Below, piece by piece: positions 1 to 64,000 of a stretch of DNA of 64,000 nt. The position numbers and the translations under genes are program-made. The notes beneath the pieces were generated by a model. It was not told the DNA's origin. It searched no databases and was given only the letters and a program-made list of their open reading frames with translations. The stretch spans positions 124,001-188,000 of the forward strand of contig SCKX01000001.1 in NCBI GenBank assembly GCA_004100325.1. The letters run 5' to 3'. The DNA comes from Candidatus Microsaccharimonas sossegonensis (lineage in GTDB: Bacteria; Patescibacteriota; Saccharimonadia; Saccharimonadales; Saccharimonadaceae). The first letter of the stretch is position 1. Each line of letters starts with the position of its first letter.

Positions 1-1
1 T

Positions 2-598
2 GGCCGGGCATCGATAATCAGTGTTTTCCATGACACATCATTCATGCAAGCCATCGGGTTATTTATCCGTAATATGTTCCTCCTCAGTAATCCCTTCTTT
101 CTCTTCATTTACGGTGACTCCAATATGAGACAATCGATTGGTATCCAGGGCGCGCTCGGACTTGGCGCACTTGCTCCGATTGTGGTTCTCATGGTATATG
201 GATGGCGACGGGCTCGGCATCGTACATCAAAGCTTTTAAAAAGCACCGAGGCAAAGCTACTACTCATCGCAATCGTTGGGTACATTCTTGCTTTGATTGG
301 CTCCGCCCTTACAAAAGAAGGTCAACCACATTCACTGCGAGCAACCGGAGCCTGGCCATTTGCAATCATCATCGTGACCATTGGCTGGGTAGCCATTCTA
401 AGGGTAAAAGCTCAATGGATGAAATGGACAGCAATAACGATGTTCATCCTGGCAACAATTGCGTATGCTATTGACCTAAGCGTTTTCTACCCGATGCGCA
501 GTAAAAGTTTTTTTGATGTCGGTTCTCGTTCAAAAATTAGTCAGCATCAGCATCTTCACTATCCTCCACTTGCTTTAAAATACTATCAAAATCGCTAA
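2..598 (+). CDS. GT-C family glycosyltransferase, C-terminal part (5'-truncated by window edge)
   Basis: The frame is already open at the left edge, so this is the 3' part of a larger gene and not a complete 184-residue protein. The text SVFHDTSF, a short extracytoplasmic stretch ending GDSNMRQSIG, and then three hydrophobic segments (about residues 52-70, 84-105 and 118-145 of the visible part) resemble the C-terminal region of GT39/ArnT-like polyprenyl-phosphate sugar transferases, where a GDxNxRHS stretch precedes the last membrane helices. Those enzymes move sugars from lipid carriers on the outer face of the membrane. The donor and acceptor cannot be read from this part. A second GT-C gene lies at 40483-41976. 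Confidence 0.6.
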   Translation, partial: GRASIISVFHDTSFMQAIGLFIRNMFLLSNPFFLFIYGDSNMRQSIGIQGALGLGALAPIVVLMVYGWRRARHRTSKLLKSTEAKLLLIAIVGYILALIGSALTKEGQPHSLRATGAWPFAIIIVTIGWVAILRVKAQWMKWTAITMFILATIAYAIDLSVFYPMRSKSFFDVGSRSKISQHQHLHYPPLALKYYQNR

Positions 599-640
599 GG
601 TATTTTTTCACCGACCACTAGAAAAATGAGAGAACAATGC

Positions 641-646
641 TATAAT
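641..646 (+). promoter_or_regulatory. -10 box of tRNA-Pro
   Basis: TATAAT lies 15 nt before the mature tRNA. A TAGAAA hexamer 16 nt upstream (619-624) occupies the -35 position; the same TAGAAA at 16-17 nt spacing precedes two other tRNA genes in the window. Confidence 0.6.
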
Positions 647-661
647 CATAAAGCATCACAT

Positions 662-737
662 CGGGGTGTGGCGCAGTTGATAGCGCGCTCGGTTTGGGAC
701 CGAGAGGTCGAAGGTTTGAGCCCTTTCACCCCGACCA
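662..737 (+). tRNA. tRNA-Pro (anticodon TGG)
   Basis: A full cloverleaf folds. The acceptor CGGGGTG pairs with CACCCCG (727-733), discriminator A734 and encoded CCA follow. The anticodon stem CTCGG/CCGAG encloses the loop TTTGGGA with anticodon TGG. The D-loop is AGTTGATA and the T-loop is TTTGAGC. The near-universal G19 is A (position 680) and the near-universal C56 is T (position 717), so the tertiary 19:56 pair is A-U in place of G-C; the two changes compensate each other. Confidence 0.95.
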
Positions 738-774
738 TAGAATAAAGACCGTCGCAAGATGGTCTTTATTCTAT
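737..774. terminator. Hairpin terminator between tRNA-Pro and rny
   Basis: A 14-bp perfect stem (737-750 with 761-774) and a 10-nt loop lie directly after the tRNA CCA end. It can act on both strands, ending the tRNA transcript on + and the rny transcript on -. Confidence 0.75.
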
Positions 775-811
775 GAACCAGCAACGTAGCAGCTTGTGGT
801 GATACACTTTA

Positions 812-2323
812 TTACTTCGCGTATTCAATCGCCCGCGTTTCCCTAATCACGTTAATTTTAATAGTTCCTGGATACTGCATGGTGCTCTCAATCTTATTGG
901 CGATATCTCGCGCCAGTTTAATTGCTGATAGGTCATCAATCGATTCAGGCGTCACAATCACCCGGACTTCACGTCCGGCACTAATTGCATATGACTTCTG
1001 AATTCCCTTAAAGCCGTTAGCGATATTTTCAAGATCACGCATACGTTCTGCAAAATTCTCGGCACTAATGTTACGAGCACCGGGGCGGGCGGCAGACAGT
1101 GCATCACAGACTCGAACTACCAAAGCTTCTGGCGTGGTCGCTTCAATATCATCATGGTGCGCTTCAATCGCGTGAACAATTTCGTCGCTCATGCCGTATT
1201 TGCGCGCCAGCTCGGCACCGATATGGTGATGCTTGCCTTCAACTTTGTGCGTGACCGCCTTACCGACGTCGTGAAGCAGTGTCGCAATCTTGGTCGTTCG
1301 AACATCCGCACCAATTTCTTCGGCAATCAGACCAGCCATGTGTGCCATTTCCGTACTATGCATCAAAACATTCTGCCCGTAACTAGTTCGGAACTTTAGT
1401 TCACCCAGTAGCTGAATCATTTCCTTTGGAATACCGACGACGCCCACTTCCCGGGCAGCATCTTCACCAGCGCGAATGACTTCTTTTTCAATTTCCTTTT
1501 CAGCTTTCGCAACCACTTCTTCGATGCGTCCCGGATGAATACGTCCATCTTTCATCAGCATCTCAAGTGCCATACGAGCAACCTGCCGGCGCATCGGATC
1601 GAAGCTGGAAAGAATGATCATCCCAGGCGTGTCATCAACGAGAATGTCGACACCAGTCGCACGTTGCAGTGCCTGGATATTACGACCCTCTTTCCCAATA
1701 ATACGACCTTTCATTTCATCGTCAGTCAATTTAATCGCAGTGACGGTTCGCTCAGCAGTCACTTCGCTACTCATACGTTCCATTGCCGACACAAGAATCA
1801 GTTGCGCCTGCTCTTCGGCGCTGTCACGAGCATCATTTTGCAGTTTCGAAACGAGCCCCACCAGATCATGCTTAATGCTTTTTTCAGTCATGTCCATCAG
1901 CTTTTCAGCGGCTTCTTTTTTCTTCAGTCCAGCTACTTTTTCGAGCTTATCAAGCTGCTTTTTTTGAATATCGCGAATCTCATTTTTTAATGATTCGACA
2001 TCATCTTCTTGCGCACGGAGATTTTCGGTTCGCTTATCCAGCTCATCCAGTTTGCGGTCAAGCGACGTTTCACGCTCTACCAAACGGCTTTCGGTACGAT
2101 CCCAGACCTTGCGGCGTTCTGATTCTTCTTTTTTCGCATCTGCAGCAAATTTTACTGCTTCGTCTTTTGCCTTGAGGACAATGTTGCTCGCCTTTGTCTT
2201 GGCGTCAGCAAGTAATTGATCGGCTTTATGCTTGCCACCGGCTACTTTTGTACGTGTATAAACGGTTGTTCCGCCCACGCCAACAATAATCCCGATGACA
2301 GCGGCAATAATTCCTTCTACCAT
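812..2323 (-). CDS. rny: Ribonuclease Y
   Basis: Membrane-anchored endoribonuclease that starts mRNA decay, 503 aa from the chosen start. Order: one N-terminal membrane helix (about 3-22), a long Lys/Glu/Ala coiled coil (about 30-195), a KH RNA-binding domain with RIIGKEGRNIQA (about 205-270), and an HD domain with HSTEMAHMAG and LLHDVGKA (about 320-415). The open frame extends to 2353, but the ATG at 2323 begins MVEGIIAAVIG and is preceded by AAGGAAAC at good spacing, so the ten upstream codons are probably leader. A TTGAAA/TATATT promoter with 18-nt spacing lies near 2380-2410. The leader can form a small GCCAAG/CTTGGC hairpin. Length matches the family. Confidence 0.95.
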   Translation of the reverse strand: MVEGIIAAVIGIIVGVGGTTVYTRTKVAGGKHKADQLLADAKTKASNIVLKAKDEAVKFAADAKKEESERRKVWDRTESRLVERETSLDRKLDELDKRTENLRAQEDDVESLKNEIRDIQKKQLDKLEKVAGLKKKEAAEKLMDMTEKSIKHDLVGLVSKLQNDARDSAEEQAQLILVSAMERMSSEVTAERTVTAIKLTDDEMKGRIIGKEGRNIQALQRATGVDILVDDTPGMIILSSFDPMRRQVARMALEMLMKDGRIHPGRIEEVVAKAEKEIEKEVIRAGEDAAREVGVVGIPKEMIQLLGELKFRTSYGQNVLMHSTEMAHMAGLIAEEIGADVRTTKIATLLHDVGKAVTHKVEGKHHHIGAELARKYGMSDEIVHAIEAHHDDIEATTPEALVVRVCDALSAARPGARNISAENFAERMRDLENIANGFKGIQKSYAISAGREVRVIVTPESIDDLSAIKLARDIANKIESTMQYPGTIKINVIRETRAIEYAK

Positions 2324-2482
2324 ATTGTTTCCTTTCTCAGTACAACCCGCCAAGTGTGCTTCTTGGCTTTACGCATTTAATATAAGAGGTCGCACTGAAA
2401 GTTTTCAAAAATTTATTCAGAGTCCAGACAGAATGTTGCGGACTGTTTCTATTGTAGCTCTGCTGAAGGACTGAAAGCAAGC

Positions 2483-2869
2483 TTATTTACGTGGTGCCGT
2501 AATGTGAACTTCGACACCATATTCTGGCATGACGAGCTTGTCGTTATCGCCTCTTGCAAGTCGCTCGAGCCCGTCCTTTTGCCACCTATCGCCCGTCGTC
2601 CCGACGATTGATACCTTTTCGCTATCAGCAAATGTATTCAGAACAGTTAATCCGATACGAAGCCCGGTAAAGCTTCCGGGACCTTTAAACGCCACGATGC
2701 CAGAAATATCCGCCCATGTTTTGCCATTCTCCTTCAAGCTAGCTTGCAAGTAACCTAGAAGTCCTTTTGCTAATGTTCGTCCTGCTTCCCATTGGTCATC
2801 AACCCGCCAATCGCTATCGACAAAACTTACTTTACATACGGGGGTAGAAGTATCAAGTAATACAATCAT
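2483..2869 (-). CDS. tsaB: Short TsaB-like tRNA t6A biosynthesis protein
   Basis: TsaB is the TsaD partner in making N6-threonylcarbamoyladenosine at A37 of ANN-decoding tRNAs. The N-terminal ASKHA-type strand MIVLLDTSTPV and the motif GPGSFTGLRIGL (about 61-73) are clear. At 128 aa it is much shorter than the usual 220-240 aa: only the N-terminal lobe is present and the protein ends at a genuine stop. Its ATG overlaps the tsaE stop (ATGA at 2866-2869), so the two are translationally coupled. Either a reduced TsaB that keeps only the TsaD-binding lobe, or a degenerate one. tsaD is not in the window. Confidence 0.8.
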   Translation of the reverse strand: MIVLLDTSTPVCKVSFVDSDWRVDDQWEAGRTLAKGLLGYLQASLKENGKTWADISGIVAFKGPGSFTGLRIGLTVLNTFADSEKVSIVGTTGDRWQKDGLERLARGDNDKLVMPEYGVEVHITAPRK

Positions 2870-3318
2870 AGCTTCTCCAAAATTATTTCTGGACCATCCA
2901 GGACTAATGTTCGCGAAGTTTCTGTCGGTGCTGTAAACGTTATACGCAGCCGATGCTCTGGTAATATGTCTTCGACAATTTCAGCCCATTCAATCACGGT
3001 AATAGACTTGGGGTCAGTCGTCGTCTCAGACAATTCACTCGCCATAATACCGGCATCGTTTAATCGGTAAAAATCATAGTGTGCCAACTGCAAAGCGTTG
3101 CGTGCGGTATAGACCCGACTGATCGTGAAACTTGGACTTTGCACGTCTTCATCAATTTCCAGCCCACGCGCCAAACCTTTGACGAAAGTTGTTTTCCCAG
3201 CCCCAACATCACCGGCCAGCTCAATCACTTCACCGCCCTGTAAAAGGCGTCCGATGTTCTCGCCAAATGACTGCATTTCTTGGACGCTTGCGACCTCTAT
3301 TATCTTTTCTGTGCTCAT
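2866..3318 (-). CDS. tsaE: tRNA t6A biosynthesis ATPase TsaE
   Basis: ATPase of the TsaBDE complex, 150 aa. Walker A is AGDVGAGKTTFVKG (about 38-51), followed by the SPSFT motif and LAHYDFYRL, then VIEWAE near 115. The frame extends to 3327, but that upstream ATG lies inside the -10 box: TATAAT (3326-3331) sits exactly 7 nt before the ATG at 3318, which fits the leaderless arrangement seen in many genes of this window. Coupled to tsaB by a 4-nt overlap and divergent from the pilus operon. Confidence 0.9.
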   Translation of the reverse strand: MSTEKIIEVASVQEMQSFGENIGRLLQGGEVIELAGDVGAGKTTFVKGLARGLEIDEDVQSPSFTISRVYTARNALQLAHYDFYRLNDAGIMASELSETTTDPKSITVIEWAEIVEDILPEHRLRITFTAPTETSRTLVLDGPEIILEKL

Positions 3319-3385
3319 CCGATACATTATACCACTCTATGCTGGTGCTTTTATGGTGGGTGCATTACAATTGAGCGTAAGCATT

Positions 3386-5173
3386 ATGCGCATTTCCGAT
3401 ACTATCCTGGAAACGTTGCTTGGGCGGGCAAACCTTGCGACACCTGAGCAAATCACGTCCCTGAAAGAAGAGGCGACTCGTTCAAAGCGCACCTTGCAGG
3501 AAACTGTCGTCGATCAACGTATCACCGATGACCGGACACTTATCAAATTATTTGCCGATTACGCAAGCATTCCCTATGTCGAGCTTGACCCGCAACAGAT
3601 TTCCACCGATATACTACAGCTTATTCCCGAACGCATTGCTCGACAGTACAACGCCGTATTATTTCAGGTTGATGAGGATGGCGTTCGTCACCTGGCAATG
3701 GAAGACCCCGACGATGTCCAAGCAGTCAACTTTTTGCAAAAAGAAATAGGACTTAACTCTCGCATTCACATCGCAACCCGCGAAAATATTCTGAGCGCTC
3801 TTGAAGCTTACCGCGGCGATGTCAACAAAGAATTAAACGCAGTGATTGATGTTCAACGTGTCAACAGTGAAAAATCTGACATGGAAGTTGTCAGCGAAGA
3901 AGATATTGCGGAAGATTCACCAATCGCGCAGACCGTTAACTTGCTCCTCGAATATGCGATTCGTTCTCACGCATCCGACGTCCATATTGAGCCCCGTGAG
4001 GATTTTGTGCAGATTCGCTACCGTGTTGACGGTATTTTAAAAGAAGTAAACCGATTGCCACGCAATGTGCTGGGTGCACTTATTAGCCGTATCAAAATCC
4101 TTGCAAACCTCAAGATCGACGAGCGCCGCGTTCCACAAGACGGACGTTTTAAAATTAAAGTTGGCGGAAAGCAATATGCGCTTCGTGTTAGTTCACTGCC
4201 GATTGCTGACGGTGAAAAAGTTGTTATGCGTATCTTGGATGAGTCGAACGAAGCTGTGAGCCTTGAATCGCTGGGATACTGGGGCAAGGCGCTAAAGGAT
4301 GTGCAGCATGAAATGGTCGAACCAAACGGCATTGTCCTGATTACCGGGCCAACTGGGAGTGGTAAATCAACCAGCCTCTTTAGTATGCTGTCTATCTTGA
4401 ATCACCCTGAAGTTAATATTTCGACCATCGAAGACCCAGTTGAATACAAGATTCCTGGCGTCAACCAAACACAAACCAATCAAAAAGCCGGCATGACCTT
4501 TTCGACCGGACTTCGCGCTCTGCTGCGTCAAGACCCAAACATTATTATGATCGGTGAGATCCGTGATGGTGAAACAGCCAATTTGGCAATTCAGGCCGCG
4601 CTCACCGGACACATGGTGTTTAGCACACTCCACACGAATAACGCAGCGACTTCCTTGCCGCGTCTACTGGATATGCAGATCGAGCCATTCCTTATTTCCA
4701 GTACCATCCGAGCAGTGGTAGGGCAGCGCCTTGTCAGACGTTTGCACCATGCGTCTCGACAAAGCTTCATACCAACTGCCGAAGAACAGGCACAAATTAT
4801 TAAGCTCTTCGGTTTGACGCCAGGACAAGACTTCCGGACGATCCACGAACTTGAAAAGCAAGCAGCAGCCGAGGGGCTGGGTGGCGATACACCGCTCAGC
4901 ACGAATGAGACTGGCTTCGTTTCGTTATGGCGAGCCGATAAAGACTTTCATGACGACGATGCACAGGAAGGCTATAAGGGTCGCATCGGCATCTATGAGG
5001 TGCTTACCAATAGTCCTGAAGTCAAGAAATTGATTATGACCCATGGTAGTAGCGACCAAATTCAAGCCCAAGCCATTGCAGATGGCATGATGACCATGCA
5101 AATTGACGGACTGATTAAAGCTCTGCGCGGTGAAACGACCATTGAAGAAGTCCTAAGGGTAAGTAGAGATTAA
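3386..5173 (+). CDS. pilB: Type IV pilus assembly ATPase PilB (GspE family), cysteine-free
   Basis: Cytoplasmic hexameric ATPase that drives pilin polymerisation, about 595 aa. An N-terminal GspE_N-type domain (about 1-150) precedes the ATPase core with Walker A TGPTGSGKSTS, the Asp box around TIEDPVEY, Walker B IIMIGEIRDGETA and the His box STLHTNNAAT. The usual C-terminal tetracysteine zinc motif is missing: where other PilB/GspE proteins have RLVRRLCxxC this has RLVRRLHHASRQSFIP, and no cysteine occurs anywhere in the protein. The open frame runs back to 3125, but that part is antisense to tsaE. MRISDTILETLLG is the family-like start; ATG 3353, with TATGCT 9 nt before it, is an alternative. 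Confidence 0.92.
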   Translation: MRISDTILETLLGRANLATPEQITSLKEEATRSKRTLQETVVDQRITDDRTLIKLFADYASIPYVELDPQQISTDILQLIPERIARQYNAVLFQVDEDGVRHLAMEDPDDVQAVNFLQKEIGLNSRIHIATRENILSALEAYRGDVNKELNAVIDVQRVNSEKSDMEVVSEEDIAEDSPIAQTVNLLLEYAIRSHASDVHIEPREDFVQIRYRVDGILKEVNRLPRNVLGALISRIKILANLKIDERRVPQDGRFKIKVGGKQYALRVSSLPIADGEKVVMRILDESNEAVSLESLGYWGKALKDVQHEMVEPNGIVLITGPTGSGKSTSLFSMLSILNHPEVNISTIEDPVEYKIPGVNQTQTNQKAGMTFSTGLRALLRQDPNIIMIGEIRDGETANLAIQAALTGHMVFSTLHTNNAATSLPRLLDMQIEPFLISSTIRAVVGQRLVRRLHHASRQSFIPTAEEQAQIIKLFGLTPGQDFRTIHELEKQAAAEGLGGDTPLSTNETGFVSLWRADKDFHDDDAQEGYKGRIGIYEVLTNSPEVKKLIMTHGSSDQIQAQAIADGMMTMQIDGLIKALRGETTIEEVLRVSRD

Positions 5174-5174
5174 T

Positions 5175-6407
5175 ATGCCTAGATTTGCCTACGTTGCGGT
5201 TGATTTCCAACAAAAACCTATTAACGGCGAAACCGAACAACCCGATCGTGCGTCGGTTATTGCTGCCCTCACCAAGCAAAATCTGCGTCCGGTCAGCATC
5301 AAAGTGCTGGCTGAAAAAAGGGGTTTGGGAAGCATTGATTTTAATAATCTTTTCAAACCAACCAAAGTAAAAAACGACCAACTCGTGATTTTTACTCGCC
5401 AACTAAGTGCCATGGTTGGTGCCGGCGTGCCACTGCTCCGCTCGCTCACTTCGCTTGAGAAACATGCCGAAGACCCCGTCTTAAAGCAAACCCTTGCACA
5501 GGTCATCAAGGATGTAGAAGGTGGTAATTCACTCGCTAATGCATTAGCAAAATTTCCGCTCATCTTTAACGATATTTACGTGAACATGGTACGTGCCGGT
5601 GAAGCAGCCGGTATCCTGGATGATATCTTAAAAAGACTGGCTTACCAGCAGGAAAAAAGCTCAGCCATCCGCAAAAAAATTAGAAGTGCCATGGCGTATC
5701 CACTCGTTTTGATGGGTATTACCGTTCTCGCCTTCTTTGGACTAATGCTTTTCGTCATCCCTCAAATTGGAAAGATTCTTAATGACCTCGGTGGACCAGA
5801 TGCAAAACTACCAGGCATTACGCTCTTTATGCTTGGGCTCAGCCGTATCATGACCTCATACTGGTACATCATCCTGCCAGTCATCGGCGGTGTCGTGTAT
5901 GGTGTTATCCGCTATATTCGTACACCGAAAGGTCGTCGTAAGTTCGACCAACTACTCCTTAAGGTGCCTGGAATTAAGACAATCATTCGTAAATCAGCGG
6001 TTGCTCGTTTTGCCCGTACATTCTCGGCGCTGATGGGTGCCGGTGTGGCAGTGTTGGAGTGTCTTGAAGTGACCTCACGAGCTGTGGGTAATGTCATCTT
6101 CCAAGAAGCACTAAGAGAAGCTGCCCGCGAAGTAAAAAATGGGAAGTCATTATCATCGGTTATCGAAGCCAACGAACTTTTCCCTGGCATCGTTAGTCAA
6201 ATGCTGGCAGTTGGGGAAGAGACCGGACAAACCGATACCGTTCTCGTCAAGGTTGCTGATTTTTACGAGGAAGAAGTTGACCTTGCAATTGAAGGAATTA
6301 GCTCGATCATCGAGCCAGTCATGATCGTTATCATGGGAAGCATGGTCGGGTTGATTGCCGCAAGTGTGATGACCCCTATTGCTCAGCTCTCGCAGAATGT
6401 TAAGTAA
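5175..6407 (+). CDS. pilC: Type IV pilus inner-membrane platform protein PilC (GspF family)
   Basis: Polytopic platform protein that couples PilB to the growing pilus, 410 aa, normal length. After an N-terminal cytoplasmic part there are two T2SSF repeats (about 70-195 and 275-400), each with the FxRQLSAMVGAGVPLL / FARTFSALMGAGVAVL signature, and membrane segments near 178-198, 225-245 and 380-400. It starts 1 nt after the pilB stop, so it is in the same operon. Confidence 0.95.
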   Translation: MPRFAYVAVDFQQKPINGETEQPDRASVIAALTKQNLRPVSIKVLAEKRGLGSIDFNNLFKPTKVKNDQLVIFTRQLSAMVGAGVPLLRSLTSLEKHAEDPVLKQTLAQVIKDVEGGNSLANALAKFPLIFNDIYVNMVRAGEAAGILDDILKRLAYQQEKSSAIRKKIRSAMAYPLVLMGITVLAFFGLMLFVIPQIGKILNDLGGPDAKLPGITLFMLGLSRIMTSYWYIILPVIGGVVYGVIRYIRTPKGRRKFDQLLLKVPGIKTIIRKSAVARFARTFSALMGAGVAVLECLEVTSRAVGNVIFQEALREAAREVKNGKSLSSVIEANELFPGIVSQMLAVGEETGQTDTVLVKVADFYEEEVDLAIEGISSIIEPVMIVIMGSMVGLIAASVMTPIAQLSQNVK

Positions 6408-6444
6408 AGACGATTAAGCGTTCTCACGACCAACATGCTCATGC

Positions 6445-6450
6445 TATAAT
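6445..6450 (+). promoter_or_regulatory. -10 box upstream of pilM
   Basis: TATAAT in the 60-bp pilC-pilM gap suggests an internal start of transcription for pilMNO, with a leader of about 20 nt to the ATG at 6477. No good -35 is seen. Confidence 0.5.
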
Positions 6451-6476
6451 ACAGCGTAGTTACCAATGTGGGCATC

Positions 6477-7535
6477 ATGTCAAAATTATTCTACGAAGAC
6501 AAACCAATTATAGGACTAGACATCAGTACTACTGGTGTCAAAATTATGTCTGTCGATCCAAAAAAATGGCTGGTTCATGGTTATGGCTCAATTGACCTCG
6601 AACCACTCAAAGTTAAACAAGCGATGGAAGATGCAAACAGTACATATTTGACAGACAATATCAAATCCCTACTAAAAGAGAAAGTGATTGGTGACATCAT
6701 CAGTAAACGAGTTGCTATTGCGATTCCAACCGCTCGAAGTTACTCCCGAACCTTTACGCTGCCTATCGCAACCGAAAAAGCGCTCCAAGACGCTGTCATC
6801 CTAGAGGCTGACCAATATATTCCAATTCCCTCTGGTAATCTGTATATCGACTATCAAATCATCGAGCGCACGAAACAATTTATTATCGTGCTTATGAGTG
6901 CTGTCCCAAAAGTTATTATTGATAATATCCTTACCAGTGTGACCTCTGCTGGGCTTGAACCTGTCCTTATAGAGCCAAGCATCTGTTCGGTTGGACGTGT
7001 TTTAACTGCGACCGAGCGTGGCGATTTGCCTACTATTATCGTCGACATCGGACCAGCAACAACTGACATCGCGATTCTTGATAGAGGTACTATTCGCGTG
7101 ACGGGTGGCCTTGCTATTGGCGGCAATACTTTTACGCTTGATATTGCGAAAAAACTCAATGTTGAGCTGGAAAATGCCCATCAGCTCAAGGTATTGAACG
7201 GTCTGAGTGCTGGTCCTCGGCAACAAAAGTTGACGAGCGCATTAGAGCCAAGTCTTGAACGTATTCTTGCTGAAGTAAAAAAGGTCATGCGCTACTACAA
7301 TGAGCGTATCAGTCAGACACATAAGCTCGAACAGCTGCTGGTCGTCGGCAGTGGCAGCAACCTGCCAGGTATCGGCGAATATTTCACCAATGCCCTCGTG
7401 ATGCCGGCTCGTGTTGCCAGTCCGTGGCAGAAGCTTGACTTCGAAAAGCTCCAGGAACCACCAAAACAGTTTCGTCCACGCTATATTACCGTTGCCGGGC
7501 TTGCCAGCATTCAACCAGGAGAAATTTGGAAATGA
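6477..7535 (+). CDS. pilM: Type IV pilus assembly protein PilM (actin-like)
   Basis: Cytoplasmic FtsA/actin-fold protein that binds the PilN tail and links the pilus alignment complex to PilB; about 352 aa. IIGLDISTTGVKIM (about 12-25) is the phosphate-1 motif and TIIVDIGPATTDIAIL (about 185-200) the phosphate-2 motif; VVGSGSNLPGI (about 285-295) is the adenosine region. A GTG at 6468 is an in-frame alternative start, but MSKLFYEDKPIIGLD is the family-like beginning. It ends in an ATGA overlap with pilN. Confidence 0.92.
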   Translation: MSKLFYEDKPIIGLDISTTGVKIMSVDPKKWLVHGYGSIDLEPLKVKQAMEDANSTYLTDNIKSLLKEKVIGDIISKRVAIAIPTARSYSRTFTLPIATEKALQDAVILEADQYIPIPSGNLYIDYQIIERTKQFIIVLMSAVPKVIIDNILTSVTSAGLEPVLIEPSICSVGRVLTATERGDLPTIIVDIGPATTDIAILDRGTIRVTGGLAIGGNTFTLDIAKKLNVELENAHQLKVLNGLSAGPRQQKLTSALEPSLERILAEVKKVMRYYNERISQTHKLEQLLVVGSGSNLPGIGEYFTNALVMPARVASPWQKLDFEKLQEPPKQFRPRYITVAGLASIQPGEIWK

Positions 7536-8089
7536 TCAACTTACTTCCTGATAGTGACAAAAGGGAAATTCGTGCTGCCCGTACGAATACCATCCTTGGA
7601 AGATATATTATCATCATCCTTCTGGCATGTGCGTTTTTGGTACTGTTGCTCGCAGGCTCATATATTGTGTTACGCCAAACCAAGCAAAGCGCCGACCGCC
7701 TTATTCTTGTGAACAGCACAAAAGCAAGCTCCTATAACTCAACTAAATCCCAAGTTGATGCCCTGAATGCGAGTTTGGCGACAACAAAAACCATCTTGGA
7801 TCAAGAAATCTTGTATTCAAACGTGTTAATCAACATTGGTCAACAAATGCCTGCTGGTACCGTTCTTAGCAGTATTGCACTGGATGCCGCCTCTTTCACT
7901 GGCACACCATTAACATTGAAGGCATATGCAAAAACACCCGATAGTGCCACGGCGCTGCGACAGAAGTTTCAAAGTACTCCTCTATTTACAAACGTCTCTT
8001 TTAACCCAGTTTCTGATTCGACCGGCATTGATGGATATCCTGTCAGCGTATCAATGACACTCACGCTAACAAAGGCAGCGACAAAATGA
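7532..8089 (+). CDS. pilN: Type IV pilus assembly protein PilN
   Basis: Bitopic inner-membrane protein, 185 aa, with the PilM-binding N-terminal motif MINLLPDSDKREI, one membrane helix (about 26-48), a coiled-coil stretch and a small periplasmic-type ferredoxin-like domain. ATG 7532 overlaps the pilM stop; AGGAG at 7517-7521 is the likely SD. In-frame TTG 7526 is a weaker alternative. pilO follows with another ATGA overlap. Confidence 0.92.
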   Translation: MINLLPDSDKREIRAARTNTILGRYIIIILLACAFLVLLLAGSYIVLRQTKQSADRLILVNSTKASSYNSTKSQVDALNASLATTKTILDQEILYSNVLINIGQQMPAGTVLSSIALDAASFTGTPLTLKAYAKTPDSATALRQKFQSTPLFTNVSFNPVSDSTGIDGYPVSVSMTLTLTKAATK

Positions 8090-8643
8090 AAAAAGGTAAA
8101 AAAATGAACGCGGTAACAACTCGTAACGTTTTAGCGACGACACTTGTTATTGTTATTATTAGTTCAGCCGTCGGGTTTTACCTTGGACTGCAGTATATCC
8201 AATCATACGCGCTGGAAGTCACGACTGCTGTTACTAACTCACGGGCAAACAAAAATGATACTGGAGCATTAAGCCAACTGCAACAGCAACTTAGCGCTGG
8301 ACAAGGACTAGTTGCAAAAGCCGATGCCATCTTTTCTACGCCCGCCACCTACCAGACTCAAGCTTTAAAAGACATCTCAAAATACGCTAGTACTGCGGGT
8401 ATATCCATTGCGAGTATTGACTCCGCCCCACCGGGTACCGTAACGACAACAAAGCCAACTTACTCCGAGATCATTACTATCCAAAGTCCAGTTTCATATG
8501 CGAAGTTTCTTCAGTTCCTAGACGCAGTAGAAGGTAATCTACCAAAGATGCAGATTACCAGCATAAGCATTGGTCGCCCTAAAGTACCATCCGGTGATAT
8601 GATTACAACAGATAAAATTACCTTGACGGTAGTAACGAGGTAA
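8086..8643 (+). CDS. pilO: PilO-like type IV pilus alignment protein
   Basis: 185 aa, with one N-terminal membrane helix (about 17-38), a coiled coil around ALSQLQQQLSAGQGLV (60-80), and a C-terminal ferredoxin-like half. Topology and position directly after pilN identify it as the PilN partner; sequence identity to model PilO proteins is low. ATGA overlap with pilN. Confidence 0.82.
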   Translation: MKKGKKMNAVTTRNVLATTLVIVIISSAVGFYLGLQYIQSYALEVTTAVTNSRANKNDTGALSQLQQQLSAGQGLVAKADAIFSTPATYQTQALKDISKYASTAGISIASIDSAPPGTVTTTKPTYSEIITIQSPVSYAKFLQFLDAVEGNLPKMQITSISIGRPKVPSGDMITTDKITLTVVTR

Positions 8644-8645
8644 GT

Positions 8646-8930
8646 ATGAAGAATCTTTCTTTACCATCAACAAAACCAAGCGGTTCACTCCTGAAGAAAC
8701 ACCATTTGACAATTTTCATCATTTTTATCGTCGCCGGTCTGGGATACGCAGTTTTCAGTTTTACACAACTATTGAGCCGACCGTCAAGCGATAGTTCATC
8801 TACACCACGTCTGACCGCCGGATCAATCGACCAAGCGACACTTGATCGCCTCAAAGCTTTACACACCAGCAACGAGACTATTCCACCACGCGCTACGCCC
8901 CCAGGACGTATCAATCCCTTCACTGAGTAA
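8646..8930 (+). CDS. Small membrane protein in PilP position
   Basis: 94 aa. One membrane helix (about 22-44), then a Ser/Pro-rich linker and a C-terminus ending GRINPFTE. It starts 2 nt after pilO, the place of pilP in pilMNOPQ operons, and the GRxxPF ending resembles the conserved motif near the end of the disordered N-terminal part of PilP. There is no room for the folded beta domain of PilP or for a PilQ-binding part, which would fit a monoderm organism that has no secretin. The PilP relation is inference from position and motif. Confidence 0.6.
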   Translation: MKNLSLPSTKPSGSLLKKHHLTIFIIFIVAGLGYAVFSFTQLLSRPSSDSSSTPRLTAGSIDQATLDRLKALHTSNETIPPRATPPGRINPFTE

Positions 8931-8944
8931 TAGGCGAAGTAGGG

Positions 8945-8950
8945 TATACT
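8945..8950 (+). promoter_or_regulatory. -10 box of the PRC-barrel gene (leaderless)
   Basis: TATACT with exactly 6 nt to the ATG at 8957, so transcription would begin at or next to the start codon. Confidence 0.6.
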
Positions 8951-8956
8951 AATACT

Positions 8957-9544
8957 ATGCTAGTGCTTGGTACACGACTCAAAGATACCCCGGTTATGAG
9001 CCTCCAAACAGGGACTCGATTAGCCAGCACCAGTCATCCCCTGATTAATCCCGCCAATCTAAAAATCTTAGCATTTGAACTTGACGGTCCACTTCTCACC
9101 GAAAAACCTTCCTTCCTTCGTGTGGCTGATATTCGTGAACTGAGTGGAGTAGGTATGATTATCGACAGTAGTGATGAACTCATTGGTCTCGATGATGTGA
9201 TTAAAGTTAAAGAGTTATACAACCTTGGGTTCACACTTATCGGCATGAATGTCATCGATGAACACAAAAAGAAACTCGGTAAAGTTGATAATTACACGAT
9301 TGAAACAAGTAATTTTGTGATAGAACAGCTGAACGTAAAACACGGCATTCTCCGTGGGTTAACAGATACCGGTCTTTTAATTCACCGTTCCCAAATTACT
9401 GAAATAAACGACAACGAGATCATCGTTAAGAGCACGGCAAAAAAGATACGCGCTGAGCCAGTTATGGAAGCAGTCCGCCACGAGTATGTAAACCCCTTTA
9501 GGCGTCCTGCTGGTCAGCCTGAATCAACTGATACCTCGAATTAA
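8957..9544 (+). CDS. PRC-barrel domain protein
   Basis: 195 aa, soluble. Two short beta-rich units: about 5-80 (MSLQTGTRLASTSHPLI, LRVADIRELSGVGMII) and about 80-160 (IGMNVIDEHKKKLGKVDN), matching the fold of PRC-barrel proteins related to RimM and photosynthetic reaction-centre H subunits. The role is unknown; small PRC proteins are often adaptors for RNA or membrane complexes. It has its own leaderless promoter and lies between the pilus operon and recX, convergent with the latter. Confidence 0.75.
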   Translation: MLVLGTRLKDTPVMSLQTGTRLASTSHPLINPANLKILAFELDGPLLTEKPSFLRVADIRELSGVGMIIDSSDELIGLDDVIKVKELYNLGFTLIGMNVIDEHKKKLGKVDNYTIETSNFVIEQLNVKHGILRGLTDTGLLIHRSQITEINDNEIIVKSTAKKIRAEPVMEAVRHEYVNPFRRPAGQPESTDTSN

Positions 9545-10243
9545 TTAACTACCTTCCTGATCATCATTGTTTTGTAGCGCCGTCCTGATATCCTCATAAC
9601 CAAAACCCTGCCTCGCGAGATATGACATAAATTTTTGCTCGTCGTCGTAGCGTTGGCGTTTCTTATCAATCATTTTTTGTAGTTCCGTCAGATCGTCACG
9701 ATCAGTCTCATCGAGCATGCGATCTATCATCGAACGATCAATACCTTTTGCGCTCAGTTCCGAAGATAGTTTTCGCTTACTCGACCCTTTACGTACATGT
9801 CGGTTTTCAATCCAGTACATAGTAAACTTTTCATCATCGAGATACCCTTTCTCGACAAGCCGGTTAAAAACACGCTCCGTCAAAGAGGCTGAAACGCCCT
9901 TTTTTATTCCACCCTCTTTTGTTCGTCTATCACGTGTTTTGCGATACAAATAATCTTTCAATTCACGCTGGCTACGTGGACGTATCAAGCAGTACTCAAG
10001 CGCCCGCATATATAATTTCCCGAACTGGCTCTCTGTTTCTAGTAGGGCGAGCTCATCTTCGGTATATTCTTTGCCGACCTTAATCCCCAAGTTACTCACC
10101 TGAGATAGATCAAGACTGAGTCGATACTTGCCGTTTACTGAAACATTCACCCGATCTCTATCCCGTTTTTGGACGGAAATGGCAGTGATTTTTAACACCA
10201 CGGATTTTGGTTGTGACTGATGAGTATGACTCGGTATTTTCAC
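9545..10243 (-). CDS. recX: Regulatory protein RecX
   Basis: Binds RecA filaments and inhibits or modulates their activity. 232 aa with the three-helix RecX repeats: YCLIRPRSQRELKDYLYRK (about 85-105), LVEKGYLDDEKFTMYWIENR (about 130-150) and FMSYLARQGFGYEDIRTAL (about 205-223). The frame opens with GTG 10243; GTG codons about 15 codons later are alternatives and the first 20 residues are not family-like. It follows recA by 12 nt on the same strand. Confidence 0.9.
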   Translation of the reverse strand: MKIPSHTHQSQPKSVVLKITAISVQKRDRDRVNVSVNGKYRLSLDLSQVSNLGIKVGKEYTEDELALLETESQFGKLYMRALEYCLIRPRSQRELKDYLYRKTRDRRTKEGGIKKGVSASLTERVFNRLVEKGYLDDEKFTMYWIENRHVRKGSSKRKLSSELSAKGIDRSMIDRMLDETDRDDLTELQKMIDKKRQRYDDEQKFMSYLARQGFGYEDIRTALQNNDDQEGS

Positions 10244-10255
10244 AAGTTTGGGCGG

Positions 10256-11299
10256 CTACACTACAGCTTCTTCGGCTACCTTAGCGCGTACTTTTGCTTC
10301 AATTTCCGCAAGTAAATCTGGATTGGCAGCAAGATAAGTTTTGCTGGCTTCACGTCCTTGACCGATTTTTGCATCTGCATAGTCAAACCACGCACCACTT
10401 TTACCAACAATACCGTGTTGCACAGCGAGATCAAGTACGTCACCGGTTTTTGAAATACCCTCGTTATACATAATGTCAAACTCTGCCACCCGAAAAGGAG
10501 GAGCAATCTTATTTTTAACGACCTTCACCTTTGTGCGGTTTCCGATGATCTCTTCACCGGCTTTAATCTGCCCTGTTCGACGAATATCAAGGCGAACCGA
10601 TGCATAAAACTTTAGCGCATTACCACCAGTTGTGGTCTCTGGATTACCAAACATCACACCGATCTTCATACGAATCTGGTTAATAAAGATAACGGTTGTG
10701 TGACTTTTGTTAATAATACCAGTCAACTTTCGAAGCGCCTGACTCATTAAACGAGCCTGAAGCCCCATATGGCTATCACCCATTTCGCCTTCAATTTCAG
10801 CCTGAGGCACAAGCGCCGCAACCGAGTCGATAACGACAAGGTCAACTGCATTTGAGCGAACAAGTGTTTCAGCAATTTCAAGCGCCTGCTCACCGTTGTC
10901 CGGCTGCGATACAAGCAAGTTATCAGTATCCACACCAAGCCTACGTGCATAGGCTGGATCAAGGGCATGTTCAGCGTCTATGAAGGCAGCCGTCCCACCA
11001 GTTCGCTGTATTTCAGCGATGGCATGCAGGGTCAATGTCGTCTTACCAGAGCTTTCCGGACCATATATTTCAAGAATACGTCCTTTTGGATACCCACCGC
11101 CAAGTGCCAGATCAAGCGACAACGAGCCACTACTCACCAGCTCCACATCAACCGTTTTTGTATCACCCAGACGACGAATTGCACCATCGCCAAATTGTTT
11201 ATTAATTTGTTCCTGCGCAAGACCAAGTGCCTTTAATTTTCCTTCATTCGCAACAGGTTTTTCAGGCAGCTCAGTACTTTTTTCTGCTTTCTTCGGCAT
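10256..11299 (-). CDS. recA: Recombinase A
   Basis: Strand-exchange ATPase of homologous recombination and DNA repair. 347 aa, standard length. Walker [10 protein letters not shown], Walker [11 protein letters not shown], the L1 loop region [10 protein letters not shown] and L2 around [25 protein letters not shown] are intact; the C-terminus is short and mixed in charge. The SD AGGGGAAC stands before ATG 11299. Transcribed with recX. No clear SOS box was seen. Confidence 0.98.
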
Positions 11300-11365
11300 C
11301 TGTTCCCCTCTCTTTATTCTCCTTTTATTATACGCGGAGAAATCTTAATTTGCTATAAACTACGC

Positions 11366-11371
11366 TATAAT
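11366..11371 (+). promoter_or_regulatory. -10 box of the prepilin gene
   Basis: TATAAT with 8 nt to ATG 11380 and no SD; a leaderless or 1-2 nt leader transcript is expected. Confidence 0.6.
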
Positions 11372-11379
11372 CATTAGTA

Positions 11380-11781
11380 ATGAAAACAATGCATACATCC
11401 AAGGGTTTCACTATTATCGAGCTTATTTTTATTATCGTGTTGCTAGGTACAGCCAGTGTGTTATTTTTTGTTCAACGCCAAAACCTAGAAACCTCTGGCC
11501 GAGACGAAACGAGAAAAACCGCTATTAACGCCATGTACTACAGTATCGAAGAAGTCTATTTCAAGAAAAACAATTTTTACCCACGGACGATTGACTCAAG
11601 CGTATTACCATCAGTCGACCCAGCGCTTTTCACTGATCCTAATGGTATAAAAATTGGTGAGGCGACCAGTAACTATCGATACGAACCTTACAACTGTACC
11701 GGCGACCAATGTAAAAATTATACGTTGCGTACCACGCTTGAGAATGAAGCCGACTACGTTAAAACAAATCGTAGCAATTAA
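11380..11781 (+). CDS. Type IV prepilin-like protein
   Basis: 133 aa. The class III signal KGFTIIELI (residues 8-16) has the Gly-Phe prepilin peptidase site and Glu+5, followed by a hydrophobic helix to about residue 32. The C-terminal part has one Cys pair (NCTGDQC, about 107-113) in a D-region-like place. It could be the major or a minor pilin for the pilB-pilO machine 3 kb upstream. It is convergent with ruvB; the stop codons overlap by 4 nt. Confidence 0.85.
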
Positions 11782-12839
11782 TCTTCAAAAAGGTCATTAT
11801 GAAAAAGGCCATAATTTTTAGAATCATCCTTTTTATCTGGTGTTTTACCCATATGTTTGTATGCCTTTGGCGTTGCGCGGCGTCCACGTGGCGTTCGCTC
11901 AATGAATCCAATCTGAAGGAGATACGGTTCGTAAAAATCTTCAATTGTTGTTGTCTCATCACCGGTCAATGCCGCTAGTGTATTCAGTCCAACTGGTTCA
12001 CTGCCATAATTCTCAATCATGTGCGTTAAAAGATTTCGATCACCCGGATCAAGTCCCAATTCATCAATTTCAAGCAGCTCCAATGCTTTTTTTGTCATGA
12101 CCGTATCAATAATCCCATCACCATTGACATCAGCGTAATCACGCACTCGCTTTAAAAGCCGATTGGCAATCCGAGGTGTTAACCGCGCCCGAGTCGAGAG
12201 TGTTTTTGCAGACGCTTCATCAATTTCATTGCCCAAAATTGATGCTGCCCGAAGAATAATCTGGCTAATCTCATCTGGTGCATAAAATTCTAAACGATAT
12301 ATATGTCCAAAACGATCACGTAGCGGGGCGGCGAGCGCACCGGCACGAGTGGTTGCACCAATAATAGTGAACTTTGGTAAATCAAGGCGAACGCTGCGTG
12401 CAGCTGGTCCTTTACCGATCATGATATCCAACTTGTAATCTTCCATGGCGGCATAAAGTACTTCTTCGACCGCGCGTCCCAGCCGATGTATCTCGTCGAT
12501 AAATAAGATGTCGCCGTCCTGGAGATTAGTCAGAATGCTTGCCAGGTCGCCCGCCTTTTCGATCGCCGGTCCAGATGTGACGCGAATACTTTTACCCATT
12601 TCATTTGCAATGACGGTCGCCATGGTTGTTTTTCCTAATCCCGGCGGACCATTCAATAGAATGTGATCGAGCGGTTCACTGCGCTTTTTGGCCGCATCAA
12701 TTGCCAGTTTCAGATTTTTTTTGAGGCGATCTTGACCAACATAATCACTAAAGGTTCGTGGTCGAAGTGTGACCTCAATAATCTGCTCATCCGCATCTTC
12801 CTCATGATCACGAGTATCGACGATGCGTTCAATTGCCAT
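11778..12839 (-). CDS. ruvB: Holliday junction branch-migration motor RuvB
   Basis: AAA+ helicase of the RuvAB complex, 353 aa. Walker [10 protein letters not shown] (about 64-72), Walker B DEIHRL (about 113-118), sensor 1 around [10 protein letters not shown], Arg finger around APLRDRFG, and the C-terminal winged helix ending [14 protein letters not shown] are present. The ATG overlaps the ruvA stop (TAATG at 12837-12841). Confidence 0.97.
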
Positions 12840-13414
12840 TAGCTTTGCACCTTCAGTGCCAGCGTCACCCGCTGTGCAGTGGGAATGTTCGTTGGAATGT
12901 CTTCAAGTGCATTCATCGCGTCATTCAAAGTGTACCCAAGTGCCATGAGCGCCTCGAGCGCTTCGTCACCGGCTGTCGTAGAGATGGATCCACTGGCATG
13001 CGCCACAGTGACCGCAAGACCAACTTTATCGGACAAATCAACCACGACACGCTCGGCTGTTTTCTTACCGACGCCGCTCGCTTTCGCAATAAATCCACTA
13101 TCACTACCTGCAATTGCGTTCCGGACAATTTCGCTGGCACCAAGACTTAAGATTGCTAGTGCAGCTTTTGGACCAACCCCTTGCACGGTAATAAGCATTT
13201 CGAATAATTTTTTCGCTGCGATCGATGAAAATCCAAAAAGTTCTTGCGATTGTTCTCGAATATGGTGATAGGTATAGAATTTTACCGGTTCACCCAAAAG
13301 AGCTCGATCAAAATCACCGGTTGGCACCTGCACTTCATACCCAATATCGTGGACATCAACGATGACCGAGTTCGCAAATTTTTCAGCCACTACTCCAGAA
13401 ACATGCGCAATCAT
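12839..13414 (-). CDS. ruvA: Holliday junction branch-migration protein RuvA
   Basis: DNA-binding tetramer that loads RuvB, 191 aa: OB-fold (1-65), two HhH units ([17 protein letters not shown] and [15 protein letters not shown], about 70-125), flexible linker and C-terminal RuvB-binding domain (about 145-190). The open frame runs back to 13459, but [13 protein letters not shown] at 13414 is the family start. A CATAAT box (13421-13426) lies exactly 6 nt before it, indicating a leaderless transcript. Confidence 0.95.
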
Positions 13415-13489
13415 GTTTCTATTATGACACATTGGCAGCGAACTTTCGTTGTCTCGCAAAAAGTTAATACCAAAGCAAGATTGGCGGCA

Positions 13490-13495
13490 TATAGT
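13490..13495 (+). promoter_or_regulatory. -10 box of the RAYT-like gene
   Basis: TATAGT with 7 nt to ATG 13503; no SD. Confidence 0.5.
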
Positions 13496-13502
13496 CTGAG
13501 GT

Positions 13503-14108
13503 ATGCAAAGTTTTCTTCATGAATCATTACTTCACAACAGTGGCTACTTTCACGTCTGGGTGAGTAGTACGGAACATGCGGTTTTCTTTCCTAGAAACGA
13601 AGATAAAGCATTTTTCATGACCATGCTACAGGATAGTCTCTCTCCGCGTGCCAAATTGTCTGATCTTCATTTTCGTCTTAGCGGGTATGCGTCCGAAATT
13701 GAACTTCTCGCCTATTCACTCACCGAAACTGGCGTACATCTTTTAGTTCACACCATCAGAAAAGCAGCGATTGAGGAGTTAGGGCAATCTCTTTTATTCT
13801 CCTATCAAACGTACCTACAGAGGCAGCTCAGTGTCTCTCAACTTCCATTTAACACAATCTTTATGTTTGATAAGCTTGCTGGGCGCCATGAAGCATTGCA
13901 AGTGTCCAGGGAAATCCATTTATTACATGCTGAGTGGCGCTACGATCGATACTCCAGCATTGGGTTCTACCTTGATGATCGACGAGGTGATTGGATGAAA
14001 CCATACCGCTTAACGTCACTTTTCAATGCACAACCAAAACAGTATCTGCGATTTATCAAAAGCCAAAAAACCGAAAGTGACAGGATTTTCGAGTATATCG
14101 AAACTTAA
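13503..14108 (+). CDS. IS200/RAYT-type Y1 transposase relative with altered HUH motif
   Basis: 201 aa with the outline of REP-associated tyrosine transposases: N-terminal GYFHVWVSSTEHAVFF, the central ELLAYSLTETGVHLLVH (about 75-91), and SLLFSYQTYLQRQ with the candidate catalytic tyrosine (about 105-117). The metal-binding HUH motif is normally NHVHLL; here it reads TGVHLL, so the first histidine is gone. No inverted ends or REP palindromes are seen at its borders. Probably a domesticated or inactive copy. It lies opposite in strand between ruvA and ruvC, which are otherwise neighbours, and overlaps the ruvC stop by 4 nt. Confidence 0.75.
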   Translation: MQSFLHESLLHNSGYFHVWVSSTEHAVFFPRNEDKAFFMTMLQDSLSPRAKLSDLHFRLSGYASEIELLAYSLTETGVHLLVHTIRKAAIEELGQSLLFSYQTYLQRQLSVSQLPFNTIFMFDKLAGRHEALQVSREIHLLHAEWRYDRYSSIGFYLDDRRGDWMKPYRLTSLFNAQPKQYLRFIKSQKTESDRIFEYIET

Positions 14109-14584
14109 TCCGAAAACCTCGTCATCAATGAATGAGTAATCGCAGCCGCAAGTGCATCAGCACAGTCATCTGGCTGTGGCACATCTCGTAGCCCAAGCTG
14201 AATCCGAACCATTTCCTGTACCTGCTTTTTATCCGCCTTCCCGTAACCGGTTAATGATTGCTTTATTTGTTGTGGTGTATATTCCGCAATTGGCAACTTC
14301 GCTTTTTGTGCAACCAACACCGCAACACCACGTGCTTCAGCGACGGTCATTGCCGTCGTCACATTATTCGTAAAAAAAAGTTTTTCGATTGAACATTGAT
14401 CCGGCTGTGTCTCGGCAATAATTTCAGTTAAACCATCAAAGATTTCCTCCAGTCGCTCTTCATGCGATGTATGTGGCGCAGTACGAATCACGCCCGCAGT
14501 CACCAGCTTGCAAGAATGATGAGTCACCTCAATAACTCCAAACCCTAGAATCCCCGTTCCGGGATCAATCCCAATGATTCTCAT
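14105..14584 (-). CDS. ruvC: Holliday junction resolvase RuvC
   Basis: Dimeric endonuclease that cuts Holliday junctions, 159 aa. Acidic active-site residues are visible in IIGIDPGTG (Asp7), SIEKLFF (Glu, about 65) and the C-terminal PDDCADALAAAITH (two Asp). TATACT (14593-14598) lies 8 nt before the ATG. Part of the yebC-ruvC-ruvA-ruvB neighbourhood, here interrupted by the RAYT-like gene. Confidence 0.96.
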   Translation of the reverse strand: MRIIGIDPGTGILGFGVIEVTHHSCKLVTAGVIRTAPHTSHEERLEEIFDGLTEIIAETQPDQCSIEKLFFTNNVTTAMTVAEARGVAVLVAQKAKLPIAEYTPQQIKQSLTGYGKADKKQVQEMVRIQLGLRDVPQPDDCADALAAAITHSLMTRFSD

Positions 14585-14600
14585 ATATCACTAGTATATG

Positions 14601-16202
14601 TTACTTATCTCGGCGCGCAAACCGAAGCAAGCGATGATATTGCTTTTGAGAAAACTTTCCTATTTCATCGTGCCACTCCCAAATCGCATAGCCAAGCGCC
14701 AGTAGTAGTACGCCACCAATCGCTGCCCAGACATACAAATTACCACTGTTTTTTGTTTCCGCACCAAGCACCCCATACTCAGCACTTGGCATTTTTGTTA
14801 TTGTCCGGCATCGATTCGTGTCCGGGTTACGCTCTTGTCCCTCCCTACACGGTGCAGGCGTACTTGCCACGACAATCTTTCGGCAACGGTTTGTCTCGAG
14901 ATTTCTTTCTTCACCCTCATTACAAGGTGTCGTTACTTTTGCATCTGTGGCAATGTTGCGGCAGCGATTTGTCTCTTCACTTCGATATTGACCATTTTTA
15001 CAAGGAGTCACTGATCCAGGCATGACAGTCAGTAAACGACAACGGTTTGTATCAGGGCTGCGGTATTGATTGGCTGCACACGGCTGCAGACCAGAGAATA
15101 CCACGGAATCCGGTGTGCTATCACTAGTTACCATATTTGCGCTGCCTGGCGTCGGTTGCTTGGTATACTGCCACTCATTATTAATCAGTGCCCAACTTTG
15201 ACCATCAGGTGGATCGACATATGCAGTTACTTCATTTATAACCTGATCATCGTCACTAGGAGCAAGTGCAACTCGACTCGACGTATTCAATAGCGTAAAT
15301 GGAATGACGGCATTGGTATAGCCCATATAACCCTTCGGTTGAATGGTTGCACCGTTTGGAAAGGAGTACCGATCTTCAAAGTTTGGTCCCACATATAGCA
15401 TGTAGTCCTTTAGCTCGACAGTAAAATCATTAGGATTAAACAGCTCAACAAATTCCTGCCCTACGTCACTACCCATTGCATTTGGCAGGATTTCCGTAAT
15501 AGCCAGTTGTGCAATCTGTTTCTTAACACAGTTACCTGTCCTATCCAGGATGTTTCCGGCTGGCACATCTATCTGGACACCATCAATATTCGGACACACA
15601 TCAACAACAGTTGTATCGACCTCCGACTCGTCGAGAGGAAGAACACCAGGAACTGTGACCGACCAGTCAGCACCTGTGTCCGTATCAACATAAATAATGG
15701 GCACACCTGAGCCGTGCCGCTCAAACTGCATACCAGCAGCTATAGGGACAGACCAAGAATAGCGATCAACCACGGTACCTAGATTATCAACTAATGTGAT
15801 CGTATCACTGCTGCCAGTCATGCTGCCGCTACTTTGACTTGCTGGGGTATAGGTAAGACCCACCGCCCCAGTTGGTTGCAGATACGACAGCGTGTTGGAA
15901 GCAATCACCACATGTTTACGCGCCGGTATATACGTCTCTTTACCTATGCCAGCTGGCCCAAAACAAGCGAATAGCACATTCGCCTTATTACTGAGACACC
16001 AGCCAGAAATATTGACCTTGTTATCACTATTGTTATAAAGAACAACGAACTCCTGTGTTGCTGCTCCAACACCGCCAGCTTGAATCTGGGTAATCAGTAC
16101 ACTTGTCGAAACCGCATATGCCTTTGGTCCACCCACAAGAACATACGCACTCGACAAGAGAACTGCCACACCCATTATGAATCCGAGAAACACTTTCACC
16201 AT
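14601..16202 (-). CDS. Lamin-tail-domain surface protein with four Cys repeats
   Basis: 533 aa. Signal peptide (about 1-30, ending AYA), two lamin-tail-type beta domains (about 33-165, with EFVVLYNNSDNKVNISGWCL, and about 230-350, with GQEFVELFNPNDFTVELKDY), then four tandem repeats of about 25 residues (about 370-475) of the form PCxxGQxRxxxTNRCRxI, a membrane helix (about 493-512) and a basic cytoplasmic tail. It should be anchored in the membrane and face outward. Such proteins are common in Patescibacteria, but the function is unknown; adhesion to the host bacterium is only a guess. TATACT (16210-16215) is 7 nt before ATG. Confidence 0.8.
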   Translation of the reverse strand: MVKVFLGFIMGVAVLLSSAYVLVGGPKAYAVSTSVLITQIQAGGVGAATQEFVVLYNNSDNKVNISGWCLSNKANVLFACFGPAGIGKETYIPARKHVVIASNTLSYLQPTGAVGLTYTPASQSSGSMTGSSDTITLVDNLGTVVDRYSWSVPIAAGMQFERHGSGVPIIYVDTDTGADWSVTVPGVLPLDESEVDTTVVDVCPNIDGVQIDVPAGNILDRTGNCVKKQIAQLAITEILPNAMGSDVGQEFVELFNPNDFTVELKDYMLYVGPNFEDRYSFPNGATIQPKGYMGYTNAVIPFTLLNTSSRVALAPSDDDQVINEVTAYVDPPDGQSWALINNEWQYTKQPTPGSANMVTSDSTPDSVVFSGLQPCAANQYRSPDTNRCRLLTVMPGSVTPCKNGQYRSEETNRCRNIATDAKVTTPCNEGEERNLETNRCRKIVVASTPAPCREGQERNPDTNRCRTITKMPSAEYGVLGAETKNSGNLYVWAAIGGVLLLALGYAIWEWHDEIGKFSQKQYHRLLRFARRDK

Positions 16203-16245
16203 GTTTCTCAGTATAGAAATTGATTATTAATTAGTTATGAGCTAA

Positions 16246-16965
16246 TTATACGTCAGCTGTAATATCCGCGTTTGTATGCACGTTTGTGACGTCATCAAGA
16301 TCATCAAGCGCATCCATCAGTTTTAAGACTTTCTCTGCTTTCTCAACATCATCAACTTCAACCGCAGCATTCGGTACATACTGAAGCTCCGCATTTGCCA
16401 CAGGTAAACCAGCCCCGATAAGTGCAGTCCGGACTTTTGCAAGGTCTTTTTGATCGGTATAGACGATGATTTCGCCTTCTTCTTCAACCGCATCTTCTGC
16501 ACCCGCCTCAAGCACCGTCAGCAGCGCATCTTCACCAGTTGCCATAACAGTGATCACGCCCTTACGAGTAAATTGGAACATGACACTACCCGCATCGGCA
16601 ATGCGACCACCGTTCTTTGTTAATACATTCTTCACTTCTGGAAAAGTCCGATTCTTGTTGTCGGTTGCCGTCTCGATAATAATGCCGATGCCACCTGGGC
16701 CCATCGCTTCGTACGCTGTTTCTTCCAGCACGGCAGTGTTTTTATCTGACACACGGTCAATGGCGCGTTGAATGTTCGCAATCGGCATATTCGCCTGTTT
16801 CGCTTTTTCAATCGCCATCTGTAGAGCAGCATTCATTGAAGGATCGGCGCCACTGCGAGCCGCGATAGCAATCTGATTACCTAGCTTTGTAAAAATAGCA
16901 CCGCGTTTCGCATCCTTGGCGCCTTTTTCACGTTTAATTGTTGACCATTTGCTGTGTCCAGACAT
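16246..16965 (-). CDS. yebC: YebC/TACO1 family protein
   Basis: 239 aa, normal length. MSGHSKWSTIKREKGAKDAKRG is the family signature, followed by QAIxxAKQANMPxxNIQRAI, GPGGIGIIIE and NKNRTxxEVKNVLxKNGG. The family is described both as transcription regulator and as a translation factor that relieves stalling at proline runs. The several Pro/Thr-rich surface proteins in this window would be natural clients of the latter (inference). GGAG lies 10 nt before the ATG. Heads the yebC-ruv cluster. Confidence 0.95.
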   Translation of the reverse strand: MSGHSKWSTIKREKGAKDAKRGAIFTKLGNQIAIAARSGADPSMNAALQMAIEKAKQANMPIANIQRAIDRVSDKNTAVLEETAYEAMGPGGIGIIIETATDNKNRTFPEVKNVLTKNGGRIADAGSVMFQFTRKGVITVMATGEDALLTVLEAGAEDAVEEEGEIIVYTDQKDLAKVRTALIGAGLPVANAELQYVPNAAVEVDDVEKAEKVLKLMDALDDLDDVTNVHTNADITADV

Positions 16966-17041
16966 AAAGAATCTCCGTTAATTCTCGGTACATGTAGGCT
17001 TATGATAACAGATATAGAGGTCAATTTAAAGAGGTGGGCGT

Positions 17042-17251
17042 TTATTGGCCGTAGCTTGAGCTGCCGTAGCCTCTGCCTTGTGACTTACCGTTGTCAACTT
17101 CAGGGCCAATCAAGCCGCGACCACCAAGCAACATGCGTACGAGTCCGGTAATACCGATAACACCAAGCGCAACTGTACCGGCGTATTTTAAGAAATCTTT
17201 ACGATCCATCTTTTCCTGTAATAATGCATCAATTTGTGTTTTTATTTGCAT
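17042..17251 (-). CDS. Small membrane protein with Gly-rich tail
   Basis: 69 aa. A basic start containing MDRKDFLKYAG (15-25), one hydrophobic helix (about 26-43), then a Gly/Ser/Tyr tail GRGYGSSSYGQ. It looks like the beginning of a Tat- or Sec-type signal anchor, but lacks the twin arginine. The SD AGGAAAAG precedes ATG 17251. Not recognised beyond this; located 77 nt upstream of yebC on the same strand. Confidence 0.7.
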   Translation of the reverse strand: MQIKTQIDALLQEKMDRKDFLKYAGTVALGVIGITGLVRMLLGGRGLIGPEVDNGKSQGRGYGSSSYGQ

Positions 17252-17320
17252 GAACTTTTCCTATATTAGTATCCTTAGTTAAGCAGAAACATGTACGAAG
17301 CACAAGCCTGATGCCCAAGC

Positions 17321-18556
17321 CTACAAATACCGTGTACCACCGAAAGGAATTTTCTGCTTTACGTAGAGACCTGTTCCGAGCGTGTCAGCTGAATGAATTG
17401 TCCGCTCACCGTATTTTTTATTGATGCCATCCATGGCATCCGTTACCTGTCTTTCCTGAATAATGTGATCGTTAAAGAGGCTAATCTGTGGATTTTCAAT
17501 CGGCTGCAGTTCATAACAATGGATTCCTATCTCTTTCAAGCCGTCAGGTGCATTATCGAACAATCGATGCGCCAGCATATGAATTGTTTGGTCAGAAGAG
17601 AAGGGGAGCTGCATCATCGTCGAAGCATGCCAATACCCCCCCTCGACTGTTTTTACATACACATATATCCCCCTTGCTGCTTTATGCTGCGAGCGCATCC
17701 GAGACCCAACCGATTCACACAGATGATGGAGTCGCTGACCTATCTCTTCATGCGTTAGGTGAAAACTTTCTAACACATACTGCCGGCCTACCCGCTTGAT
17801 ATCCGTCTCCAAATCATCGACCTCCCAGCCACGCAGCCGGTCATACCACCACCGCCCCACCACGCCTTTAAAGACAATTCGCTGCAATACCACAGGGTCA
17901 GCATCCAAAAATTCTAAAGGAGTATAAATACCGACACTATTCAGGCGACGCTCGTTACGATGGGCAATGCCCGTCAGGTCAGTCAGCTTCAAACTACCAA
18001 GGACTTCCCGGATATTCGCAGGCGTCATAACGTCCAAGCCATCCGGCTTATGAAGCCCGGCTGCCTGCTTTGCAAGGAATCGATTTGTCGCAATACCGAT
18101 ATTGCAGCGCATCCAAACACCAATCTCGTCTTTCAGCCGCTGTTTGATTTCCATGCCGATGTCAACCAAATCCCTCCCTTGTATGTCGGCAGTTGTATCA
18201 TGAAAATCAATCACCCCCTCGTCGATACTCTTCATCGTCACATGTGCCGAATAGTCCTTCATGATATCCAGTAAACAGTGATAGACATAACGGTATTTTG
18301 ATGGATCACTCTCGATCACTACCAAATCCGGGCACAAAACCTTGGCATCGCGTACTTTCATCCCCACCTTAACGCCCATCTTCTTCGCTTCATAACTTGC
18401 CGTTATGAGCGCCGTCTTGTCGGTTCGGCGATTAGCAATACCGACCGGCTTGCCACGAAGCATTGGTCGAGCCTGCTGTTCGACAGTTGCAAAACAACTG
18501 TTCAGGTCGATATGCATAATGAGTGGTCGTTCGTCATTAAACTCTGGTTTATTCAT
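17321..18556 (-). CDS. Y-family DNA polymerase (DinB/UmuC type)
   Basis: Translesion polymerase, 411 aa. Palm motifs: IMHIDLNSCFATVEQQ (about 13-28) and SIDEGVIDF (about 108-117), in which the usual SxDE acidic pair is kept; HhH near LTDLTGIAHRNERRLNSVG (about 195-215); little-finger domain to about 350. A C-terminal PQISLF (about 363-368) matches the beta-clamp binding motif. The start overlaps the end of the small upstream gene by 8 nt, so the two are coupled. More UmuC/ImuB-like in context than classical dinB. Confidence 0.9.
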   Translation of the reverse strand: MNKPEFNDERPLIMHIDLNSCFATVEQQARPMLRGKPVGIANRRTDKTALITASYEAKKMGVKVGMKVRDAKVLCPDLVVIESDPSKYRYVYHCLLDIMKDYSAHVTMKSIDEGVIDFHDTTADIQGRDLVDIGMEIKQRLKDEIGVWMRCNIGIATNRFLAKQAAGLHKPDGLDVMTPANIREVLGSLKLTDLTGIAHRNERRLNSVGIYTPLEFLDADPVVLQRIVFKGVVGRWWYDRLRGWEVDDLETDIKRVGRQYVLESFHLTHEEIGQRLHHLCESVGSRMRSQHKAARGIYVYVKTVEGGYWHASTMMQLPFSSDQTIHMLAHRLFDNAPDGLKEIGIHCYELQPIENPQISLFNDHIIQERQVTDAMDGINKKYGERTIHSADTLGTGLYVKQKIPFGGTRYL

Positions 18557-18815
18557 AGTGATCCGCCTCCATCGTCAGACGCCAAGTAAGGCGTTCGCTA
18601 TCGAATTCAAGGCGATAATCAGCTCCGCCATCAGTCACGTCGAATATATGGACTGTCTTTCGACCTTGATTCACCGGATGGCGCAGTCCTAGTTCTTGGA
18701 CTGCAATTTCTCGCCCATTGAGGCGCCTAAATTTCAACGGTCGACACGGCTGGTGACCCGCACGAAACACGGCGACTACTTCCACCGGTTCGTTTAAAAA
18801 AGTTTCGTCATTCAT
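18549..18815 (-). CDS. Small polymerase-associated protein (DUF6504-like)
   Basis: 88 aa, soluble, beta-rich: PVEVVAVFRAGHQPCRPLKF, then GRKTVHIFDVTDGGADYRLEFD and TWRLTMEADH. The pattern of a short beta protein with a WRL ending encoded directly before a Y-family polymerase matches the DUF6504 genes of imuB-type loci. GAGG lies 9 nt before the ATG. A role in translesion synthesis is inferred from the coupling only. Confidence 0.6.
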   Translation of the reverse strand: MNDETFLNEPVEVVAVFRAGHQPCRPLKFRRLNGREIAVQELGLRHPVNQGRKTVHIFDVTDGGADYRLEFDSERLTWRLTMEADHYE

Positions 18816-19120
18816 CTTAAAAATCCTCTTATACTGTATCGTCCATTCAAGACGGTTTGATAGAGAAACGATTTCTATAATGTATTGTCCGTGTATTCAC
18901 CCGTTTCATTAGTGAATATCCGAAGACAATCCGAAGTCCCCGCAAAAAGTAATCTTTTGTGGAGTTGAGTTGAATGACCATTCGTGAGGGACGCTTAATT
19001 TTCGAATCATCGAGAATCAGTGAGTATCACGTGGTATATACATAGTATACGCCGGGAAGTCTAGAAATAACACTTGTAATCTGGTAGAATCATCTCTGTA
19101 CTTTGGTACAAAACTAGCGT
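18816..19120. other. 305-bp stretch without a clear gene
   Basis: Contains the promoter side of the polymerase pair, a direct repeat CTTCGGAT spaced by 3 nt (about 18920-18940), an inverted repeat GTATA/TATAC near 19034-19050, and the tRNA-Met promoter. A 44-codon minus-strand frame (about 18846-18980) exists but has no SD or -10 in place, so it is not called. Confidence 0.5.
19062..19090 (+). promoter_or_regulatory. Promoter of tRNA-Met
   Basis: TAGAAA (19062-19067), a 17-nt spacer and TAGAAT (19085-19090), 30 nt before the mature tRNA. The same TAGAAA hexamer stands at -35 of the tRNA-Pro and tRNA-Ile2 genes. Confidence 0.5.
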
Positions 19121-19197
19121 GGCACCGTAGCTCAGCTGGTTAGAGCGCAGGACTCATAAGCCTGAGGTCACAAGTTCAATCCTTGTCGGTGCTACCA
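19121..19197 (+). tRNA. Elongator tRNA-Met (anticodon CAT)
   Basis: Full cloverleaf with encoded CCA. Acceptor GGCACCG/CGGTGCT (G1-U72 wobble), D-loop AGCTGGTTA, anticodon loop CTCATAA, T-loop TTCAATC. The sequence around GTAGCTCAGCTGGTTAGAGC is typical of elongator Met. The anticodon stem CAGGA/GCCTG has an A-G mismatch at 31:39. Confidence 0.9.
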
Positions 19198-19205
19198 AAA
19201 ATTAT

Positions 19206-19234
19206 AAGAACCCCTGAGTAGGAGGTTCTTTTTT
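19206..19234 (+). terminator. Rho-independent terminator of tRNA-Met
   Basis: Stem AAGAACC/GGTTCTT extended by inner C-G pairs, followed directly by TTTT, 9 nt after the tRNA. Confidence 0.8.
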
Positions 19235-19255
19235 ATAAGTCAATGCAGCCACCGA

Positions 19256-20860
19256 TTAGTCTCCGTTGCCATACAACGAAGCTTGATCACGTGCAAACTG
19301 AACGTTCAAACAAGGAGTTGCAAGTGATTTTGCAGACATTTCATTACCGTTACGGGTGTAAGTTGCACCAAAAATATTATCTACGGACAGCTGTGCGGCT
19401 TGATTTGATGCACACACCTCTGAATGAGTAACCGTAAGTTTTTTGATGTTACCAAGACTGATTGATGATTGCCCGTACAGCGATGCTTCCACCGCACTCA
19501 CGGCAGCTTCATAAGCCGAGAATTGTGCTGCTGCGTCAGTTTTCACTTTGAGCGTATCGATGCGAGCCCCAATCAGTCGTAGCGAGGCACTATTATATAC
19601 TTCGGTATTCAAATTCGCCTGACTTGAACCACTGTACGATGCGTACCCATTACTGACAATAATCGAATCGAGTCGAGGACCGTAGATGGTCAGAATTGTG
19701 CTCGCCATCGGATTTGGTTGTTTTTGCGGAGCTAATCGAACTTTTGCGCTGCCGTTTTCGACTGTGACCGTTGCTTTTGGCGCATCTTTGAGGCTGCGCT
19801 GCTTGATCGATGTTATGCTATCGTCAGCAACATATACGACGCTCGTTGTGCTGGGAACATCGACGGAAAGCGACTTGATAGCACCAAATTTTTCGGGCAT
19901 TTTTACTGTCGTCTCGACAGTGTTTCTTTGTATTGCTTCGTACTGCGTTCTACTTTGGTACGTCGCCAAGACAGCTGCTCCAACGAAGCTCGAAAGTCCA
20001 AGGATAATCACTATAATGCCGCTGATCCAGATTCGTTTATTAAACTTTTGTGTAAACCCTGCGATGGCGACAAGGATACACAACATGAAGAGCAGTACAC
20101 CGGCGGCAAATGCCAGTGCGATTGCTGGTTGATACTGATCGAAGGCTCTTACCCCGTCTATTTGTCCAGCTTTAACCATACTAAGATTTACAGCAACTAA
20201 TGCTGCCACAACGGTCATTGCAGCAGCTATACTTACAACCCCTAGCACAATCGTGGCAATCCGTACGCGTACTTTGGTGCGTCGCTTCTCTTCAACGTTC
20301 GATCCACCTTCATTAAGGGCTCGAATTGAGGCAAGCGTGACTGGACGTCCTTCCATTTGTAGTTTTTCAGCTGCCGTTCGAGCCGGTGGAATAATCAGCC
20401 ACAGTACAATATACAGCAGTACAGACACTCCAAAAGAAATGAAACTGAGAACAATAAATATAACACGTGCCCACAACACATTGATGTGAAAATAACTTGC
20501 GATACCAGATAGTACTCCTCCAACAAGGGCAATGTTAAGGTTACGATACAGCTTTCGTTTCGGACCCTGTGAAAGAATTTCGCCATCAATCTCGAGTGCC
20601 ATATCGTCAGCCATAAAATCTTTTGGTTCGCCAAGTTGTTCACGCACCGCCGTAATATCTGCTTCTGAAATGACGTCGTCTTGTTTGACACCCCGTTCCA
20701 GCAGCAATTCTGTCATGCGGATTTCTATATCTTCTAGCAATTCGACGTCACTCGTATACGCTTCAAGCGTCGTTATATATTTTTCTAGTTCCTTTTTTGC
20801 AGAAAGCTCAATATTATAGGGAACTTTTGCAATATGAATTCTAGTTATATCTTTCATCAT
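19256..20860 (-). CDS. PspC-domain membrane protein under PadR control
   Basis: 534 aa. The N-terminal 80 residues are helical and acidic (KKELEKYITTLEAYTSDVEL), like the HAAS/DUF1700 segment found in PadR-linked membrane proteins. A PspC domain follows with KLYRNLNIALVGGVLSGIASYF and a helix (about 105-160), then three more membrane helices (about 200-295), then a C-terminal beta-repeat region (about 320-520) resembling adhesin-head DUF2807 domains. PspC proteins sense envelope stress. SD AAGGAG; starts 6 nt after the padR stop, so one operon. Confidence 0.82.
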   Translation of the reverse strand: MMKDITRIHIAKVPYNIELSAKKELEKYITTLEAYTSDVELLEDIEIRMTELLLERGVKQDDVISEADITAVREQLGEPKDFMADDMALEIDGEILSQGPKRKLYRNLNIALVGGVLSGIASYFHINVLWARVIFIVLSFISFGVSVLLYIVLWLIIPPARTAAEKLQMEGRPVTLASIRALNEGGSNVEEKRRTKVRVRIATIVLGVVSIAAAMTVVAALVAVNLSMVKAGQIDGVRAFDQYQPAIALAFAAGVLLFMLCILVAIAGFTQKFNKRIWISGIIVIILGLSSFVGAAVLATYQSRTQYEAIQRNTVETTVKMPEKFGAIKSLSVDVPSTTSVVYVADDSITSIKQRSLKDAPKATVTVENGSAKVRLAPQKQPNPMASTILTIYGPRLDSIIVSNGYASYSGSSQANLNTEVYNSASLRLIGARIDTLKVKTDAAAQFSAYEAAVSAVEASLYGQSSISLGNIKKLTVTHSEVCASNQAAQLSVDNIFGATYTRNGNEMSAKSLATPCLNVQFARDQASLYGNGD

Positions 20861-20866
20861 TTCTCC

Positions 20867-21211
20867 TTACAACTTTTTTAAAGTCGTTTGCAAAGCATTA
20901 ATTTTCTTTTCAACCTGATCAGCAACTTTTGTACCATACGGTGTCGTTCGGTAGTATTTGCGTGGTGGTCCTTGTTCGCTTTCTTGCCACTCATGAACCA
21001 GTAGTCCATCTTTTTGTAAGCGGGATAAGAGTGGATAAATCGTCCCTTCAACAACGACTAATTCTGCCGATCGTAATTGGTTAATAATATCGCTGGTATA
21101 TTTTGGTTTTTTAGAGCAAACCCGAAGCACGCAGAAGGCAAGAAAACCCTTACGGAGCTGAACGGCAAGCTGCTCAGCATATGCTTCAGTATTTGTATCT
21201 TTATCTGTCAT
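20867..21211 (-). CDS. PadR family transcriptional regulator
   Basis: 114 aa, the short PadR form: wHTH with DIINQLRSAELVVVEGTIYPLLSRLQKDGLL (about 38-70), then EWQESEQGPPRKYYRTTPYG (the GPPRKYY wing signature). First gene of a two-gene operon with the PspC protein, the usual arrangement for local PadR repressors. Its -10 (TATAAC, 21220-21225) ends 8 nt before the ATG and overlaps a palindrome. Confidence 0.93.
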   Translation of the reverse strand: MTDKDTNTEAYAEQLAVQLRKGFLAFCVLRVCSKKPKYTSDIINQLRSAELVVVEGTIYPLLSRLQKDGLLVHEWQESEQGPPRKYYRTTPYGTKVADQVEKKINALQTTLKKL

Positions 21212-21215
21212 GTTT

Positions 21216-21230
21216 CTATGTTATACATAG
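21216..21230. promoter_or_regulatory. Putative PadR operator
   Basis: Perfect inverted repeat CTATGT-TAT-ACATAG placed on the -10 box of the padR-pspC operon, between TTGACT (21241-21246) and the ATG. It fits PadR operators of the ATGT-n-ACAT type and implies autorepression. Confidence 0.6.
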
Positions 21231-21313
21231 TACTATATAAAGTCAACATGCGTTTTTTGCATAGTACACACACTGTCATCTTCATGAAAGTGTGCCGCCA
21301 GAAAACAGGGAGT

Positions 21314-21340
21314 CAAAAATAGGGCAGTGCTGTGCCCTAT
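21314..21340 (-). terminator. Terminator of the 45-residue gene
   Basis: 8-bp stem ATAGGGCA/TGCCCTAT with a 6-nt loop followed on the minus strand by a run of five T. Confidence 0.7.
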
Positions 21341-21368
21341 ATATCAGTTACCTTGGTGGGGGTTTTAT

Positions 21369-21506
21369 TTATTTACCGAAGACAATTGCTTCACGAGTTG
21401 CGATAAATTGACGGAGCTCATCGTTCGACCTTGGTCGATCCCAGCTGGCGAGTTCTAATACTTCGCTAATGGTGACTGGTTCGATCTGGCTGCTACTTGA
21501 ATCCAT
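21369..21506 (-). CDS. Small acidic protein of unknown function (45 aa)
   Basis: Starts MDSSSSQIEPVTISEVLELA, ends REAIVFGK. Not recognised. It has its own unit: TTGACT about 17-20 nt before a TATATA box (about 21540-21575), a leader without a strong SD, the frame, and a rho-independent terminator 30 nt after the stop. Soluble, helix-forming, no cysteine. Residue use is protein-like and the frame is not a shadow of any other gene. Confidence 0.55.
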   Translation of the reverse strand: MDSSSSQIEPVTISEVLELASWDRPRSNDELRQFIATREAIVFGK

Positions 21507-21653
21507 GTTGGTTTTTGCCTTTTTTTGATTTTATTGTTTTATGTATATATATAAGCACAAACATCTTTAAAAGTCAATAGCCCCATGCTAACAATTTTGA
21601 CTGAGGTGATACGCTTATGGTATAACTACTGCAGAGGAACTAAAATCAACACT

Positions 21654-22373
21654 ATGGACATCGCCTCGTCTCTCGCTATCGTTACCCTGGCTGCACTGAT
21701 TCATGCCAGTTTTCAACTGAGTATCAGTGTCTTAACACTACTTTCTGGGCATGCCATTGGTGCAAAGCATTCGCAGGCAAGAATTATGCGACTCACGTTC
21801 GGCTTTGTCAGTGGGGCAGGGGTAATGACCCTCCTTGCCCTTTCATTTATTTCACTCATATTTTTGCGTGTATTCGGTCGCGATGCACCTGAATTGATCT
21901 GGGCGATTGCCTGCGGATTACTCATTGGTGTCGGTCTTGCTGTCTGGATTTTTTATTACCGCCACGAAAAAGGAACATCGCTATGGATTCCCCGTTCATT
22001 TGCCCGCCATTTAAGTGATCGAAGTAAGGCAACCAAAAGCGCCGCTGAAGCCTTCAGCCTTGGTCTCACCAGTGTTATCAGTGAAATATTATTTATAGGT
22101 GCACCGATGATCATTAGTGCACTCGTACTGATCCAGCTCCCCGGATACTGGCAGCTTGTTGGTATTGCGATCTATACCATCATCTCTCTATTCACCCTCT
22201 TTAGCGTCTGGGTTCTCATCGGCAGTGGTCACAAACTCAGCTCCATACAAAAGTGGCGTGAAGACAACAAAGGTTTCTTGCAATTTGCAGCTGGCGGGGC
22301 GCTTGCCGTGCTTGGATTCTTTGTCTACGTCTATGAAATCACCAGTACTGCATCGGGGGCATTGTTATTATAA
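21654..22373 (+). CDS. Polytopic membrane protein of unknown function
   Basis: 239 aa with about six membrane helices: 4-28, 50-75, 82-106, a loop with basic residues, 135-160, 166-190 and 212-235. The frame is open from 21585, but MDIASSLAIVTLAALIHASF at 21654 is the sensible start and a TATAAC box lies 21-30 nt upstream. The early AALIHASFQLSISVLTLLSGHAIG has small residues suited to helix packing. No transporter family is recognised with confidence. Coupled by TAATG to the ATP-cone gene. Confidence 0.75.
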   Translation: MDIASSLAIVTLAALIHASFQLSISVLTLLSGHAIGAKHSQARIMRLTFGFVSGAGVMTLLALSFISLIFLRVFGRDAPELIWAIACGLLIGVGLAVWIFYYRHEKGTSLWIPRSFARHLSDRSKATKSAAEAFSLGLTSVISEILFIGAPMIISALVLIQLPGYWQLVGIAIYTIISLFTLFSVWVLIGSGHKLSSIQKWREDNKGFLQFAAGGALAVLGFFVYVYEITSTASGALLL

Positions 22374-22663
22374 TGTCTGGCGCAACAACCACCGCAATCA
22401 TCAAGCGCAAAGGTCAGCGCCCAACTGAGGCTTTCGATAGAGAAAAGCTTCATCACAGTATTGTTGCCGCATCGCTTAGTGCACGTGCCCCTGAAGGGCA
22501 GGCGGATAACATTGCCTACGCCGTCACGAATTATGTCCTTGAATGGCTTGAATCCCGTCCCGAAGTCACCAGTCATGATATACGCCTCGTCGCCACCCGG
22601 CACCTACGTGCCCATCATCCCGACGCTGCCTATCTCTACGAACAACATAGAAACATATTATAG
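22373..22663 (+). CDS. Stand-alone ATP-cone domain protein
   Basis: 96 aa, nearly all ATP-cone: IIKRKGQRPTEAFDREKL (about 9-26) and the helical remainder ending HPDAAYLYEQHRNIL. ATP-cones are the (d)ATP-sensing domain of ribonucleotide reductases and of the repressor NrdR. Here there is no NrdR zinc ribbon before it and no reductase after it, so this is a free nucleotide-sensing module. The start overlaps the membrane-protein stop (TAATG) and the flavoprotein begins 22 nt downstream: one operon of three. Confidence 0.85.
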   Translation: MSGATTTAIIKRKGQRPTEAFDREKLHHSIVAASLSARAPEGQADNIAYAVTNYVLEWLESRPEVTSHDIRLVATRHLRAHHPDAAYLYEQHRNIL

Positions 22664-22685
22664 AAAAACAAAAAAGGAACATACG

Positions 22686-24062
22686 ATGGCTCAAACCTTA
22701 CACACATTTGATTACGACCTTATCGTCATTGGTAGCGGCGCTGGCGGCAGTGCGGCCGCAACGATTGCCGCTCGGGCAGGGAAGCGCGTTGCAATTGTCG
22801 AATCCGATACATTTGGTGGCGATTCGCCTAACTGGAGTGATGTTCCGACAAAAGCGCTCCTCCATGTCGCCCACCTGTACGACGAGGCTCGTCACGGTGA
22901 CAAATTTGGGCTTCGCACCTCTACCCTTGGCTATAACTATCCTTCCATACGGGCTTGGAAAGAACTCGCCGTTAAGCGTACCGGTGCGGCCGGCAACCGT
23001 ACATTTTATGAGAGTCATGGTATCTCTGCTTTTAATGCTACCGCGCACTTCTTAAGTCCAAATGAAATCAGTGTGAATCGTCGCCACTTATCGGCAAAGA
23101 ACTTCCTCATCGCAACCGGCTCATCGTGGGCGACGCCAAACATCCAAGGGCTTAAAGATATTCCTTTCTTTACCCCTCGTACCATTCTTGAAGCAATTCG
23201 TCCACCAAAAAGCTTATTCATTATCGGCGGCGGCAGTCACGGCGTCGAAATCGCCCAACTGATGGCAACCTTCGGTACTAAAGTATACATTGCTGAACAA
23301 GCTGCACGCATCCTGCCAAAACAAGATAGTGAGGTAGGGGAGTTACTAGAAAAAGTTCTAACCGAGCAAAAAGGCGTATCAGTCCTTACCCACTCCCGCG
23401 TGTTGTCTGTAAGCAAGGCTGGACTGAGCAAAAAAATCCTAATCTCTCGCGGCGGTGTTGAAAAATACATAAATGCTGACGAAATTTTGGTGGCGGCTGG
23501 GCGTATTCCCAACCTAGATCTGGGACTTGAAAATGCCTCAGTCGCTTACACGCCAAAAGGCATCGAAGTAAATGACCAGTTGCAAACCAGCGTGAAACAT
23601 ATCTATGCCGCAGGTGACGTCCTTGGGCTCGATAGTCATACTCATACGGCACTTTTGCAAAGCCGCATTGCCGCTCATAATATCTTTCAAAAAGTAAAAA
23701 TCGTCCCAAACTACACCGCAACTCCTAGCCTGGTCTTCACGACACCGGAGATTGCCCACGTCGGCTTATCTGAAGATGACTGTCGCAAACGTGACTTACC
23801 CATTAAAAAAGCACTCGCACCACTCAACATCATTGCGCGTTCTAATACATCAGATTTCCGTGAAGGTTTCGTCAAAATCATCACCGATAAGAAAGGTGTT
23901 GTCCTGGGTGGAACCATTGTTGCTCCACACGCATCTGAAATGATCCATGAGATTGGTGTTGCCGTAAAACATAATCTTACCGCAGCGCAGCTATCAGACA
24001 CCCCACACGCCTTCCTAAGCTGGTCAGAAGCGATTCGTGTCGCCGCCAGCAAACTCGCTTAA
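22686..24062 (+). CDS. FAD/NAD(P) disulfide-reductase family protein lacking both redox cysteines
   Basis: 458 aa, full length for the lipoamide dehydrogenase/mercuric reductase family. FAD motif DLIVIGSGAGGSAAATIAARAGK (about 10-32), NAD(P) motif FIIGGGSHGVEIAQLMATFG (about 178-197), second FAD motif HIYAAGDV (about 305-312), and dimerisation domain to the end. The redox motif GGxCxNxGCxPxK of the family reads GGDSPNWSDVPTK (about 42-54): both cysteines are replaced (Ser and Asp). The C-terminal His and Glu of the dimer-partner dyad are kept in PHAFLSWSEA. It cannot do dithiol chemistry at that site; NAD(P)H:quinone- or oxygen-type activity or a sensing role remain possible. SD AAAGGAAC. Confidence 0.9.
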   Translation: MAQTLHTFDYDLIVIGSGAGGSAAATIAARAGKRVAIVESDTFGGDSPNWSDVPTKALLHVAHLYDEARHGDKFGLRTSTLGYNYPSIRAWKELAVKRTGAAGNRTFYESHGISAFNATAHFLSPNEISVNRRHLSAKNFLIATGSSWATPNIQGLKDIPFFTPRTILEAIRPPKSLFIIGGGSHGVEIAQLMATFGTKVYIAEQAARILPKQDSEVGELLEKVLTEQKGVSVLTHSRVLSVSKAGLSKKILISRGGVEKYINADEILVAAGRIPNLDLGLENASVAYTPKGIEVNDQLQTSVKHIYAAGDVLGLDSHTHTALLQSRIAAHNIFQKVKIVPNYTATPSLVFTTPEIAHVGLSEDDCRKRDLPIKKALAPLNIIARSNTSDFREGFVKIITDKKGVVLGGTIVAPHASEMIHEIGVAVKHNLTAAQLSDTPHAFLSWSEAIRVAASKLA

Positions 24063-24066
24063 ACGG

Positions 24067-24095
24067 TTGATACATCACCCAAGATCTGTTATCAT
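24067..24095 (+). promoter_or_regulatory. Promoter of initiator tRNA
   Basis: TTGATA (24067-24072), 17-nt spacer, TATCAT (24090-24095), 11 nt before the mature tRNA. This is the most canonical of the tRNA promoters in the window. Confidence 0.7.
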
Positions 24096-24106
24096 TATCT
24101 TTGTAT

Positions 24107-24185
<79 letters not shown>

Positions 24186-24187
24186 AA

Positions 24188-24319
24188 TTATGAAACTAAC
24201 CTCAATCGACCACAGCCCTCGTAGGTTGTCTCACTGTGGTCGGCAAGGATGTCAGCTCCTTCTCTCTTCTTGATTCTGATTGAACGAGATTCAGCTACAT
24301 TACGCGTCCTTTTGTACAT
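24188..24319 (-). CDS. Possible small basic protein (43 aa), coupled to the DUF6496-like gene
   Basis: MYKRTRNVAESRSIRIKKRE start, followed by a less basic tail. The ATG overlaps the stop of the upstream small gene (TAATG), and AAAGGAG stands 5 nt before it, which is good evidence for translation. Against it: the 3' half overlaps the hairpin behind the initiator tRNA. No family recognised. Confidence 0.4.
   Translation of the reverse strand: MYKRTRNVAESRSIRIKKREGADILADHSETTYEGCGRLRLVS
24207..24242. terminator. Hairpin behind initiator tRNA
   Basis: Perfect 9-bp stem CGACCACAG/CTGTGGTCG with an 18-nt loop, 23 nt after the CCA. No T-run on either side, so terminator strength is uncertain. Confidence 0.45.
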
Positions 24320-24498
24320 TACGACTCCTTTTTTGGTACCTTGCCTCCGACTTTTCGAGCCTCGCTGAGTCCAATTGCAATTGCCTGTTTACGATTGGTC
24401 ACTTTTTTATTACTATTTCCAATTTTTAGCTTGCCATCTTCCATCTCGTGAAGCGCTTTTTGGACTTTTTTTTGAGATACCTCACTGTACTTTGCCAT
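24319..24498 (-). CDS. Small basic protein, DUF6496-like (59 aa)
   Basis: The protein begins MAKYSEVSQKKVQKALHEME and then has KLKIGNSNKKVTNRKQAIAI and GLSEARKVGGKV. This order (KVxKVMHEFK, a Lys-rich link, QAIAIALSEAR) is that of short DUF6496 proteins. A perfect AGGAGG stands 6 nt before the ATG and TACAAT about 40 nt further up. Possibly nucleic-acid binding (many Lys), role unknown. Confidence 0.75.
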   Translation of the reverse strand: MAKYSEVSQKKVQKALHEMEDGKLKIGNSNKKVTNRKQAIAIGLSEARKVGGKVPKKES

Positions 24499-24661
24499 GA
24501 AATCCTCCTCCCTTAAACTTTCATTTTTATTGTAAAGAAATAATCTTAAATAAACTTTAACAATGTCCCTGAATTTTGTCCCTGAATTTCAGTTTCAATC
24601 GTTAAAATAGAGAAACATACGTCATGACAATTAACTTTACAAGCTTAATAAAATACTATGG

Positions 24662-24667
24662 TATGAT
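24662..24667 (+). promoter_or_regulatory. -10 box of the marR gene (leaderless)
   Basis: TATGAT with 7 nt to ATG 24675. Confidence 0.55.
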
Positions 24668-24674
24668 AGGTAAA

Positions 24675-25148
24675 ATGAACAAGACAAACAATTATCACCA
24701 GAAAGATTTGGCTCAGATTACGACCTATCAATCAGGTATTGCTCAGGCTTCTGCGCACCGCATCATTAACCGCGTTGTTTCAGATTATCTTCTTCGTTAT
24801 GACTTGTCCGCTATGCAATGGTGTATTATTGGGTACATCCACGATGCCGGTGATACCGGTGTCACCCTGACAGAGCTAGGTCGTGTGCTAGGCACTTCAT
24901 TCCCATACACTACCAATGTCATTACCCTCTTAGAATCTAAAGGTGTCATTAGCAAAAAGGTTCATGTCAAAGATAGTCGCATAAAGCTCGTCACCGTCAA
25001 CAAAGAATATGAAGGTGTGGTTGACGATATCGAAGCAGGTCTCCGTGATGAACTCCGAAAGAGTCTTTACAACACCGATAACATTAGTCGTGAAGAACTT
25101 CAAACCTACATTCGCGTCCTCTATAAAATTATTGCAGCTGGAAATTAA
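24675..25148 (+). CDS. MarR family transcriptional regulator
   Basis: 157 aa. wHTH with TLTELGRVLGTSFPYTTNVI (recognition helix about 65-82) and the wing KKVHVKDSRIKLVTV (about 92-106), flanked by dimerisation helices. The frame is open from 24624, but the -10 box lies within that part, and MNKTNNYHQKDLA at 24675 is the leaderless start. Target unknown; no divergent partner gene or clear palindrome nearby. Confidence 0.88.
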   Translation: MNKTNNYHQKDLAQITTYQSGIAQASAHRIINRVVSDYLLRYDLSAMQWCIIGYIHDAGDTGVTLTELGRVLGTSFPYTTNVITLLESKGVISKKVHVKDSRIKLVTVNKEYEGVVDDIEAGLRDELRKSLYNTDNISREELQTYIRVLYKIIAAGN

Positions 25149-25185
25149 ATTCTTCTAAAAAGCAATCGCTTTGTGTCAAAAAATC

Positions 25186-25539
25186 TTAGCTGTTATTTAG
25201 AAAAATTCCCAAAATAACAAACCCGGCTCCTAGTATTCCAAATGAAAGGTAGCCGATTTTTCTGGCAAGTTGCCTTGATTTTAGCGTCACGACAAACCCG
25301 ATGATAATAGAGGTAGTGGTAAGAAGCGGCACAACGAAAAATTGGAAAAGATACAAGAAAACCGCATTCATCGTCCCTTCGCCTAGCCCCTGACCTTGGC
25401 CTTTGATGCCGTTTAACGTCGTCCAAAGGATGATAATAAAAATAGGCAGCGGCAACGCCAAAATCAACCCAACGATAGCAAGCAAGGTTTGTTCCTTCGG
25501 CGCACTCGGTAGCGGTGCTGGATCGTTACTTTCATTCAT
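25186..25539 (-). CDS. Small membrane protein (three helices)
   Basis: 117 aa. A Pro-rich start, then helices at about 18-42, 60-82 and 90-112. Unknown. Its ATG overlaps the stop of the DivIC-like gene (TAATG at 25537-25541), so it may act with the division protein. Confidence 0.7.
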   Translation of the reverse strand: MNESNDPAPLPSAPKEQTLLAIVGLILALPLPIFIIILWTTLNGIKGQGQGLGEGTMNAVFLYLFQFFVVPLLTTTSIIIGFVVTLKSRQLARKIGYLSFGILGAGFVILGIFLNNS

Positions 25540-25988
25540 TACTTACCCCCCGAAATACTTTTGCTGTATCCGCCAAAAAGAAAGTTTACCCACTGCTCTA
25601 TATTTGAACTATTCGTCTGCACTGCTGCGGTCGTTGGAGTCGTGGCATCTGCCTTGATTGCGGCAGCACTATTTGGCGGTAACACTAATGCACGCTCGCC
25701 TGGTCGTACCAGTCCCAACACATCACGAGCCGCCAACTCCTGATACTCCGTCGTCTGATAGTAGCTCTTTTGCAGCGATAAGTTGTCACGTTGCAACTGA
25801 GTCAACTGCAGTTGCCGTTTCTTGAAATCAATATCTTTTTGCAATCCATAGTTACGTTGCATCGCACCAAGTGATGCCCACACCCACCCCGCTGCGATGA
25901 CAAAGGCAACTAACATAACCACGTTATTTAACGTCAAATAACGGTGGCGAATGTGATAAATGATTTTTTGTATGTTTATGTGACGCAT
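25539..25988 (-). CDS. Septum formation initiator protein (DivIC/FtsB-like)
   Basis: 149 aa, bitopic: helix about 22-43, a coiled coil (about 45-85, LQKDIDFKKRQLQLTQLQ), then ELAARDVLGLVRPGERALVLP (about 84-105), the conserved turn after the coil in DivIC/FtsB proteins. A Thr/Ala-rich extracytoplasmic tail follows and ends WVNFLFGG. Expected to join FtsL and FtsQ/DivIB at the division site. Confidence 0.85.
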   Translation of the reverse strand: MRHINIQKIIYHIRHRYLTLNNVVMLVAFVIAAGWVWASLGAMQRNYGLQKDIDFKKRQLQLTQLQRDNLSLQKSYYQTTEYQELAARDVLGLVRPGERALVLPPNSAAAIKADATTPTTAAVQTNSSNIEQWVNFLFGGYSKSISGGK

Positions 25989-26028
25989 GGCGTTTTCTTT
26001 ATTGTCTCATATTATTATAACGCACCCC

Positions 26029-26057
26029 TAGAAACGACGCCACAAAGAAGCTATAAT
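26029..26057 (+). promoter_or_regulatory. Promoter of tRNA-Ile2
   Basis: TAGAAA (26029-26034), 17-nt spacer, TATAAT (26052-26057), 10 nt before the tRNA. Confidence 0.6.
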
Positions 26058-26067
26058 GTCCCGTATT

Positions 26068-26143
26068 GGGGCTGTAGCTCATCGGTCAGAGCAGGCGGCT
26101 CATAACCACTTGGTAGAAAGTTCAACTCTTTCCAGCCCCACCA
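26068..26143 (+). tRNA. tRNA with anticodon CAT, probably tRNA-Ile2 (lysidine type)
   Basis: Full cloverleaf with encoded CCA; acceptor GGGGCTG/CAGCCCC; anticodon loop CTCATAA; T-loop TTCAACT. The run GAGCAGGCGGCTCATAACC is close to bacterial tRNA-Ile(CAU), in which C34 becomes lysidine, and unlike elongator Met. The anticodon stem GGCGG/CCACT has a C-A mismatch at 29:41. Identity as Ile2 rests on similarity and on the other two CAT genes being Met. Confidence 0.8.
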
Positions 26144-26148
26144 AAAAA

Positions 26149-26176
26149 AATAAGACACTATTGCCCGTGTCTTATT
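26149..26176 (+). terminator. Terminator of tRNA-Ile2
   Basis: 10-bp stem AATAAGACAC/GTGTCTTATT with an 8-nt loop, 5 nt after the CCA. Confidence 0.75.
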
Positions 26177-26197
26177 ATCAAATAAGGACAGTAAACG

Positions 26198-26755
26198 CTA
26201 TCGCCTTGCGTTCTTGGCGGTAGCTTGAACTTTTTCATTAAACTGACGGCGTTTGTGAGCGTTTTTAGACCCTGTTCCTTCAAGTTGTTTCAGCTCATCA
26301 CGCACACGATTCTTATAAAATGTAACGTCATCAGGATCAAAACCAGCCTTAATCATTGCGGTTGTTGCGTTCAAAGTATCAAGCTGACCCTCGCGCTTAT
26401 CATCGTCCAGTTTCGCATTGCTGCGCATAATTGCAGCGACTTCATCAGGATGCTGGTATCGACGACGAAAATTGTTATCTAACCCTTCTGCTTGTTGACT
26501 TGCACCATTTGCCTGGTTGCGACGATTAATGCCATTTATAATACCATCTATTGCAATGGCACGGTCTACAAGTGTAACGGACGCTCCTGACGTTGGCTCT
26601 TGTTCTCTTGGTGGTTCAATGCCATACTGTTGACGGACTTCGGCTGTACTTAAGTTGCCCTCACGAGCTATCTCATCGATCAAATCATCATTAAAAAGGG
26701 TTCCTTCTGCAGGAACTACCGAATCATTTTTTTGCGGAAGCATATACTCAGACAT
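26198..26755 (-). CDS. Unknown soluble protein (185 aa)
   Basis: Not recognised. No signal peptide or membrane helix. Acidic N-terminal part (LFNDDLIDEIAREGNLSTAE), Gln/Asn-rich middle (about 80-95), helical C-terminal part ending KVQATAKNARR. The region before the ATG is AT-rich with TAACAT 7 nt upstream. It sits just after the tRNA-Ile2 terminator and just downstream of another unknown gene on the same strand; the two look like a lineage-specific pair. Confidence 0.65.
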   Translation of the reverse strand: MSEYMLPQKNDSVVPAEGTLFNDDLIDEIAREGNLSTAEVRQQYGIEPPREQEPTSGASVTLVDRAIAIDGIINGINRRNQANGASQQAEGLDNNFRRRYQHPDEVAAIMRSNAKLDDDKREGQLDTLNATTAMIKAGFDPDDVTFYKNRVRDELKQLEGTGSKNAHKRRQFNEKVQATAKNARR

Positions 26756-26786
26756 TATTTATATGTTAGCATAAATATTGTAAATG

Positions 26787-27593
26787 TCAAGATAGGCGGG
26801 CTCTACGGTTACTGACGGCGAGTGCAGGATTATTCGTGAGCCTAGCACGCTTATCCCAAAAATTATCAGCTCTCACTCTAATACTTTTTGGTGTGTCCGA
26901 CGGGTCAGGGCGCGTCCACACGGACATTTTCTCTAGGGCATCCATATCCTGCTCAGGTGTTTGGGCGGTAGCTAGATCAATTTCACCACTTGGCGTGGCG
27001 ACCTCATTGCGGTTGTTGTTATGGTTATTAAGCTGTAGGGGTTGAATATAGGTTTCACGGGTTTTAGCTGGTCCTTCCCAACCGTAAGCACTTTTAGACA
27101 GTCCTCTTATGCCACCAATGAGTCCGATTGCCCGCTGAGCTAACCGTTTAGCGATAGTCCCCTTGCGTGGCGTATCAAACCCAAATTTCTCTGGTAACGA
27201 GGAGACGACGTGGTTACGAGCCACGATGCGGTCATCGGTTTCGTGCCTTCCTACTGAGTGCCTACCGTCACGGGCATAATCCGTGTTGTATTCCTTGGTA
27301 AATTGGTTGGCGGCCCACCCGATAGGTGTTGATAAAATGTCGTCAGCCGTGCCCATATGATAATGCTCTTGGGCAAGTGCTATAGTCTGGTCAATTTTAC
27401 GCAGAAGATCAGCACCAGCCAAAAATTCGTTGTAGCGGCGAAGATTCTCAGCAAAGCCAAAATCAGTAATGAGCTTTCTGATCGCCTGACTTTCAGGCTG
27501 ACGTTTTGTTTGTTGACCCATTTCGCCAGAACGCTCATACGCGATGCGCGCTTTTCGGGAAGGAAATACATTTGGTTGGTTGCCTTGGTTCAC
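26787..27593 (-). CDS. Unknown soluble protein (268 aa)
   Basis: Not recognised; basic, no membrane segment. The open frame reaches 27632, but its first codons are promoter: TTGACA (at the TTG start), 17-nt spacer and TATTTT precede a GTG at 27593, which begins MNQGNQPNVFPSRKARIAYE. An internal ATG (27521, MGQQTKRQPE) is another option. It contains an Asn-rich patch LQLNNHNNNRN (about 205-215). Probably in one unit with the 185-residue gene, 31 nt downstream. Confidence 0.65.
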   Translation of the reverse strand: MNQGNQPNVFPSRKARIAYERSGEMGQQTKRQPESQAIRKLITDFGFAENLRRYNEFLAGADLLRKIDQTIALAQEHYHMGTADDILSTPIGWAANQFTKEYNTDYARDGRHSVGRHETDDRIVARNHVVSSLPEKFGFDTPRKGTIAKRLAQRAIGLIGGIRGLSKSAYGWEGPAKTRETYIQPLQLNNHNNNRNEVATPSGEIDLATAQTPEQDMDALEKMSVWTRPDPSDTPKSIRVRADNFWDKRARLTNNPALAVSNRRARLS

Positions 27594-27654
27594 GATTACA
27601 CACAAAATAGCATTAAAATTATAAAATGTCAATAGTTTGCTACGGTAACTATCC

Positions 27655-28779
27655 CTATTCCCAGCGAAAGACTCGAAAGGCGATAATGTAAATCACCACC
27701 AACCATGCACCGGTAAGACCGATTTGCGGAAGAATATCAATAAAGTTCTTGCCTTCAGTGGCAATCAGACGAATACCGTCAATAATCGGTGTCAGCGGTA
27801 AAAAGGCAGAAATATTTTGCAGCCAATCAGGCATCAGATACCGCGGAAAGAATGTTCCAGAGAGGAACAGCATTGGAAAGACGATAATATTTGATAAAGG
27901 GGCTGCCTGGCGCTCATTTTTCGCCCAACCACCCAGCGCCAATCCAATGCCAAGGATCGTCACCATGCCAAACAAGAGGAATAGACCGAGCTCCAGCCAG
28001 TTTCCTACTACGTGTAGCTTGAATACCAAAATAGCAACAATAAAGAGGGCCGCAAAACTAACGATACCAATCGCGGCTTGACCAATGACAGTGGAGAGGA
28101 AATACTGCCAGACACGGAGCGGTGTCGTACTAAGGCGCCTAAGTATTCCCATTTTTTTGAGCTCTGGAAAGACATTGACTGGCCCGAAGATACCCATACC
28201 GATCAGTGAGAATCCCAGCAGACCGGCGAAGGTATAATCAAAAGGTGTCAGACTTTTTTCGTTAAGTTGAGTGCCTTTGACGGTAAACGGCATCACATTC
28301 GTCACCAGCTTGTCGTTAATTGCCTTAAATTCAGTCGTAAGCACCGAGGTGAGTGCCGAGGCCGATGATTGATTATTCTCGGTGTACATAACCTCAGCCT
28401 GACCACTTGGGTAGGTTGTGCCAGGCTTTACCGTTCCGAAATCTTTCGGGAGGATGATAGCCGCATCCAGTTCGGATCGACTCATTTTATCTTTTGCTTG
28501 AGCAAGCGTCGTTACATCATTATTCACTTTCAATATTTTGCTGTCTTTCGATTGCTTGACAAAATCTGTCGCGAATTGTGAATTAGATTGATTAATCACT
28601 GCGACGTTAAAGGATACATTACCACTTCCGTTATTGAGGCTTCCGAAAACAAATAGGAAGATAAGCGGGAACACGATAGTGAAGAATAATGCCAAACGAT
28701 CACGAAAAAAACGACGGGTGTTACTGCGCGCGAAGACTCCAACCGTATAAAGCTGCTTGCGAAGTGACGGCTTATTCAT
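27655..28779 (-). CDS. ABC-2 type exporter permease
   Basis: 374 aa. An N-terminal helix (about 25-45), a large extracytoplasmic domain (about 50-185) and five helices in the C-terminal half, ending in the GTFFPRYLMPDWLQNISAFLPLTPIIDGIR motif region typical of ABC2_membrane_3 / DrrB-YhgE permeases. Partner of the ATPase upstream (ATGA overlap at 28776-28779). Probably exports a lipid, peptide or drug-like compound. Confidence 0.92.
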   Translation of the reverse strand: MNKPSLRKQLYTVGVFARSNTRRFFRDRLALFFTIVFPLIFLFVFGSLNNGSGNVSFNVAVINQSNSQFATDFVKQSKDSKILKVNNDVTTLAQAKDKMSRSELDAAIILPKDFGTVKPGTTYPSGQAEVMYTENNQSSASALTSVLTTEFKAINDKLVTNVMPFTVKGTQLNEKSLTPFDYTFAGLLGFSLIGMGIFGPVNVFPELKKMGILRRLSTTPLRVWQYFLSTVIGQAAIGIVSFAALFIVAILVFKLHVVGNWLELGLFLLFGMVTILGIGLALGGWAKNERQAAPLSNIIVFPMLFLSGTFFPRYLMPDWLQNISAFLPLTPIIDGIRLIATEGKNFIDILPQIGLTGAWLVVIYIIAFRVFRWE

Positions 28780-29540
28780 GAGTCACCATCCCTGAGCGCT
28801 TTACCGGTCAAGTCGATAAAAACGTCTTCAAGATTTGCTTGGTGGACTTCTTGAGGTTTCTTAAAGCCTCGTTTTAAAAGTTGTTGAATCAGATTTTTAG
28901 GCGTATCGAGCGCCACAATTGCGCCGTTATCCATCACGGCGATGCGGTCACACAAAATTTCCGCTTCGTCCATGTAGTGCGTCGTCATAATAACGCTGAT
29001 TCCCCGATCACGAACTTTTTTAATGAGCTCCCAGAGGTTACGACGTGCCTGCGGGTCAAGACCGGTCGTTGGTTCATCAAGGAAAAATACTTTTGGACCA
29101 TGGACGAGCGCTGTCGTAATACTGAGGCGCTGCTTTTGACCGCCCGAAAGGCTTTCAACGTACGACTTGGCTTTTTCCTCTAGGTCGACGTCACGAAGGA
29201 ATTGCATGGCATCAACTTTTTCACCGTAAGCGGCGGCAAACATTTGGATCACCTCAATCAGTTGCGTTTTATCTTGAAAAGCGGGTGATTGCGGCTGAAC
29301 ACCAATCAGGTATTTGATAGCTTGTGGTTGCTTTTTAACATCGATACCGTCAATCACGACGCTGCCAGAATCGATTGGGCGAAGTGTCTCCATCATTTCC
29401 AGCGTGGTTGTTTTACCGGCGCCGTTGGGACCAAGGATGCCAAAGATCTCACCTTTTTTTACGGAAAAACTAACACCGTTCACCGCCTGCTTATCCCCGT
29501 AGCGTTTTTTGAGGTTTTTGACCTCGACCATGTTACTCAT
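28776..29540 (-). CDS. ABC transporter ATP-binding protein
   Basis: 254 aa. Walker A GPNGAGKTTT (about 35-44), Q-loop VQPQSPAF, signature LSGGQKQRLS (about 133-142), Walker B KVFFLDEPTTGLD (about 154-166), H-loop TTHYMDEAE. The C-terminus ending NLEDVFIDLTGKALRD is that of the CcmA/DrrA exporter class. SD AGGGGC before ATG 29540; ATG 29531 is an alternative. Confidence 0.95.
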   Translation of the reverse strand: MSNMVEVKNLKKRYGDKQAVNGVSFSVKKGEIFGILGPNGAGKTTTLEMMETLRPIDSGSVVIDGIDVKKQPQAIKYLIGVQPQSPAFQDKTQLIEVIQMFAAAYGEKVDAMQFLRDVDLEEKAKSYVESLSGGQKQRLSITTALVHGPKVFFLDEPTTGLDPQARRNLWELIKKVRDRGISVIMTTHYMDEAEILCDRIAVMDNGAIVALDTPKNLIQQLLKRGFKKPQEVHQANLEDVFIDLTGKALRDGDS

Positions 29541-29586
29541 TGCCCCTTATTTTACAACGAGTACCCCGAAGAAAACAACTGCAAAC

Positions 29587-29610
29587 AAAAAGGCCTCCGG
29601 GGAGGAGGCC
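29587..29610 (-). terminator. Terminator of the 68-residue gene
   Basis: Stem GGCCTCC/GGAGGCC with T5 on the minus strand, about 100 nt after the stop at 29713. Confidence 0.85.
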
Positions 29611-29712
29611 GATTTGAGCACCTGTTTGTTTGGATATAGTATATTTCCAAACTGTTCAAAGCGCAAGCGCTTTTTTATACGTGCAATCGTATTTTTTCGA
29701 TAGAGTCGAACA

Positions 29713-29919
29713 CTATTTCTTCTTTGAAACTGTCAAGAATCCGTTGCGTGGGTTTTCTTTGACAATACGGTCGGTTGGTAGGTCTACTGGAGTACCTTTC
29801 GCGTTCTTCTCAACCTTAGCGAAGAAGTAGATTGTTTGTGGTTTACCGCCACGAAGAGTGACTTCGGTGCTGTGTAGGTAGTATGTAACGCCCTTTGAGT
29901 TAGTATGACTATAAGCCAT
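29713..29919 (-). CDS. Small conserved-looking protein (68 aa) with KGVTYYLHS motif
   Basis: MAYSHTNSKGVTYYLHSTEV, then KPQTIYFFAKVEK and LPTDRIVKENPRNGFLTVSKKK. This is the pattern of a short beta protein seen widely in Patescibacteria: a YYLH strand, IYFF, and a Lys-rich end after an Asn/Gly turn. Role unknown. It has a strong TTGACA promoter (29984-29989), an AGGAGG in the leader, and a strong terminator, so it is probably abundant. Confidence 0.75.
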   Translation of the reverse strand: MAYSHTNSKGVTYYLHSTEVTLRGGKPQTIYFFAKVEKNAKGTPVDLPTDRIVKENPRNGFLTVSKKK

Positions 29920-29959
29920 GATAGATATTTATACCTCCTATTAATACTGTACGAGTGTA

Positions 29960-29989
29960 AGAGTACAGCTTGATCGGGGGTGCTGTCAA
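29960..29989 (-). promoter_or_regulatory. Promoter of the 68-residue gene
   Basis: TTGACA (rc of 29984-29989), 18-nt spacer, TACTCT (rc of 29960-29965). A leader of about 35 nt carries AGGAGG 14 nt before the ATG, so unlike most genes here it is leadered. Confidence 0.55.
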
Positions 29990-29991
29990 CA

Positions 29992-30624
29992 CTAAACACT
30001 GCGGTAGTGGCGTCGAAGCATCAATTTAAGAATAGCGAGACTGAGTAAACGAGCCAAAATCATGAGCCCTAAAACGACACACACGACCACCGACCAGCCA
30101 GCAAAATCTGGCGACCATAGCGGTGATTCATAGTCACGAACATAGACACTCGATGAAGGCAATTTTACGGTTCCTACTAAGTTGCTGGACGAAGGATATT
30201 TTGCCAACTCACTAGTGGTACATAGCAAATATGCAGTGGAATAAGAGCTAAACCTTGGGGCACATACTTCCTGTGCTTTTTTGTATATATTGCCATTCGG
30301 ATTTTGATCGTTTGAGGCTGTATTTATCGCTGCTTGAGAAACTCGTTGATATGTCGATTCGAGGTAGACACCTTTTCCGAGGTCGGTATTCATATGCGCC
30401 GAAACATACTGTTGTAGATCGTACAATCTTTGAATTATGACGGCTTCGTTGCCTGCCTTGTCGGCAGCGATGACAGCCGCCCTTCTTTCGACCATTCCAA
30501 TGTTATTAAGTCGTAAGAATGTCGCAGCGATAAAAACAGCGAGAATAAACAAGACTAAAAGTTGCCACGTTTTGATACGCTGTAGGTCTTTTATTTTTTT
30601 TCGAACTCGCCTTTTGTCTATCAC
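29992..30624 (-). CDS. Membrane protein with extracytoplasmic domain
   Basis: 210 aa, starting at GTG 30624 with a very basic N-terminus (DKRRVRKKIKDLQRIK). Helices at about 20-40 and 175-197 enclose an outside-facing domain with two cysteines (about 117 and 133). No family recognised. The arrangement of a basic start, one helix, a helical domain and a second helix recalls sensor-like or assembly proteins. Confidence 0.65.
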   Translation of the reverse strand: MIDKRRVRKKIKDLQRIKTWQLLVLFILAVFIAATFLRLNNIGMVERRAAVIAADKAGNEAVIIQRLYDLQQYVSAHMNTDLGKGVYLESTYQRVSQAAINTASNDQNPNGNIYKKAQEVCAPRFSSYSTAYLLCTTSELAKYPSSSNLVGTVKLPSSSVYVRDYESPLWSPDFAGWSVVVCVVLGLMILARLLSLAILKLMLRRHYRSV

Positions 30625-30674
30625 TCTGCTTGGATTCCCACCTCACTCTTTAGGTTTATTGTACCTTACCATAG

Positions 30675-31892
30675 TTACTTTCGATAGAGAGGGAACCGTG
30701 CTGTCGTAATCAGTAATACAACTGCAGCCGCAATAAAGAAAAACAACTGTATTGATGGCTTGTCTCCAATGTTAGCGGCGAGGAGGAAAAGCATAAACCC
30801 GCCAAGCGCCGCGCCTAAATTCGACTGAACTTCGATAAGCCCCAGGTACGTCACCCTCTCTCCTGAGAGATCGGCATTATCAAACATCGCCCTCGTATAT
30901 GCCATTGTATAACCTGTCGTGGCAGCTTCGTTTGCAATATTCAGACCCGCAACAGCAACAGGCGTACTGATAAATCCACGCATTAGGTGCGTGAGCGCAT
31001 TACCAACTGACGCAGTGCGAAGCAGCTCTTTACCCTTATTGCGATCAATGAGCTTGCCATAGGCATACGAAGCGCCAAGCGCCGCAAATAAGACCACCGA
31101 TAGCAATGCACCATTAGCGGCATAGACTGAATTAGTCGACGTAACCCCAAGGATAAAGACAGCAACGAACATCGTCCACACTGTTCCAGATGTAAAAACA
31201 TCAAAACCAATGGCGATTTGCGCCACAATATTTGGACGAACAAGAGGCCATGGAAGACTTTTAAAATTTAATTTTTGACGCGGACGTTCCTGTTCAACAG
31301 TGCGCAGTAATGGCGCTGCAGCAAGACTAAACAGGACTGCAGCGACGACTAGCACCACTTGTGGACCAAAAACAAACGCCAGTAAACCACCGATCAGCGG
31401 GCTTAAGCCAGTGGTGACCTTTTCGACAATATTCATATAGGCGATTTCCTTACCGGCATGTAATACACTCTTCACCTTGGAAAAATCAGTATTGTAGCTA
31501 ATTGAATAAAGTACACTAGAAGTTCCTTGCAGTAGCACAACGAAAACGAGCAGCCATGAACCGTACACGGGGACTAGGGCGAAAATAATCATTGATGGTA
31601 TATAGATTAAGTTGGAGAGAAAAATACCGTGCTTTGACCCAATACGGGCAGTGATCGCTGCGGCTGGCAATGCAATAATTGTTTTCCAAAAAAAGAAAAT
31701 GCCCCAAAATAGTGCAATGAATGGAATCGTAAACCCTTGTTGGTACAAAAAAATCGACATAAATGAAGCGGCAATGTTAAGCGCCAGCATACGAAGCATA
31801 CGTGATGCATATAGTTCAGAAACTTCACTAAATGTCGCATAGCGCCAAAAATGACGCCGGACAAGAATTCGATGGAGTATGTTTTGAATCAT
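30675..31892 (-). CDS. MFS transporter
   Basis: 405 aa with twelve hydrophobic segments. The long first loop is preceded by an amphipathic start (MIQNILHRILVRRHFWRYAT). A charged loop GKLIDRNKGKELLR (about 285-298) is in the place of the inter-domain motif. Substrate unknown. The TATACA box (rc of 31899-31904) is 6 nt before the ATG, so the transcript is leaderless. Confidence 0.85.
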   Translation of the reverse strand: MIQNILHRILVRRHFWRYATFSEVSELYASRMLRMLALNIAASFMSIFLYQQGFTIPFIALFWGIFFFWKTIIALPAAAITARIGSKHGIFLSNLIYIPSMIIFALVPVYGSWLLVFVVLLQGTSSVLYSISYNTDFSKVKSVLHAGKEIAYMNIVEKVTTGLSPLIGGLLAFVFGPQVVLVVAAVLFSLAAAPLLRTVEQERPRQKLNFKSLPWPLVRPNIVAQIAIGFDVFTSGTVWTMFVAVFILGVTSTNSVYAANGALLSVVLFAALGASYAYGKLIDRNKGKELLRTASVGNALTHLMRGFISTPVAVAGLNIANEAATTGYTMAYTRAMFDNADLSGERVTYLGLIEVQSNLGAALGGFMLFLLAANIGDKPSIQLFFFIAAAVVLLITTARFPLYRK

Positions 31893-32024
31893 GTTTGGTG
31901 TATAGTGTTGCTTTAAAAGTTTTGCCCACTTTTTCTTTCTCTATTACACCACAACTCTGTTGACAAGAGAAGCCCGGGAAAATCTTTGAAAAAGCCATGA
32001 GAAGTTATCGGTAAGAGATTGATA

Positions 32025-32030
32025 TATACT
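32025..32030 (+). promoter_or_regulatory. -10 box of murC (leaderless)
   Basis: TATACT with exactly 6 nt to ATG 32037; no SD. Confidence 0.6.
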
Positions 32031-32036
32031 GGGGAT

Positions 32037-33293
32037 ATGAATATTTACTTCTCAGGACTCGGTGGCGTTGGGATTGGACCACTTGTCGAGATAGCCAGAG
32101 ATGCCGGTCACATGATTATGGGGTCGGACCTTGAAGAAAGTCCTCTCACTCAGCAACTCCGCGAACAATACGTCTTGGTCACTATTGGTCAAGATGGGAG
32201 CTTTCTGCGCGAATGCCATCAAATAACACCGATCGATTGGTTTGTGTACACCTCCGCCCTCCCTGATGATCATGCCGAGCTACTGCTTGCTGGCGAATTA
32301 GGTATACGAACGAGTAAACGTGATGAATTTCTTGCCTACATTTTACAGGAGAAAGATTTAAAACTCATTGCCGTAGCAGGAACACATGGCAAAACAACCA
32401 CAACGGGTATGTTAGTGTGGCTCATGAAGCACATTGGTATACCAGTAAGTTACTCAGTCGGCAGTACGCTTGCTTTTGGTCCGAGTGGAAAATTCGATCC
32501 AGAAAGTGAGTATTTTATCTATGAATGTGATGAATACGATCGCAATTTTTTGAATTTCAAGCCGCATCTCTCCCTCATTACTTCGATAGACTATGATCAC
32601 CCCGATACTTATCCTACCGAAGCCGAGTATACGCAAGCGTTCCGGCAATTCATCGACCAGTCAGCACACACGATTCTTTGGAGGATCGACGCCGACTATA
32701 TTAAAACAAATGCAGATCATGCCTGGGTGATTGACGAAACCATCAGTCTCCCGCTTGCCGGTGAACACAATCGCCGCAATGCGACGCTTGTTACAAAAGT
32801 AGTTGATTACCTGGATATTGCCAAGACCGAAGACGTTGTCATTTCATTAGGCGAATTTCCCGGTACTGGTCGGCGTTTTGAAAAGATTGGCGACAACCTT
32901 TATTCTGACTATGGTCACCACCCAAAAGAAATTGCAGCAACCTTACAACTAGCGCGTGAAGTATCTGACCATGTCGTCCTTGTCTATCAACCACACCAAA
33001 ATAGGCGTCAGGCACGTATCAAAGATATGTACTATAATCAATTCGAATTAGCAGACGAAACCTATTGGTTGCCTACCTATCTCACGCGAGAAGACCCAGA
33101 CGAACCTATTCTATCACCCGAAGCACTTATCACACATCTGACCAATAAAGAAACAGTGCACGTCGCAGAGATGGATAATGATTTATGGCAGGCAATTCAA
33201 CAAGCTCGAAGTGAAGGCAAACTTGTGCTTTGCATGGGCGCCGGAACAATTGATAACTGGGTGCGCGAAAAAATGATGACATCAGGTTCATGA
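32037..33293 (+). CDS. murC: UDP-N-acetylmuramate-alanine ligase (Mur ligase)
   Basis: 418 aa. N-terminal Rossmann-like domain (FSGLGGVGIGPLVEIA, about 4-20), ATP-binding AVAGTHGKTTTTGML (about 107-121), central domain with SIDYDHPDTYP (about 178-188) and EHNRRN (about 240), C-terminal domain with DYGHHPKEI (about 293-301) and a GAGTIDNW motif. It adds L-Ala to UDP-MurNAc in peptidoglycan synthesis. The DYAHHP motif points to MurC or the related Mpl; MurC is preferred because the length and central motifs fit. The open frame starts 18 nt earlier with a TTG that is part of the promoter. Confidence 0.88.
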   Translation: MNIYFSGLGGVGIGPLVEIARDAGHMIMGSDLEESPLTQQLREQYVLVTIGQDGSFLRECHQITPIDWFVYTSALPDDHAELLLAGELGIRTSKRDEFLAYILQEKDLKLIAVAGTHGKTTTTGMLVWLMKHIGIPVSYSVGSTLAFGPSGKFDPESEYFIYECDEYDRNFLNFKPHLSLITSIDYDHPDTYPTEAEYTQAFRQFIDQSAHTILWRIDADYIKTNADHAWVIDETISLPLAGEHNRRNATLVTKVVDYLDIAKTEDVVISLGEFPGTGRRFEKIGDNLYSDYGHHPKEIAATLQLAREVSDHVVLVYQPHQNRRQARIKDMYYNQFELADETYWLPTYLTREDPDEPILSPEALITHLTNKETVHVAEMDNDLWQAIQQARSEGKLVLCMGAGTIDNWVREKMMTSGS

Positions 33294-33923
33294 AGCTTTT
33301 TTTGAAATCGACCATGAAACATCGAACTCTTCAAAAAAGAATGGGTCATTAAAAAACCCGCGCGAGACAATTTCTTCAACTGCTGGGGCCAACACATACT
33401 CACGTAGCTTGTGCGGACGCGCCCACATCATTGTGTCTGACGTTGCAATATCGTCACAATTGAACTTAAAAATATGCGCAAGGGTTGTTGAAAGCATGTG
33501 ACTATCAGCTTGCACCCGGATATAACAATCACCGATGTGTCGCATAGCTTGATTCTGCAATCTTAACTTTTCTCTTACTGCGCGTTTTGCTGCTAAGATT
33601 ATCGATGGATCATTAATACCCAATGTTCCATACGGAAGCGTCCAGGCATGAATGTACGGCTGCTTGATTCGCCGCTGCAACAAGATGTCCCCATCACTAT
33701 TTTGAATGAGTAACATGGTAATGATTTTTGGTTGCATCTGTATAGTTTTGTCTTTGGTGCCCACACGATCAACATACGACAATCCCAATAGATTCAGCGT
33801 GTATCCACCATCAACCTTTAAAACCAAGCCATTTTTTACAAGCTTATTTAAATGGTAGGAGAAGAGATTTGTGTCTGATTTTGGTGGTCGCAGATCACGA
33901 AACCGAACAGTATGGACATACAT
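33288..33923 (-). CDS. Winged-helix/Nudix regulator-like protein with degenerate Nudix box
   Basis: 211 aa. The first 60 residues are a wHTH (SYHLNKLVKNGLVLKVDGGYTLNLLG), the rest a Nudix fold (IITMLLIQNSDGDILLQRRIKQPYIHAWTLPYG). The Nudix box GX5EX7REUXEEXGU reads GTLGINDPSIILAAKRAVREKLRL: the REUXEE acidic residues are mostly lost, so hydrolysis is unlikely. The N-terminus is unusual: the first canonical start, ATG 33923, cuts off helix 1 of the wHTH, while the frame upstream (to about 33992) codes for fitting residues but holds no ATG, GTG or TTG. Ends 6 nt inside murC, convergent. Confidence 0.75.
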   Translation of the reverse strand: MYVHTVRFRDLRPPKSDTNLFSYHLNKLVKNGLVLKVDGGYTLNLLGLSYVDRVGTKDKTIQMQPKIITMLLIQNSDGDILLQRRIKQPYIHAWTLPYGTLGINDPSIILAAKRAVREKLRLQNQAMRHIGDCYIRVQADSHMLSTTLAHIFKFNCDDIATSDTMMWARPHKLREYVLAPAVEEIVSRGFFNDPFFFEEFDVSWSISKKAS

Positions 33924-34012
33924 AAGTACGTCAATAATATATTTTTGAATGCGATTATTTACAGATATAAATTCGATGATATTTGACTCAACTTATTTTT
34001 AAATTTATTCAA

Positions 34013-34035
34013 ATGATAGCATACTATGCTAACAT
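34013..34035. promoter_or_regulatory. Palindrome upstream of the wHTH-Nudix gene
   Basis: TAGCATA-C-TATGCTA is a perfect 15-bp palindrome (34017-34031), and the symmetry extends to 23 bp with one mismatch. It lies in the gap between the two opposing ends of transcription, about 90 nt before the wHTH-Nudix gene. Likely an operator, possibly for that protein itself (inference). Confidence 0.5.
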
Positions 34036-34067
34036 TTATATTTTGTATGACGTCAAGGAGGTGATGA

Positions 34068-34445
34068 TTACTCGACGGTAACGGTCGGATTACTAAAGTC
34101 TAAGACGTCTGGATTAAGCGGATCGCCGTTAAATGCGTCGACCGCTTTTGCATTGGCAGATTGTTTATCATACAGCTTCATAAAGTCATTGACGGTCGTC
34201 TTGTTCACTGGGCCAAAGGAGCTGTAGTCCGTTATCGGATCGGTACGATTCACTTTATCACTCACCGATTGATATCCGGGTCGACTCAGATCGAGCTGCG
34301 ATGCGCCACTTATCTTGTACATGGCAACGCTCAGGGAAACCAGAACCATAGCGACGAGGATAGTTCCCATAATGAGCAAGAGGAAACGGTGTTTATCTAG
34401 GAAAGAAAGCTGTACTTCTGAAGTCGGCGTTGGGTCGTCAGTCAT
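34068..34445 (-). CDS. Bitopic membrane protein (125 aa)
   Basis: Basic cytoplasmic start with SFLDKHRF, one helix (about 22-44), then a soluble outside domain with LSRPGYQSVSDKVNRTDP and a C-terminus ending NPTVTVE. Unknown. Its start overlaps or abuts the stop of the secreted-protein gene upstream (34445), so the two form an operon. Confidence 0.7.
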   Translation of the reverse strand: MTDDPTPTSEVQLSFLDKHRFLLLIMGTILVAMVLVSLSVAMYKISGASQLDLSRPGYQSVSDKVNRTDPITDYSSFGPVNKTTVNDFMKLYDKQSANAKAVDAFNGDPLNPDVLDFSNPTVTVE

Positions 34446-34984
34446 TAATTACTCCCCGTCACTCTTTGAAAGTTAAGCATGAAATCGTTAACTGCTGATC
34501 GATAATCATCAATGTACTTATTCAGGCGTAACACATCATCATGTACCTTCAATCGTTTTGTTCGAGCATCTTCGAGCGCACTATGAAATGCTGCTGGTTC
34601 TTTGCTGCAATCGATATTTATCGTTGTCGAAAGCTGCTGCTCATATAGTTGATAATCAGCTCGAAATGTCGTCAGCGCAGCTTGATAGGCATTTGTCACC
34701 GATACAAGCCCTTTATTATCTAAGCCGTTATTATTTAGTCGGCTGTTGAAACTGTTCATCAGTTTTGTCCCCATAGACTCGTAGATTTGTCCTCGATTTA
34801 CTCGTAGCAATGCATCACTCGCATGAAGCTGGTTGAGCGACCCTTTGATAGAAAGACAGTTCGCCTGAATACGAGATTTTTGATCATCAGAAAGTGTATT
34901 CGCATAGCTTGTTTGCAAAGCAAAGACCGATAACAGCGATGCGGCGATCAAAGCAATGACAACTAATCGGACTGGTATTTTCAT
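34445..34984 (-). CDS. Secreted helical protein (179 aa)
   Basis: Signal peptide (about 1-28, ending SYA) and a mature part that is nearly all helix (KSRIQANCLSIKGSLNQLHA, then long heptad-like stretches), with two cysteines (about 43 and 125). Unknown function. TATAAT (rc of 34993-34998) is 8 nt before the ATG. Paired with the bitopic protein. Confidence 0.72.
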   Translation of the reverse strand: MKIPVRLVVIALIAASLLSVFALQTSYANTLSDDQKSRIQANCLSIKGSLNQLHASDALLRVNRGQIYESMGTKLMNSFNSRLNNNGLDNKGLVSVTNAYQAALTTFRADYQLYEQQLSTTINIDCSKEPAAFHSALEDARTKRLKVHDDVLRLNKYIDDYRSAVNDFMLNFQRVTGSN

Positions 34985-35006
34985 GTCGTCTTATTATAGC
35001 ATCATA

Positions 35007-35810
35007 CTACGTCTTCGTCAGATGTAGACGGTCATCCGTTTGAGTGATAAGCCCTTCTTTCAGAAGCGCTTGTAGGGCTATTTCAAATCTTTTGTCATGA
35101 GGCATGCTTCGACGAAGCTCATCAAAAAAATATTCTTCTTTCGAGAGCGCCTTTAGTATCAGTCCGCGCACCTCACGAACACTACCTTTTAATGGTGCTT
35201 GCTTTTTATAGTGACGGCTTTTATCAATGCGCCCGGCACCGTTTTTTTTCAGATAGGCTCCATAATCCATCAGTCCCCAATACCATTCTCTTGGATGCTC
35301 GGTGTCAATTGTCTGTTCAATAAGCTCTTTTAGTTCTTTATCCGAGACAAGTGCTTGGTCATGAAAAAAATGATGAAAGTAGACAGTTCTAACATTGGTT
35401 TCGATAAACACAACTGGCTGATTGAAGCTATAGACAAGTATCGCGCCAGCTGTATTCGGACCAACGCCCGGGAGACTCAACAACGCATCATACCTATCCG
35501 GAATAACGCCTTGAAAATCTGACACAACTTTCTTGGCAGTAGCATGCAAAAACTTTGCGCGGCGATTATACCCCAGTCCGCTCCATACCGTCAGCACATC
35601 TGATAACGGAGCCTTCGCCACATCTAAAATTGTCGGGAAAGTATGCATGAAAAGCTCAAACTTTGGAATGACTCGGTCAACTTGAGTTTGTTGGAGCATT
35701 AGTTCACTCACAAGAATGTAATACGGGTCGGTGTTATCACGCCATGGCATGTCACGGTATAACTGGAGGGCTTTTTCCCAAATTGCTTCAGTAAATTCCT
35801 GGGCATTCAC
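35007..35810 (-). CDS. mutY: A/G-specific adenine glycosylase-like HhH-GPD protein without Fe-S cluster
   Basis: 267 aa. HhH-GPD fold: SELMLQQTQVDRVIPKFELF (about 32-51), hairpin LPGVGPNTAGAIL (about 110-122), catalytic region VVFIETNVRTVYFHHFF (about 129-145) where the usual Asp is Glu. The family's C-terminal CX6CX2CX5C iron-sulfur loop is absent: after MDYGAYLKKNG the chain continues RIDKSRHYKKQAPLKG, and there is no cysteine in the region. A wHTH-like tail follows in place of the NUDT1-like domain. GTG start 35810, with TATAAT (rc of 35817-35822) exactly 6 nt before it. Removes adenine opposite oxidised guanine if active. Confidence 0.82.
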   Translation of the reverse strand: MNAQEFTEAIWEKALQLYRDMPWRDNTDPYYILVSELMLQQTQVDRVIPKFELFMHTFPTILDVAKAPLSDVLTVWSGLGYNRRAKFLHATAKKVVSDFQGVIPDRYDALLSLPGVGPNTAGAILVYSFNQPVVFIETNVRTVYFHHFFHDQALVSDKELKELIEQTIDTEHPREWYWGLMDYGAYLKKNGAGRIDKSRHYKKQAPLKGSVREVRGLILKALSKEEYFFDELRRSMPHDKRFEIALQALLKEGLITQTDDRLHLTKT

Positions 35811-35816
35811 TCATCT

Positions 35817-35833
35817 ATTATACGGAGTATACT
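35817..35833. promoter_or_regulatory. Back-to-back leaderless promoters of mutY and msrA
   Basis: The mutY -10 (TATAAT, minus, 35817-35822) and the msrA -10 (TATACT, plus, 35828-35833) are separated by 5 nt, and each is 6 nt from its own start codon. Both genes repair oxidative damage, and the shared promoter would make their expression competitive or co-controlled. Confidence 0.6.
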
Positions 35834-35839
35834 AAAAGT

Positions 35840-36367
35840 ATGACTACGTACGTTGTCGCAGGGGGATGTTTTTGGTGCCTAGACGCTGTTTATCGCCGAC
35901 TAAAGGGTGTGTCTAAGGTTGTTAGCGGCTACACCGGCGGAGCATCGATCAATCCTACATACGAAGAGGTATCTACTGGCGAAACAGGTCACGCTGAGGC
36001 AGTAAAGATTACGTTTGACGAATCAATCATTCCGAGCGATGTTATTCTTGACTTATTTTTTCTTATTCATGATCCAACTACCCTAAATCGTCAGGGTGCA
36101 GATGTAGGTACGCAGTACCGTTCGGCGATGTATTACAGTGAAGACACTCAAAGAGCAGCTTTTGAAGCAGCCGCCGAACGCGCTAAAAAACACTGGATTG
36201 ATCCGCTCACCACAGAAGTCAACAAATTAGGTGTGTTTTATCCTGCAGAAGCCTACCACCAAGATTATTTCAACAAACATCCAGGCAGTGGCTATTGCTC
36301 TATTGTCATTGCACCAAAAATAGTCAAAGCTCGCTCTGCGTATACAACATGGTTTAAAACAGCATGA
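35840..36367 (+). CDS. msrA: Peptide methionine sulfoxide reductase A
   Basis: 175 aa. Active-site GGCFWCLDAVY (about 8-18), then GYTGG, YEEVSTGETGHAEAV and the C-terminal EAYHQDYF. Reduces the S-epimer of methionine sulfoxide. The C-terminal resolving cysteine region GYCSIVIAPK is present. Starts 6 nt after a -10 box; divergent from mutY. Confidence 0.97.
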   Translation: MTTYVVAGGCFWCLDAVYRRLKGVSKVVSGYTGGASINPTYEEVSTGETGHAEAVKITFDESIIPSDVILDLFFLIHDPTTLNRQGADVGTQYRSAMYYSEDTQRAAFEAAAERAKKHWIDPLTTEVNKLGVFYPAEAYHQDYFNKHPGSGYCSIVIAPKIVKARSAYTTWFKTA

Positions 36368-36412
36368 TCCTTTAGGTCGCAATAATTCAAAACGGAAACG
36401 AAAGGAGTTTTT

Positions 36413-37048
36413 ATGAAATTAACGAATTATGAACACGCTTGTTTTGCTGTTGAAAAAGATAGAAAAGTGATCGTTATTGACCCAGGGTCACTCACGACCG
36501 ATTTCGTAGTTTCCCATAACATCGTAGCAATTATTATGACACACGCACATAGTGATCACCTTGATACTGACCTTATTTCAGAAATCATCAACAAAAATCC
36601 GCACGCCGTGATTATTGGCACAGAAGAAGTGACCACAAAACTGAATATATACGAAACGCGTACGGTTCATGGTGGCGATGGGTTTGCCATTGAGGGCTTT
36701 GATCTCGACTTCTATGGCAATACCCATGCACGGATCCATAAGGATCTGCCAAAAAATCAAAACGTCGGCGTGCTGATTGAAGACCGCGTCTACTTCCCAG
36801 GTGATTCATTTACAATGCCCGGAAAAGACGTTGAGATTCTTGCGCTTCCTGTTGCAGGACCTTGGATGAAAGCTGAGGAAGCAATAGATTTCATGATAGC
36901 AGTCGGTGCACGATTTACTTTTCCAACTCACGACACCATTCTGAGCACAAGTGGTAAAACTATTGCCGACAACACGATAGGTGGTTTTTCAGAAGTTGCT
37001 GGAACTGATTATCGACGTATTGACGGTGAGACAATTGAAATAGACTAA
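36413..37048 (+). CDS. MBL-fold metal-dependent hydrolase (UPF0173-like)
   Basis: 211 aa. The metal-binding motif THAHSDHLD (about 43-51), a later His in GNTHARIH (about 103), VYFPGDSF (about 124-131) and FPTHD (about 171-175). Short, single-domain beta-lactamase fold of the type called UPF0173 / YtkL. Substrate unknown. SD AAAGGAG 6 nt before ATG; possibly the same transcript as msrA (45-nt gap). Confidence 0.88.
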   Translation: MKLTNYEHACFAVEKDRKVIVIDPGSLTTDFVVSHNIVAIIMTHAHSDHLDTDLISEIINKNPHAVIIGTEEVTTKLNIYETRTVHGGDGFAIEGFDLDFYGNTHARIHKDLPKNQNVGVLIEDRVYFPGDSFTMPGKDVEILALPVAGPWMKAEEAIDFMIAVGARFTFPTHDTILSTSGKTIADNTIGGFSEVAGTDYRRIDGETIEID

Positions 37049-37056
37049 CGTGTATT

Positions 37057-37575
37057 TTATTGCCCCAAAAGAGTGTTAATTTGGCTTTGGTTGCCACTCA
37101 TGAGCCCACCCAGTCCAGGGATGCCACCGCTCTGTAGTGATGACGTTAATTGGACAATTCCGATAATAAAAAGGGTGCCGCTTACGACAATAACCACCCC
37201 AAGAATTACCGTAAACCACAAGATTGTTCGATCAGCAAACTTTTTATATTCATCAAATTGTAATGTCAGCCTCCCCTCTTTATCCCGAAAAGTACCGGTC
37301 ATAATGACAATCATGTCTGTCAGTGTCCACAGACCAAGTCCGCCAAAAGTGATAAGCTTCAAAATACCCGAACCGTACAGCCCCATGTACATGCGGTCTA
37401 CACCGAAAGTTCCCCACATAAAGCTAAAAAAAAATAAAATCAAGAAGTGCCGCTGACGCGGAATCTTTTTTGTGTGTATCTCTCCATTAGTCTGTACGGC
37501 GCGTGCGACCACAGGTTCGCCTGTAGTCGGGACGATTTCAACCGAGGTTTCCGAAGGAGTTTCTTGCGCTTGCAT
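37057..37575 (-). CDS. TM2-domain membrane protein
   Basis: 172 aa. The TM2 domain (about 50-115) shows FFFSFMWGTFGVDRMYMGLY, then GGLGLWTLTDMIVIMTG with the DR(F)Y-like and D motifs. A further helix (about 118-142) and a Gly/Ser-rich tail follow. The frame reaches 37611, but TACAAT (rc of 37583-37588) is 7 nt before ATG 37575, which is taken as the leaderless start. Function of TM2 proteins is largely unknown. Confidence 0.85.
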   Translation of the reverse strand: MQAQETPSETSVEIVPTTGEPVVARAVQTNGEIHTKKIPRQRHFLILFFFSFMWGTFGVDRMYMGLYGSGILKLITFGGLGLWTLTDMIVIMTGTFRDKEGRLTLQFDEYKKFADRTILWFTVILGVVIVVSGTLFIIGIVQLTSSLQSGGIPGLGGLMSGNQSQINTLLGQ

Positions 37576-37624
37576 ACCGCTTATTGTAACTCTCGAAAGA
37601 GCTGTCAGCAATGAATTGCTTATG

Positions 37625-38938
37625 CTAAGGAGTCAAACGGTTAATGTCGCGTGGGAATAACGAGGCTTCTTTCACATTATTTAGACCGATAATCTTTTGT
37701 GTTAGTCGCTCAAGTCCCATACCAAAGCCACCGTGTGTCGGTAAGCCATATTTAAAGGCTTGTAGATAGTATCTAAAACCATCAGCTTCTGGATCGCCGC
37801 CCGCGATTGTTTTCAACTGCTCAACAAGAACATCATAGCGGTTTTCGCGCATGCTAATAGTTGCAATTTCAACCCCTCTAAAGATAAGGTCGGCGCGTTC
37901 GGCAAATTCAGGATTTTCAATCGACTTTCGATGATAAAACTTCATTTCACTGCTTGGCCACTGCGTCACGAAGACTGCTTCACTGCCAAGGTTCTTTTTA
38001 GCGTATTCCGTCACCCATTTTTCTTCGTCGGGTCGCATATCTTTTTCGCCTCGGCTATTTTCACCTGTTGCCTTGCTATATAGATCATGAATTTCTTCCA
38101 GGGCGAGTTGTGGAATCTCACCAGCAAGTACAATCGGTTGCGCATTCCAGCTTTTTAGTTCTGCTTCAAGATTCGTCCATACATCAGTAGCAACCGCCTT
38201 TAATAGACCGCCAACCATTAATAACAGTCCTTGGAAGTCCGTAAAGCCCATCTCGGCATCAATCGTGAGGTATTCGGTCATATGACGTGTCGTCGCTGAA
38301 GGCTCGGCACGATAGGTGGAGCCAATTTCGTAGGAACGCTCAAAAACGCCGACCATAATTTGCTTATAGAACTGCGCACTTTGCGCCAAGGTCGCTTCGT
38401 GACCGAAGTAATCAAGTGTAAACACTTCCGCACCACCTTCGCTTGCGCCTGGCAGCAATTTTGGTGAGTTAAATTCAATAAATTCATGTTGGTGGAAATA
38501 CTGGCGAGCAGCTTCTTTGACACTTGCTTGAATTTTAAAAACGTTTGCTTCCCGCATATTACGAAGCCCAATAACACGGTTTTCAAACAATGTCTCGAGG
38601 TTTTCAGATTTATGATCAAGCGGTTTATCGATTTCGATAGGAGATTCCGCAGTCACTGGTACCAACACTTCAACCGTCACATCATGAAGTTCCGCACCAC
38701 CAGGTGCACGCTCATCAGCTGTCACCACTCCAGTCAAAGCAAGCACCGTACCGATTTGCATGCCCCGAAGCTTTTCTACTTCGTCTTTATTGTCTATCAG
38801 GTTTTGGGCAGTACCAGACCGATCACGCAGGGTAATAAAATTAAGGCCACCAAGTAGGCGTTTTTTATGAAGCCAGCCTTTGATGGTAACTGTCTCGCCA
38901 ATATGGGCGCTCAGTTCTTTAGTAAGTGTACGAGTCAT
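37625..38938 (-). CDS. aspS: Aspartyl-tRNA synthetase, archaeal/eukaryotic type
   Basis: 437 aa, the short form without the bacterial GAD insertion (bacterial AspRS is near 590 aa). N-terminal OB-fold with VTIKGWLHKKRLLGGLNFITLRDRSG, motif 2 around YEIGSTYRAEPSATTRHMTEY, motif 3 GFGMGLERLTQKI. The archaeal type is often non-discriminating, charging both tRNA-Asp and tRNA-Asn with aspartate for repair by GatCAB; that cannot be decided here. TATAGT (rc of 38946-38951) lies 7 nt before the ATG. Confidence 0.95.
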   Translation of the reverse strand: MTRTLTKELSAHIGETVTIKGWLHKKRLLGGLNFITLRDRSGTAQNLIDNKDEVEKLRGMQIGTVLALTGVVTADERAPGGAELHDVTVEVLVPVTAESPIEIDKPLDHKSENLETLFENRVIGLRNMREANVFKIQASVKEAARQYFHQHEFIEFNSPKLLPGASEGGAEVFTLDYFGHEATLAQSAQFYKQIMVGVFERSYEIGSTYRAEPSATTRHMTEYLTIDAEMGFTDFQGLLLMVGGLLKAVATDVWTNLEAELKSWNAQPIVLAGEIPQLALEEIHDLYSKATGENSRGEKDMRPDEEKWVTEYAKKNLGSEAVFVTQWPSSEMKFYHRKSIENPEFAERADLIFRGVEIATISMRENRYDVLVEQLKTIAGGDPEADGFRYYLQAFKYGLPTHGGFGMGLERLTQKIIGLNNVKEASLFPRDINRLTP

Positions 38939-38991
38939 GAGTAGTACTATACCACTCTGACCTCTATAAGACCAGTCAAAGATGGACCAGA

Positions 38992-40008
38992 CTATACGTC
39001 GACGTGATATGAGGGCGTATTGTTGCTGTGAGCGATTTTCTCTGCGACCACGCGAAGATTCTCGTGAGTATCGTTCTCATCAACAATTTTGCGTCCAATC
39101 AGCTTTTCAATGACATCCTCCAGCGTTAACAGTCCGACGGTTTCACGCATCTCGTTAATGACGATGAATAAATGATGTCGAGACTCAAGAAAAGCCGCGA
39201 GCGCACGCTCGAGCGTATCATCGTGCCTAATATAAAAAACCTTTGCTTCCATCGCTTTTTCAGCAGTCACAGATTTTTTAATATCGAGTGATAACAAGTC
39301 ATTACTATAAAGAACTCCCACGACATGATCGATGTCCTCCGCAATCACTGGCAGACGACTGTGACCAAGTTCATGAATCTCGCTCAGTACAAGCGGACCA
39401 AGGAATTCAGACTTTTTGATGGTTTTCATCATGCTTTTTGGTGTCATGATACTTTCTACAGTATGCTCGGCAAAAGACAATCCACTCACTACCAGCTTTT
39501 TTTCGTCATCACTCAGTACATTGCCTGACTGTTCAATTAGTCGTTGCAGTTCCTGTCGTGAGTCAAAACGGTGATACGGCTCAACATATGGAATCGAGAC
39601 AGCGCGAACAACGTTGAAAAAAGGCTTTAGTCTTTCAACGATATCAAGATACGGCGTTTCATACCTATTATAGATGCGCTGCGAAAGTCGATTGATTGGA
39701 CCCTGGTGGGCAACCGTCGGGTATAAAAGTGTTCCCGCAATTGCAATAATGATACCCAGCGCCCATCCAAAGGTCAGAATTGAAAACACAATATATCCGA
39801 CTAATATTACAGCTAGTTTGGTTGCAATTGCTCCATACACATAAGGAAGTAAGGTTTCACGACGATGCTGCCACTTGGCTTCATGGCTGGTGTGAGAGCG
39901 CCGTTGCAGCTCGAATTGACTCACTAAGTATGGTGTAGGATGTAATCCGGCAACGATTACCAATGTACAAAATAAGAGGATGGTCACAATCAGTAAAAAA
40001 GCAAACAT
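38992..40008 (-). CDS. CBS-pair membrane protein (CNNM/HlyC-like)
   Basis: 338 aa. An N-terminal membrane part with helices at about 1-22 and 60-100, a linker, then a CBS pair (about 190-320) beginning with VESIMTPKSMMKTI and containing LGHSRLPVIAEDIDHVVGVLY and ESRHHLFIVINEM. The membrane part is shorter than a full DUF21 domain. CNNM-type proteins are linked to Mg/Co homeostasis; that role is inferred. TACAAT is 9 nt before ATG 40008; the frame extends upstream to 40041. Confidence 0.8.
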   Translation of the reverse strand: MFAFLLIVTILLFCTLVIVAGLHPTPYLVSQFELQRRSHTSHEAKWQHRRETLLPYVYGAIATKLAVILVGYIVFSILTFGWALGIIIAIAGTLLYPTVAHQGPINRLSQRIYNRYETPYLDIVERLKPFFNVVRAVSIPYVEPYHRFDSRQELQRLIEQSGNVLSDDEKKLVVSGLSFAEHTVESIMTPKSMMKTIKKSEFLGPLVLSEIHELGHSRLPVIAEDIDHVVGVLYSNDLLSLDIKKSVTAEKAMEAKVFYIRHDDTLERALAAFLESRHHLFIVINEMRETVGLLTLEDVIEKLIGRKIVDENDTHENLRVVAEKIAHSNNTPSYHVDV

Positions 40009-40046
40009 TATATCATTATTGTACAGTACCCGAGATACCAAATATT

Positions 40047-40085
40047 AAAAACACCCCGGTGCCTTGGGGTGTTTTCTTTTTTTCG
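40047..40085. terminator. Bidirectional terminator
   Basis: Stem AAAACACCCC/GGGGTGTTTT (40048-40057 with 40066-40075). T-runs on both strands; the minus-strand side closes the small unit at 40091-40308. Confidence 0.75.
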
Positions 40086-40090
40086 ATTCT

Positions 40091-40207
40091 TTAGGAACGA
40101 GAATCGACTAGTGAGCGATAAATATTCGCCAATCGGCGGGCACCACATCCACTGCGATCTTTTTGCGCCGAGTCGGCACAAATTCGATTGCTATAGGCAT
40201 GTGACAA
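40091..40207 (-). CDS. Candidate small protein (38 aa) in its own transcription unit
   Basis: TTG start at 40207 with AAGGAG 5 nt before it (40213-40218). The product starts SHAYSNRICADSAQKDR and is basic, with two cysteines. Upstream lies TTGACT (40303-40308), a 17-nt spacer and TAGCAT (40280-40285); downstream is a rho-independent terminator. A second frame in the same RNA (40108-40200, ATG start, 30 aa) competes. The unit could equally be a small RNA. Not recognised. Confidence 0.35.
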   Translation of the reverse strand: MSHAYSNRICADSAQKDRSGCGARRLANIYRSLVDSRS

Positions 40208-40279
40208 TTCTACTCCTTGTACTATGTACAGCTCCACGCGCTCCGACCTTTATTAAGTTTGGCGTGAAACACATCACTT

Positions 40280-40308
40280 ATGCTACCGATTCTTTGGCAA
40301 TAAGTCAA
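40280..40308 (-). promoter_or_regulatory. Promoter of the small 40.1-40.3 kb unit
   Basis: TTGACT-N17-TAGCAT on the minus strand; no known gene follows within the unit, so it supports a small mRNA or RNA of about 200 nt. The rest of the 40.31-40.48 kb gap shows only AT-rich sequence. Confidence 0.45.
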
Positions 40309-40482
40309 CAATGCGTTCGTCATTACGCTATTGTTTTTATCTTATGACACCTTAAAAATGAGCACAAGCACTTTTTTAATTTTTCGCCAAAAAACGTACA
40401 TTTTACTACACTTTACCTTGGCTTGTTGTCACTTTTGCCTTTTTTACAGGCATTCTTTTAAAGTGAAGACCATTTTTGAATA

Positions 40483-41976
40483 TTACGGCGATATATTGAT
40501 TGGCGGACTATAGCTGATTTTATATTCATATACAGACAGATTTGGTGAAAAAGTACGCGAAGCGATCCGCTGATAATTCGTATCATAATAATTTTTTAAT
40601 TTCGTATTGTAACCTTGGTCATAACTAAGCATTAAAAAGGCGTGTTGATATGAACTCACATTATCCTTGGTCTCTTGTGCCACCTTCGACGGGTCATAGG
40701 CTGGAACAGATCCAGATTCGAAACGATTCCATATTGGCTGGGTCGTCAGTTTTGCATCACCTTTGTAATAATACTCCACCGGATAAATGGTAAACGGTGC
40801 TGCAACGACAACAACGTCACGTGCACTCGCATTAACATTTATATATTGGACGGCTTCTTTGTAATTTTCTTTCACTGGTGTGTTTGGACTTATTACCTGG
40901 ACTGCGAAAAGAACACCAATGACCGTTACTAAGGTAATCCCTACTGTTCGGGCGATCCATTTGCGATACCGCGTTAACAACCAAGCAATAAATATAAACA
41001 AGGTTGGCAGCGCGACAATCAAGTAGCGACTCAGGAAGAATGGTTTGATCGTAATGCTTATCAAAAATGCAGACAACACTGGCAACGTCGCTAGCAGGAC
41101 GAACGGCGTCATCGACAGCGGAATTTCTCTTTTACTACGCTGCAAGGCAAAGAATGCCAACAAGACACCGATCGGCCATAATGAAATAATGACTGTATTC
41201 ACTGCTGGAACTTGGAAGCCAAACACGAACTGTGCATACGTATCAAACAAATCACCGGCAGATGGCTCTGGTAATGTTGGTCGGGTGTTACTGGCAAAGC
41301 CAAGCGAAAAAACATACAACAGCCAAGGCAGTAGTGACATACCCGCAATCGTTCCTCCAATAATAGTGTTTCGAATCACATGACCACCAGAAAGTCTCTT
41401 ACGCAGCAGGATGATTGAAACAAATTCTGAAAACAATACCAGTATAAAGAAGTAGTGCGTATACAGCCCTAAAATCGCTGTCACGGTCCAGAGTATCCAC
41501 CGCCCCGATCCCTCTTGTTTCACTATTCTGACGAAGAAGTACATATTAAGTACGGTCATAAATGCCAGCATCGTGTACATACGAGCTTCCGAGCCATACC
41601 AGTTCATAAATGGTGATATGGTGACAAGCAAGGCTGCAAAAAGCCCGATGCGACGGCTTCCCAGTGCGTAGTTTGCGAGGACATACGTCATAATAATCGT
41701 CCCCACGAAGAAAACAAGCGACAGCATACGCGCAATATAAATATCTTGTCCAAACAGTAACTGCCAGTAATGCAGTAAAGTATGATATCCAGGGACATGC
41801 ACATCCTGAGCTACCAAGTTCAGCAAACCGGGAATGTCACGCTGTGTCTGGAAAAGACTTTGTGCTTCGTCCAGTCGCAAGCTGGTATTTCCAAAAACCG
41901 TCAAACCAAAAAAAACCGCAAACGCAACCATCAAAAAAAGAAGCCCAAACACACCCACTGTGCGCCATCGGCTCAT
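40483..41976 (-). CDS. GT-C family (GT39/ArnT-like) glycosyltransferase
   Basis: 497 aa, about 11-13 membrane helices. The first extracytoplasmic loop has the acidic pair of GT-C enzymes in RLDEAQSLF (about 34-42), then DVHVPGYHTLLHYW and GSEARMYTML. It should use a polyprenyl-phosphate sugar on the outer face. The C-terminal 120 residues form a soluble outside domain. Last gene of the exopolysaccharide operon; start overlaps the BcsA-like stop (ATGA). Confidence 0.85.
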   Translation of the reverse strand: MSRWRTVGVFGLLFLMVAFAVFFGLTVFGNTSLRLDEAQSLFQTQRDIPGLLNLVAQDVHVPGYHTLLHYWQLLFGQDIYIARMLSLVFFVGTIIMTYVLANYALGSRRIGLFAALLVTISPFMNWYGSEARMYTMLAFMTVLNMYFFVRIVKQEGSGRWILWTVTAILGLYTHYFFILVLFSEFVSIILLRKRLSGGHVIRNTIIGGTIAGMSLLPWLLYVFSLGFASNTRPTLPEPSAGDLFDTYAQFVFGFQVPAVNTVIISLWPIGVLLAFFALQRSKREIPLSMTPFVLLATLPVLSAFLISITIKPFFLSRYLIVALPTLFIFIAWLLTRYRKWIARTVGITLVTVIGVLFAVQVISPNTPVKENYKEAVQYINVNASARDVVVVAAPFTIYPVEYYYKGDAKLTTQPIWNRFESGSVPAYDPSKVAQETKDNVSSYQHAFLMLSYDQGYNTKLKNYYDTNYQRIASRTFSPNLSVYEYKISYSPPINISP

Positions 41977-43493
41977 ACTGGGACCTCAAATTTTTTCAAT
42001 TTTGGATCGCGCGTTGTACGCTTTTGTTTTGAAACGTTTCGCGAACCTTCAAAAGCGGCAGAAATAAATGGCACGAAGGCAGCGATATAGATACATGCCC
42101 AGGCGATATTAGAAAGCATCGAAGCACTCCAGCCTTCTCGCATCACCCCCCACGTAACACCAGTGATAACCAGCCCAATGTACGTCAGGTGCGGAATAAC
42201 CAATCTACCATGATTTCCCTTCACTTTTGTTTTTGACGTGACCGCAAAACCATTCTTTTTTCGAATCATTGTGTGCCATAACGCTTTTATATAAATTATC
42301 GCCGAACCAAGGCTAAACGACAGCGCCCGGAAGGTATAGGTAAAGTTACTCGTCAGCTGCAGTGTATAGAGAATCACAAAAATATATGGCAAAAAAATCA
42401 ATGCCAAGGTCATCGTATTAATGGTGAGTGGCTTTACTGAGAAAAAGAAATACGTGAGTGGCAGTAGTGCATTTACCAACACAATAATACCCGACAGATA
42501 GTAGCTAGACGATGCAAGATATTGAACTTTCTGCGCGGCAGTCAAACCACGCCGAAATAACGGATTATAGGCAAATAAAAGTTCAAGGCTACCCCTTGCC
42601 CATCTAAACTGCTGTTTGTAATATGACAAGAAATCTTCGGGTGCAAGACCTTCAGCCAGTATACGTTGGGGAGCCGGATTTCCATTTTTTCTCATGGACG
42701 AGGAGTGAGGTAAGGAAATCTTCAGCAATACTCTTTTCGCTCATGCCACCAGCTTCCTCCAGCGCAATTCGTCGAACGACCATATTTGTTCCGCACATAA
42801 AGGTAGCGTTGACGGTATCCTTTCCTTTTAAAAGTGGGCCAAAGAAAAGCGCTTGTTGTTCCCAGGCTCCACCAGTCACTTGATTGACATCGGCATTTTT
42901 ATAAAACTGAGGAGATTGCACAAAGGCCATTTTTTCATCAATAAAATACCCCATCGTCTCCTGCAAAAAGTCTGGCTTTGGTGCATGGTCAGCATCAAAT
43001 ACAACAATATACGGTTCGTTGGTGACACTAACCGCATTATTAATATTGCCTGCTTTTGCCCCACCTGAAATGGTGCGGGTAATACAAGTCACCTGTTGCC
43101 TTTTAGCAACGTCTTCGGCCTCTTGCCAATTATTTCGATGCGCAACCTTACCATCGTTCAAAATGTAAATTGAAAAATTCGGATACTGCATCGCTTTCGC
43201 AGCGATAACAGTTGATTCAATTATATTTTTGGCTCGCCACAGACAGTTATAAAGACGGCTACAGGTGGCTGGAAGCCGGGTTCAAACAGCTTTTCTCGTC
43301 TCCGATACCATACGGTATGAATAAAGCCGAACACTTGCCAGACATGGAATACTTCAGACAGAACCAGAAGGGTGAAAAGCGGCCAGTTACCAATTGGAAA
43401 AACCGCAACGACAAAGTAAAAATACACAACTGACAGTACTACGTTCAGCGTCAGCAAAAATTTACTGACGTGCATTGACTTCAAAAATTCCAT
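41973..43493 (-). pseudogene. BcsA-like processive glycosyltransferase (GT2), two frameshifts
   Basis: Three consecutive frames read as one GT2 synthase of about 506 aa: two N-terminal helices (43493-43225), the GT-A domain with VVFDADHAPKPDF and AEDFLTSL, the QQFRWARG motif (about 42600), and four or more C-terminal helices. A base is missing in the A5 run (+ strand T5, 43226-43230): with six, the text runs GEPKNIIESTV. A base is extra near the C4 run (42668-42671) or A6 run (42683-42688). The two errors cancel. The start overlaps the GH8 stop (TAATG) and the end overlaps the GT-C start. With a GH8 partner it resembles a cellulose-like exopolysaccharide synthase. Either assembly error or decay. 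Confidence 0.85.
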
Positions 43494-44713
43494 TATGTAT
43501 TGTTCCCCAAATTGGCCGCTAAGTTTGGTAACTGATCTAGATGCAGTGCGATACCAAACCATACCCAGTTGGATGCATAATACGTTAAGTCCTGTTTCCA
43601 TGAATTGGTATTTTGGTCATACAACGTTTTGATTTTTTGGTCATACACTTGAGTGGCGTTCTTTGTATCAATGACGTCAAAATAGGCAAGCGCTGTGCCA
43701 TAGCCTTCAGCGACTTCGTCTTTTGTGACAATCGTGCCGTCATGGCTATAGGTCGAGTACAATGCACCGTTGCTATTCCACTGGTCTGAAAGGAAACTCA
43801 TCTTTTTTAAGAGCTCTTTTGAACGAGGATCTTTGTTCCATTTATAATCAAGTGCAATTCGCCACGGTGTACGCATCGCATCAAAGCTATAATTGGTCGT
43901 TAAACCACTGACGGTCGGTGCCGATATTGCACCTGTAGCACGATCCATCAAAACCCAGTCAGGTGGCATGCCGTTGCTCTTTGACTTGTCAAGTTTATCG
44001 CTCATTGCTTTATTAAGGAAAGCGTATGATGAATCAACCACTGCTTTCCAGTTGTTCTTTGTATCAACCTTTGCAAATTCACGGTACGCGTATGGTGCCA
44101 GGTATGAAGGATTCATCACAATCGGGCTTGATGATGTTTTCTCAAGATTGTTTGAAGCGAGATATGGAACCCCAGCTACAGTTACAACTTCGTTGTTATA
44201 AATACTGCTAATAATTCCCTTCGCTTCGTTCAGGTAGCTTGTATCTTGCCACCTATCAGCCGCCATTAAAAGTGCCAGGGCAATGTCACTATCCGCGTCC
44301 GCGGCGGAATTTTGTCCATTGACATCTGTTAAGACACCGTATGTGCCGTCAGTTTTCTTACCCCATCGCCATGAGAATAGTTTGTCTTTTCGTTGAAGCT
44401 GTTCCTTTGTCCAAGCCCATGACTTATCAAACGTCGGTTTGTCGCTGACCCAGACTGCACGAAGCATCGTGTAACTTTGGCCCTCCGAAGTTGTAATATC
44501 ATTTTGTTGCTTGTCGAGCGTACGACCGGTTGATGACTCCCAGTATTCAGTTTTATATGAGTTCCAAGTACCCGATAGAAGTGTACGTGGCGCATAGACA
44601 ATGTTCTGATCCACCACCTTTTTATTGCTCGCAAAGACGGCATACACGGTAGTGCCCGCCGCTATGATGATTAACACTATAGCCAGCAGTCGAAATATAA
44701 ATGAACGTGACAT
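43493..44713 (-). CDS. GH8 family endoglucanase-like protein
   Basis: 406 aa. N-terminal signal anchor (about 7-28), then a GH8 (alpha/alpha)6 domain: TTSEGQSYTMLRAVW with the catalytic Glu (about 74-88), FSWRWG, ADADSDIALALLMA (about 137-150) and NYSFDAMRTPWRIALDY with the base-type Asp (about 270-286). This is the relation of BcsZ/CMCax, the hydrolase found with bacterial cellulose synthases. It is likely to trim the polymer made by the next gene. Coupled to it by TAATG. Confidence 0.88.
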   Translation of the reverse strand: MSRSFIFRLLAIVLIIIAAGTTVYAVFASNKKVVDQNIVYAPRTLLSGTWNSYKTEYWESSTGRTLDKQQNDITTSEGQSYTMLRAVWVSDKPTFDKSWAWTKEQLQRKDKLFSWRWGKKTDGTYGVLTDVNGQNSAADADSDIALALLMAADRWQDTSYLNEAKGIISSIYNNEVVTVAGVPYLASNNLEKTSSSPIVMNPSYLAPYAYREFAKVDTKNNWKAVVDSSYAFLNKAMSDKLDKSKSNGMPPDWVLMDRATGAISAPTVSGLTTNYSFDAMRTPWRIALDYKWNKDPRSKELLKKMSFLSDQWNSNGALYSTYSHDGTIVTKDEVAEGYGTALAYFDVIDTKNATQVYDQKIKTLYDQNTNSWKQDLTYYASNWVWFGIALHLDQLPNLAANLGNNT

Positions 44714-44781
44714 TAATTAGTAACACTCTCCCTTGCTGGTGCGATATATTGTATTGGAATTTCACGCCTCGCTGTCGGTAC

Positions 44782-45432
44782 TCAAGCGCCGATAAAACTC
44801 ATTGTGTAAAGTAACGAACCTGTTAATACGGTAACACCGGCAAACACTAGAAGACGATTACGAGCTTCGTCAGAAAGCTTGGCTGAAGTATACCTCACCG
44901 GAGTTGGAGCTTTTTCAGCCTGAGCTGCGGTAATGTTGGCACTAGCTGGGGCAGTATCAATTGGCGTCACTGATTTTGAAGTTTGTGGCTCTACAGGTGT
45001 GACCTGCGACGTTACCGTTTGCATTGGTGACGGTGATGCGGTTGGGGTTGGCTTACGTGCCGGTGTCGTTGTAGCTGGCTGAACGGGAGCATTATTGCTA
45101 GACAGTGCTGTTTGTGTTTTTGTATTGGTTGGTGTTGGCGCTTTCGTTTCAGCGCTATTGCCGTTTCGAATCTCACCACGGCTCTGATTTTGGGGCGAGT
45201 TCAACTGGTCATGGGAATTTTGTGGCGAAAAGTTATCGCGAGCTGACGCAACTTGCACCACACTCCCAATACTCCCAGCGATGACCGTTCCAGTGAGTAA
45301 CGCTGCTGTTATGATCGAAAAGATGTACCGTTTACGCCCAGCTCGTAAGATTTTTCTTGACGAACTGCCTCGTAATTGGCGAGACCAACTACTGGTAGAA
45401 CTTTTTGCTCTTGTGGGGATTGTGAGATTCAT
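44782..45432 (-). CDS. Pro/Thr-rich membrane-anchored protein, first gene of the exopolysaccharide operon
   Basis: 216 aa. A very basic start, a helix (about 36-60), a long Thr/Pro/Ser/Gln-rich low-complexity region (about 70-175), then a C-terminal helix (about 193-213). Outside-facing stalk, function unknown; perhaps a surface anchor or spacer for the glycan complex. SD AAGGAGG before ATG 45432 (a TTG at 45435 is in frame). Similar in design to the protein at 45549-46314. Confidence 0.72.
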   Translation of the reverse strand: MNLTIPTRAKSSTSSWSRQLRGSSSRKILRAGRKRYIFSIITAALLTGTVIAGSIGSVVQVASARDNFSPQNSHDQLNSPQNQSRGEIRNGNSAETKAPTPTNTKTQTALSSNNAPVQPATTTPARKPTPTASPSPMQTVTSQVTPVEPQTSKSVTPIDTAPASANITAAQAEKAPTPVRYTSAKLSDEARNRLLVFAGVTVLTGSLLYTMSFIGA

Positions 45433-45548
45433 CAATCCTCCTTCCTGCTTTTATTTCTATCGTAGTTTCCTACCTTTTTATTATACACCCAATAATGACC
45501 TGGTAAAAATTTGAGAAATTACTGAAAACATGTTACCGCTGTTAGACA

Positions 45549-46314
45549 TTACGCGATATTCATTTTAGGTCGTGTTGCAAAAATAACCCAACTCCCAACG
45601 ACTATCCCAAGCGCACCAAGTGAAAATAATACGCTAGCAAGTTTTGGATTGATTTGATTGGTTACGTAAGCAATTGAGGGACTGGCAACATGAGCAGGTG
45701 CTTGTATCATTTCCGCTTGTTTCGCGCGAAGGCTCGGTCCAGTGAAAACTCGCAGTCCATTAGAGATTGGGGGGAGAAGAGATTGGGGGAGAATTTAGAG
45801 TGAAGCCTGGAGCTGGCGGTACAGTTTGAGACGACAGTCTCGTGCTATTGCTCGCGGTGGTGGTCGGTGCATTTGTTTTAAGGGGAACGTTGGCACTATA
45901 CACTGAAGTTGGGTTTGTTATAGAATTAGTCGCTGGCACCTGAGTGGTAGTGACGGGCGTTGTCTTAGGCGTCAGTGGTACAGAAGGTACGGAGCTGGCT
46001 GCAGAAGGTGTAAGGCTAGGTGCAGGATCGACATTGACAGTTGGCAGTGGTGTGGATGGAGGTATTGTCAGGGGTTGAGTCGGGGTTGTTGTCGAAGTTG
46101 TAGCCGCGGTCGTCGAGTCAGGGACAAGAAGTGGCGCGACTTGATTTATAACCGGTACCGTAGCTGTTACAGATGGTATCGTTTTCCCAGGATCAAGCGC
46201 TAAAGCATGGGTGGGTGTATACATGAAGATAAAAAATAGTAAGGGAAATGCGACCGCTGCTACGATTTTGGTTGCATTGATTGCTTTAGGTGATACGGCG
46301 TGTGAAATATTCAT
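45549..46314 (-). pseudogene. Pro/Thr-rich surface protein with frameshift in a poly-C tract
   Basis: Signal peptide (about 15-40), then a Pro/Thr/Ser-rich stalk. The frame stops at 45760 after SPPNL, but a second frame continues from there: ISNGLRVFTGPSLRAKQAEM and a C-terminal helix with LASVLFSLGALGIVVGSWVIF, ending at 45549. Two nearly identical 15-mers lie at the junction; the first copy has C5, the second C6 (+ strand G6, 45769-45774). With five C the protein is 254 aa and membrane-anchored; with six it ends early and would be released. Confidence 0.7.
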
Positions 46315-46380
46315 AATTACTTAACTATATTAAGTATTATGAACGTACCGACAACTTTGGTCAACCCCTGTCTGCTGAGA

Positions 46381-47751
46381 TTATGCTTCGAGTGTGTGGA
46401 TAAACTGCCGATTTTCTCTGATGAATCGTTGAATAATTTTATATTCGTCCATGTCAAAATTCGATTCATCAGCATCATAGACTGGGTCACCAGATTCATC
46501 AACATACCCTTGGATCATCCAATTTTTAATAATAACTTGCTCGCCTTTTGCATTAAGAGGCAACGCAATTGACGTATCAAATGGCCATGATTTTAAACGA
46601 CTGTGCTCCATCGCCAGTTCAAAACGACGATTGTATAGCTGTGTAGATTCCTGACCAATACAGGCTCCTTTACAGCGCCCCAAGCTATACGAAAAACAGT
46701 CGCCACTTGATTTTTCCAAGCTCATCAGTTTTGGACATAGTTGAAAAACTCGGGTCGTTTCTACTAAACTATGCTTTGCTTTCATCCGACTAGGATACAT
46801 GCCGTAGACCGTATTAAGGTTTGTTCCGGTTTCAACATTTCCTTGTTTTATACGAATGGTTGCATAGCCACCTACGCTGTCTTTCATCAACATTGCGTAA
46901 GATGTCACCCGACGTAATCGTCGGTTGAAAATTGGCTTTAACTCTTTTACTAATTTGGATTCAAGTAATAGCGCCGCCAATTCATTGCCGGTTGGAATCG
47001 TCTCAACGTGGTGCACATGTTGGCTGATGCGTATTTCCTTGCTAGTGATATCTTGAAAATGCGACATAATACGCATCTTTAAATTAATGCTTTTACCAAC
47101 ATAAATTGGCTGACGTGTTTCGTCCTGGAAAATATATACGCCGGGAATGTTTTTAATCGTGTCTAGCTCTCCTTTATCAAGGTTTGGCGGCAATGATTGT
47201 GATTGCAACTGGTGTGAGGTTGCAGCAGAAAATCTTTCGGCGCCGTGCTGATTAAATGCTACCTGCGAGAAGTATAATATTGCTTTTGCATCATCAAGCG
47301 CGCGGTGGCGACTGGTAAACGGAATGTCGTGTCGTGCAATTAACTTTGCAAGGCTATGCCCTTGTTCCTCAGCATATAAATAGCGCGACAACCTTACCGT
47401 GCATAAAAGTTGCGGTGAGAAATCCATGCCAATCATGGCAAATTCACGTTTCAAAAATGAGTAGTCAAAGCGAACGTTATGGGCGATAAAGACTGCGCCA
47501 TTCATAATCTCAGCCAGATCCTCGGCAATATCCAAAAAAGTAGGCGCGCCAACAACATCAGCCTCGTGTATACCCGTCAGCGACGTAATACTGGCAGGAA
47601 TATAGGTCTTAGGATTAATCAGCGAACTAAACTCTTTGGTAATTTCACTGTTTTCATAACGTATTACGGCTACTTCTAAAACACGGCTGTTCCGGTAACT
47701 CCCTCCAGTCGTTTCAATGTCAACGAAGACAACCGGATATTCAAACATCAT
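46381..47751 (-). CDS. DnaQ-like 3'-5' exonuclease fused to UvrC-type GIY-YIG nuclease
   Basis: 456 aa. N-terminal DEDD exonuclease: VVFVDIETTGG (about 6-16), IAHNVRFDYSFL (about 89-100), HRALDDAKAIL (about 149-159). Then a GIY-YIG domain with PGVYIFQDETRQPIYVGKSINLK (about 205-228) and ESKLVKELKPIFNRR, followed by a Cys-bearing region CFSYSLGRCKGAC like the post-nuclease part of UvrC. Related fusions exist in Actinobacteria. A repair nuclease is probable; no UvrA or UvrB is nearby. ATG overlaps the transporter stop (ATGA). Confidence 0.88.
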   Translation of the reverse strand: MMFEYPVVFVDIETTGGSYRNSRVLEVAVIRYENSEITKEFSSLINPKTYIPASITSLTGIHEADVVGAPTFLDIAEDLAEIMNGAVFIAHNVRFDYSFLKREFAMIGMDFSPQLLCTVRLSRYLYAEEQGHSLAKLIARHDIPFTSRHRALDDAKAILYFSQVAFNQHGAERFSAATSHQLQSQSLPPNLDKGELDTIKNIPGVYIFQDETRQPIYVGKSINLKMRIMSHFQDITSKEIRISQHVHHVETIPTGNELAALLLESKLVKELKPIFNRRLRRVTSYAMLMKDSVGGYATIRIKQGNVETGTNLNTVYGMYPSRMKAKHSLVETTRVFQLCPKLMSLEKSSGDCFSYSLGRCKGACIGQESTQLYNRRFELAMEHSRLKSWPFDTSIALPLNAKGEQVIIKNWMIQGYVDESGDPVYDADESNFDMDEYKIIQRFIRENRQFIHTLEA

Positions 47752-49433
47752 TCGCCTGGAGTATCCGTCGCCTTCGCCGCTTTTAACCGACGCTCCTTTA
47801 AGGCGAAGACGAAGGTCGTTGAGATCACCATCAAGACTGCGGCAACGATGAAGATACGTTGCAAACTTTCAGAGAAAGCGCGCGTTACAATACTCGAAAA
47901 GTTTTTTTGGTTTTCAACAAACTTTACTTCGGCGACTTTGGCGATCGGTGTTGGTAAGCTTTGAAAACTTTTGCTCACACCGTCGGTAATCTCTTTTTTC
48001 ACACTCGGCATGTTAAGCGTCAAGATAGTATTGGCGTTATTGATATCTCCTAGTTTTGCGACCTGGGCGCTACTACTTAGGGATGTAACGTAAGGTGTTG
48101 ATTGAATATTTCCTAAAGAACCGACAATACCAGCCGTCAAGACAGCACCAAAGATTGCTGTTCCAATAGTTGACCCGAGACTTCTAAACAGCTGATTGGC
48201 ACTAGTGGCCACCCCAAGCTGCGACTGCTCAAACTCATTTTGGACCGCTAAATTCAGCGTAGGCATTGCCACACCCATACCAAGTCCCATAACGAACATA
48301 ATGACTGCTTCTTGCATGTAGGGCGAGTCTTGGTTCAGGAAACTCAATGCAACCATACCGATAGTTGCCATAATGAATCCTATTTGCATGAATATCTTAT
48401 AACGACCGATGCGCGAAATAATCTGACCGGAAGCAATGCTTGTTATCATGAGTCCACCAACTAGTGGTAGTAGCATTAAACCAGACTGCGTTGGCGTGGC
48501 GCCAAAGACCTGTTGGTTAAACTGCGTGAGGTACAAAATAGATCCCATAAAGGCCGCCCCGAATAAGGCCGCTACCGCAACCAACAGAACAAAGTTCTTC
48601 TTTTTAAAGAAACCTATCGGAAGAATCGGTTCTTTCACGCGCCGCTCTACAGCGATAAAACTGATTCCGGCTAAGACAACGATGCTATACATCACCACCC
48701 GCAGTCCAGTTAACGTCATGCCGGTCGCATCCAGTAAACCTTTAAAAATCGTCTCAGTATTATCGACCGCCAGAATAAGCATGCCCAAAAATACCGTCAG
48801 TAGAGCAGCTCCAAGAAAATCAATCTTGGTTTTAGCTGCGTGCCTTAATGCTGGAGCAAAGATTGTAATCAGCATAAAGGCAGCAATGCCGATTGGGACA
48901 TTAATAAAGAATGTCCAGCGCCAATCTGTCGTCAAGCCAAAAATATGTTGATTATCGGTCAGGAAGCCTCCAAGTAGTGGACCAACCACCGAACTAAGAC
49001 CAAAAACGGCACCAATCAGCCCTTGCCATCGCCCTCTCTCTCGAGCGGCAAACAAGTCACCGACAATCGTAAAGGCATTGGCGGTAATAATACCCGCGCC
49101 AATACCTTGAAACGCTCGCCATAAAACAAGTTGCACGACATTGGCGCTAAGGCCGCCCATAAGTGAGCCAACCACAAAAACACCCACGCCAACGAGTAGG
49201 ACAATGCGTCGACCAAAGATGTCAGACAGTTTGCCCGCAATTGGCACAGTAATCGTTGTCGTCAATAGATACGCTGTGACAATCCAGCTGAGTGAATCAT
49301 AGGCATTAAACTGTTCGACGATTTTACCAAGCGCAGTTGAAATAATTGTTTGGTCGAGTGCGACCAAAAACAAACTCGCCATGACGGAAAGCATGATTAT
49401 AATCTTATTTTTAAGCGTTAAATGATGGTGCAT
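47748..49433 (-). CDS. DHA2-type MFS drug exporter (14 helices)
   Basis: 561 aa. Helix-1 motif DQTIISTALGKI (about 27-38), motif A around GKLSDIFGRRIVLLVG (about 67-82), and motif C GxxxGPxxGG as GLSSVVGPLLGGFL (about 150-163). C-terminal soluble loop (about 430-510) before the last helix. Proton-driven multidrug exporter by family. The frame is open to 49484, but AAGGG plus ATG at 49433 right after the abrB stop is the natural start. Confidence 0.92.
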   Translation of the reverse strand: MHHHLTLKNKIIIMLSVMASLFLVALDQTIISTALGKIVEQFNAYDSLSWIVTAYLLTTTITVPIAGKLSDIFGRRIVLLVGVGVFVVGSLMGGLSANVVQLVLWRAFQGIGAGIITANAFTIVGDLFAARERGRWQGLIGAVFGLSSVVGPLLGGFLTDNQHIFGLTTDWRWTFFINVPIGIAAFMLITIFAPALRHAAKTKIDFLGAALLTVFLGMLILAVDNTETIFKGLLDATGMTLTGLRVVMYSIVVLAGISFIAVERRVKEPILPIGFFKKKNFVLLVAVAALFGAAFMGSILYLTQFNQQVFGATPTQSGLMLLPLVGGLMITSIASGQIISRIGRYKIFMQIGFIMATIGMVALSFLNQDSPYMQEAVIMFVMGLGMGVAMPTLNLAVQNEFEQSQLGVATSANQLFRSLGSTIGTAIFGAVLTAGIVGSLGNIQSTPYVTSLSSSAQVAKLGDINNANTILTLNMPSVKKEITDGVSKSFQSLPTPIAKVAEVKFVENQKNFSSIVTRAFSESLQRIFIVAAVLMVISTTFVFALKERRLKAAKATDTPGE

Positions 49434-49434
49434 A

Positions 49435-49680
49435 CTATCCCTTGTTGGTGTCTTTTTTATCAAGATATGCTCGGTACAACTCAATGTTATCAGTCAGGTT
49501 TTCTACCATGGCCCGCAGTTGGTCTTCTTTTAAAAAACCAACCCATTGTTTTTTTTCAGATCCCACAACGTACAGACGATCTCCAGTCTGGATATCCAGT
49601 GATTCACGCGCTTCAGCTGGAATAACCACCTGACCTTTTGTTCCGACTGTTGCCGTACCATATAGTTTTTTATCGTGCAT
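49435..49680 (-). CDS. AbrB/SpoVT-type transcriptional regulator
   Basis: 81 aa. Swapped-hairpin fold: GTATVGTKGQVVIPAEARESLDIQTGDRLYVVG (about 8-40), then an acidic helix. Such proteins also serve as MazE/VapB antitoxins, but the next gene is an exporter, so local repression of that exporter is more likely. TATACA (rc of 49689-49694), 16 nt from TTGACA (rc of 49711-49716), ends 8 nt before the ATG. Confidence 0.9.
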   Translation of the reverse strand: MHDKKLYGTATVGTKGQVVIPAEARESLDIQTGDRLYVVGSEKKQWVGFLKEDQLRAMVENLTDNIELYRAYLDKKDTNKG

Positions 49681-49705
49681 TCATATAATGTATATCAAGT
49701 ATGAA
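49680..49705. promoter_or_regulatory. Putative AbrB operator over divergent promoters
   Basis: TTCATA-N14-TATGAA spans the abrB -10 and the -10 (TATAAT, 49684-49689) of the divergent membrane-protein gene. Binding there would shut both, so autorepression is likely. Confidence 0.45.
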
Positions 49706-50327
49706 AAGTATGTCAATAGTTGCCTTCATATCAACGCATTTTAAAGAGAGGTTGCCGCTATTGACCGCTTTGCGGCATCGATACAATACTCTGCCTAAAA
49801 ACAAAAAACGCCTTGTAGCGGCACTAGTTATACTCCTTGGTGTAGGGTTAATCGCCGTGTTGGTGACAATCGGAGTTAACCAACGCCTTTCCACTGCACC
49901 CTTTAAAAATGACCCATCAATTACTAAAAAGTATACTGGCAAGCAGATCACCTCCCCAGATTATAAAACGCTTCTGCCAGTTGGTAAAACCATCGATAGC
50001 CTTGGTGGTTGGACAAGAGTGAGCCCGCCCGAATCAAACCCCGTCTTCGCCTACATCGACAGAGTCAACGGCAAACAAATAAATGTATCGGAACAACCAC
50101 TGCCAAACGAATTCAAACAAGACACCGCTGCCCAAATACAACAACTCGCCTCTGGATACAAAGCGACCGAGAAAGTCACTGTCGGCGACGTTACTGTTTT
50201 TATTGGGACATCTGCCAAGGGACCTCAGTCGGTTATCTTTGTAAAAAACAATCTCTTAGTCCTTATTAAATCCAGCGTTGCCCTGTCTGAAAATGACTGG
50301 GCTAGCTATGTGAACTCTTTAAAATAA
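49701..50327 (+). CDS. Membrane-anchored protein (208 aa)
   Basis: A basic N-terminus, a helix (about 40-60), then an outside-facing domain with a repeated beta pattern (FAYIDRVNGKQINVSEQPLP, VTVGDVTVFIGTSAKGPQSV). Unknown. ATG 49701 or ATG 49710. Divergent from abrB with overlapping promoters. Confidence 0.7.
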   Translation: MKSMSIVAFISTHFKERLPLLTALRHRYNTLPKNKKRLVAALVILLGVGLIAVLVTIGVNQRLSTAPFKNDPSITKKYTGKQITSPDYKTLLPVGKTIDSLGGWTRVSPPESNPVFAYIDRVNGKQINVSEQPLPNEFKQDTAAQIQQLASGYKATEKVTVGDVTVFIGTSAKGPQSVIFVKNNLLVLIKSSVALSENDWASYVNSLK

Positions 50328-50828
50328 TTATTCCTGTGGAAGCGTCTTTGTGACAACCAAATTCGCAATCACAACCGCTGTCTTTTTGTTATATTCACAG
50401 TTTATTGTCACTGGCCATTTTCCCTCAGGAACCGTCGCTTCAACAAACCAAGACCATGTAATAACCCCAAATTCATCAGTTTTTTTGGCAATCAGCCCCG
50501 AATCAGTACTACTGACCTTGTTATATTCAACCTTAATCGTACACGTTGAGCCAGGATTACCCTTTACACTGATTGAAGCATTATCACCGGGTCGTACCGG
50601 CGATGTCAATGACTGAACCGATGCGTTAGCCGGAACATTATTAGCTAATGTAACATGCGTGACGGTATTTTTATTAACAATGCTTGTTGGTTTAGCAATA
50701 ACTGGCGCTGTCTCGGTTTGACTCATGTAAAAAGTATAGGCAACCCCCGCCCCGACTAAAAGAACCAGCAACACACCAGCACTGATCGTTATATTCCTGA
50801 TCCTTCGCCTGGTCCTATATCGTTTCAT
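50328..50828 (-). CDS. Membrane-anchored beta-domain protein (166 aa)
   Basis: A very basic start, a helix (about 14-35), a Thr/Asn linker, then an Ig-like beta sandwich with a Cys pair (about 100 and 146): SPVRPGDNASISVKGNPGST, WSWFVEATVPEGKWPVTINC. The pattern resembles bacterial Ig-like domains of surface proteins. Convergent with the previous gene, stops adjacent; in an operon with the gene upstream (6-nt gap). Confidence 0.7.
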   Translation of the reverse strand: MKRYRTRRRIRNITISAGVLLVLLVGAGVAYTFYMSQTETAPVIAKPTSIVNKNTVTHVTLANNVPANASVQSLTSPVRPGDNASISVKGNPGSTCTIKVEYNKVSSTDSGLIAKKTDEFGVITWSWFVEATVPEGKWPVTINCEYNKKTAVVIANLVVTKTLPQE

Positions 50829-50834
50829 TATTGA

Positions 50835-51401
50835 TTATTTTTTAACGTAGTTGGAAATTGATTGTGAAACTCGGCCATCTGGTTTTAGATTTTCGTAAAA
50901 AAGCACTTGGCTTCTACTGATCAGCATTTGATCCTCTGGTCCATGGATCTCACTCCCAAGTTTGATTAACTCGACGTTACTACCCGCTGCCGCTGTTGTT
51001 TGCGGGTTTTGAGCGGTTGGATCAGTTTTTGTTTGCAAGTAAAAGACGTTGGTCAGTTTTAGGTATTCACCGCTACTATTTTGTAACTTTCCAAAATAAA
51101 CCTGCCCATTGGATAGAAAAACTGCCTGGTACTTACTGCTATCAATCGCCGTACCGCCTGTAAATTTGCCTGATACCACCAAACCGCCAAAGATCAGTCC
51201 GACAATAACTATCAACCCCAATAGGCCAATCAGAAGTGGTTTAAGGCGCCGATTTTTCTTTGCTACCTTTTCCCCACTGGGTCGAATTGGTTGTGGAGCC
51301 GATGATACCGAAACTGGTGGAACTGGCTGGGCCATCTGTGCCGACTGTGGTGCCGACGATCGCTGGCCATGATCGATCGAACGTCTTGGAATATTGTCCA
51401 T
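50835..51401 (-). CDS. Conserved-type bitopic protein (188 aa)
   Basis: Pro/Ser/Gln-rich cytoplasmic part (about 1-50), helix (about 55-77), then the domain YQAVFLSNGQVYFGKLQNSS and LTNVFYLQTKT, ending VLFYENLKPDGRVSQSI. This YQAVFLxNGQVYFGK layout recurs in Patescibacteria; no function is known to me. Confidence 0.72.
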   Translation of the reverse strand: MDNIPRRSIDHGQRSSAPQSAQMAQPVPPVSVSSAPQPIRPSGEKVAKKNRRLKPLLIGLLGLIVIVGLIFGGLVVSGKFTGGTAIDSSKYQAVFLSNGQVYFGKLQNSSGEYLKLTNVFYLQTKTDPTAQNPQTTAAAGSNVELIKLGSEIHGPEDQMLISRSQVLFYENLKPDGRVSQSISNYVKK

Positions 51402-51518
51402 ATACCTGTTTACCCCTTACTTAACTTCGTTCTTTCAATCCTACCATAAGAGGTATGCGAAGATCAATCTAGCCCACAAGCCTTACAGGCTACACTTTTT
51501 TCAGTGCGCCCAATGTCA

Positions 51519-52889
51519 CTAAGGTAAAATAATTGTTTTTAAAAGAAGGACTGCAAAGATACCCATCACTGAAAAAGCAACCCATAAACCAAGCTTCGAC
51601 CACTTCCCGCTTTTATGTTCACCCATGATATCTTCGCGACTAGAGAGCTTGGCGATAAAATAAATCAGAGGGACTGCGGCTATCCCATTAAATACCGCCG
51701 TAAAAATCAGTGCCTTAATTGGATCGAGACCAATAAAGTTAAATGACAAACCAATCAATGTACCGACAATAATAATAAGGTAAAATTCGCGAGCTTGCTT
51801 GAACTTGCGAAACAAACCCTCTTTCCAGTTGAACGTCTCAGAGATTGCATAGGATGAAGAACCCGCTAAAACTGGCACACTCATAAGTCCAATGCCGATA
51901 ATACCGACGGCAAAGATCAATTTAGAGATATAACCTGCATTTGGGAAACCTTGAACAAGTGGTTCAATCGCTTTTGCCGCATCCGCAGCGCTGTTGATGT
52001 TCGTGATGCCATTTGCACCCAGCACAACTGCCCCCACAATAATAATGAACCAGGCCGTTACGTTCGAAAACAGCATGCCAACCGCCGTATCTATCCGAAG
52101 ACGACGAAGATAACGTTTTGAAATCTTGGGAGTCCCACCTTTTTGGGCTAAACGATGTCCTGCAATTTCGTCTTCCACAACATTACTAGCCTGCCAAAAA
52201 AATAGATACGGCGAAATAGTAGTGCCGAATATGGCAACAATCACGTACAAGAACTCTTTGTTAAACTCAAACCGTGGTATCAAAGTCGCCTTTAAAACCT
52301 CCACCCACGGCACATTCACCAAAAAAGCAGTAATAAAGTACGAGAATAGTGCCAGCGCCAGCCATTTCAACAAACGAACATATACCCGATATGGCACAAA
52401 AATCTCAAGCAGTATCATGATGACCGCAAAAGCAACTGCTAGCAACGAGAAAGGGACACCGGGCATAATTAACTGGGTACTTGCCGCCATTGCTCCAATA
52501 TCTGAACCAATATTAAAAGTATTAGCGGCAATAACCAGTAAAACAACGGGAAAGAGAATTTTCTTCGAGTAATGCTCCCGAATGATCGCCGCAAGACCTT
52601 TGCCAGTGACGGCCCCAACCCTTGCACAAGCCTCTTGCACCGCCGTCATCAACGGGTAAGTGAATAGCATCGTCCACGGCAGCTGCAAACCAAATTGAGC
52701 CCCCGCTTGTGAGTAGGTAGCAATGCCCGACGGATCATCGTCGGCGGCGCCAGTCACAACACCAGGACCAAGAATACGAATAAAGCGGCCGAAACCTTTT
52801 TTGTTTTTCGACTGTCGCTTAAACGCTACCAGTGGACGGAGTGCCTCATTCTGAATGTTGCGTATCTGCTCGTCAGGATTTTCAATCAT
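51519..52889 (-). CDS. Nramp-related metal transporter
   Basis: 456 aa, eleven or so helices of the LeuT/Nramp fold. In TM1 the canonical DPGN is replaced: GAADDDPSGIATYSQAG (about 45-60). In TM6 the MPH motif is replaced by SPYLFFWQASNVVEDE (about 225-240). This matches the Nramp-like branch without the transition-metal-binding Met, so the substrate may be Mg or Mn but not Fe (inference). The frame extends to 52910, but TTGACA (rc of 52920-52925), a 17-nt spacer and TATGCT end 7 nt before ATG 52889. Confidence 0.88.
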   Translation of the reverse strand: MIENPDEQIRNIQNEALRPLVAFKRQSKNKKGFGRFIRILGPGVVTGAADDDPSGIATYSQAGAQFGLQLPWTMLFTYPLMTAVQEACARVGAVTGKGLAAIIREHYSKKILFPVVLLVIAANTFNIGSDIGAMAASTQLIMPGVPFSLLAVAFAVIMILLEIFVPYRVYVRLLKWLALALFSYFITAFLVNVPWVEVLKATLIPRFEFNKEFLYVIVAIFGTTISPYLFFWQASNVVEDEIAGHRLAQKGGTPKISKRYLRRLRIDTAVGMLFSNVTAWFIIIVGAVVLGANGITNINSAADAAKAIEPLVQGFPNAGYISKLIFAVGIIGIGLMSVPVLAGSSSYAISETFNWKEGLFRKFKQAREFYLIIIVGTLIGLSFNFIGLDPIKALIFTAVFNGIAAVPLIYFIAKLSSREDIMGEHKSGKWSKLGLWVAFSVMGIFAVLLLKTIILP

Positions 52890-52896
52890 TAGGACA

Positions 52897-52925
52897 AGCA
52901 TAATCTGCATCCATCAACGTGTCAA
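52897..52925 (-). promoter_or_regulatory. Consensus promoter of the Nramp-related gene (leaderless)
   Basis: TTGACA, 17-nt spacer, TATGCT, then 7 nt to the ATG. The best -35 match among the leaderless genes here. Confidence 0.7.
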
Positions 52926-53001
52926 CTCGTGATCAGATCGACAGACTTAAATCAGACATTGATAAAATGATTTTGAATTTTAAAAGGTGATTTTTTATCT
53001 A

Positions 53002-53430
53002 TCACTTCTTTTTGGATGACCCAATCGCAATCTTCGTTGGTTCTGGTAAAGGCGTGAGGGGGATTTTAATCCTCAATACACCATCATCCAAGTGAGCATC
53101 AATCTTATTAGCATCGGCTCGCTTTGGAAGCGTCACGCGACGGTAAAAACTACTGGAGCTTTCACGCACCACATATTTTTTATTTTTATCTTCTTCTTTC
53201 TCGTGTCGCTCAGCGCTTATAATTAACGACCCCTCATCCATTTGGACTTGAATGTCATGTTGCTCAAAATTAGGCAGGTGAGCCTCAACAACAAGTTCAT
53301 TTTCTTTGGTATAAACATCAGTTGTAGGAATATGTACACCCCTAAGAGGAGTTGTCCAATCTTCACTAAAAAATTGTTTTTGTAGTGCAGCTAGTTCTGC
53401 AAATGGATCCCATTTTACAAGATTACTCAT
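53002..53430 (-). CDS. Small heat-shock protein (Hsp20/alpha-crystallin)
   Basis: 142 aa. Short N-arm (VKWDPFAELAALQKQF), alpha-crystallin domain (about 40-130) with VEAHLPNFEQHDIQVQMDEG and DANKIDAHLDDGVLRIKIPL, and a C-terminal extension with an IAIG motif. ATP-independent holdase. SD AGGAGA before ATG 53430. Control by a CIRCE element 70-100 bp upstream points to an HrcA repressor elsewhere in the genome. Confidence 0.96.
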   Translation of the reverse strand: MSNLVKWDPFAELAALQKQFFSEDWTTPLRGVHIPTTDVYTKENELVVEAHLPNFEQHDIQVQMDEGSLIISAERHEKEEDKNKKYVVRESSSSFYRRVTLPKRADANKIDAHLDDGVLRIKIPLTPLPEPTKIAIGSSKKK

Positions 53431-53502
53431 ATAATTCTCCTTTCATCATTAATAGTAATGGTTCCAGAGAAGCATAAAAGCTTCTATATCCACTTTACAA
53501 AA

Positions 53503-53529
53503 CTAGCACTCTCGTGTCAAGAGTGCTAG
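53503..53529. promoter_or_regulatory. CIRCE element (HrcA operator) with embedded promoter
   Basis: CTAGCACTC-N9-GAGTGCTAG matches the CIRCE consensus TTAGCACTC-N9-GAGTGCTAA with only the outer base of each arm changed. On the minus strand the N9 spacer reads TTGACACGA: the hsp20 -35 box TTGACA lies inside the operator loop, and TAAAGT follows after 17 nt. Confidence 0.9.
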
Positions 53530-53578
53530 TTATTATATTGGCTGATTTCATGTCTCTGGTGAGTTAGGCTGCTGTTAG

Positions 53579-53719
53579 CTAGCGGGTTGGTCTTGGTTCA
53601 TCCCCAGAATCATCATGTTGGAATATCTCACTATTGCCAAGCGCAATGATACAATCGGTTTTTTGATTCAGGACGTTGAAGTCCCGCAAGATTTTACCTA
53701 AAGATGTCGCATAATTCAT
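53579..53719 (-). CDS. Small protein coupled to the amidase gene (46 aa)
   Basis: MNYATSLGKILRDFNVLNQK start, acidic Asp/Glu/Pro-rich end. Its ATG overlaps the amidase stop (ATGA at 53716-53719), and TATACT (rc of 53726-53731) is exactly 6 nt before the ATG, so it could also be made from a leaderless transcript of its own. Unknown function; no signal or membrane helix. Confidence 0.5.
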   Translation of the reverse strand: MNYATSLGKILRDFNVLNQKTDCIIALGNSEIFQHDDSGDEPRPTR

Positions 53720-54478
53720 GTATTAAGTATACTGAGCAACCTATTCTTCCAGCCACCTATAAACTCATCGCCTGGACAAGCAGTCTTCGACGCTTCGTTA
53801 TGTCCTATCACCGTCTGATCTGTAGGGTCGAGTCGTGGGTAGTGATTTCTCAAAATTTGAGCAACAGTATCAATGCTCGCATCAGTTGGATGTTTATGGT
53901 CAAGGTCATCATCAATACAAATTCCGATGCTACGCTTATTTATCTCCCAATTGCCAGCGTGCCAGCCGATTGCATCATCATCAAGCAACCGGGCAACACT
54001 TCCATCTTGCTGAACCTTCCAGTGATATCCATAAAACACCTGTTCGCCAGACTCGTTAAAGTGCCCCGAGTAGATTGGTTGGTATTCTCCTGAGCTATTA
54101 CGCACTGGGTTGCGTGGATTCTGATACACTGGCACATAAAGATTTAAAAGATGTAGGCGAGATACCGTCTTTTCGCGACGAGTGGTGAATGACGACCTGA
54201 GTGATAGGTTGCCGATCTTCATCTTGATTATCAAGTTCCTCTTTTCCAGGAATTCCTAGCCTTACATCATGCGAAGCCAGTAGCTGTTCAAAAATATCAA
54301 CCATTTGCTGTTTTGCATATGTAGCTGCCTGGCTGATATTCCCAGATAAAGCAGCTTGCACAGCGCCAAGTCCGAGCAGTCGTGCTTTGCGCACTTTCGC
54401 AAACTCCAAATACCAATTTGGCTCTTGCACCATCTCCCTTGTTCGTTCAAGTTCGCTTTGGAATAACTTTTCTATCAT
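53716..54478 (-). pseudogene. N-acetylmuramoyl-L-alanine amidase (Amidase_2) with frameshift
   Basis: Two frames make one protein of about 253 aa. An N-terminal helical part (about 1-95), then the amidase start ITQVVIHHSSRK in the first frame, continuing in the second with TVSRLHLLNLYVPVYQNPRN, YGYHWKVQQDG, GWHAGNWEINKRSIGICIDD and VIGHNEASKTACPGDEF, which hold the zinc His residues of T7-lysozyme-type amidases. One base too many in the A4 run (+ strand T4, 54170-54173) breaks it. It would cleave the stem peptide from glycan strands. No signal peptide is visible. Confidence 0.85.
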
Positions 54479-54589
54479 CCATATATTTATGCACTAATGA
54501 TAAGGTGAGGCAAGCATAGCCATTACCTATAACAAATATGCTAAAAATATAACGATGAAAAGATAGAACTAGAACGTAAGTGCAACTCA

Positions 54590-54632
54590 ATAGAAAAAGC
54601 CCTAGGACCATAAGGTCTAAGGCTTTTTCTAT
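54590..54632. terminator. Long bidirectional terminator hairpin
   Basis: Outer stem ATAGAAAAAGCC/GGCTTTTTCTAT with a further near-paired inner stem and ATAA loop; U-runs in both directions. Confidence 0.8.
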
Positions 54633-54684
54633 GGCTCCCTGTGATATAGGAGGATCCAGCTTGTTAATTTTTCCAAAGAAAACA

Positions 54685-54729
54685 GGCTAGTTGTTCAATA
54701 CCTTAAAACAGGTATTGGTGACACTAGCC
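54685..54729. other. Nested hairpin in the 306-bp gap before the GNAT-ASCH gene end
   Basis: GGCTAGT pairs with ACTAGCC (54685-54691 and 54723-54729); inside, CAATACCT pairs with AGGTATTG (54696-54703 and 54710-54717); internal loop 4/5 nt. No T-run follows. It could be a processed 3' end, an inverted-repeat remnant or a site-specific recombination end. No gene is seen between 54479 and 54784. Confidence 0.4.
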
Positions 54730-54784
54730 CAAGTCACCCGCAGATTAACCGAATTACCGGAGGGTGCGAAACCTTACTTGTGTC

Positions 54785-56128
54785 TTACAACTTGTTGATC
54801 TCGAGCACGTAAATGCCGAGGGACTCCTTCTCCGGAGGGTAGATTCCCCGCAGAAGCGCAAGAGCATCATCCTGAGTGTTGACCTGCGGGACGATTTGCT
54901 GCCACGATTCAGTCGCCAGCATGTCCGCAAAATCGCGGTACACACGGACGGCCTTGATGCGTACGACACCGGACTTCTGACTGGTTTCGAGCTGCAATAG
55001 CTCACCAGCACTAAGTCGTTTGATGCTGTCGTAGCCGACACGGACCTCGAGGGTTTTCTTGCCGGACATGATCGCGTCGTAATACGGACGCTTGATGCGC
55101 ATCTTACGCACAGTTGCTCCTTCTTTGTTGAAATTGAGTCCCCACTGCTGCACTACACTTTCAGGCGCATACCCTCCCGGGAACACACCTTCCAGTTTCC
55201 AGCCATGACGCTGGAGTGCGGCTACTTGCCACGAGGATGGAACGATGTGGACGTAGAGTTTGTGCCCGTAGTCCACGAGCAGGCTCTGGAGGTCGGTGAC
55301 GAGCGCCTCGAAGGCATCCTCGTTCGACGCCACCAAGGGCATCAGCTTGATAGGGTCACCCTTCTTAGGGGTAGCCCCGGCTACGCCGACCACTTCTCCG
55401 CCACACTCGGCGACGAAAATGATCTTGTACTTGGTATTAACATCGGCAGAATTCCGTCGGTGGAAGCCGGCGAACAAGGCATCAACCCAGTCGTCGTCTA
55501 CTCCGATGAAATCGTCACCCATCTCCCGCAGAACGAGGGCTCGCACACCATTGGCATGCTTCTCCTCGTCGAACGGAACTACCGACACGTTTAGTGAGTC
55601 GAAACCCTGTTCGTCGTCGAGCTGCTTGTAAAGCATGTGCTCGTCGATTCCCTGCTTGTAGTGGTCCTTCGCCGTACCAGTGATGTAGAATCCTTTCCGA
55701 AGAAAGAACCCCAGCGCCATCTTGTTCGGCGACGCAACGGTGCAGTAGATCTGCCGAGCGCCAACGCTCCGGGCATATTCTTCGGCGCGCTCAAGGAGCA
55801 TGCTTCCGACACCCAGACTGCCGCGATACTCGGTGCTGACGATCAGCGGACTGATCTTCACCGTCTCCTGCTTCTTCTCCACTACATGAATGAGACCGAC
55901 CTGAAGGCCATCAATCTCGGCGATGAACATGTGCTGTCCAGCCGAGAAATGTCCGACCCGATCGATACCTCCATCCATGTGAGTGTCGAAGATCCGCCGC
56001 GCGTGAGCACGGTGATCGCCGTCATAGAACGGGCTTAACACCCGAACCATGAGGTCAGCGACCCATTCGAAATCGCCGCCTTCCGCTTCGCGGATGACAA
56101 CGTTGTTCTCAACCAATGATTTGGTCAA
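54785..56128 (-). CDS. GNAT-GNAT-ASCH three-domain protein in a GC-rich patch
   Basis: 447 aa. First GNAT domain (about 10-165) with STEYRGSLGVGSMLLERAEEYARS (acetyl-CoA loop, about 98-121) and ALGFFLRKGFYITG. Second, more diverged GNAT-like domain (about 175-335). C-terminal ASCH domain (about 345-447) with MSGKKTLEVRV and the ending SLGIYVLEINKL. ASCH domains bind RNA or act on acetylated cytidine (YqfB). TTG start with GGAGGT 5 nt before it, unlike the leaderless neighbours. Two sampled 60-base lines are 57 and 62 percent GC, so recent transfer is likely. Confidence 0.82.
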   Translation of the reverse strand: MTKSLVENNVVIREAEGGDFEWVADLMVRVLSPFYDGDHRAHARRIFDTHMDGGIDRVGHFSAGQHMFIAEIDGLQVGLIHVVEKKQETVKISPLIVSTEYRGSLGVGSMLLERAEEYARSVGARQIYCTVASPNKMALGFFLRKGFYITGTAKDHYKQGIDEHMLYKQLDDEQGFDSLNVSVVPFDEEKHANGVRALVLREMGDDFIGVDDDWVDALFAGFHRRNSADVNTKYKIIFVAECGGEVVGVAGATPKKGDPIKLMPLVASNEDAFEALVTDLQSLLVDYGHKLYVHIVPSSWQVAALQRHGWKLEGVFPGGYAPESVVQQWGLNFNKEGATVRKMRIKRPYYDAIMSGKKTLEVRVGYDSIKRLSAGELLQLETSQKSGVVRIKAVRVYRDFADMLATESWQQIVPQVNTQDDALALLRGIYPPEKESLGIYVLEINKL

Positions 56129-56216
56129 GGTGCACCTCCAATTGTTTGCTACGATTTTACGACGTAGCGTGGATAGGACACATAAATAATAACACTAAAT
56201 GAAACAAAAAGCAAAT

Positions 56217-56555
56217 CTAGAGACGATTAAATTCGATACCCACAACACCTTTTATATGCTGCTCATCAATGCTATAAAACTCGTTAATTTGGTTCTCTAG
56301 CCATTCAACGCTCTCACCCCCAAATCTTGTTGGTCCGTTATAGCGAAATAGTGCACTAAAAGTATCATACCGAAGTAAGCCTACGACAATAACGGCTACT
56401 GTCTGCTCTGGGGCTTCACGATTGGTAAAAATTATTTCGTCGCCAAGCTGTATAAGCTGGCGTTTTTCGTCATAAAGTCGTGACTCAATAGTTTTTTGAC
56501 CACTAACAATAGCTTCAAATGGTACGGTTGCAAGTTGTAGTGCATGTGTTGTCAT
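56217..56555 (-). CDS. Stand-alone ASCH domain protein
   Basis: 112 aa, one ASCH domain: LATVPFEAIVSGQKTIESRLYDEKR (about 8-32) with the GxKTxExR core, GDEIIFTNR, and a C-terminus ending GVVGIEFNRL. Close in plan to the ASCH domain at the end of the neighbouring GNAT-GNAT-ASCH protein but of local base composition. The frame opens at 56609; TATAAT (rc of 56565-56570) lies 9 nt before ATG 56555, which is preferred. Confidence 0.85.
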   Translation of the reverse strand: MTTHALQLATVPFEAIVSGQKTIESRLYDEKRQLIQLGDEIIFTNREAPEQTVAVIVVGLLRYDTFSALFRYNGPTRFGGESVEWLENQINEFYSIDEQHIKGVVGIEFNRL

Positions 56556-56635
56556 ATACCACTTATTATACCTCAAGAAAGTAGCAACCTTTGAGTATGT
56601 CTGACGCATACAAAGAAAGGCGGTTTCAACTCTGG

Positions 56636-56703
56636 TCTGGGATATAAAAAATCAGAACTGAATTAACAGTTCTGATTTCATTCATTATGCCTTGGCTCAC
56701 CGC
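56636..56703. repeat. Direct repeat, copy A (contains a terminator)
   Basis: About 66 bp, from TCTGGGATAT to CCGC, matching copy B at 58130-58194 with a few changes. It holds the hairpin AAATCAGAACTG/CAGTTCTGATTT (56649-56678), followed on the minus strand by T6. It terminates the small membrane-protein gene upstream on the minus strand. Confidence 0.8.
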
Positions 56704-56759
56704 GATAAAGGAAATTATAACCACAGTAAAGCAAGATTGGCGATAAGCCATCCCGTCTA

Positions 56760-56924
56760 TTACATGTCCTCATCTGGATCGTCGGTCGGCTTGCTACCCC
56801 ATCGCCATCGTGGCTTCGGGCCTTTCATTAATGAAATAATCACAGCAAGTGTTATAGCAATTGCTAGAAATATAAACGACTCTGCGGAGAAGGTATTCCT
56901 CGTTGTGTCTTTTAATTTTATCAT
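56760..56924 (-). CDS. Small membrane protein (54 aa)
   Basis: MIKLKDTTRNTFSAESF, a helix (FLAIAITLAVIISLM), then a basic and acidic tail GPKPRWRWGSKPTDDPDEDM. An overlapping frame starting 10 nt earlier (ATG 56937-56935) is placed 6 nt after TATAGT and is open for 45 codons but gives a Cys-rich, less plausible product. The 54-residue frame is preferred for its clean helix. Unknown function. Confidence 0.5.
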   Translation of the reverse strand: MIKLKDTTRNTFSAESFIFLAIAITLAVIISLMKGPKPRWRWGSKPTDDPDEDM

Positions 56925-57025
56925 CGTTCATGCTTGTACTATACACCCTATAGAGAAAATACAGCAGTGTTGTAGATGTCGAGAAAAAGGTCCAGCAGAT
57001 GAGCCATTTATTTTGCAAACTAACG

Positions 57026-57669
57026 TTATCGCGAAATCGTCGTTCCGTTCATTGAGTGTAAGTGCCAAATATAAGCTTCTTTGTACAGAATACGGTCAAC
57101 TGCACTTACAGAAGCATTGTCAATTTGGGTATAATCTTGAAAATTTTTAATAGAGAAGGTGTTAAATTATCGCCAAATAAAATATACGCAATTATTGTTC
57201 GGAGAAAATATCCGTGGGTGACAACAACTATATTCGAACCTTCTAATCTATCTAAGTATAGTAACGCCCGTTTTGCCCTTAGTAATATATCGGTATAATT
57301 TTCTCCGTCGCTTACATGAATATCTTTTACCGTACATAGCGTCTGCTTCCATTCTCGTTGCAGTTTTCGAGCATTTTCGTCAGATCTAGGCTTGCCTTCA
57401 ATTTCAGTCGGTCGCATACTCTCAACAAATAAATCAGAGTATTGAATTCCAATATGTAGAGTGCCCGCTATAATTTCTGCGCCATCCTTAGCCCTTTGCA
57501 TCGGGCTGGAAACTAAACTATCATAGCTACCATTTGTTAATTCATGACTTACGGCTTTGACTTGATTCTTGCCAAGATCACTTAAACCCGAACTGTACGA
57601 CTGGAATATCTTAAGCTCGTCATCAATACTCTGTCCGTGTCGTATGAAATAAATTCTTTTGTTTAGCAT
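57026..57669 (-). pseudogene. Histidine-phosphatase (phosphoglycerate-mutase fold) family protein, frameshifted near 3' end
   Basis: RIYFIRHGQSIDDE (catalytic His, about 5-18), SSPMQRAKDGAEII (Arg, about 54-67), E in the middle (SMRPTEIEGK) and VVVTHGYFLRTII (second His, about 147-159). The printed frame ends at 57106, but one base added in the A4/T5 run (57140-57148) continues it as DYTQIDNASVSAVDRILYKE to 57026, giving 214 aa with the conserved NAS turn. A small-molecule or SixA-like phosphatase. SD not seen. Confidence 0.8.
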
Positions 57670-57670
57670 C

Positions 57671-58014
57671 TCATTTCATTCTATCAATAACGCCCACTAG
57701 ACTTAAACTATCCGAATTATTATATTTGATGGAAATGTCAGCATCATAAAACGTAAAATTCTCATTGCTACCTATAACCTCCACGTACTTTTTATATTCT
57801 TTTGAGTTGTTCCAGTGGACGCCACTTTTGGCATATTTGATATACTGCTCAAAATCTCCGGGTAGGAATTTGTAATGCAAAAGTGCCGAAATGAATATAT
57901 ACGGGACTATTGTAAAAACACAAGTGAGTCGATGATTGCTTTGGTAACAACACAACCTACCGCTACACAAACTAAACATGTTGATAATGCAGCAGTTATA
58001 CTAGAAGCAAACAT
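57671..58014 (-). pseudogene. Two-helix membrane protein with frameshift
   Basis: Frame 1 from ATG 58014 gives MFASSITAALSTCLVCVAVG and a helix, ending in a stop near 57907; frame 2 continues as TIVPYIFISALLHYKF, GDFEQYIKYAKSGVHWN and FYDADISIKYNNSDSLSLVG to 57671. One more base in the T5 run (+ strand A5, 57914-57918) joins them to 114 aa with two helices and a soluble end. Unknown function. One nt upstream of the phosphatase gene, so same operon. Confidence 0.6.
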
Positions 58015-58129
58015 AAGAAAATTCAAATAGCTGTCCTCAAACGAACAGCGGCTTTTGAAAGAGTGGTTAGATCGTATCGCATCATCAAAATCAGATTAGC
58101 GCCTGAAATATATAAGATTCAATTCTATT

Positions 58130-58194
58130 CTGGGATATGAAAAAATCAGAACCGAATTACAGTTCTGACTTCGTTCATTATGGCTTGGCTCCGC
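58130..58194. repeat. Direct repeat, copy B (contains a terminator)
   Basis: Second copy of the 56636-56703 repeat. Its hairpin AATCAGAAC/GTTCTGA (58144-58168) with T6 on the minus strand closes the hsdM-rhuM-HD operon. The 255-bp gap 58015-58269 holds nothing else that I can see. Confidence 0.8.
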
Positions 58195-58269
58195 TTACTG
58201 GTCACGAACTTTTTAGAGGGGTAAAGCGAGACAAATGAGACACGGTACTGGTTATTTGTCAGCGTATCA

Positions 58270-58797
58270 TTATGGCAAGTTTTTTACATTAGTAAGATAC
58301 GCACATCGTAGCTCCTCTGCAAGAGAAGCTATCACTTGCTCGCTGTATGCTTCAAAGAAGAAAGTAAACTTATTTTTTAGGTTTTTTTGCATTTCGATAG
58401 GTGCAAGATCATAATAGTAGCTATTTTGAATAAGGTCTGCTGCGCGAATCGATAAGACGTCATCGCCAAGCTCAGCCGTGCGAGCAAAAGACTGCATGAT
58501 ATCTTGAGTATCTGAAACAGTGAGAGCATCGACATATAATGCAATTCGAGGTCCAAAACCCTTCTCTACATCTTCAACAGCAATATCAGTATCCTCAACA
58601 ACATCATGAAGAATTGCAGCGATTACTACATCTTGCGGGCAACCTCTCTCCCACAGCATTTCTGCAACTTGAATTGAATGAAGCAATACTGGCTTAGTGT
58701 TATGTCCAGAATCTTGCAAGGCATTCGACAAGAAGAATAAAGCTCGCTCTATCTCATGCCTATCGTATTCAGATTCTGCGATATGCATCTTCTCCAT
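58270..58797 (-). CDS. HD-domain hydrolase of the RelA/SpoT alarmone-hydrolase type
   Basis: 175 aa. LLHSIQVAEMLWERG (His, about 39-53), AAILHDVVEDTDIAVEDVEKGFG (HD and ED motifs, about 61-83) and RAADLIQN (about 119-126) are the conserved sites of SpoT/MESH1 (p)ppGpp hydrolases. No synthetase domain is attached, so this is a small alarmone hydrolase candidate; nucleoside phosphohydrolases share the fold. It starts 6 nt after the rhuM stop. In phage defence and toxSAS pairs such hydrolases act as antitoxins, but no synthetase is next to it. Confidence 0.85.
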   Translation of the reverse strand: MEKMHIAESEYDRHEIERALFFLSNALQDSGHNTKPVLLHSIQVAEMLWERGCPQDVVIAAILHDVVEDTDIAVEDVEKGFGPRIALYVDALTVSDTQDIMQSFARTAELGDDVLSIRAADLIQNSYYYDLAPIEMQKNLKNKFTFFFEAYSEQVIASLAEELRCAYLTNVKNLP

Positions 58798-58803
58798 CTT
58801 ATT

Positions 58804-59751
58804 TTACTCCTTGTCGCTACTATGATCGGTTAATTTGCTATCAATCTGCAGCTCAATTATCTCTTCGTTTCCAATCTTATCATCTAACATCACCTGCAGG
58901 TCTTTGCCATAAATATCAGCAAACCTGTCTACCTCGGTCACCCAGTCGCTCATGTTCATCGACTCATGGTTGATTGCTTTCAGTTCAGCCAGGTCGAAGA
59001 ACGCGCTAACCAAGCGGTTGAGTACCGCTAGCTCCTCTGCGCTCAGGTAGTTTTTGGCAACACTTGCCTCAGCTTTGGTGGGATGATTGCCTTTGAAAGC
59101 TGTCAGCCCCAGAAACGGCTTGTCAGAATCAACCCGCGAATGAATGACTTCGGCGGCTGTCAGTAGATTAACCGCATAGTGCAGTTTGTTTTGGATAATT
59201 TTAAAGAACTCTTGCTGCTGGGGAGAATGTGGATCGTAGTCACGACTAGTGGCAAACAGATCAAGCACTTGGCGGTATAAAACTTTCTCACTGCTACGGA
59301 TGTCGCGGATACGCTCCAGCAGTTCTATCCAGTACTTGCCGCCGCCGGCTTCTTTGAGCCGTTCGTCATCCATGGCAAATCCCTTGACAATATATTCGCG
59401 CAGTCTTTGGGTAGCCCAGATGCGAAACTTTGTAGCAACAGATGACTTGATACGATAGCCAAGCGAAATAATCATATCGAGATTATAGTGCTCTATTTCG
59501 CGCACCACTTCGCGACCACCTTCTGTTTGAACTGTTCGGAATTTCCGAACAGTTGCCGACTCATCGAGTTCACCTTCGACAAAAATATTTTTAATATGTT
59601 CGCTGACATTTGATTTGCTAGATTGATATAGCTCCACCATCTGCGCCTGCGACAACCAGACAGTCTCGCCCTGAAATGTTACGTCAATACGTGGTTTGCC
59701 GTCGTCGCCGACATAGAGGATTATCTCACCAACCGGACCATCAAGACTCAT
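58804..59751 (-). CDS. RhuM family protein
   Basis: 315 aa. Family features: GEIILYVGDDGKPRIDVTFQGETVWLSQAQMVELYQ (about 8-43), EIEHYNLDMIISLGYRI (about 85-101), FRIWATQRLREYIVKGFAMDDERLKE (about 108-133). RhuM (virulence protein of Salmonella) homologues often lie inside type I restriction loci, between hsdM and hsdS, with unknown role. The ATG overlaps the hsdM stop (ATGA at 59748-59751). Confidence 0.9.
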   Translation of the reverse strand: MSLDGPVGEIILYVGDDGKPRIDVTFQGETVWLSQAQMVELYQSSKSNVSEHIKNIFVEGELDESATVRKFRTVQTEGGREVVREIEHYNLDMIISLGYRIKSSVATKFRIWATQRLREYIVKGFAMDDERLKEAGGGKYWIELLERIRDIRSSEKVLYRQVLDLFATSRDYDPHSPQQQEFFKIIQNKLHYAVNLLTAAEVIHSRVDSDKPFLGLTAFKGNHPTKAEASVAKNYLSAEELAVLNRLVSAFFDLAELKAINHESMNMSDWVTEVDRFADIYGKDLQVMLDDKIGNEEIIELQIDSKLTDHSSDKE

Positions 59752-61328
59752 TGTTTTGCGCTTTCTAAATCTGCCACAATGGTGTCGATCTGGGTGCGCA
59801 ACTGGCTTTGTTTTGCGACGATGTCAGCAATACTGGCATTGAGCTCAGTGATGTCAGTCGCTACAGTTGAGTCTAGCTCATCAATATAGCTACTAACTGC
59901 CAGATTGTAATCATTTTCGGCGATCTCGCTGTTCGGCACTAACTTGCCGAAGTGTTCGATGTCTTCACGAGTACTGAATGCTTCAAGAATTTTGTCTTGA
60001 TTGGCTTGACTAAGCTTATTTTTGTTACCGCCACGAACAAACTCGGCACTGGCATTAATGAATAACGTTGAGTTGTCTTTCTTGCTCTTCTTGAGAACCA
60101 CAATACATGTTGAGATAGTTGTACCAAAGAATAGATCAGGTGGTAACTGAATGACTGCATCTACAAAGTTGTTATCAACCAGATATTTACGGATCTTTGC
60201 TTCAGCACCGCCTCGGTACAACACTCCAGGGAATTCAACAATCGCAGCCGTACCACTAGTCGAAAGCCAGTTAAGAATATGAAGCGTGAACGCTAGGTCG
60301 GCTTTACTTTTTGGTGCTAGAACTCCTGCTGGAGAAAAACGAGGATCATTGATTAACAGTGGGTTTGCATCCCCCTCCCAGTTAATAGAGTAAGGTGGAT
60401 TCGAGACGATGGCATCGAAAGGTTCGTCATCCCAGTGGGCTGGATCGGTCAGTGTATCTCCATGAGCTATGCTGAACTTTTCATAATTAATGTCGTGTAG
60501 ATACATGTTGATACGGCAAAGGTTGTAGGTGGTGAGGTTGATCTCTTGTCCATAAAATCCTTGTCGAACATTCTCCTTACCCAATACCTTTGCGAACTTT
60601 AGTAGGAGTGAACCTGAGCCGCAGGCTGGGTCATATACCTTGTTCACTTCTTTCTTGCCAACCACAGTGATACGAGCTAACAACTCACTGACTTCCTGAG
60701 GCGTGAAGAACTCACCACCAGACTTACCCGCCGATGACGCGTACATGGTCATGAGGTATTCATAAGCATCACCGAATGCATCGATTGTGTTGTCTTCGTA
60801 CCTACCGACCTCAAGGCTGCCGATAGCATCAAGTAGCTTAACGAGCCGCTCGTTGCGCTTGGCAACTGTCTGGCCGAGCTTGCTGCTATTTACGTCGAGA
60901 TCATCAAAAAGACCTTTGATATCGTCTTCGCTATCAGCACCTTTGGCAGAGTTCTCGATATTACGGAAGATACCCGAAAGAATTTCGTTTAGGTTATCTT
61001 CTTCTTTCGCTCGCTTGCGGACGTTTTCAAACAGCTCACTTGGCAATATGTAGAAGCCTTTTTCAGCTACTGTGTCTTTGCGACCAAACTCTGCGGCATC
61101 ATCGCTTAGGCTGGCATAGTCAAAATCTGCAGCACCAGTCCTTCGCTCTTCAGCGTTGATATAGTTGGAAAGATTTTCGGATATAAAACGATAAAACAGT
61201 ATGCCTAACACATACTGTTTGAAGTCCCATCCATCTACTGATCCCCTTAAGTCGTTCGCAATCTTCCAAATCGTGCTGTGTAGTCGGGCCCGTTCTTGCT
61301 CTTTTTTAGTGTCTGTTGTGGTTGTCAT
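59748..61328 (-). CDS. hsdM: Type I restriction-modification methyltransferase subunit HsdM
   Basis: 526 aa. N-terminal HsdM_N helices (KIANDLRGSVDGWDFKQYVLGILFYRF), a SAM motif DPACGSGSLL (about 232-241), catalytic NPPYS (about 307-311) of N6-adenine methylases, and a C-terminal coiled coil. TATAAT (rc of 61339-61344) is 10 nt before ATG 61328; a TTG 12 nt upstream is in frame. Neither hsdS nor hsdR is found downstream: rhuM and an HD gene follow, then a terminator. Without HsdS the enzyme has no target recognition, so a distant S subunit is needed or this is an orphan. Confidence 0.95.
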   Translation of the reverse strand: MTTTTDTKKEQERARLHSTIWKIANDLRGSVDGWDFKQYVLGILFYRFISENLSNYINAEERRTGAADFDYASLSDDAAEFGRKDTVAEKGFYILPSELFENVRKRAKEEDNLNEILSGIFRNIENSAKGADSEDDIKGLFDDLDVNSSKLGQTVAKRNERLVKLLDAIGSLEVGRYEDNTIDAFGDAYEYLMTMYASSAGKSGGEFFTPQEVSELLARITVVGKKEVNKVYDPACGSGSLLLKFAKVLGKENVRQGFYGQEINLTTYNLCRINMYLHDINYEKFSIAHGDTLTDPAHWDDEPFDAIVSNPPYSINWEGDANPLLINDPRFSPAGVLAPKSKADLAFTLHILNWLSTSGTAAIVEFPGVLYRGGAEAKIRKYLVDNNFVDAVIQLPPDLFFGTTISTCIVVLKKSKKDNSTLFINASAEFVRGGNKNKLSQANQDKILEAFSTREDIEHFGKLVPNSEIAENDYNLAVSSYIDELDSTVATDITELNASIADIVAKQSQLRTQIDTIVADLESAKQ

Positions 61329-61377
61329 ATTACACAACATTATACCTCAAAAACAGATGTAATAACACTGTTAGCAG

Positions 61378-61383
61378 TATAAT
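61378..61383 (+). promoter_or_regulatory. -10 box of the first prophage-side gene (leaderless)
   Basis: TATAAT directly before one ATG (61384) and exactly 6 nt before a second in-frame ATG (61390). The second fits the leaderless spacing rule of the window. Confidence 0.6.
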
Positions 61384-61389
61384 ATGGCT

Positions 61390-62124
61390 ATGGCAAAAAC
61401 TAAGTCAGATAATTATTGGGAACCACATGCAAGAATCCTTGAATCTATGTCCCGTTTTCAGGCTGCTGTATCTGATGTTCGTAAGCGGCTAGATATTCCT
61501 GAAACAGGCATTCCTTATGATAAACGGGCTGAGTGGTTTGCCGATTTCTACCGCAACGCCGATGAAAATACCGCAAAGCGATATGGAGGTGCATATGGAT
61601 ATGAGTTGCTGCCCCCAAACAAGGAATTGCTGGACGAGCTAGATAAACTAAGGCTTGAGTTCAACCTTGACCCACGTTGGCTTCATCCGCTGTTCAACTA
61701 TATATTTTCCGCCGATAAATCATTAGAACCGCCATCACAGAAGAGTGCGTGGCCGTCGCCAAGAATGAATGATGTGCGTTTACCGAAAGAGCAACAGCGA
61801 GTCACGAGCTTGAGTATTCGTATTGAGAAAGATACCACTATCCATGATATCGAGGACATTTGGGATGATATTCGGAAGTATCAAGCGTATATGGATGCAG
61901 ACATTCCATCTCGGCGTGATCCAATTCAAGCAGAAACGGTTGAGCGATACCGCAAAATAGTTAAGTTACGCGCGGATGGATTGAAGTACCAAGAGATAGC
62001 AGAAAAGTATCCTAATAAATTTAACTCGGCAGAAGATGTCAGGAGTTTTAAGAATAAGCAGGAAGCTCGGTTCAAAAAACGTACCTCGTTACGTCACTTA
62101 CCGAGCCTATGGTGGCATAAATAG
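61390..62124 (+). CDS. Unknown protein at the prophage edge (244 aa)
   Basis: Not recognised. Soluble. The C-terminal part ETVERYRKIVKLRADGLKYQEIAEKYPNKF (about 180-210) looks like a helix-turn-helix with a basic end (KNKQEARFKKR), so DNA binding is plausible. The middle part (EKDTTIHDIEDIWDDIRKYQ) recalls a two-helix motif preceding such HTHs. Divergent from hsdM with 61 bp between starts. A control gene or the first structural gene of the phage block. Confidence 0.6.
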   Translation: MAKTKSDNYWEPHARILESMSRFQAAVSDVRKRLDIPETGIPYDKRAEWFADFYRNADENTAKRYGGAYGYELLPPNKELLDELDKLRLEFNLDPRWLHPLFNYIFSADKSLEPPSQKSAWPSPRMNDVRLPKEQQRVTSLSIRIEKDTTIHDIEDIWDDIRKYQAYMDADIPSRRDPIQAETVERYRKIVKLRADGLKYQEIAEKYPNKFNSAEDVRSFKNKQEARFKKRTSLRHLPSLWWHK

Positions 62125-62161
62125 CTTGGGGTCATGATATTTCCAGAATAAGGAGATAATC

Positions 62162-63484
62162 ATGACAAATAACAACTTAGAGGTTACATATCAAAAAGTA
62201 AAAGAATTAAACCCTGCGCCATACAATCCACGCAAGTGGAGCGAGGAAGCAATTGCCCAACTTACTAATAGCATAAAAAGCTTCGGTATAGTTGACCCGA
62301 TTTTAGTGAACAGCTCAGCAAGTCGCAAGAACGTAGTTATAGGTGGGCACTTCAGGCTCAAGGTTGCGAAAGATCTTGGCATTAAAGAAGTACCCGTTGT
62401 ATATGTAGATATCCCCGATATTGAACGAGAAAAAGAACTAAACGTTCGACTAAATAAGAATCTTGGAGACTGGGATTATGAACTACTGGCCGAGTTTGAT
62501 GAAACACTACTAAGCACGATTGGTTTCGATAGTGAGGAGATCGATGCAATTTTTGACCAAGTGGTTGATGAACCTGAAACGTTCGATCTTGAAAAGGAGC
62601 TACGGAAGCTAGATATCAATACAATCACCGTACAAAAAGGCGATGTCTATCTGCTTGGCGATTCACGATTGATGTGCGGTGACTCAACTGTCGAAGCAGA
62701 CTTTGACAAGCTAATGAACGGCGAACAAGCCGATATGTGCATGACAGATCCGCCGTACATACTTGATTACCTGCATGCAAAGCGTGGCGGCAAACCCGTA
62801 ACTGGTTTTGGAGCGAAGCGTAATCGTCGCTACCTTGAAACCGATGTCCTGCCCGATAACTTTACCGAACTGTGGATGGCGAATGTCGCCAAGTATGCCA
62901 AGCCAGACTACTCCATTATTGTGTATGAAAATTGGAAAAATCTGCGTGTGATTTGGGCAGAGATGGAAAAATACTGGAAAGTAAAAAATATGATTGTGTG
63001 GCACTTACCCAATCGACATCAAGGCTTCGCTGCTAAATACAAGTTCTTTAGTAAACATGATATTGCTATGGTCGGTGCGTCTGGTGACGTTGAGTATAAC
63101 CACGATGAGGAACCTGATGGTCTCCAGGAAGAATATGAGACTGCACTGTATGCAATTGGCGGTAAACCCCAGTGGGAGGGTTACGAAGGCGGTAAGAAAT
63201 ATCAACCAACCGATTTCATTAGTTATATGGCTAGTGACGAAAAGCACTCAGGGCAAGGTGTTATCTTTGGTACAAAACCACTAGAAATACTCATTCCGTA
63301 TATCAAAGTTTTAACAAAGCGAGGTGACCTCGTAGTTGAACCGTTTTCCGGCAGCGGCTCGACACTCATCGCTAGCACGAAGCTAAATCGGCGATGCAAC
63401 ATCATGGAAAAAAGTCCCACCTACGCTGAAGTAGCACTCAAGCGTTGGGAGAAACTGACCGGGGAAAAGCGAGTGAAGCTATGA
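62162..63484 (+). CDS. ParB-domain DNA methyltransferase, phage type
   Basis: 440 aa. N-terminal ParB/sulfiredoxin-type domain (about 10-95) with PYNPRKWSEEAIAQLTNSIK and IGGHFRLKVAKDLGI, followed by an amino-methyltransferase with catalytic DPPY (MTDPPYILDYL, about 197-207) and SAM motif EPFSGSGSTLIA (about 398-409), thus beta-class order. Such fusions are common in phages and mobile elements. SD AAGGAG before ATG. Ends in an ATGA overlap with the small terminase gene. Confidence 0.92.
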   Translation: MTNNNLEVTYQKVKELNPAPYNPRKWSEEAIAQLTNSIKSFGIVDPILVNSSASRKNVVIGGHFRLKVAKDLGIKEVPVVYVDIPDIEREKELNVRLNKNLGDWDYELLAEFDETLLSTIGFDSEEIDAIFDQVVDEPETFDLEKELRKLDINTITVQKGDVYLLGDSRLMCGDSTVEADFDKLMNGEQADMCMTDPPYILDYLHAKRGGKPVTGFGAKRNRRYLETDVLPDNFTELWMANVAKYAKPDYSIIVYENWKNLRVIWAEMEKYWKVKNMIVWHLPNRHQGFAAKYKFFSKHDIAMVGASGDVEYNHDEEPDGLQEEYETALYAIGGKPQWEGYEGGKKYQPTDFISYMASDEKHSGQGVIFGTKPLEILIPYIKVLTKRGDLVVEPFSGSGSTLIASTKLNRRCNIMEKSPTYAEVALKRWEKLTGEKRVKL

Positions 63485-63891
63485 GCCGAAATCTGGCGGC
63501 AGATAAAAAGAAATTGTTAGAAAAGCTTCGAAAGACACCGATTGTTGAAGTTGCTTGTAAGCAGTCGGGCGTACCTAGAAGTACGTATTACCGTTGGCGT
63601 AAGGATGATGAGGATTTTGCTAGCGAGTGTGATGAGGCCATTGAGAATAGCGCAGGGTTGATAAATGACATGGCCGAGAGTCAGTTAATCTCTGCCATAA
63701 AAGACAAAAACATGTCGGCCATATTCTTTTGGCTAAAGCACCATCACAAGTCGTATAAAACTCGCATCGAGGTAAACGCCAAGCTACAAACCATACAACA
63801 GGAATTAACGCCTGAGCAAACCGAAGTTGTATCACGTGCGCTTCAACTTGCAGGATTAACAACCGAGGATGAAACTGATGAAACAAGCTAA
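63481..63891 (+). CDS. Terminase small-subunit-like protein
   Basis: 136 aa. N-terminal HTH (LRKTPIVEVACKQSGVPRSTYYRWRKDDEDF, about 14-44), then DEAIENSAGLINDMAESQLI and AIFFWLKHHHKSYKTR, the phBC6A51-type small terminase layout. It would recognise pac or cos DNA. The frame is open upstream to 63445, but ATG 63481 overlaps the methyltransferase stop. The next gene begins inside its end. Confidence 0.8.
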   Translation: MSRNLAADKKKLLEKLRKTPIVEVACKQSGVPRSTYYRWRKDDEDFASECDEAIENSAGLINDMAESQLISAIKDKNMSAIFFWLKHHHKSYKTRIEVNAKLQTIQQELTPEQTEVVSRALQLAGLTTEDETDETS

Positions 63892-64000
63892 CCTACAGGC
63901 TACACTCTTTAACGACCATAAAGTTCGTGCGGAGGTTACATCACAAAGCCACCAGTGGTTCTTTTCTACCTACTTCTCGAACTACCTAACCCATGCCACT
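63878..64000 (+). CDS. Probable large terminase subunit, 5' end (cut by window edge)
   Basis: ATG 63878 overlaps the small-terminase gene by 14 nt and the frame is open to the edge (41 codons). The product starts MKQANLQATLFNDHKVRAEV and reaches YFSNYLTHAT. Position directly after a small terminase is the main evidence; the ATPase motifs would lie beyond the window. Confidence 0.6.
   Translation, partial: MKQANLQATLFNDHKVRAEVTSQSHQWFFSTYFSNYLTHAT

Follow-up and report, generated by a model that had tools for sequence, protein, structure and literature searches.

The locus considered here raises the question of what a protein that joins two GNAT acetyltransferase folds to an ASCH domain acts on, and why a separate ASCH gene lies beside it. 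The host is a Saccharibacteria-type patescibacterium with a genome of 0.81 Mb (97% complete), and the window, that is, the whole 64,000-nucleotide stretch of DNA analysed, carries both genes on its minus strand, with the fusion gene 88 bp downstream of the lone ASCH gene. The answer favoured here, with somewhat less than even confidence, is that the two genes form a mobile resistance module that would acetylate cytosine-nucleoside antibiotics, with ASCH serving as a ligand or RNA binder. No paper describing such a pair was found in a search mostly of literature available without subscription. The features of the locus are as follows:

54785-56128, minus strand: GNAT-GNAT-ASCH fusion gene, 447 aa with a TTG start (open reading frame, Pfam, structure model and family)
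55619-56128, minus strand: GNAT domain 1, residues 1-170, with an RGSLGVGS loop and Tyr157
55124-55591, minus strand: GNAT domain 2, residues 180-335, lacking the acetyl-CoA loop but holding ten family-invariant residues
54791-55108, minus strand: C-terminal ASCH domain of the fusion, residues 341-446, with a GKKTLEVR motif
56217-56555, minus strand: stand-alone ASCH gene, 112 aa, the conserved partner of the fusion (PF04266, 7e-9)
56565-56570, minus strand: TATAAT -10 box, 9 nt ahead of the lone ASCH start codon (ATG at 56555; sequence; comparison with loci L027, L017 and L030)
56129-56179, minus strand: 5' leader of the fusion gene with conserved GTCCTATCC, a GCTACG/CGTAGC hairpin and the Shine-Dalgarno sequence GGAGG (sequence comparison)
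54675-54739, minus strand: 3' structured element, a GTGAC..GTCAC hairpin, its GGGCTAG loop paired to a CTAGCC that precedes a T-run (comparison)

Domains of the fusion and of its partner

A sequence-only reading of this DNA had described a fusion gene with a TTG start, a strong Shine-Dalgarno sequence and a second ASCH gene close by, and this organisation is confirmed, the GGAGG (56135-56139) lying 6 nt before the start. The fusion is not a low-similarity artefact: full-length relatives occur in more than 30 genomes at 40-79% identity, the nearest named ones being Saccharibacteria. Pfam detects a GNAT domain at residues 63-147 (PF00583, 4e-14, 53 bits against a cut-off of 20.7) and an ASCH domain, not an EVE domain, at residues 344-445 (PF04266, 9e-9); Pfam matches nothing in the middle region, and no NCBIfam model attains its cut-off on the protein. 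The second GNAT fold emerges from the AlphaFold2 model (pLDDT 90.9, pTM 0.83), in which the middle region follows the GNAT order of strands and helices. Foldseek aligns this model with tandem-GNAT structures, namely VipF and the tandem GNAT of the clavulanate pathway, and SpeG/PaiA-like GNAT folds are also among the structure matches.

The earlier description of two acetyltransferase domains thus stands for the fold, but the acetyl-CoA loop is confined to the first domain. Among 37 aligned family members, a set that takes in the Streptomyces and Saccharopolyspora proteins discussed below, the R/QxxGxG/A loop is present in domain 1 of 28 and replaced by RGKGVS-like variants in most of the others; domain 2 has it in none of the 37. 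Domain 1 presumably binds acetyl-CoA and is catalytic. Of the 25 residues invariant throughout the alignment, ten fall in domain 2, and their retention in a domain without the loop suggests that it is likely the substrate-binding partner of domain 1.

The ASCH domain is likewise genuine, as its K/E/R residues are invariant in the family, and the stand-alone protein gives a structure model with a pLDDT of 95. The reference for ASCH chemistry is YqfB, an amidohydrolase of N4-acetylcytidine (ac4C) in which Lys21, Thr24 and Arg26 are required and Glu74 is important (PMC6972931). The cassette domains resemble YqfB in fold (TM 0.73 to the ac4C-bound structure) and retain Lys21 and Arg26 in 67 of 67 cases, but the nucleophile position Thr24 is occupied by Glu in all 67 (35/35 in fusions, 32/32 in stand-alone proteins). 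The Glu74 position, where the alignment is less certain, holds Asp, Gly or Gln in the fusions and mostly Gly in the stand-alone domains. With Thr24 replaced and Glu74 lost, the domains give no support to a YqfB-type ac4C eraser; they may bind RNA or a cytosine-like ligand. The nearest solved structures for both ASCH domains are the Pyrococcus proteins PH0355, PF0455 and PF0469 (2e-31 and 2e-19; TM 0.86), which, unlike the cassette proteins, are single-domain and of unknown function, and for which we know of no GNAT system. To our knowledge, the function of stand-alone ASCH domains is mostly unknown, and the partner gene offers a direct route to what such domains bind, whether the cassette serves resistance or acts on RNA.

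The lone ASCH reading frame has a possible alternative start at 56609. The start at 56555 is favoured by the TATAAT box 9 nt before its ATG, as in other members, and this short distance means that the mRNA may be near-leaderless.

Pairing and mobility of the two genes

The fusion and the lone ASCH gene travel and evolve as a pair. A second ASCH gene adjoins the fusion in 29 of the 32 loci that encode the fusion with both sides visible; the exceptions are L044, L059 and L062, and the truncated loci L052 and L031 fall outside the 32. The partner lies upstream in the same direction, downstream in convergent orientation or downstream in the same direction. Within the main group, protein distances of the fusion and the lone ASCH correlate at r = 0.907 (0 of 2000 permutations). 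For Lokiarchaeota, Aenigmarchaeota and one deltaproteobacterial MAG, the tree groups the partner with the ASCH type found in the fusion itself, which, with the caution due to long branches, suggests that the partner was recruited more than once. In genome G186 the pair is doubled, with an extra lone ASCH gene. At locus L021 (8324-13252), a row made up of two fusions, a small ASCH gene and a lone ASCH gene of fusion type adjoins a gene for an S66 LD-carboxypeptidase. The S66 family includes the microcin C immunity protein MccF.

Base composition had been taken as a sign that the fusion is a newcomer beside an existing ASCH gene. In the window the fusion has a GC content of 56%, against 45% in the flanks and 41% in the lone ASCH gene. 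The contrast, however, recurs from pair to pair: the fusion exceeds the small ASCH gene in 30 of 30 loci measured and its flanks in 28 of 30, in 26 of 30 the small ASCH gene lies below its flanks, and both genes follow the GC of the host (r = 0.79 for the fusion, r = 0.70 for the small ASCH). Composition therefore gives no sign that the fusion is a newcomer; the proposed mobility holds, but it belongs to two co-evolving genes.

That the two-gene cassette is mobile follows from its patchy spread, near-identical copies across candidate phyla, tRNA 3' ends and a direct repeat. Carriers make up 7 of 380 Patescibacteria genomes, and full or nearly full copies occur in 8 of 198 genomes of the family. 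The fusion ranges over candidate phyla and a few archaeal and bacterial MAGs, and remnants in G071, G156 and G197 indicate repeated degradation; in G071 (L026, 5802-6049) fusion residues ~136-166 are joined to ~404-446, the middle having gone. In the tree, near-identical copies are shared between Magasanikbacteria and Moranbacteria and between Kaiserbacteria and Parcubacteria, and a Levybacteria copy clusters with those of Saccharibacteria. A tRNA gene lies within 500 bp of the cassette in 12 of 34 loci, against 1.5 expected (P 5e-8), and in all twelve its 3' end points to the cassette (orientation P 0.0005); the window's own cassette has no such facing tRNA end. At L027 the end of tRNA-Trp is repeated (20/21 nt) 350 bp past the fusion gene, delimiting a 2.2-kb unit without an integrase; far-side repeats in the other loci are at or barely over shuffled maxima. 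Beyond the pair itself, most loci have no recurrent neighbour genes. Viral contigs yielded no relative, and among phages and plasmids the matches were confined to ASCH or GNAT parts, the exception being plasmid p1 of Rhodococcus.

Two loci show other settings. At L044 (3652-6270), in a high-GC proteobacterial MAG, the fusion gene sits within mazG along with a foreign in-frame mazG 3' half, the old 3' half being left behind and similar short sequences standing at both junctions; this may reflect either a small site-specific element or chimeric assembly. At L062 the fusion is near a tyrosine-recombinase-like gene, named by eye from its sequence, beside tRNA-Asp.

Relatives in antibiotic clusters and the proposed resistance role

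A high-GC phylum had been expected as the home of the fusion. It is instead mainly patescibacterial, and high-GC actinobacterial relatives are rare: the GNAT-GNAT core occurs in 1 of 249 Streptomycetaceae genomes and in 1 of 201 genomes in the order of Actinomadura, with no further copies in either. Such scarcity in Streptomycetaceae is expected of a cluster-bound gene. Identity is 43-44% in Streptomyces uw30 and Saccharopolyspora, and 27-32% in Rhodococcus. On plasmid p1 of Rhodococcus sp. 2G the GNAT-GNAT core is fused to a MazG-like domain, and in Streptomyces uw30 and Saccharopolyspora HNM0986 a separate MazG-like gene comes after it. Common to these three neighbourhoods are a CMP-hydrolase-like gene (Nuc_deoxyrib_tr), a glycosyltransferase-like gene and a DegT aminotransferase; together, MazG and the CMP hydrolase would yield cytosine from CTP.

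The Streptomyces uw30 cluster holds BlsE, a cytosylglucuronate decarboxylase (TIGR04466, 9e-195), and is therefore of blasticidin/gougerotin type. Antibiotics of the blasticidin, gougerotin and amicetin kind block the peptidyl-transferase centre of the ribosome. The cytosylglucuronic acid core is common to blasticidin S, mildiomycin, gougerotin and arginomycin (PMC5572114). The Rhodococcus and Saccharopolyspora clusters carry ABC-F genes resembling those of ribosomal protection, along with amicetin-type deoxysugar genes, among them an NDP-hexose 2,3-dehydratase and RfbH in Rhodococcus, and this gene content, read with known pathway chemistry, suggests amicetin-like products. Of the proposed writer/eraser or sensor system for acetylated nucleosides or small molecules, the link to nucleosides and small molecules is thus borne out by the actinobacterial relatives, but the ac4C writer and eraser are not, given the altered ASCH residues and a GNAT without a TmcA match.

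Actinomadura encodes a full GNAT-GNAT-ASCH protein beside a RuBisCO-like gene, with no nucleoside-antibiotic cluster visible around it. At this locus (L059, 4652-8914) the fusion lies 21 bp before the co-directional RuBisCO-like gene, which is followed by a convergent Ser/Thr kinase gene that matches the PADLOC models PD-T4-6/mad6.

A resistance enzyme is favoured by the core that these proteins have in common, by its place in antibiotic clusters and by a spread that is both mobile and patchy, and the 25 invariant residues, which extend to the Streptomyces and Saccharopolyspora cluster proteins, suggest that the substrate class is probably shared as well. From gene context and conserved residues we infer antibiotic acetylation, together with its substrate, its chemistry and the role of the ASCH domains. 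GNAT domain 1 would use acetyl-CoA to N-acetylate an antibiotic of the blasticidin, gougerotin or amicetin kind, with domain 2 contributing to the substrate site. The ligand of the ASCH domains would be the cytosine part, the product once acetylated, or structured RNA that the cassette itself encodes, and this binding would hold the substrate and set expression. Resistance genes, acetyltransferases among them, are reportedly common in this radiation (PMC8651080). Profile matches among solved GNATs include streptothricin and nourseothricin acetyltransferases, as well as RimI and SpeG. The fusion thus shares the GNAT fold with antibiotic-inactivating enzymes (profile match to the putative streptothricin acetyltransferase 3pp9, 2e-7) and the tandem arrangement with VipF and the clavulanate-pathway protein; it differs from all of these in its appended ASCH or MazG domain, in a second GNAT without the acetyl-CoA loop and in low identity.

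Several points weigh against the resistance role. The cluster-bound Streptomyces and Saccharopolyspora relatives lack an ASCH domain, whose presence in Patescibacteria may therefore point to another substrate; nor do they have a partner ASCH. The GNAT-GNAT protein of the clusters could also be biosynthetic, acylating an intermediate, rather than protective, and no product is known for the actinobacterial clusters. The Actinomadura copy, for its part, stands outside any visible cluster of this kind. Moreover, it is not obvious why resistance would call for a pair of ASCH domains and for covarying RNAs on both sides of the gene. If antibiotic resistance is nonetheless its role, the cassette would arm a mostly uncultured radiation, by way of a mobile element, against ribosome-targeting cytosine-nucleoside antibiotics, and it would point to the self-protection genes of producers.

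RNA elements and competing explanations

Both ends of the fusion gene carry structured RNA, a second finding open to test. In the window's clade, 96.5% of cells of the 3' element are paired, and both partners have changed in 10 of its 19 pairs, a level attained in 0 of 500 shuffles. Its members are the Saccharibacteria-type cassettes of the window (54675-54739), L017, L027-L031 and L037, and the architecture was found elsewhere in the loci once only, as an unrelated match. The element is predicted to be a pseudoknot or terminator, and may be a decorated terminator. Covariation of the 5' leader was seen at the same place in another clade. There, both partners have changed in 10 of the 20 pairs of a two-stem leader, a level that none of 500 shuffles attains and that slid controls fall far short of; the alignment was fitted to the model and takes in one weak extra match. 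This clade-specific leader stands upstream of the fusion in L045-L058 and L064, behind TTGACTAA, which overlaps the end of the small ASCH gene. The window's clade has a smaller hairpin after the conserved GTCCTATCC; as the leader model matches only its own clade at E < 0.01, homology between the leaders of the two clades is unsupported. Concealment of the Shine-Dalgarno sequence by the leader was considered and dropped, since folding draws pairing there but accessibility is no lower than in shuffles. The leaders of L051 and L052 contain, by eye, an upstream reading frame, MVVPLQQINERSSLK, absent from the window's clade. Rfam has no match on the window stretch, and on six loci it reports only tRNAs and one LOOT RNA.

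These structures bear on an unlikely but coherent alternative, an RNA-directed acetyltransferase. Here the ASCH domain, as a PUA-like RNA binder, would bring the GNAT to rRNA, tRNA or aminoacyl-tRNA, the lone ASCH would read or guard the mark, and in the antibiotic clusters the core would shield the ribosome by modifying the drug target. ASCH and PUA-like domains mostly bind RNA or modified bases (PMC7641849, PMC5615036), and the retained Lys21 and Arg26 in 67 of 67 domains and the covarying RNAs within the cassette fit this. It accords poorly, however, with the Streptomyces and Saccharopolyspora cores, which have no RNA-binding domain, and with the GNAT itself, whose top matches are small-molecule and N-terminal acetyltransferases and for which a Pfam scan to E 0.1 gives no match to the TmcA type (GNAT with a helicase domain) that makes ac4C. 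If it is correct, the cassette would encode an RNA-acetylating or RNA-sensing enzyme of a new type.

Equally improbable is a toxin-antitoxin or anti-phage module akin to the operons that pair a (PIN)-GNAT-EVE gene with a stand-alone ASCH gene, described by Bell 2020 building on Iyer 2013 and, according to that paper, uncharacterised by experiment (PMC7641849). The GNAT would then be a toxin acting on charged tRNA, with the lone ASCH as antitoxin or regulator. The grammar is the same, a GNAT with a C-terminal domain of the PUA superfamily and a separate ASCH gene next to it, the spread is similarly mobile, patchy and defence-like, and RhuM/HsdM-type genes lie about 2-5 kb away in the window. 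The cassette differs from those operons in having two GNATs, ASCH in place of EVE, no PIN or AAA_17 domain, a centre in Patescibacteria, relatives in nucleoside-antibiotic clusters and covarying RNA on either side of the fusion gene. PADLOC gives no model with a useful score, and RhuM and HsdM recur beside only three and two loci, respectively. The variable placement of the partner ASCH and its absence from three loci would be odd for an antitoxin, and the cluster-bound relatives have no such partner.

Less probable still is a new class of RNA-regulated mobile acetylation system. The ASCH pair would recognise the cassette's own RNAs (5' leader and 3' pseudoknot) as a mimic of the target, and the GNAT-GNAT would acetylate either a cytidine-like target in rRNA or tRNA or nucleoside antibiotics; patescibacteria would then be protected at the peptidyl-transferase centre by a family shared with antibiotic-producing actinobacteria. 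Least likely is a housekeeping role in nucleotide or metabolite turnover, such as acetylating a modified nucleoside or a polyamine outside any conflict, as the fused or adjoining MazG-like nucleotide pyrophosphohydrolases and the SpeG/PaiA-like fold matches would suit it, but not a cassette that is rare, patchy, degraded and horizontally moved.

The surroundings of the cassette contain two further gene groups. At 58270-61340 of the window, HD-domain, RhuM-type and HsdM genes stand in a row, with no HsdS or HsdR gene beside them in the stretch examined. At 61384-64000 a phage-like run begins with an HTH gene, a ParB-N/N6-N4 methyltransferase gene and a small terminase-like gene; L025 has a large terminase-like gene in this run, whose genes, except for the methyltransferase, were named by eye.
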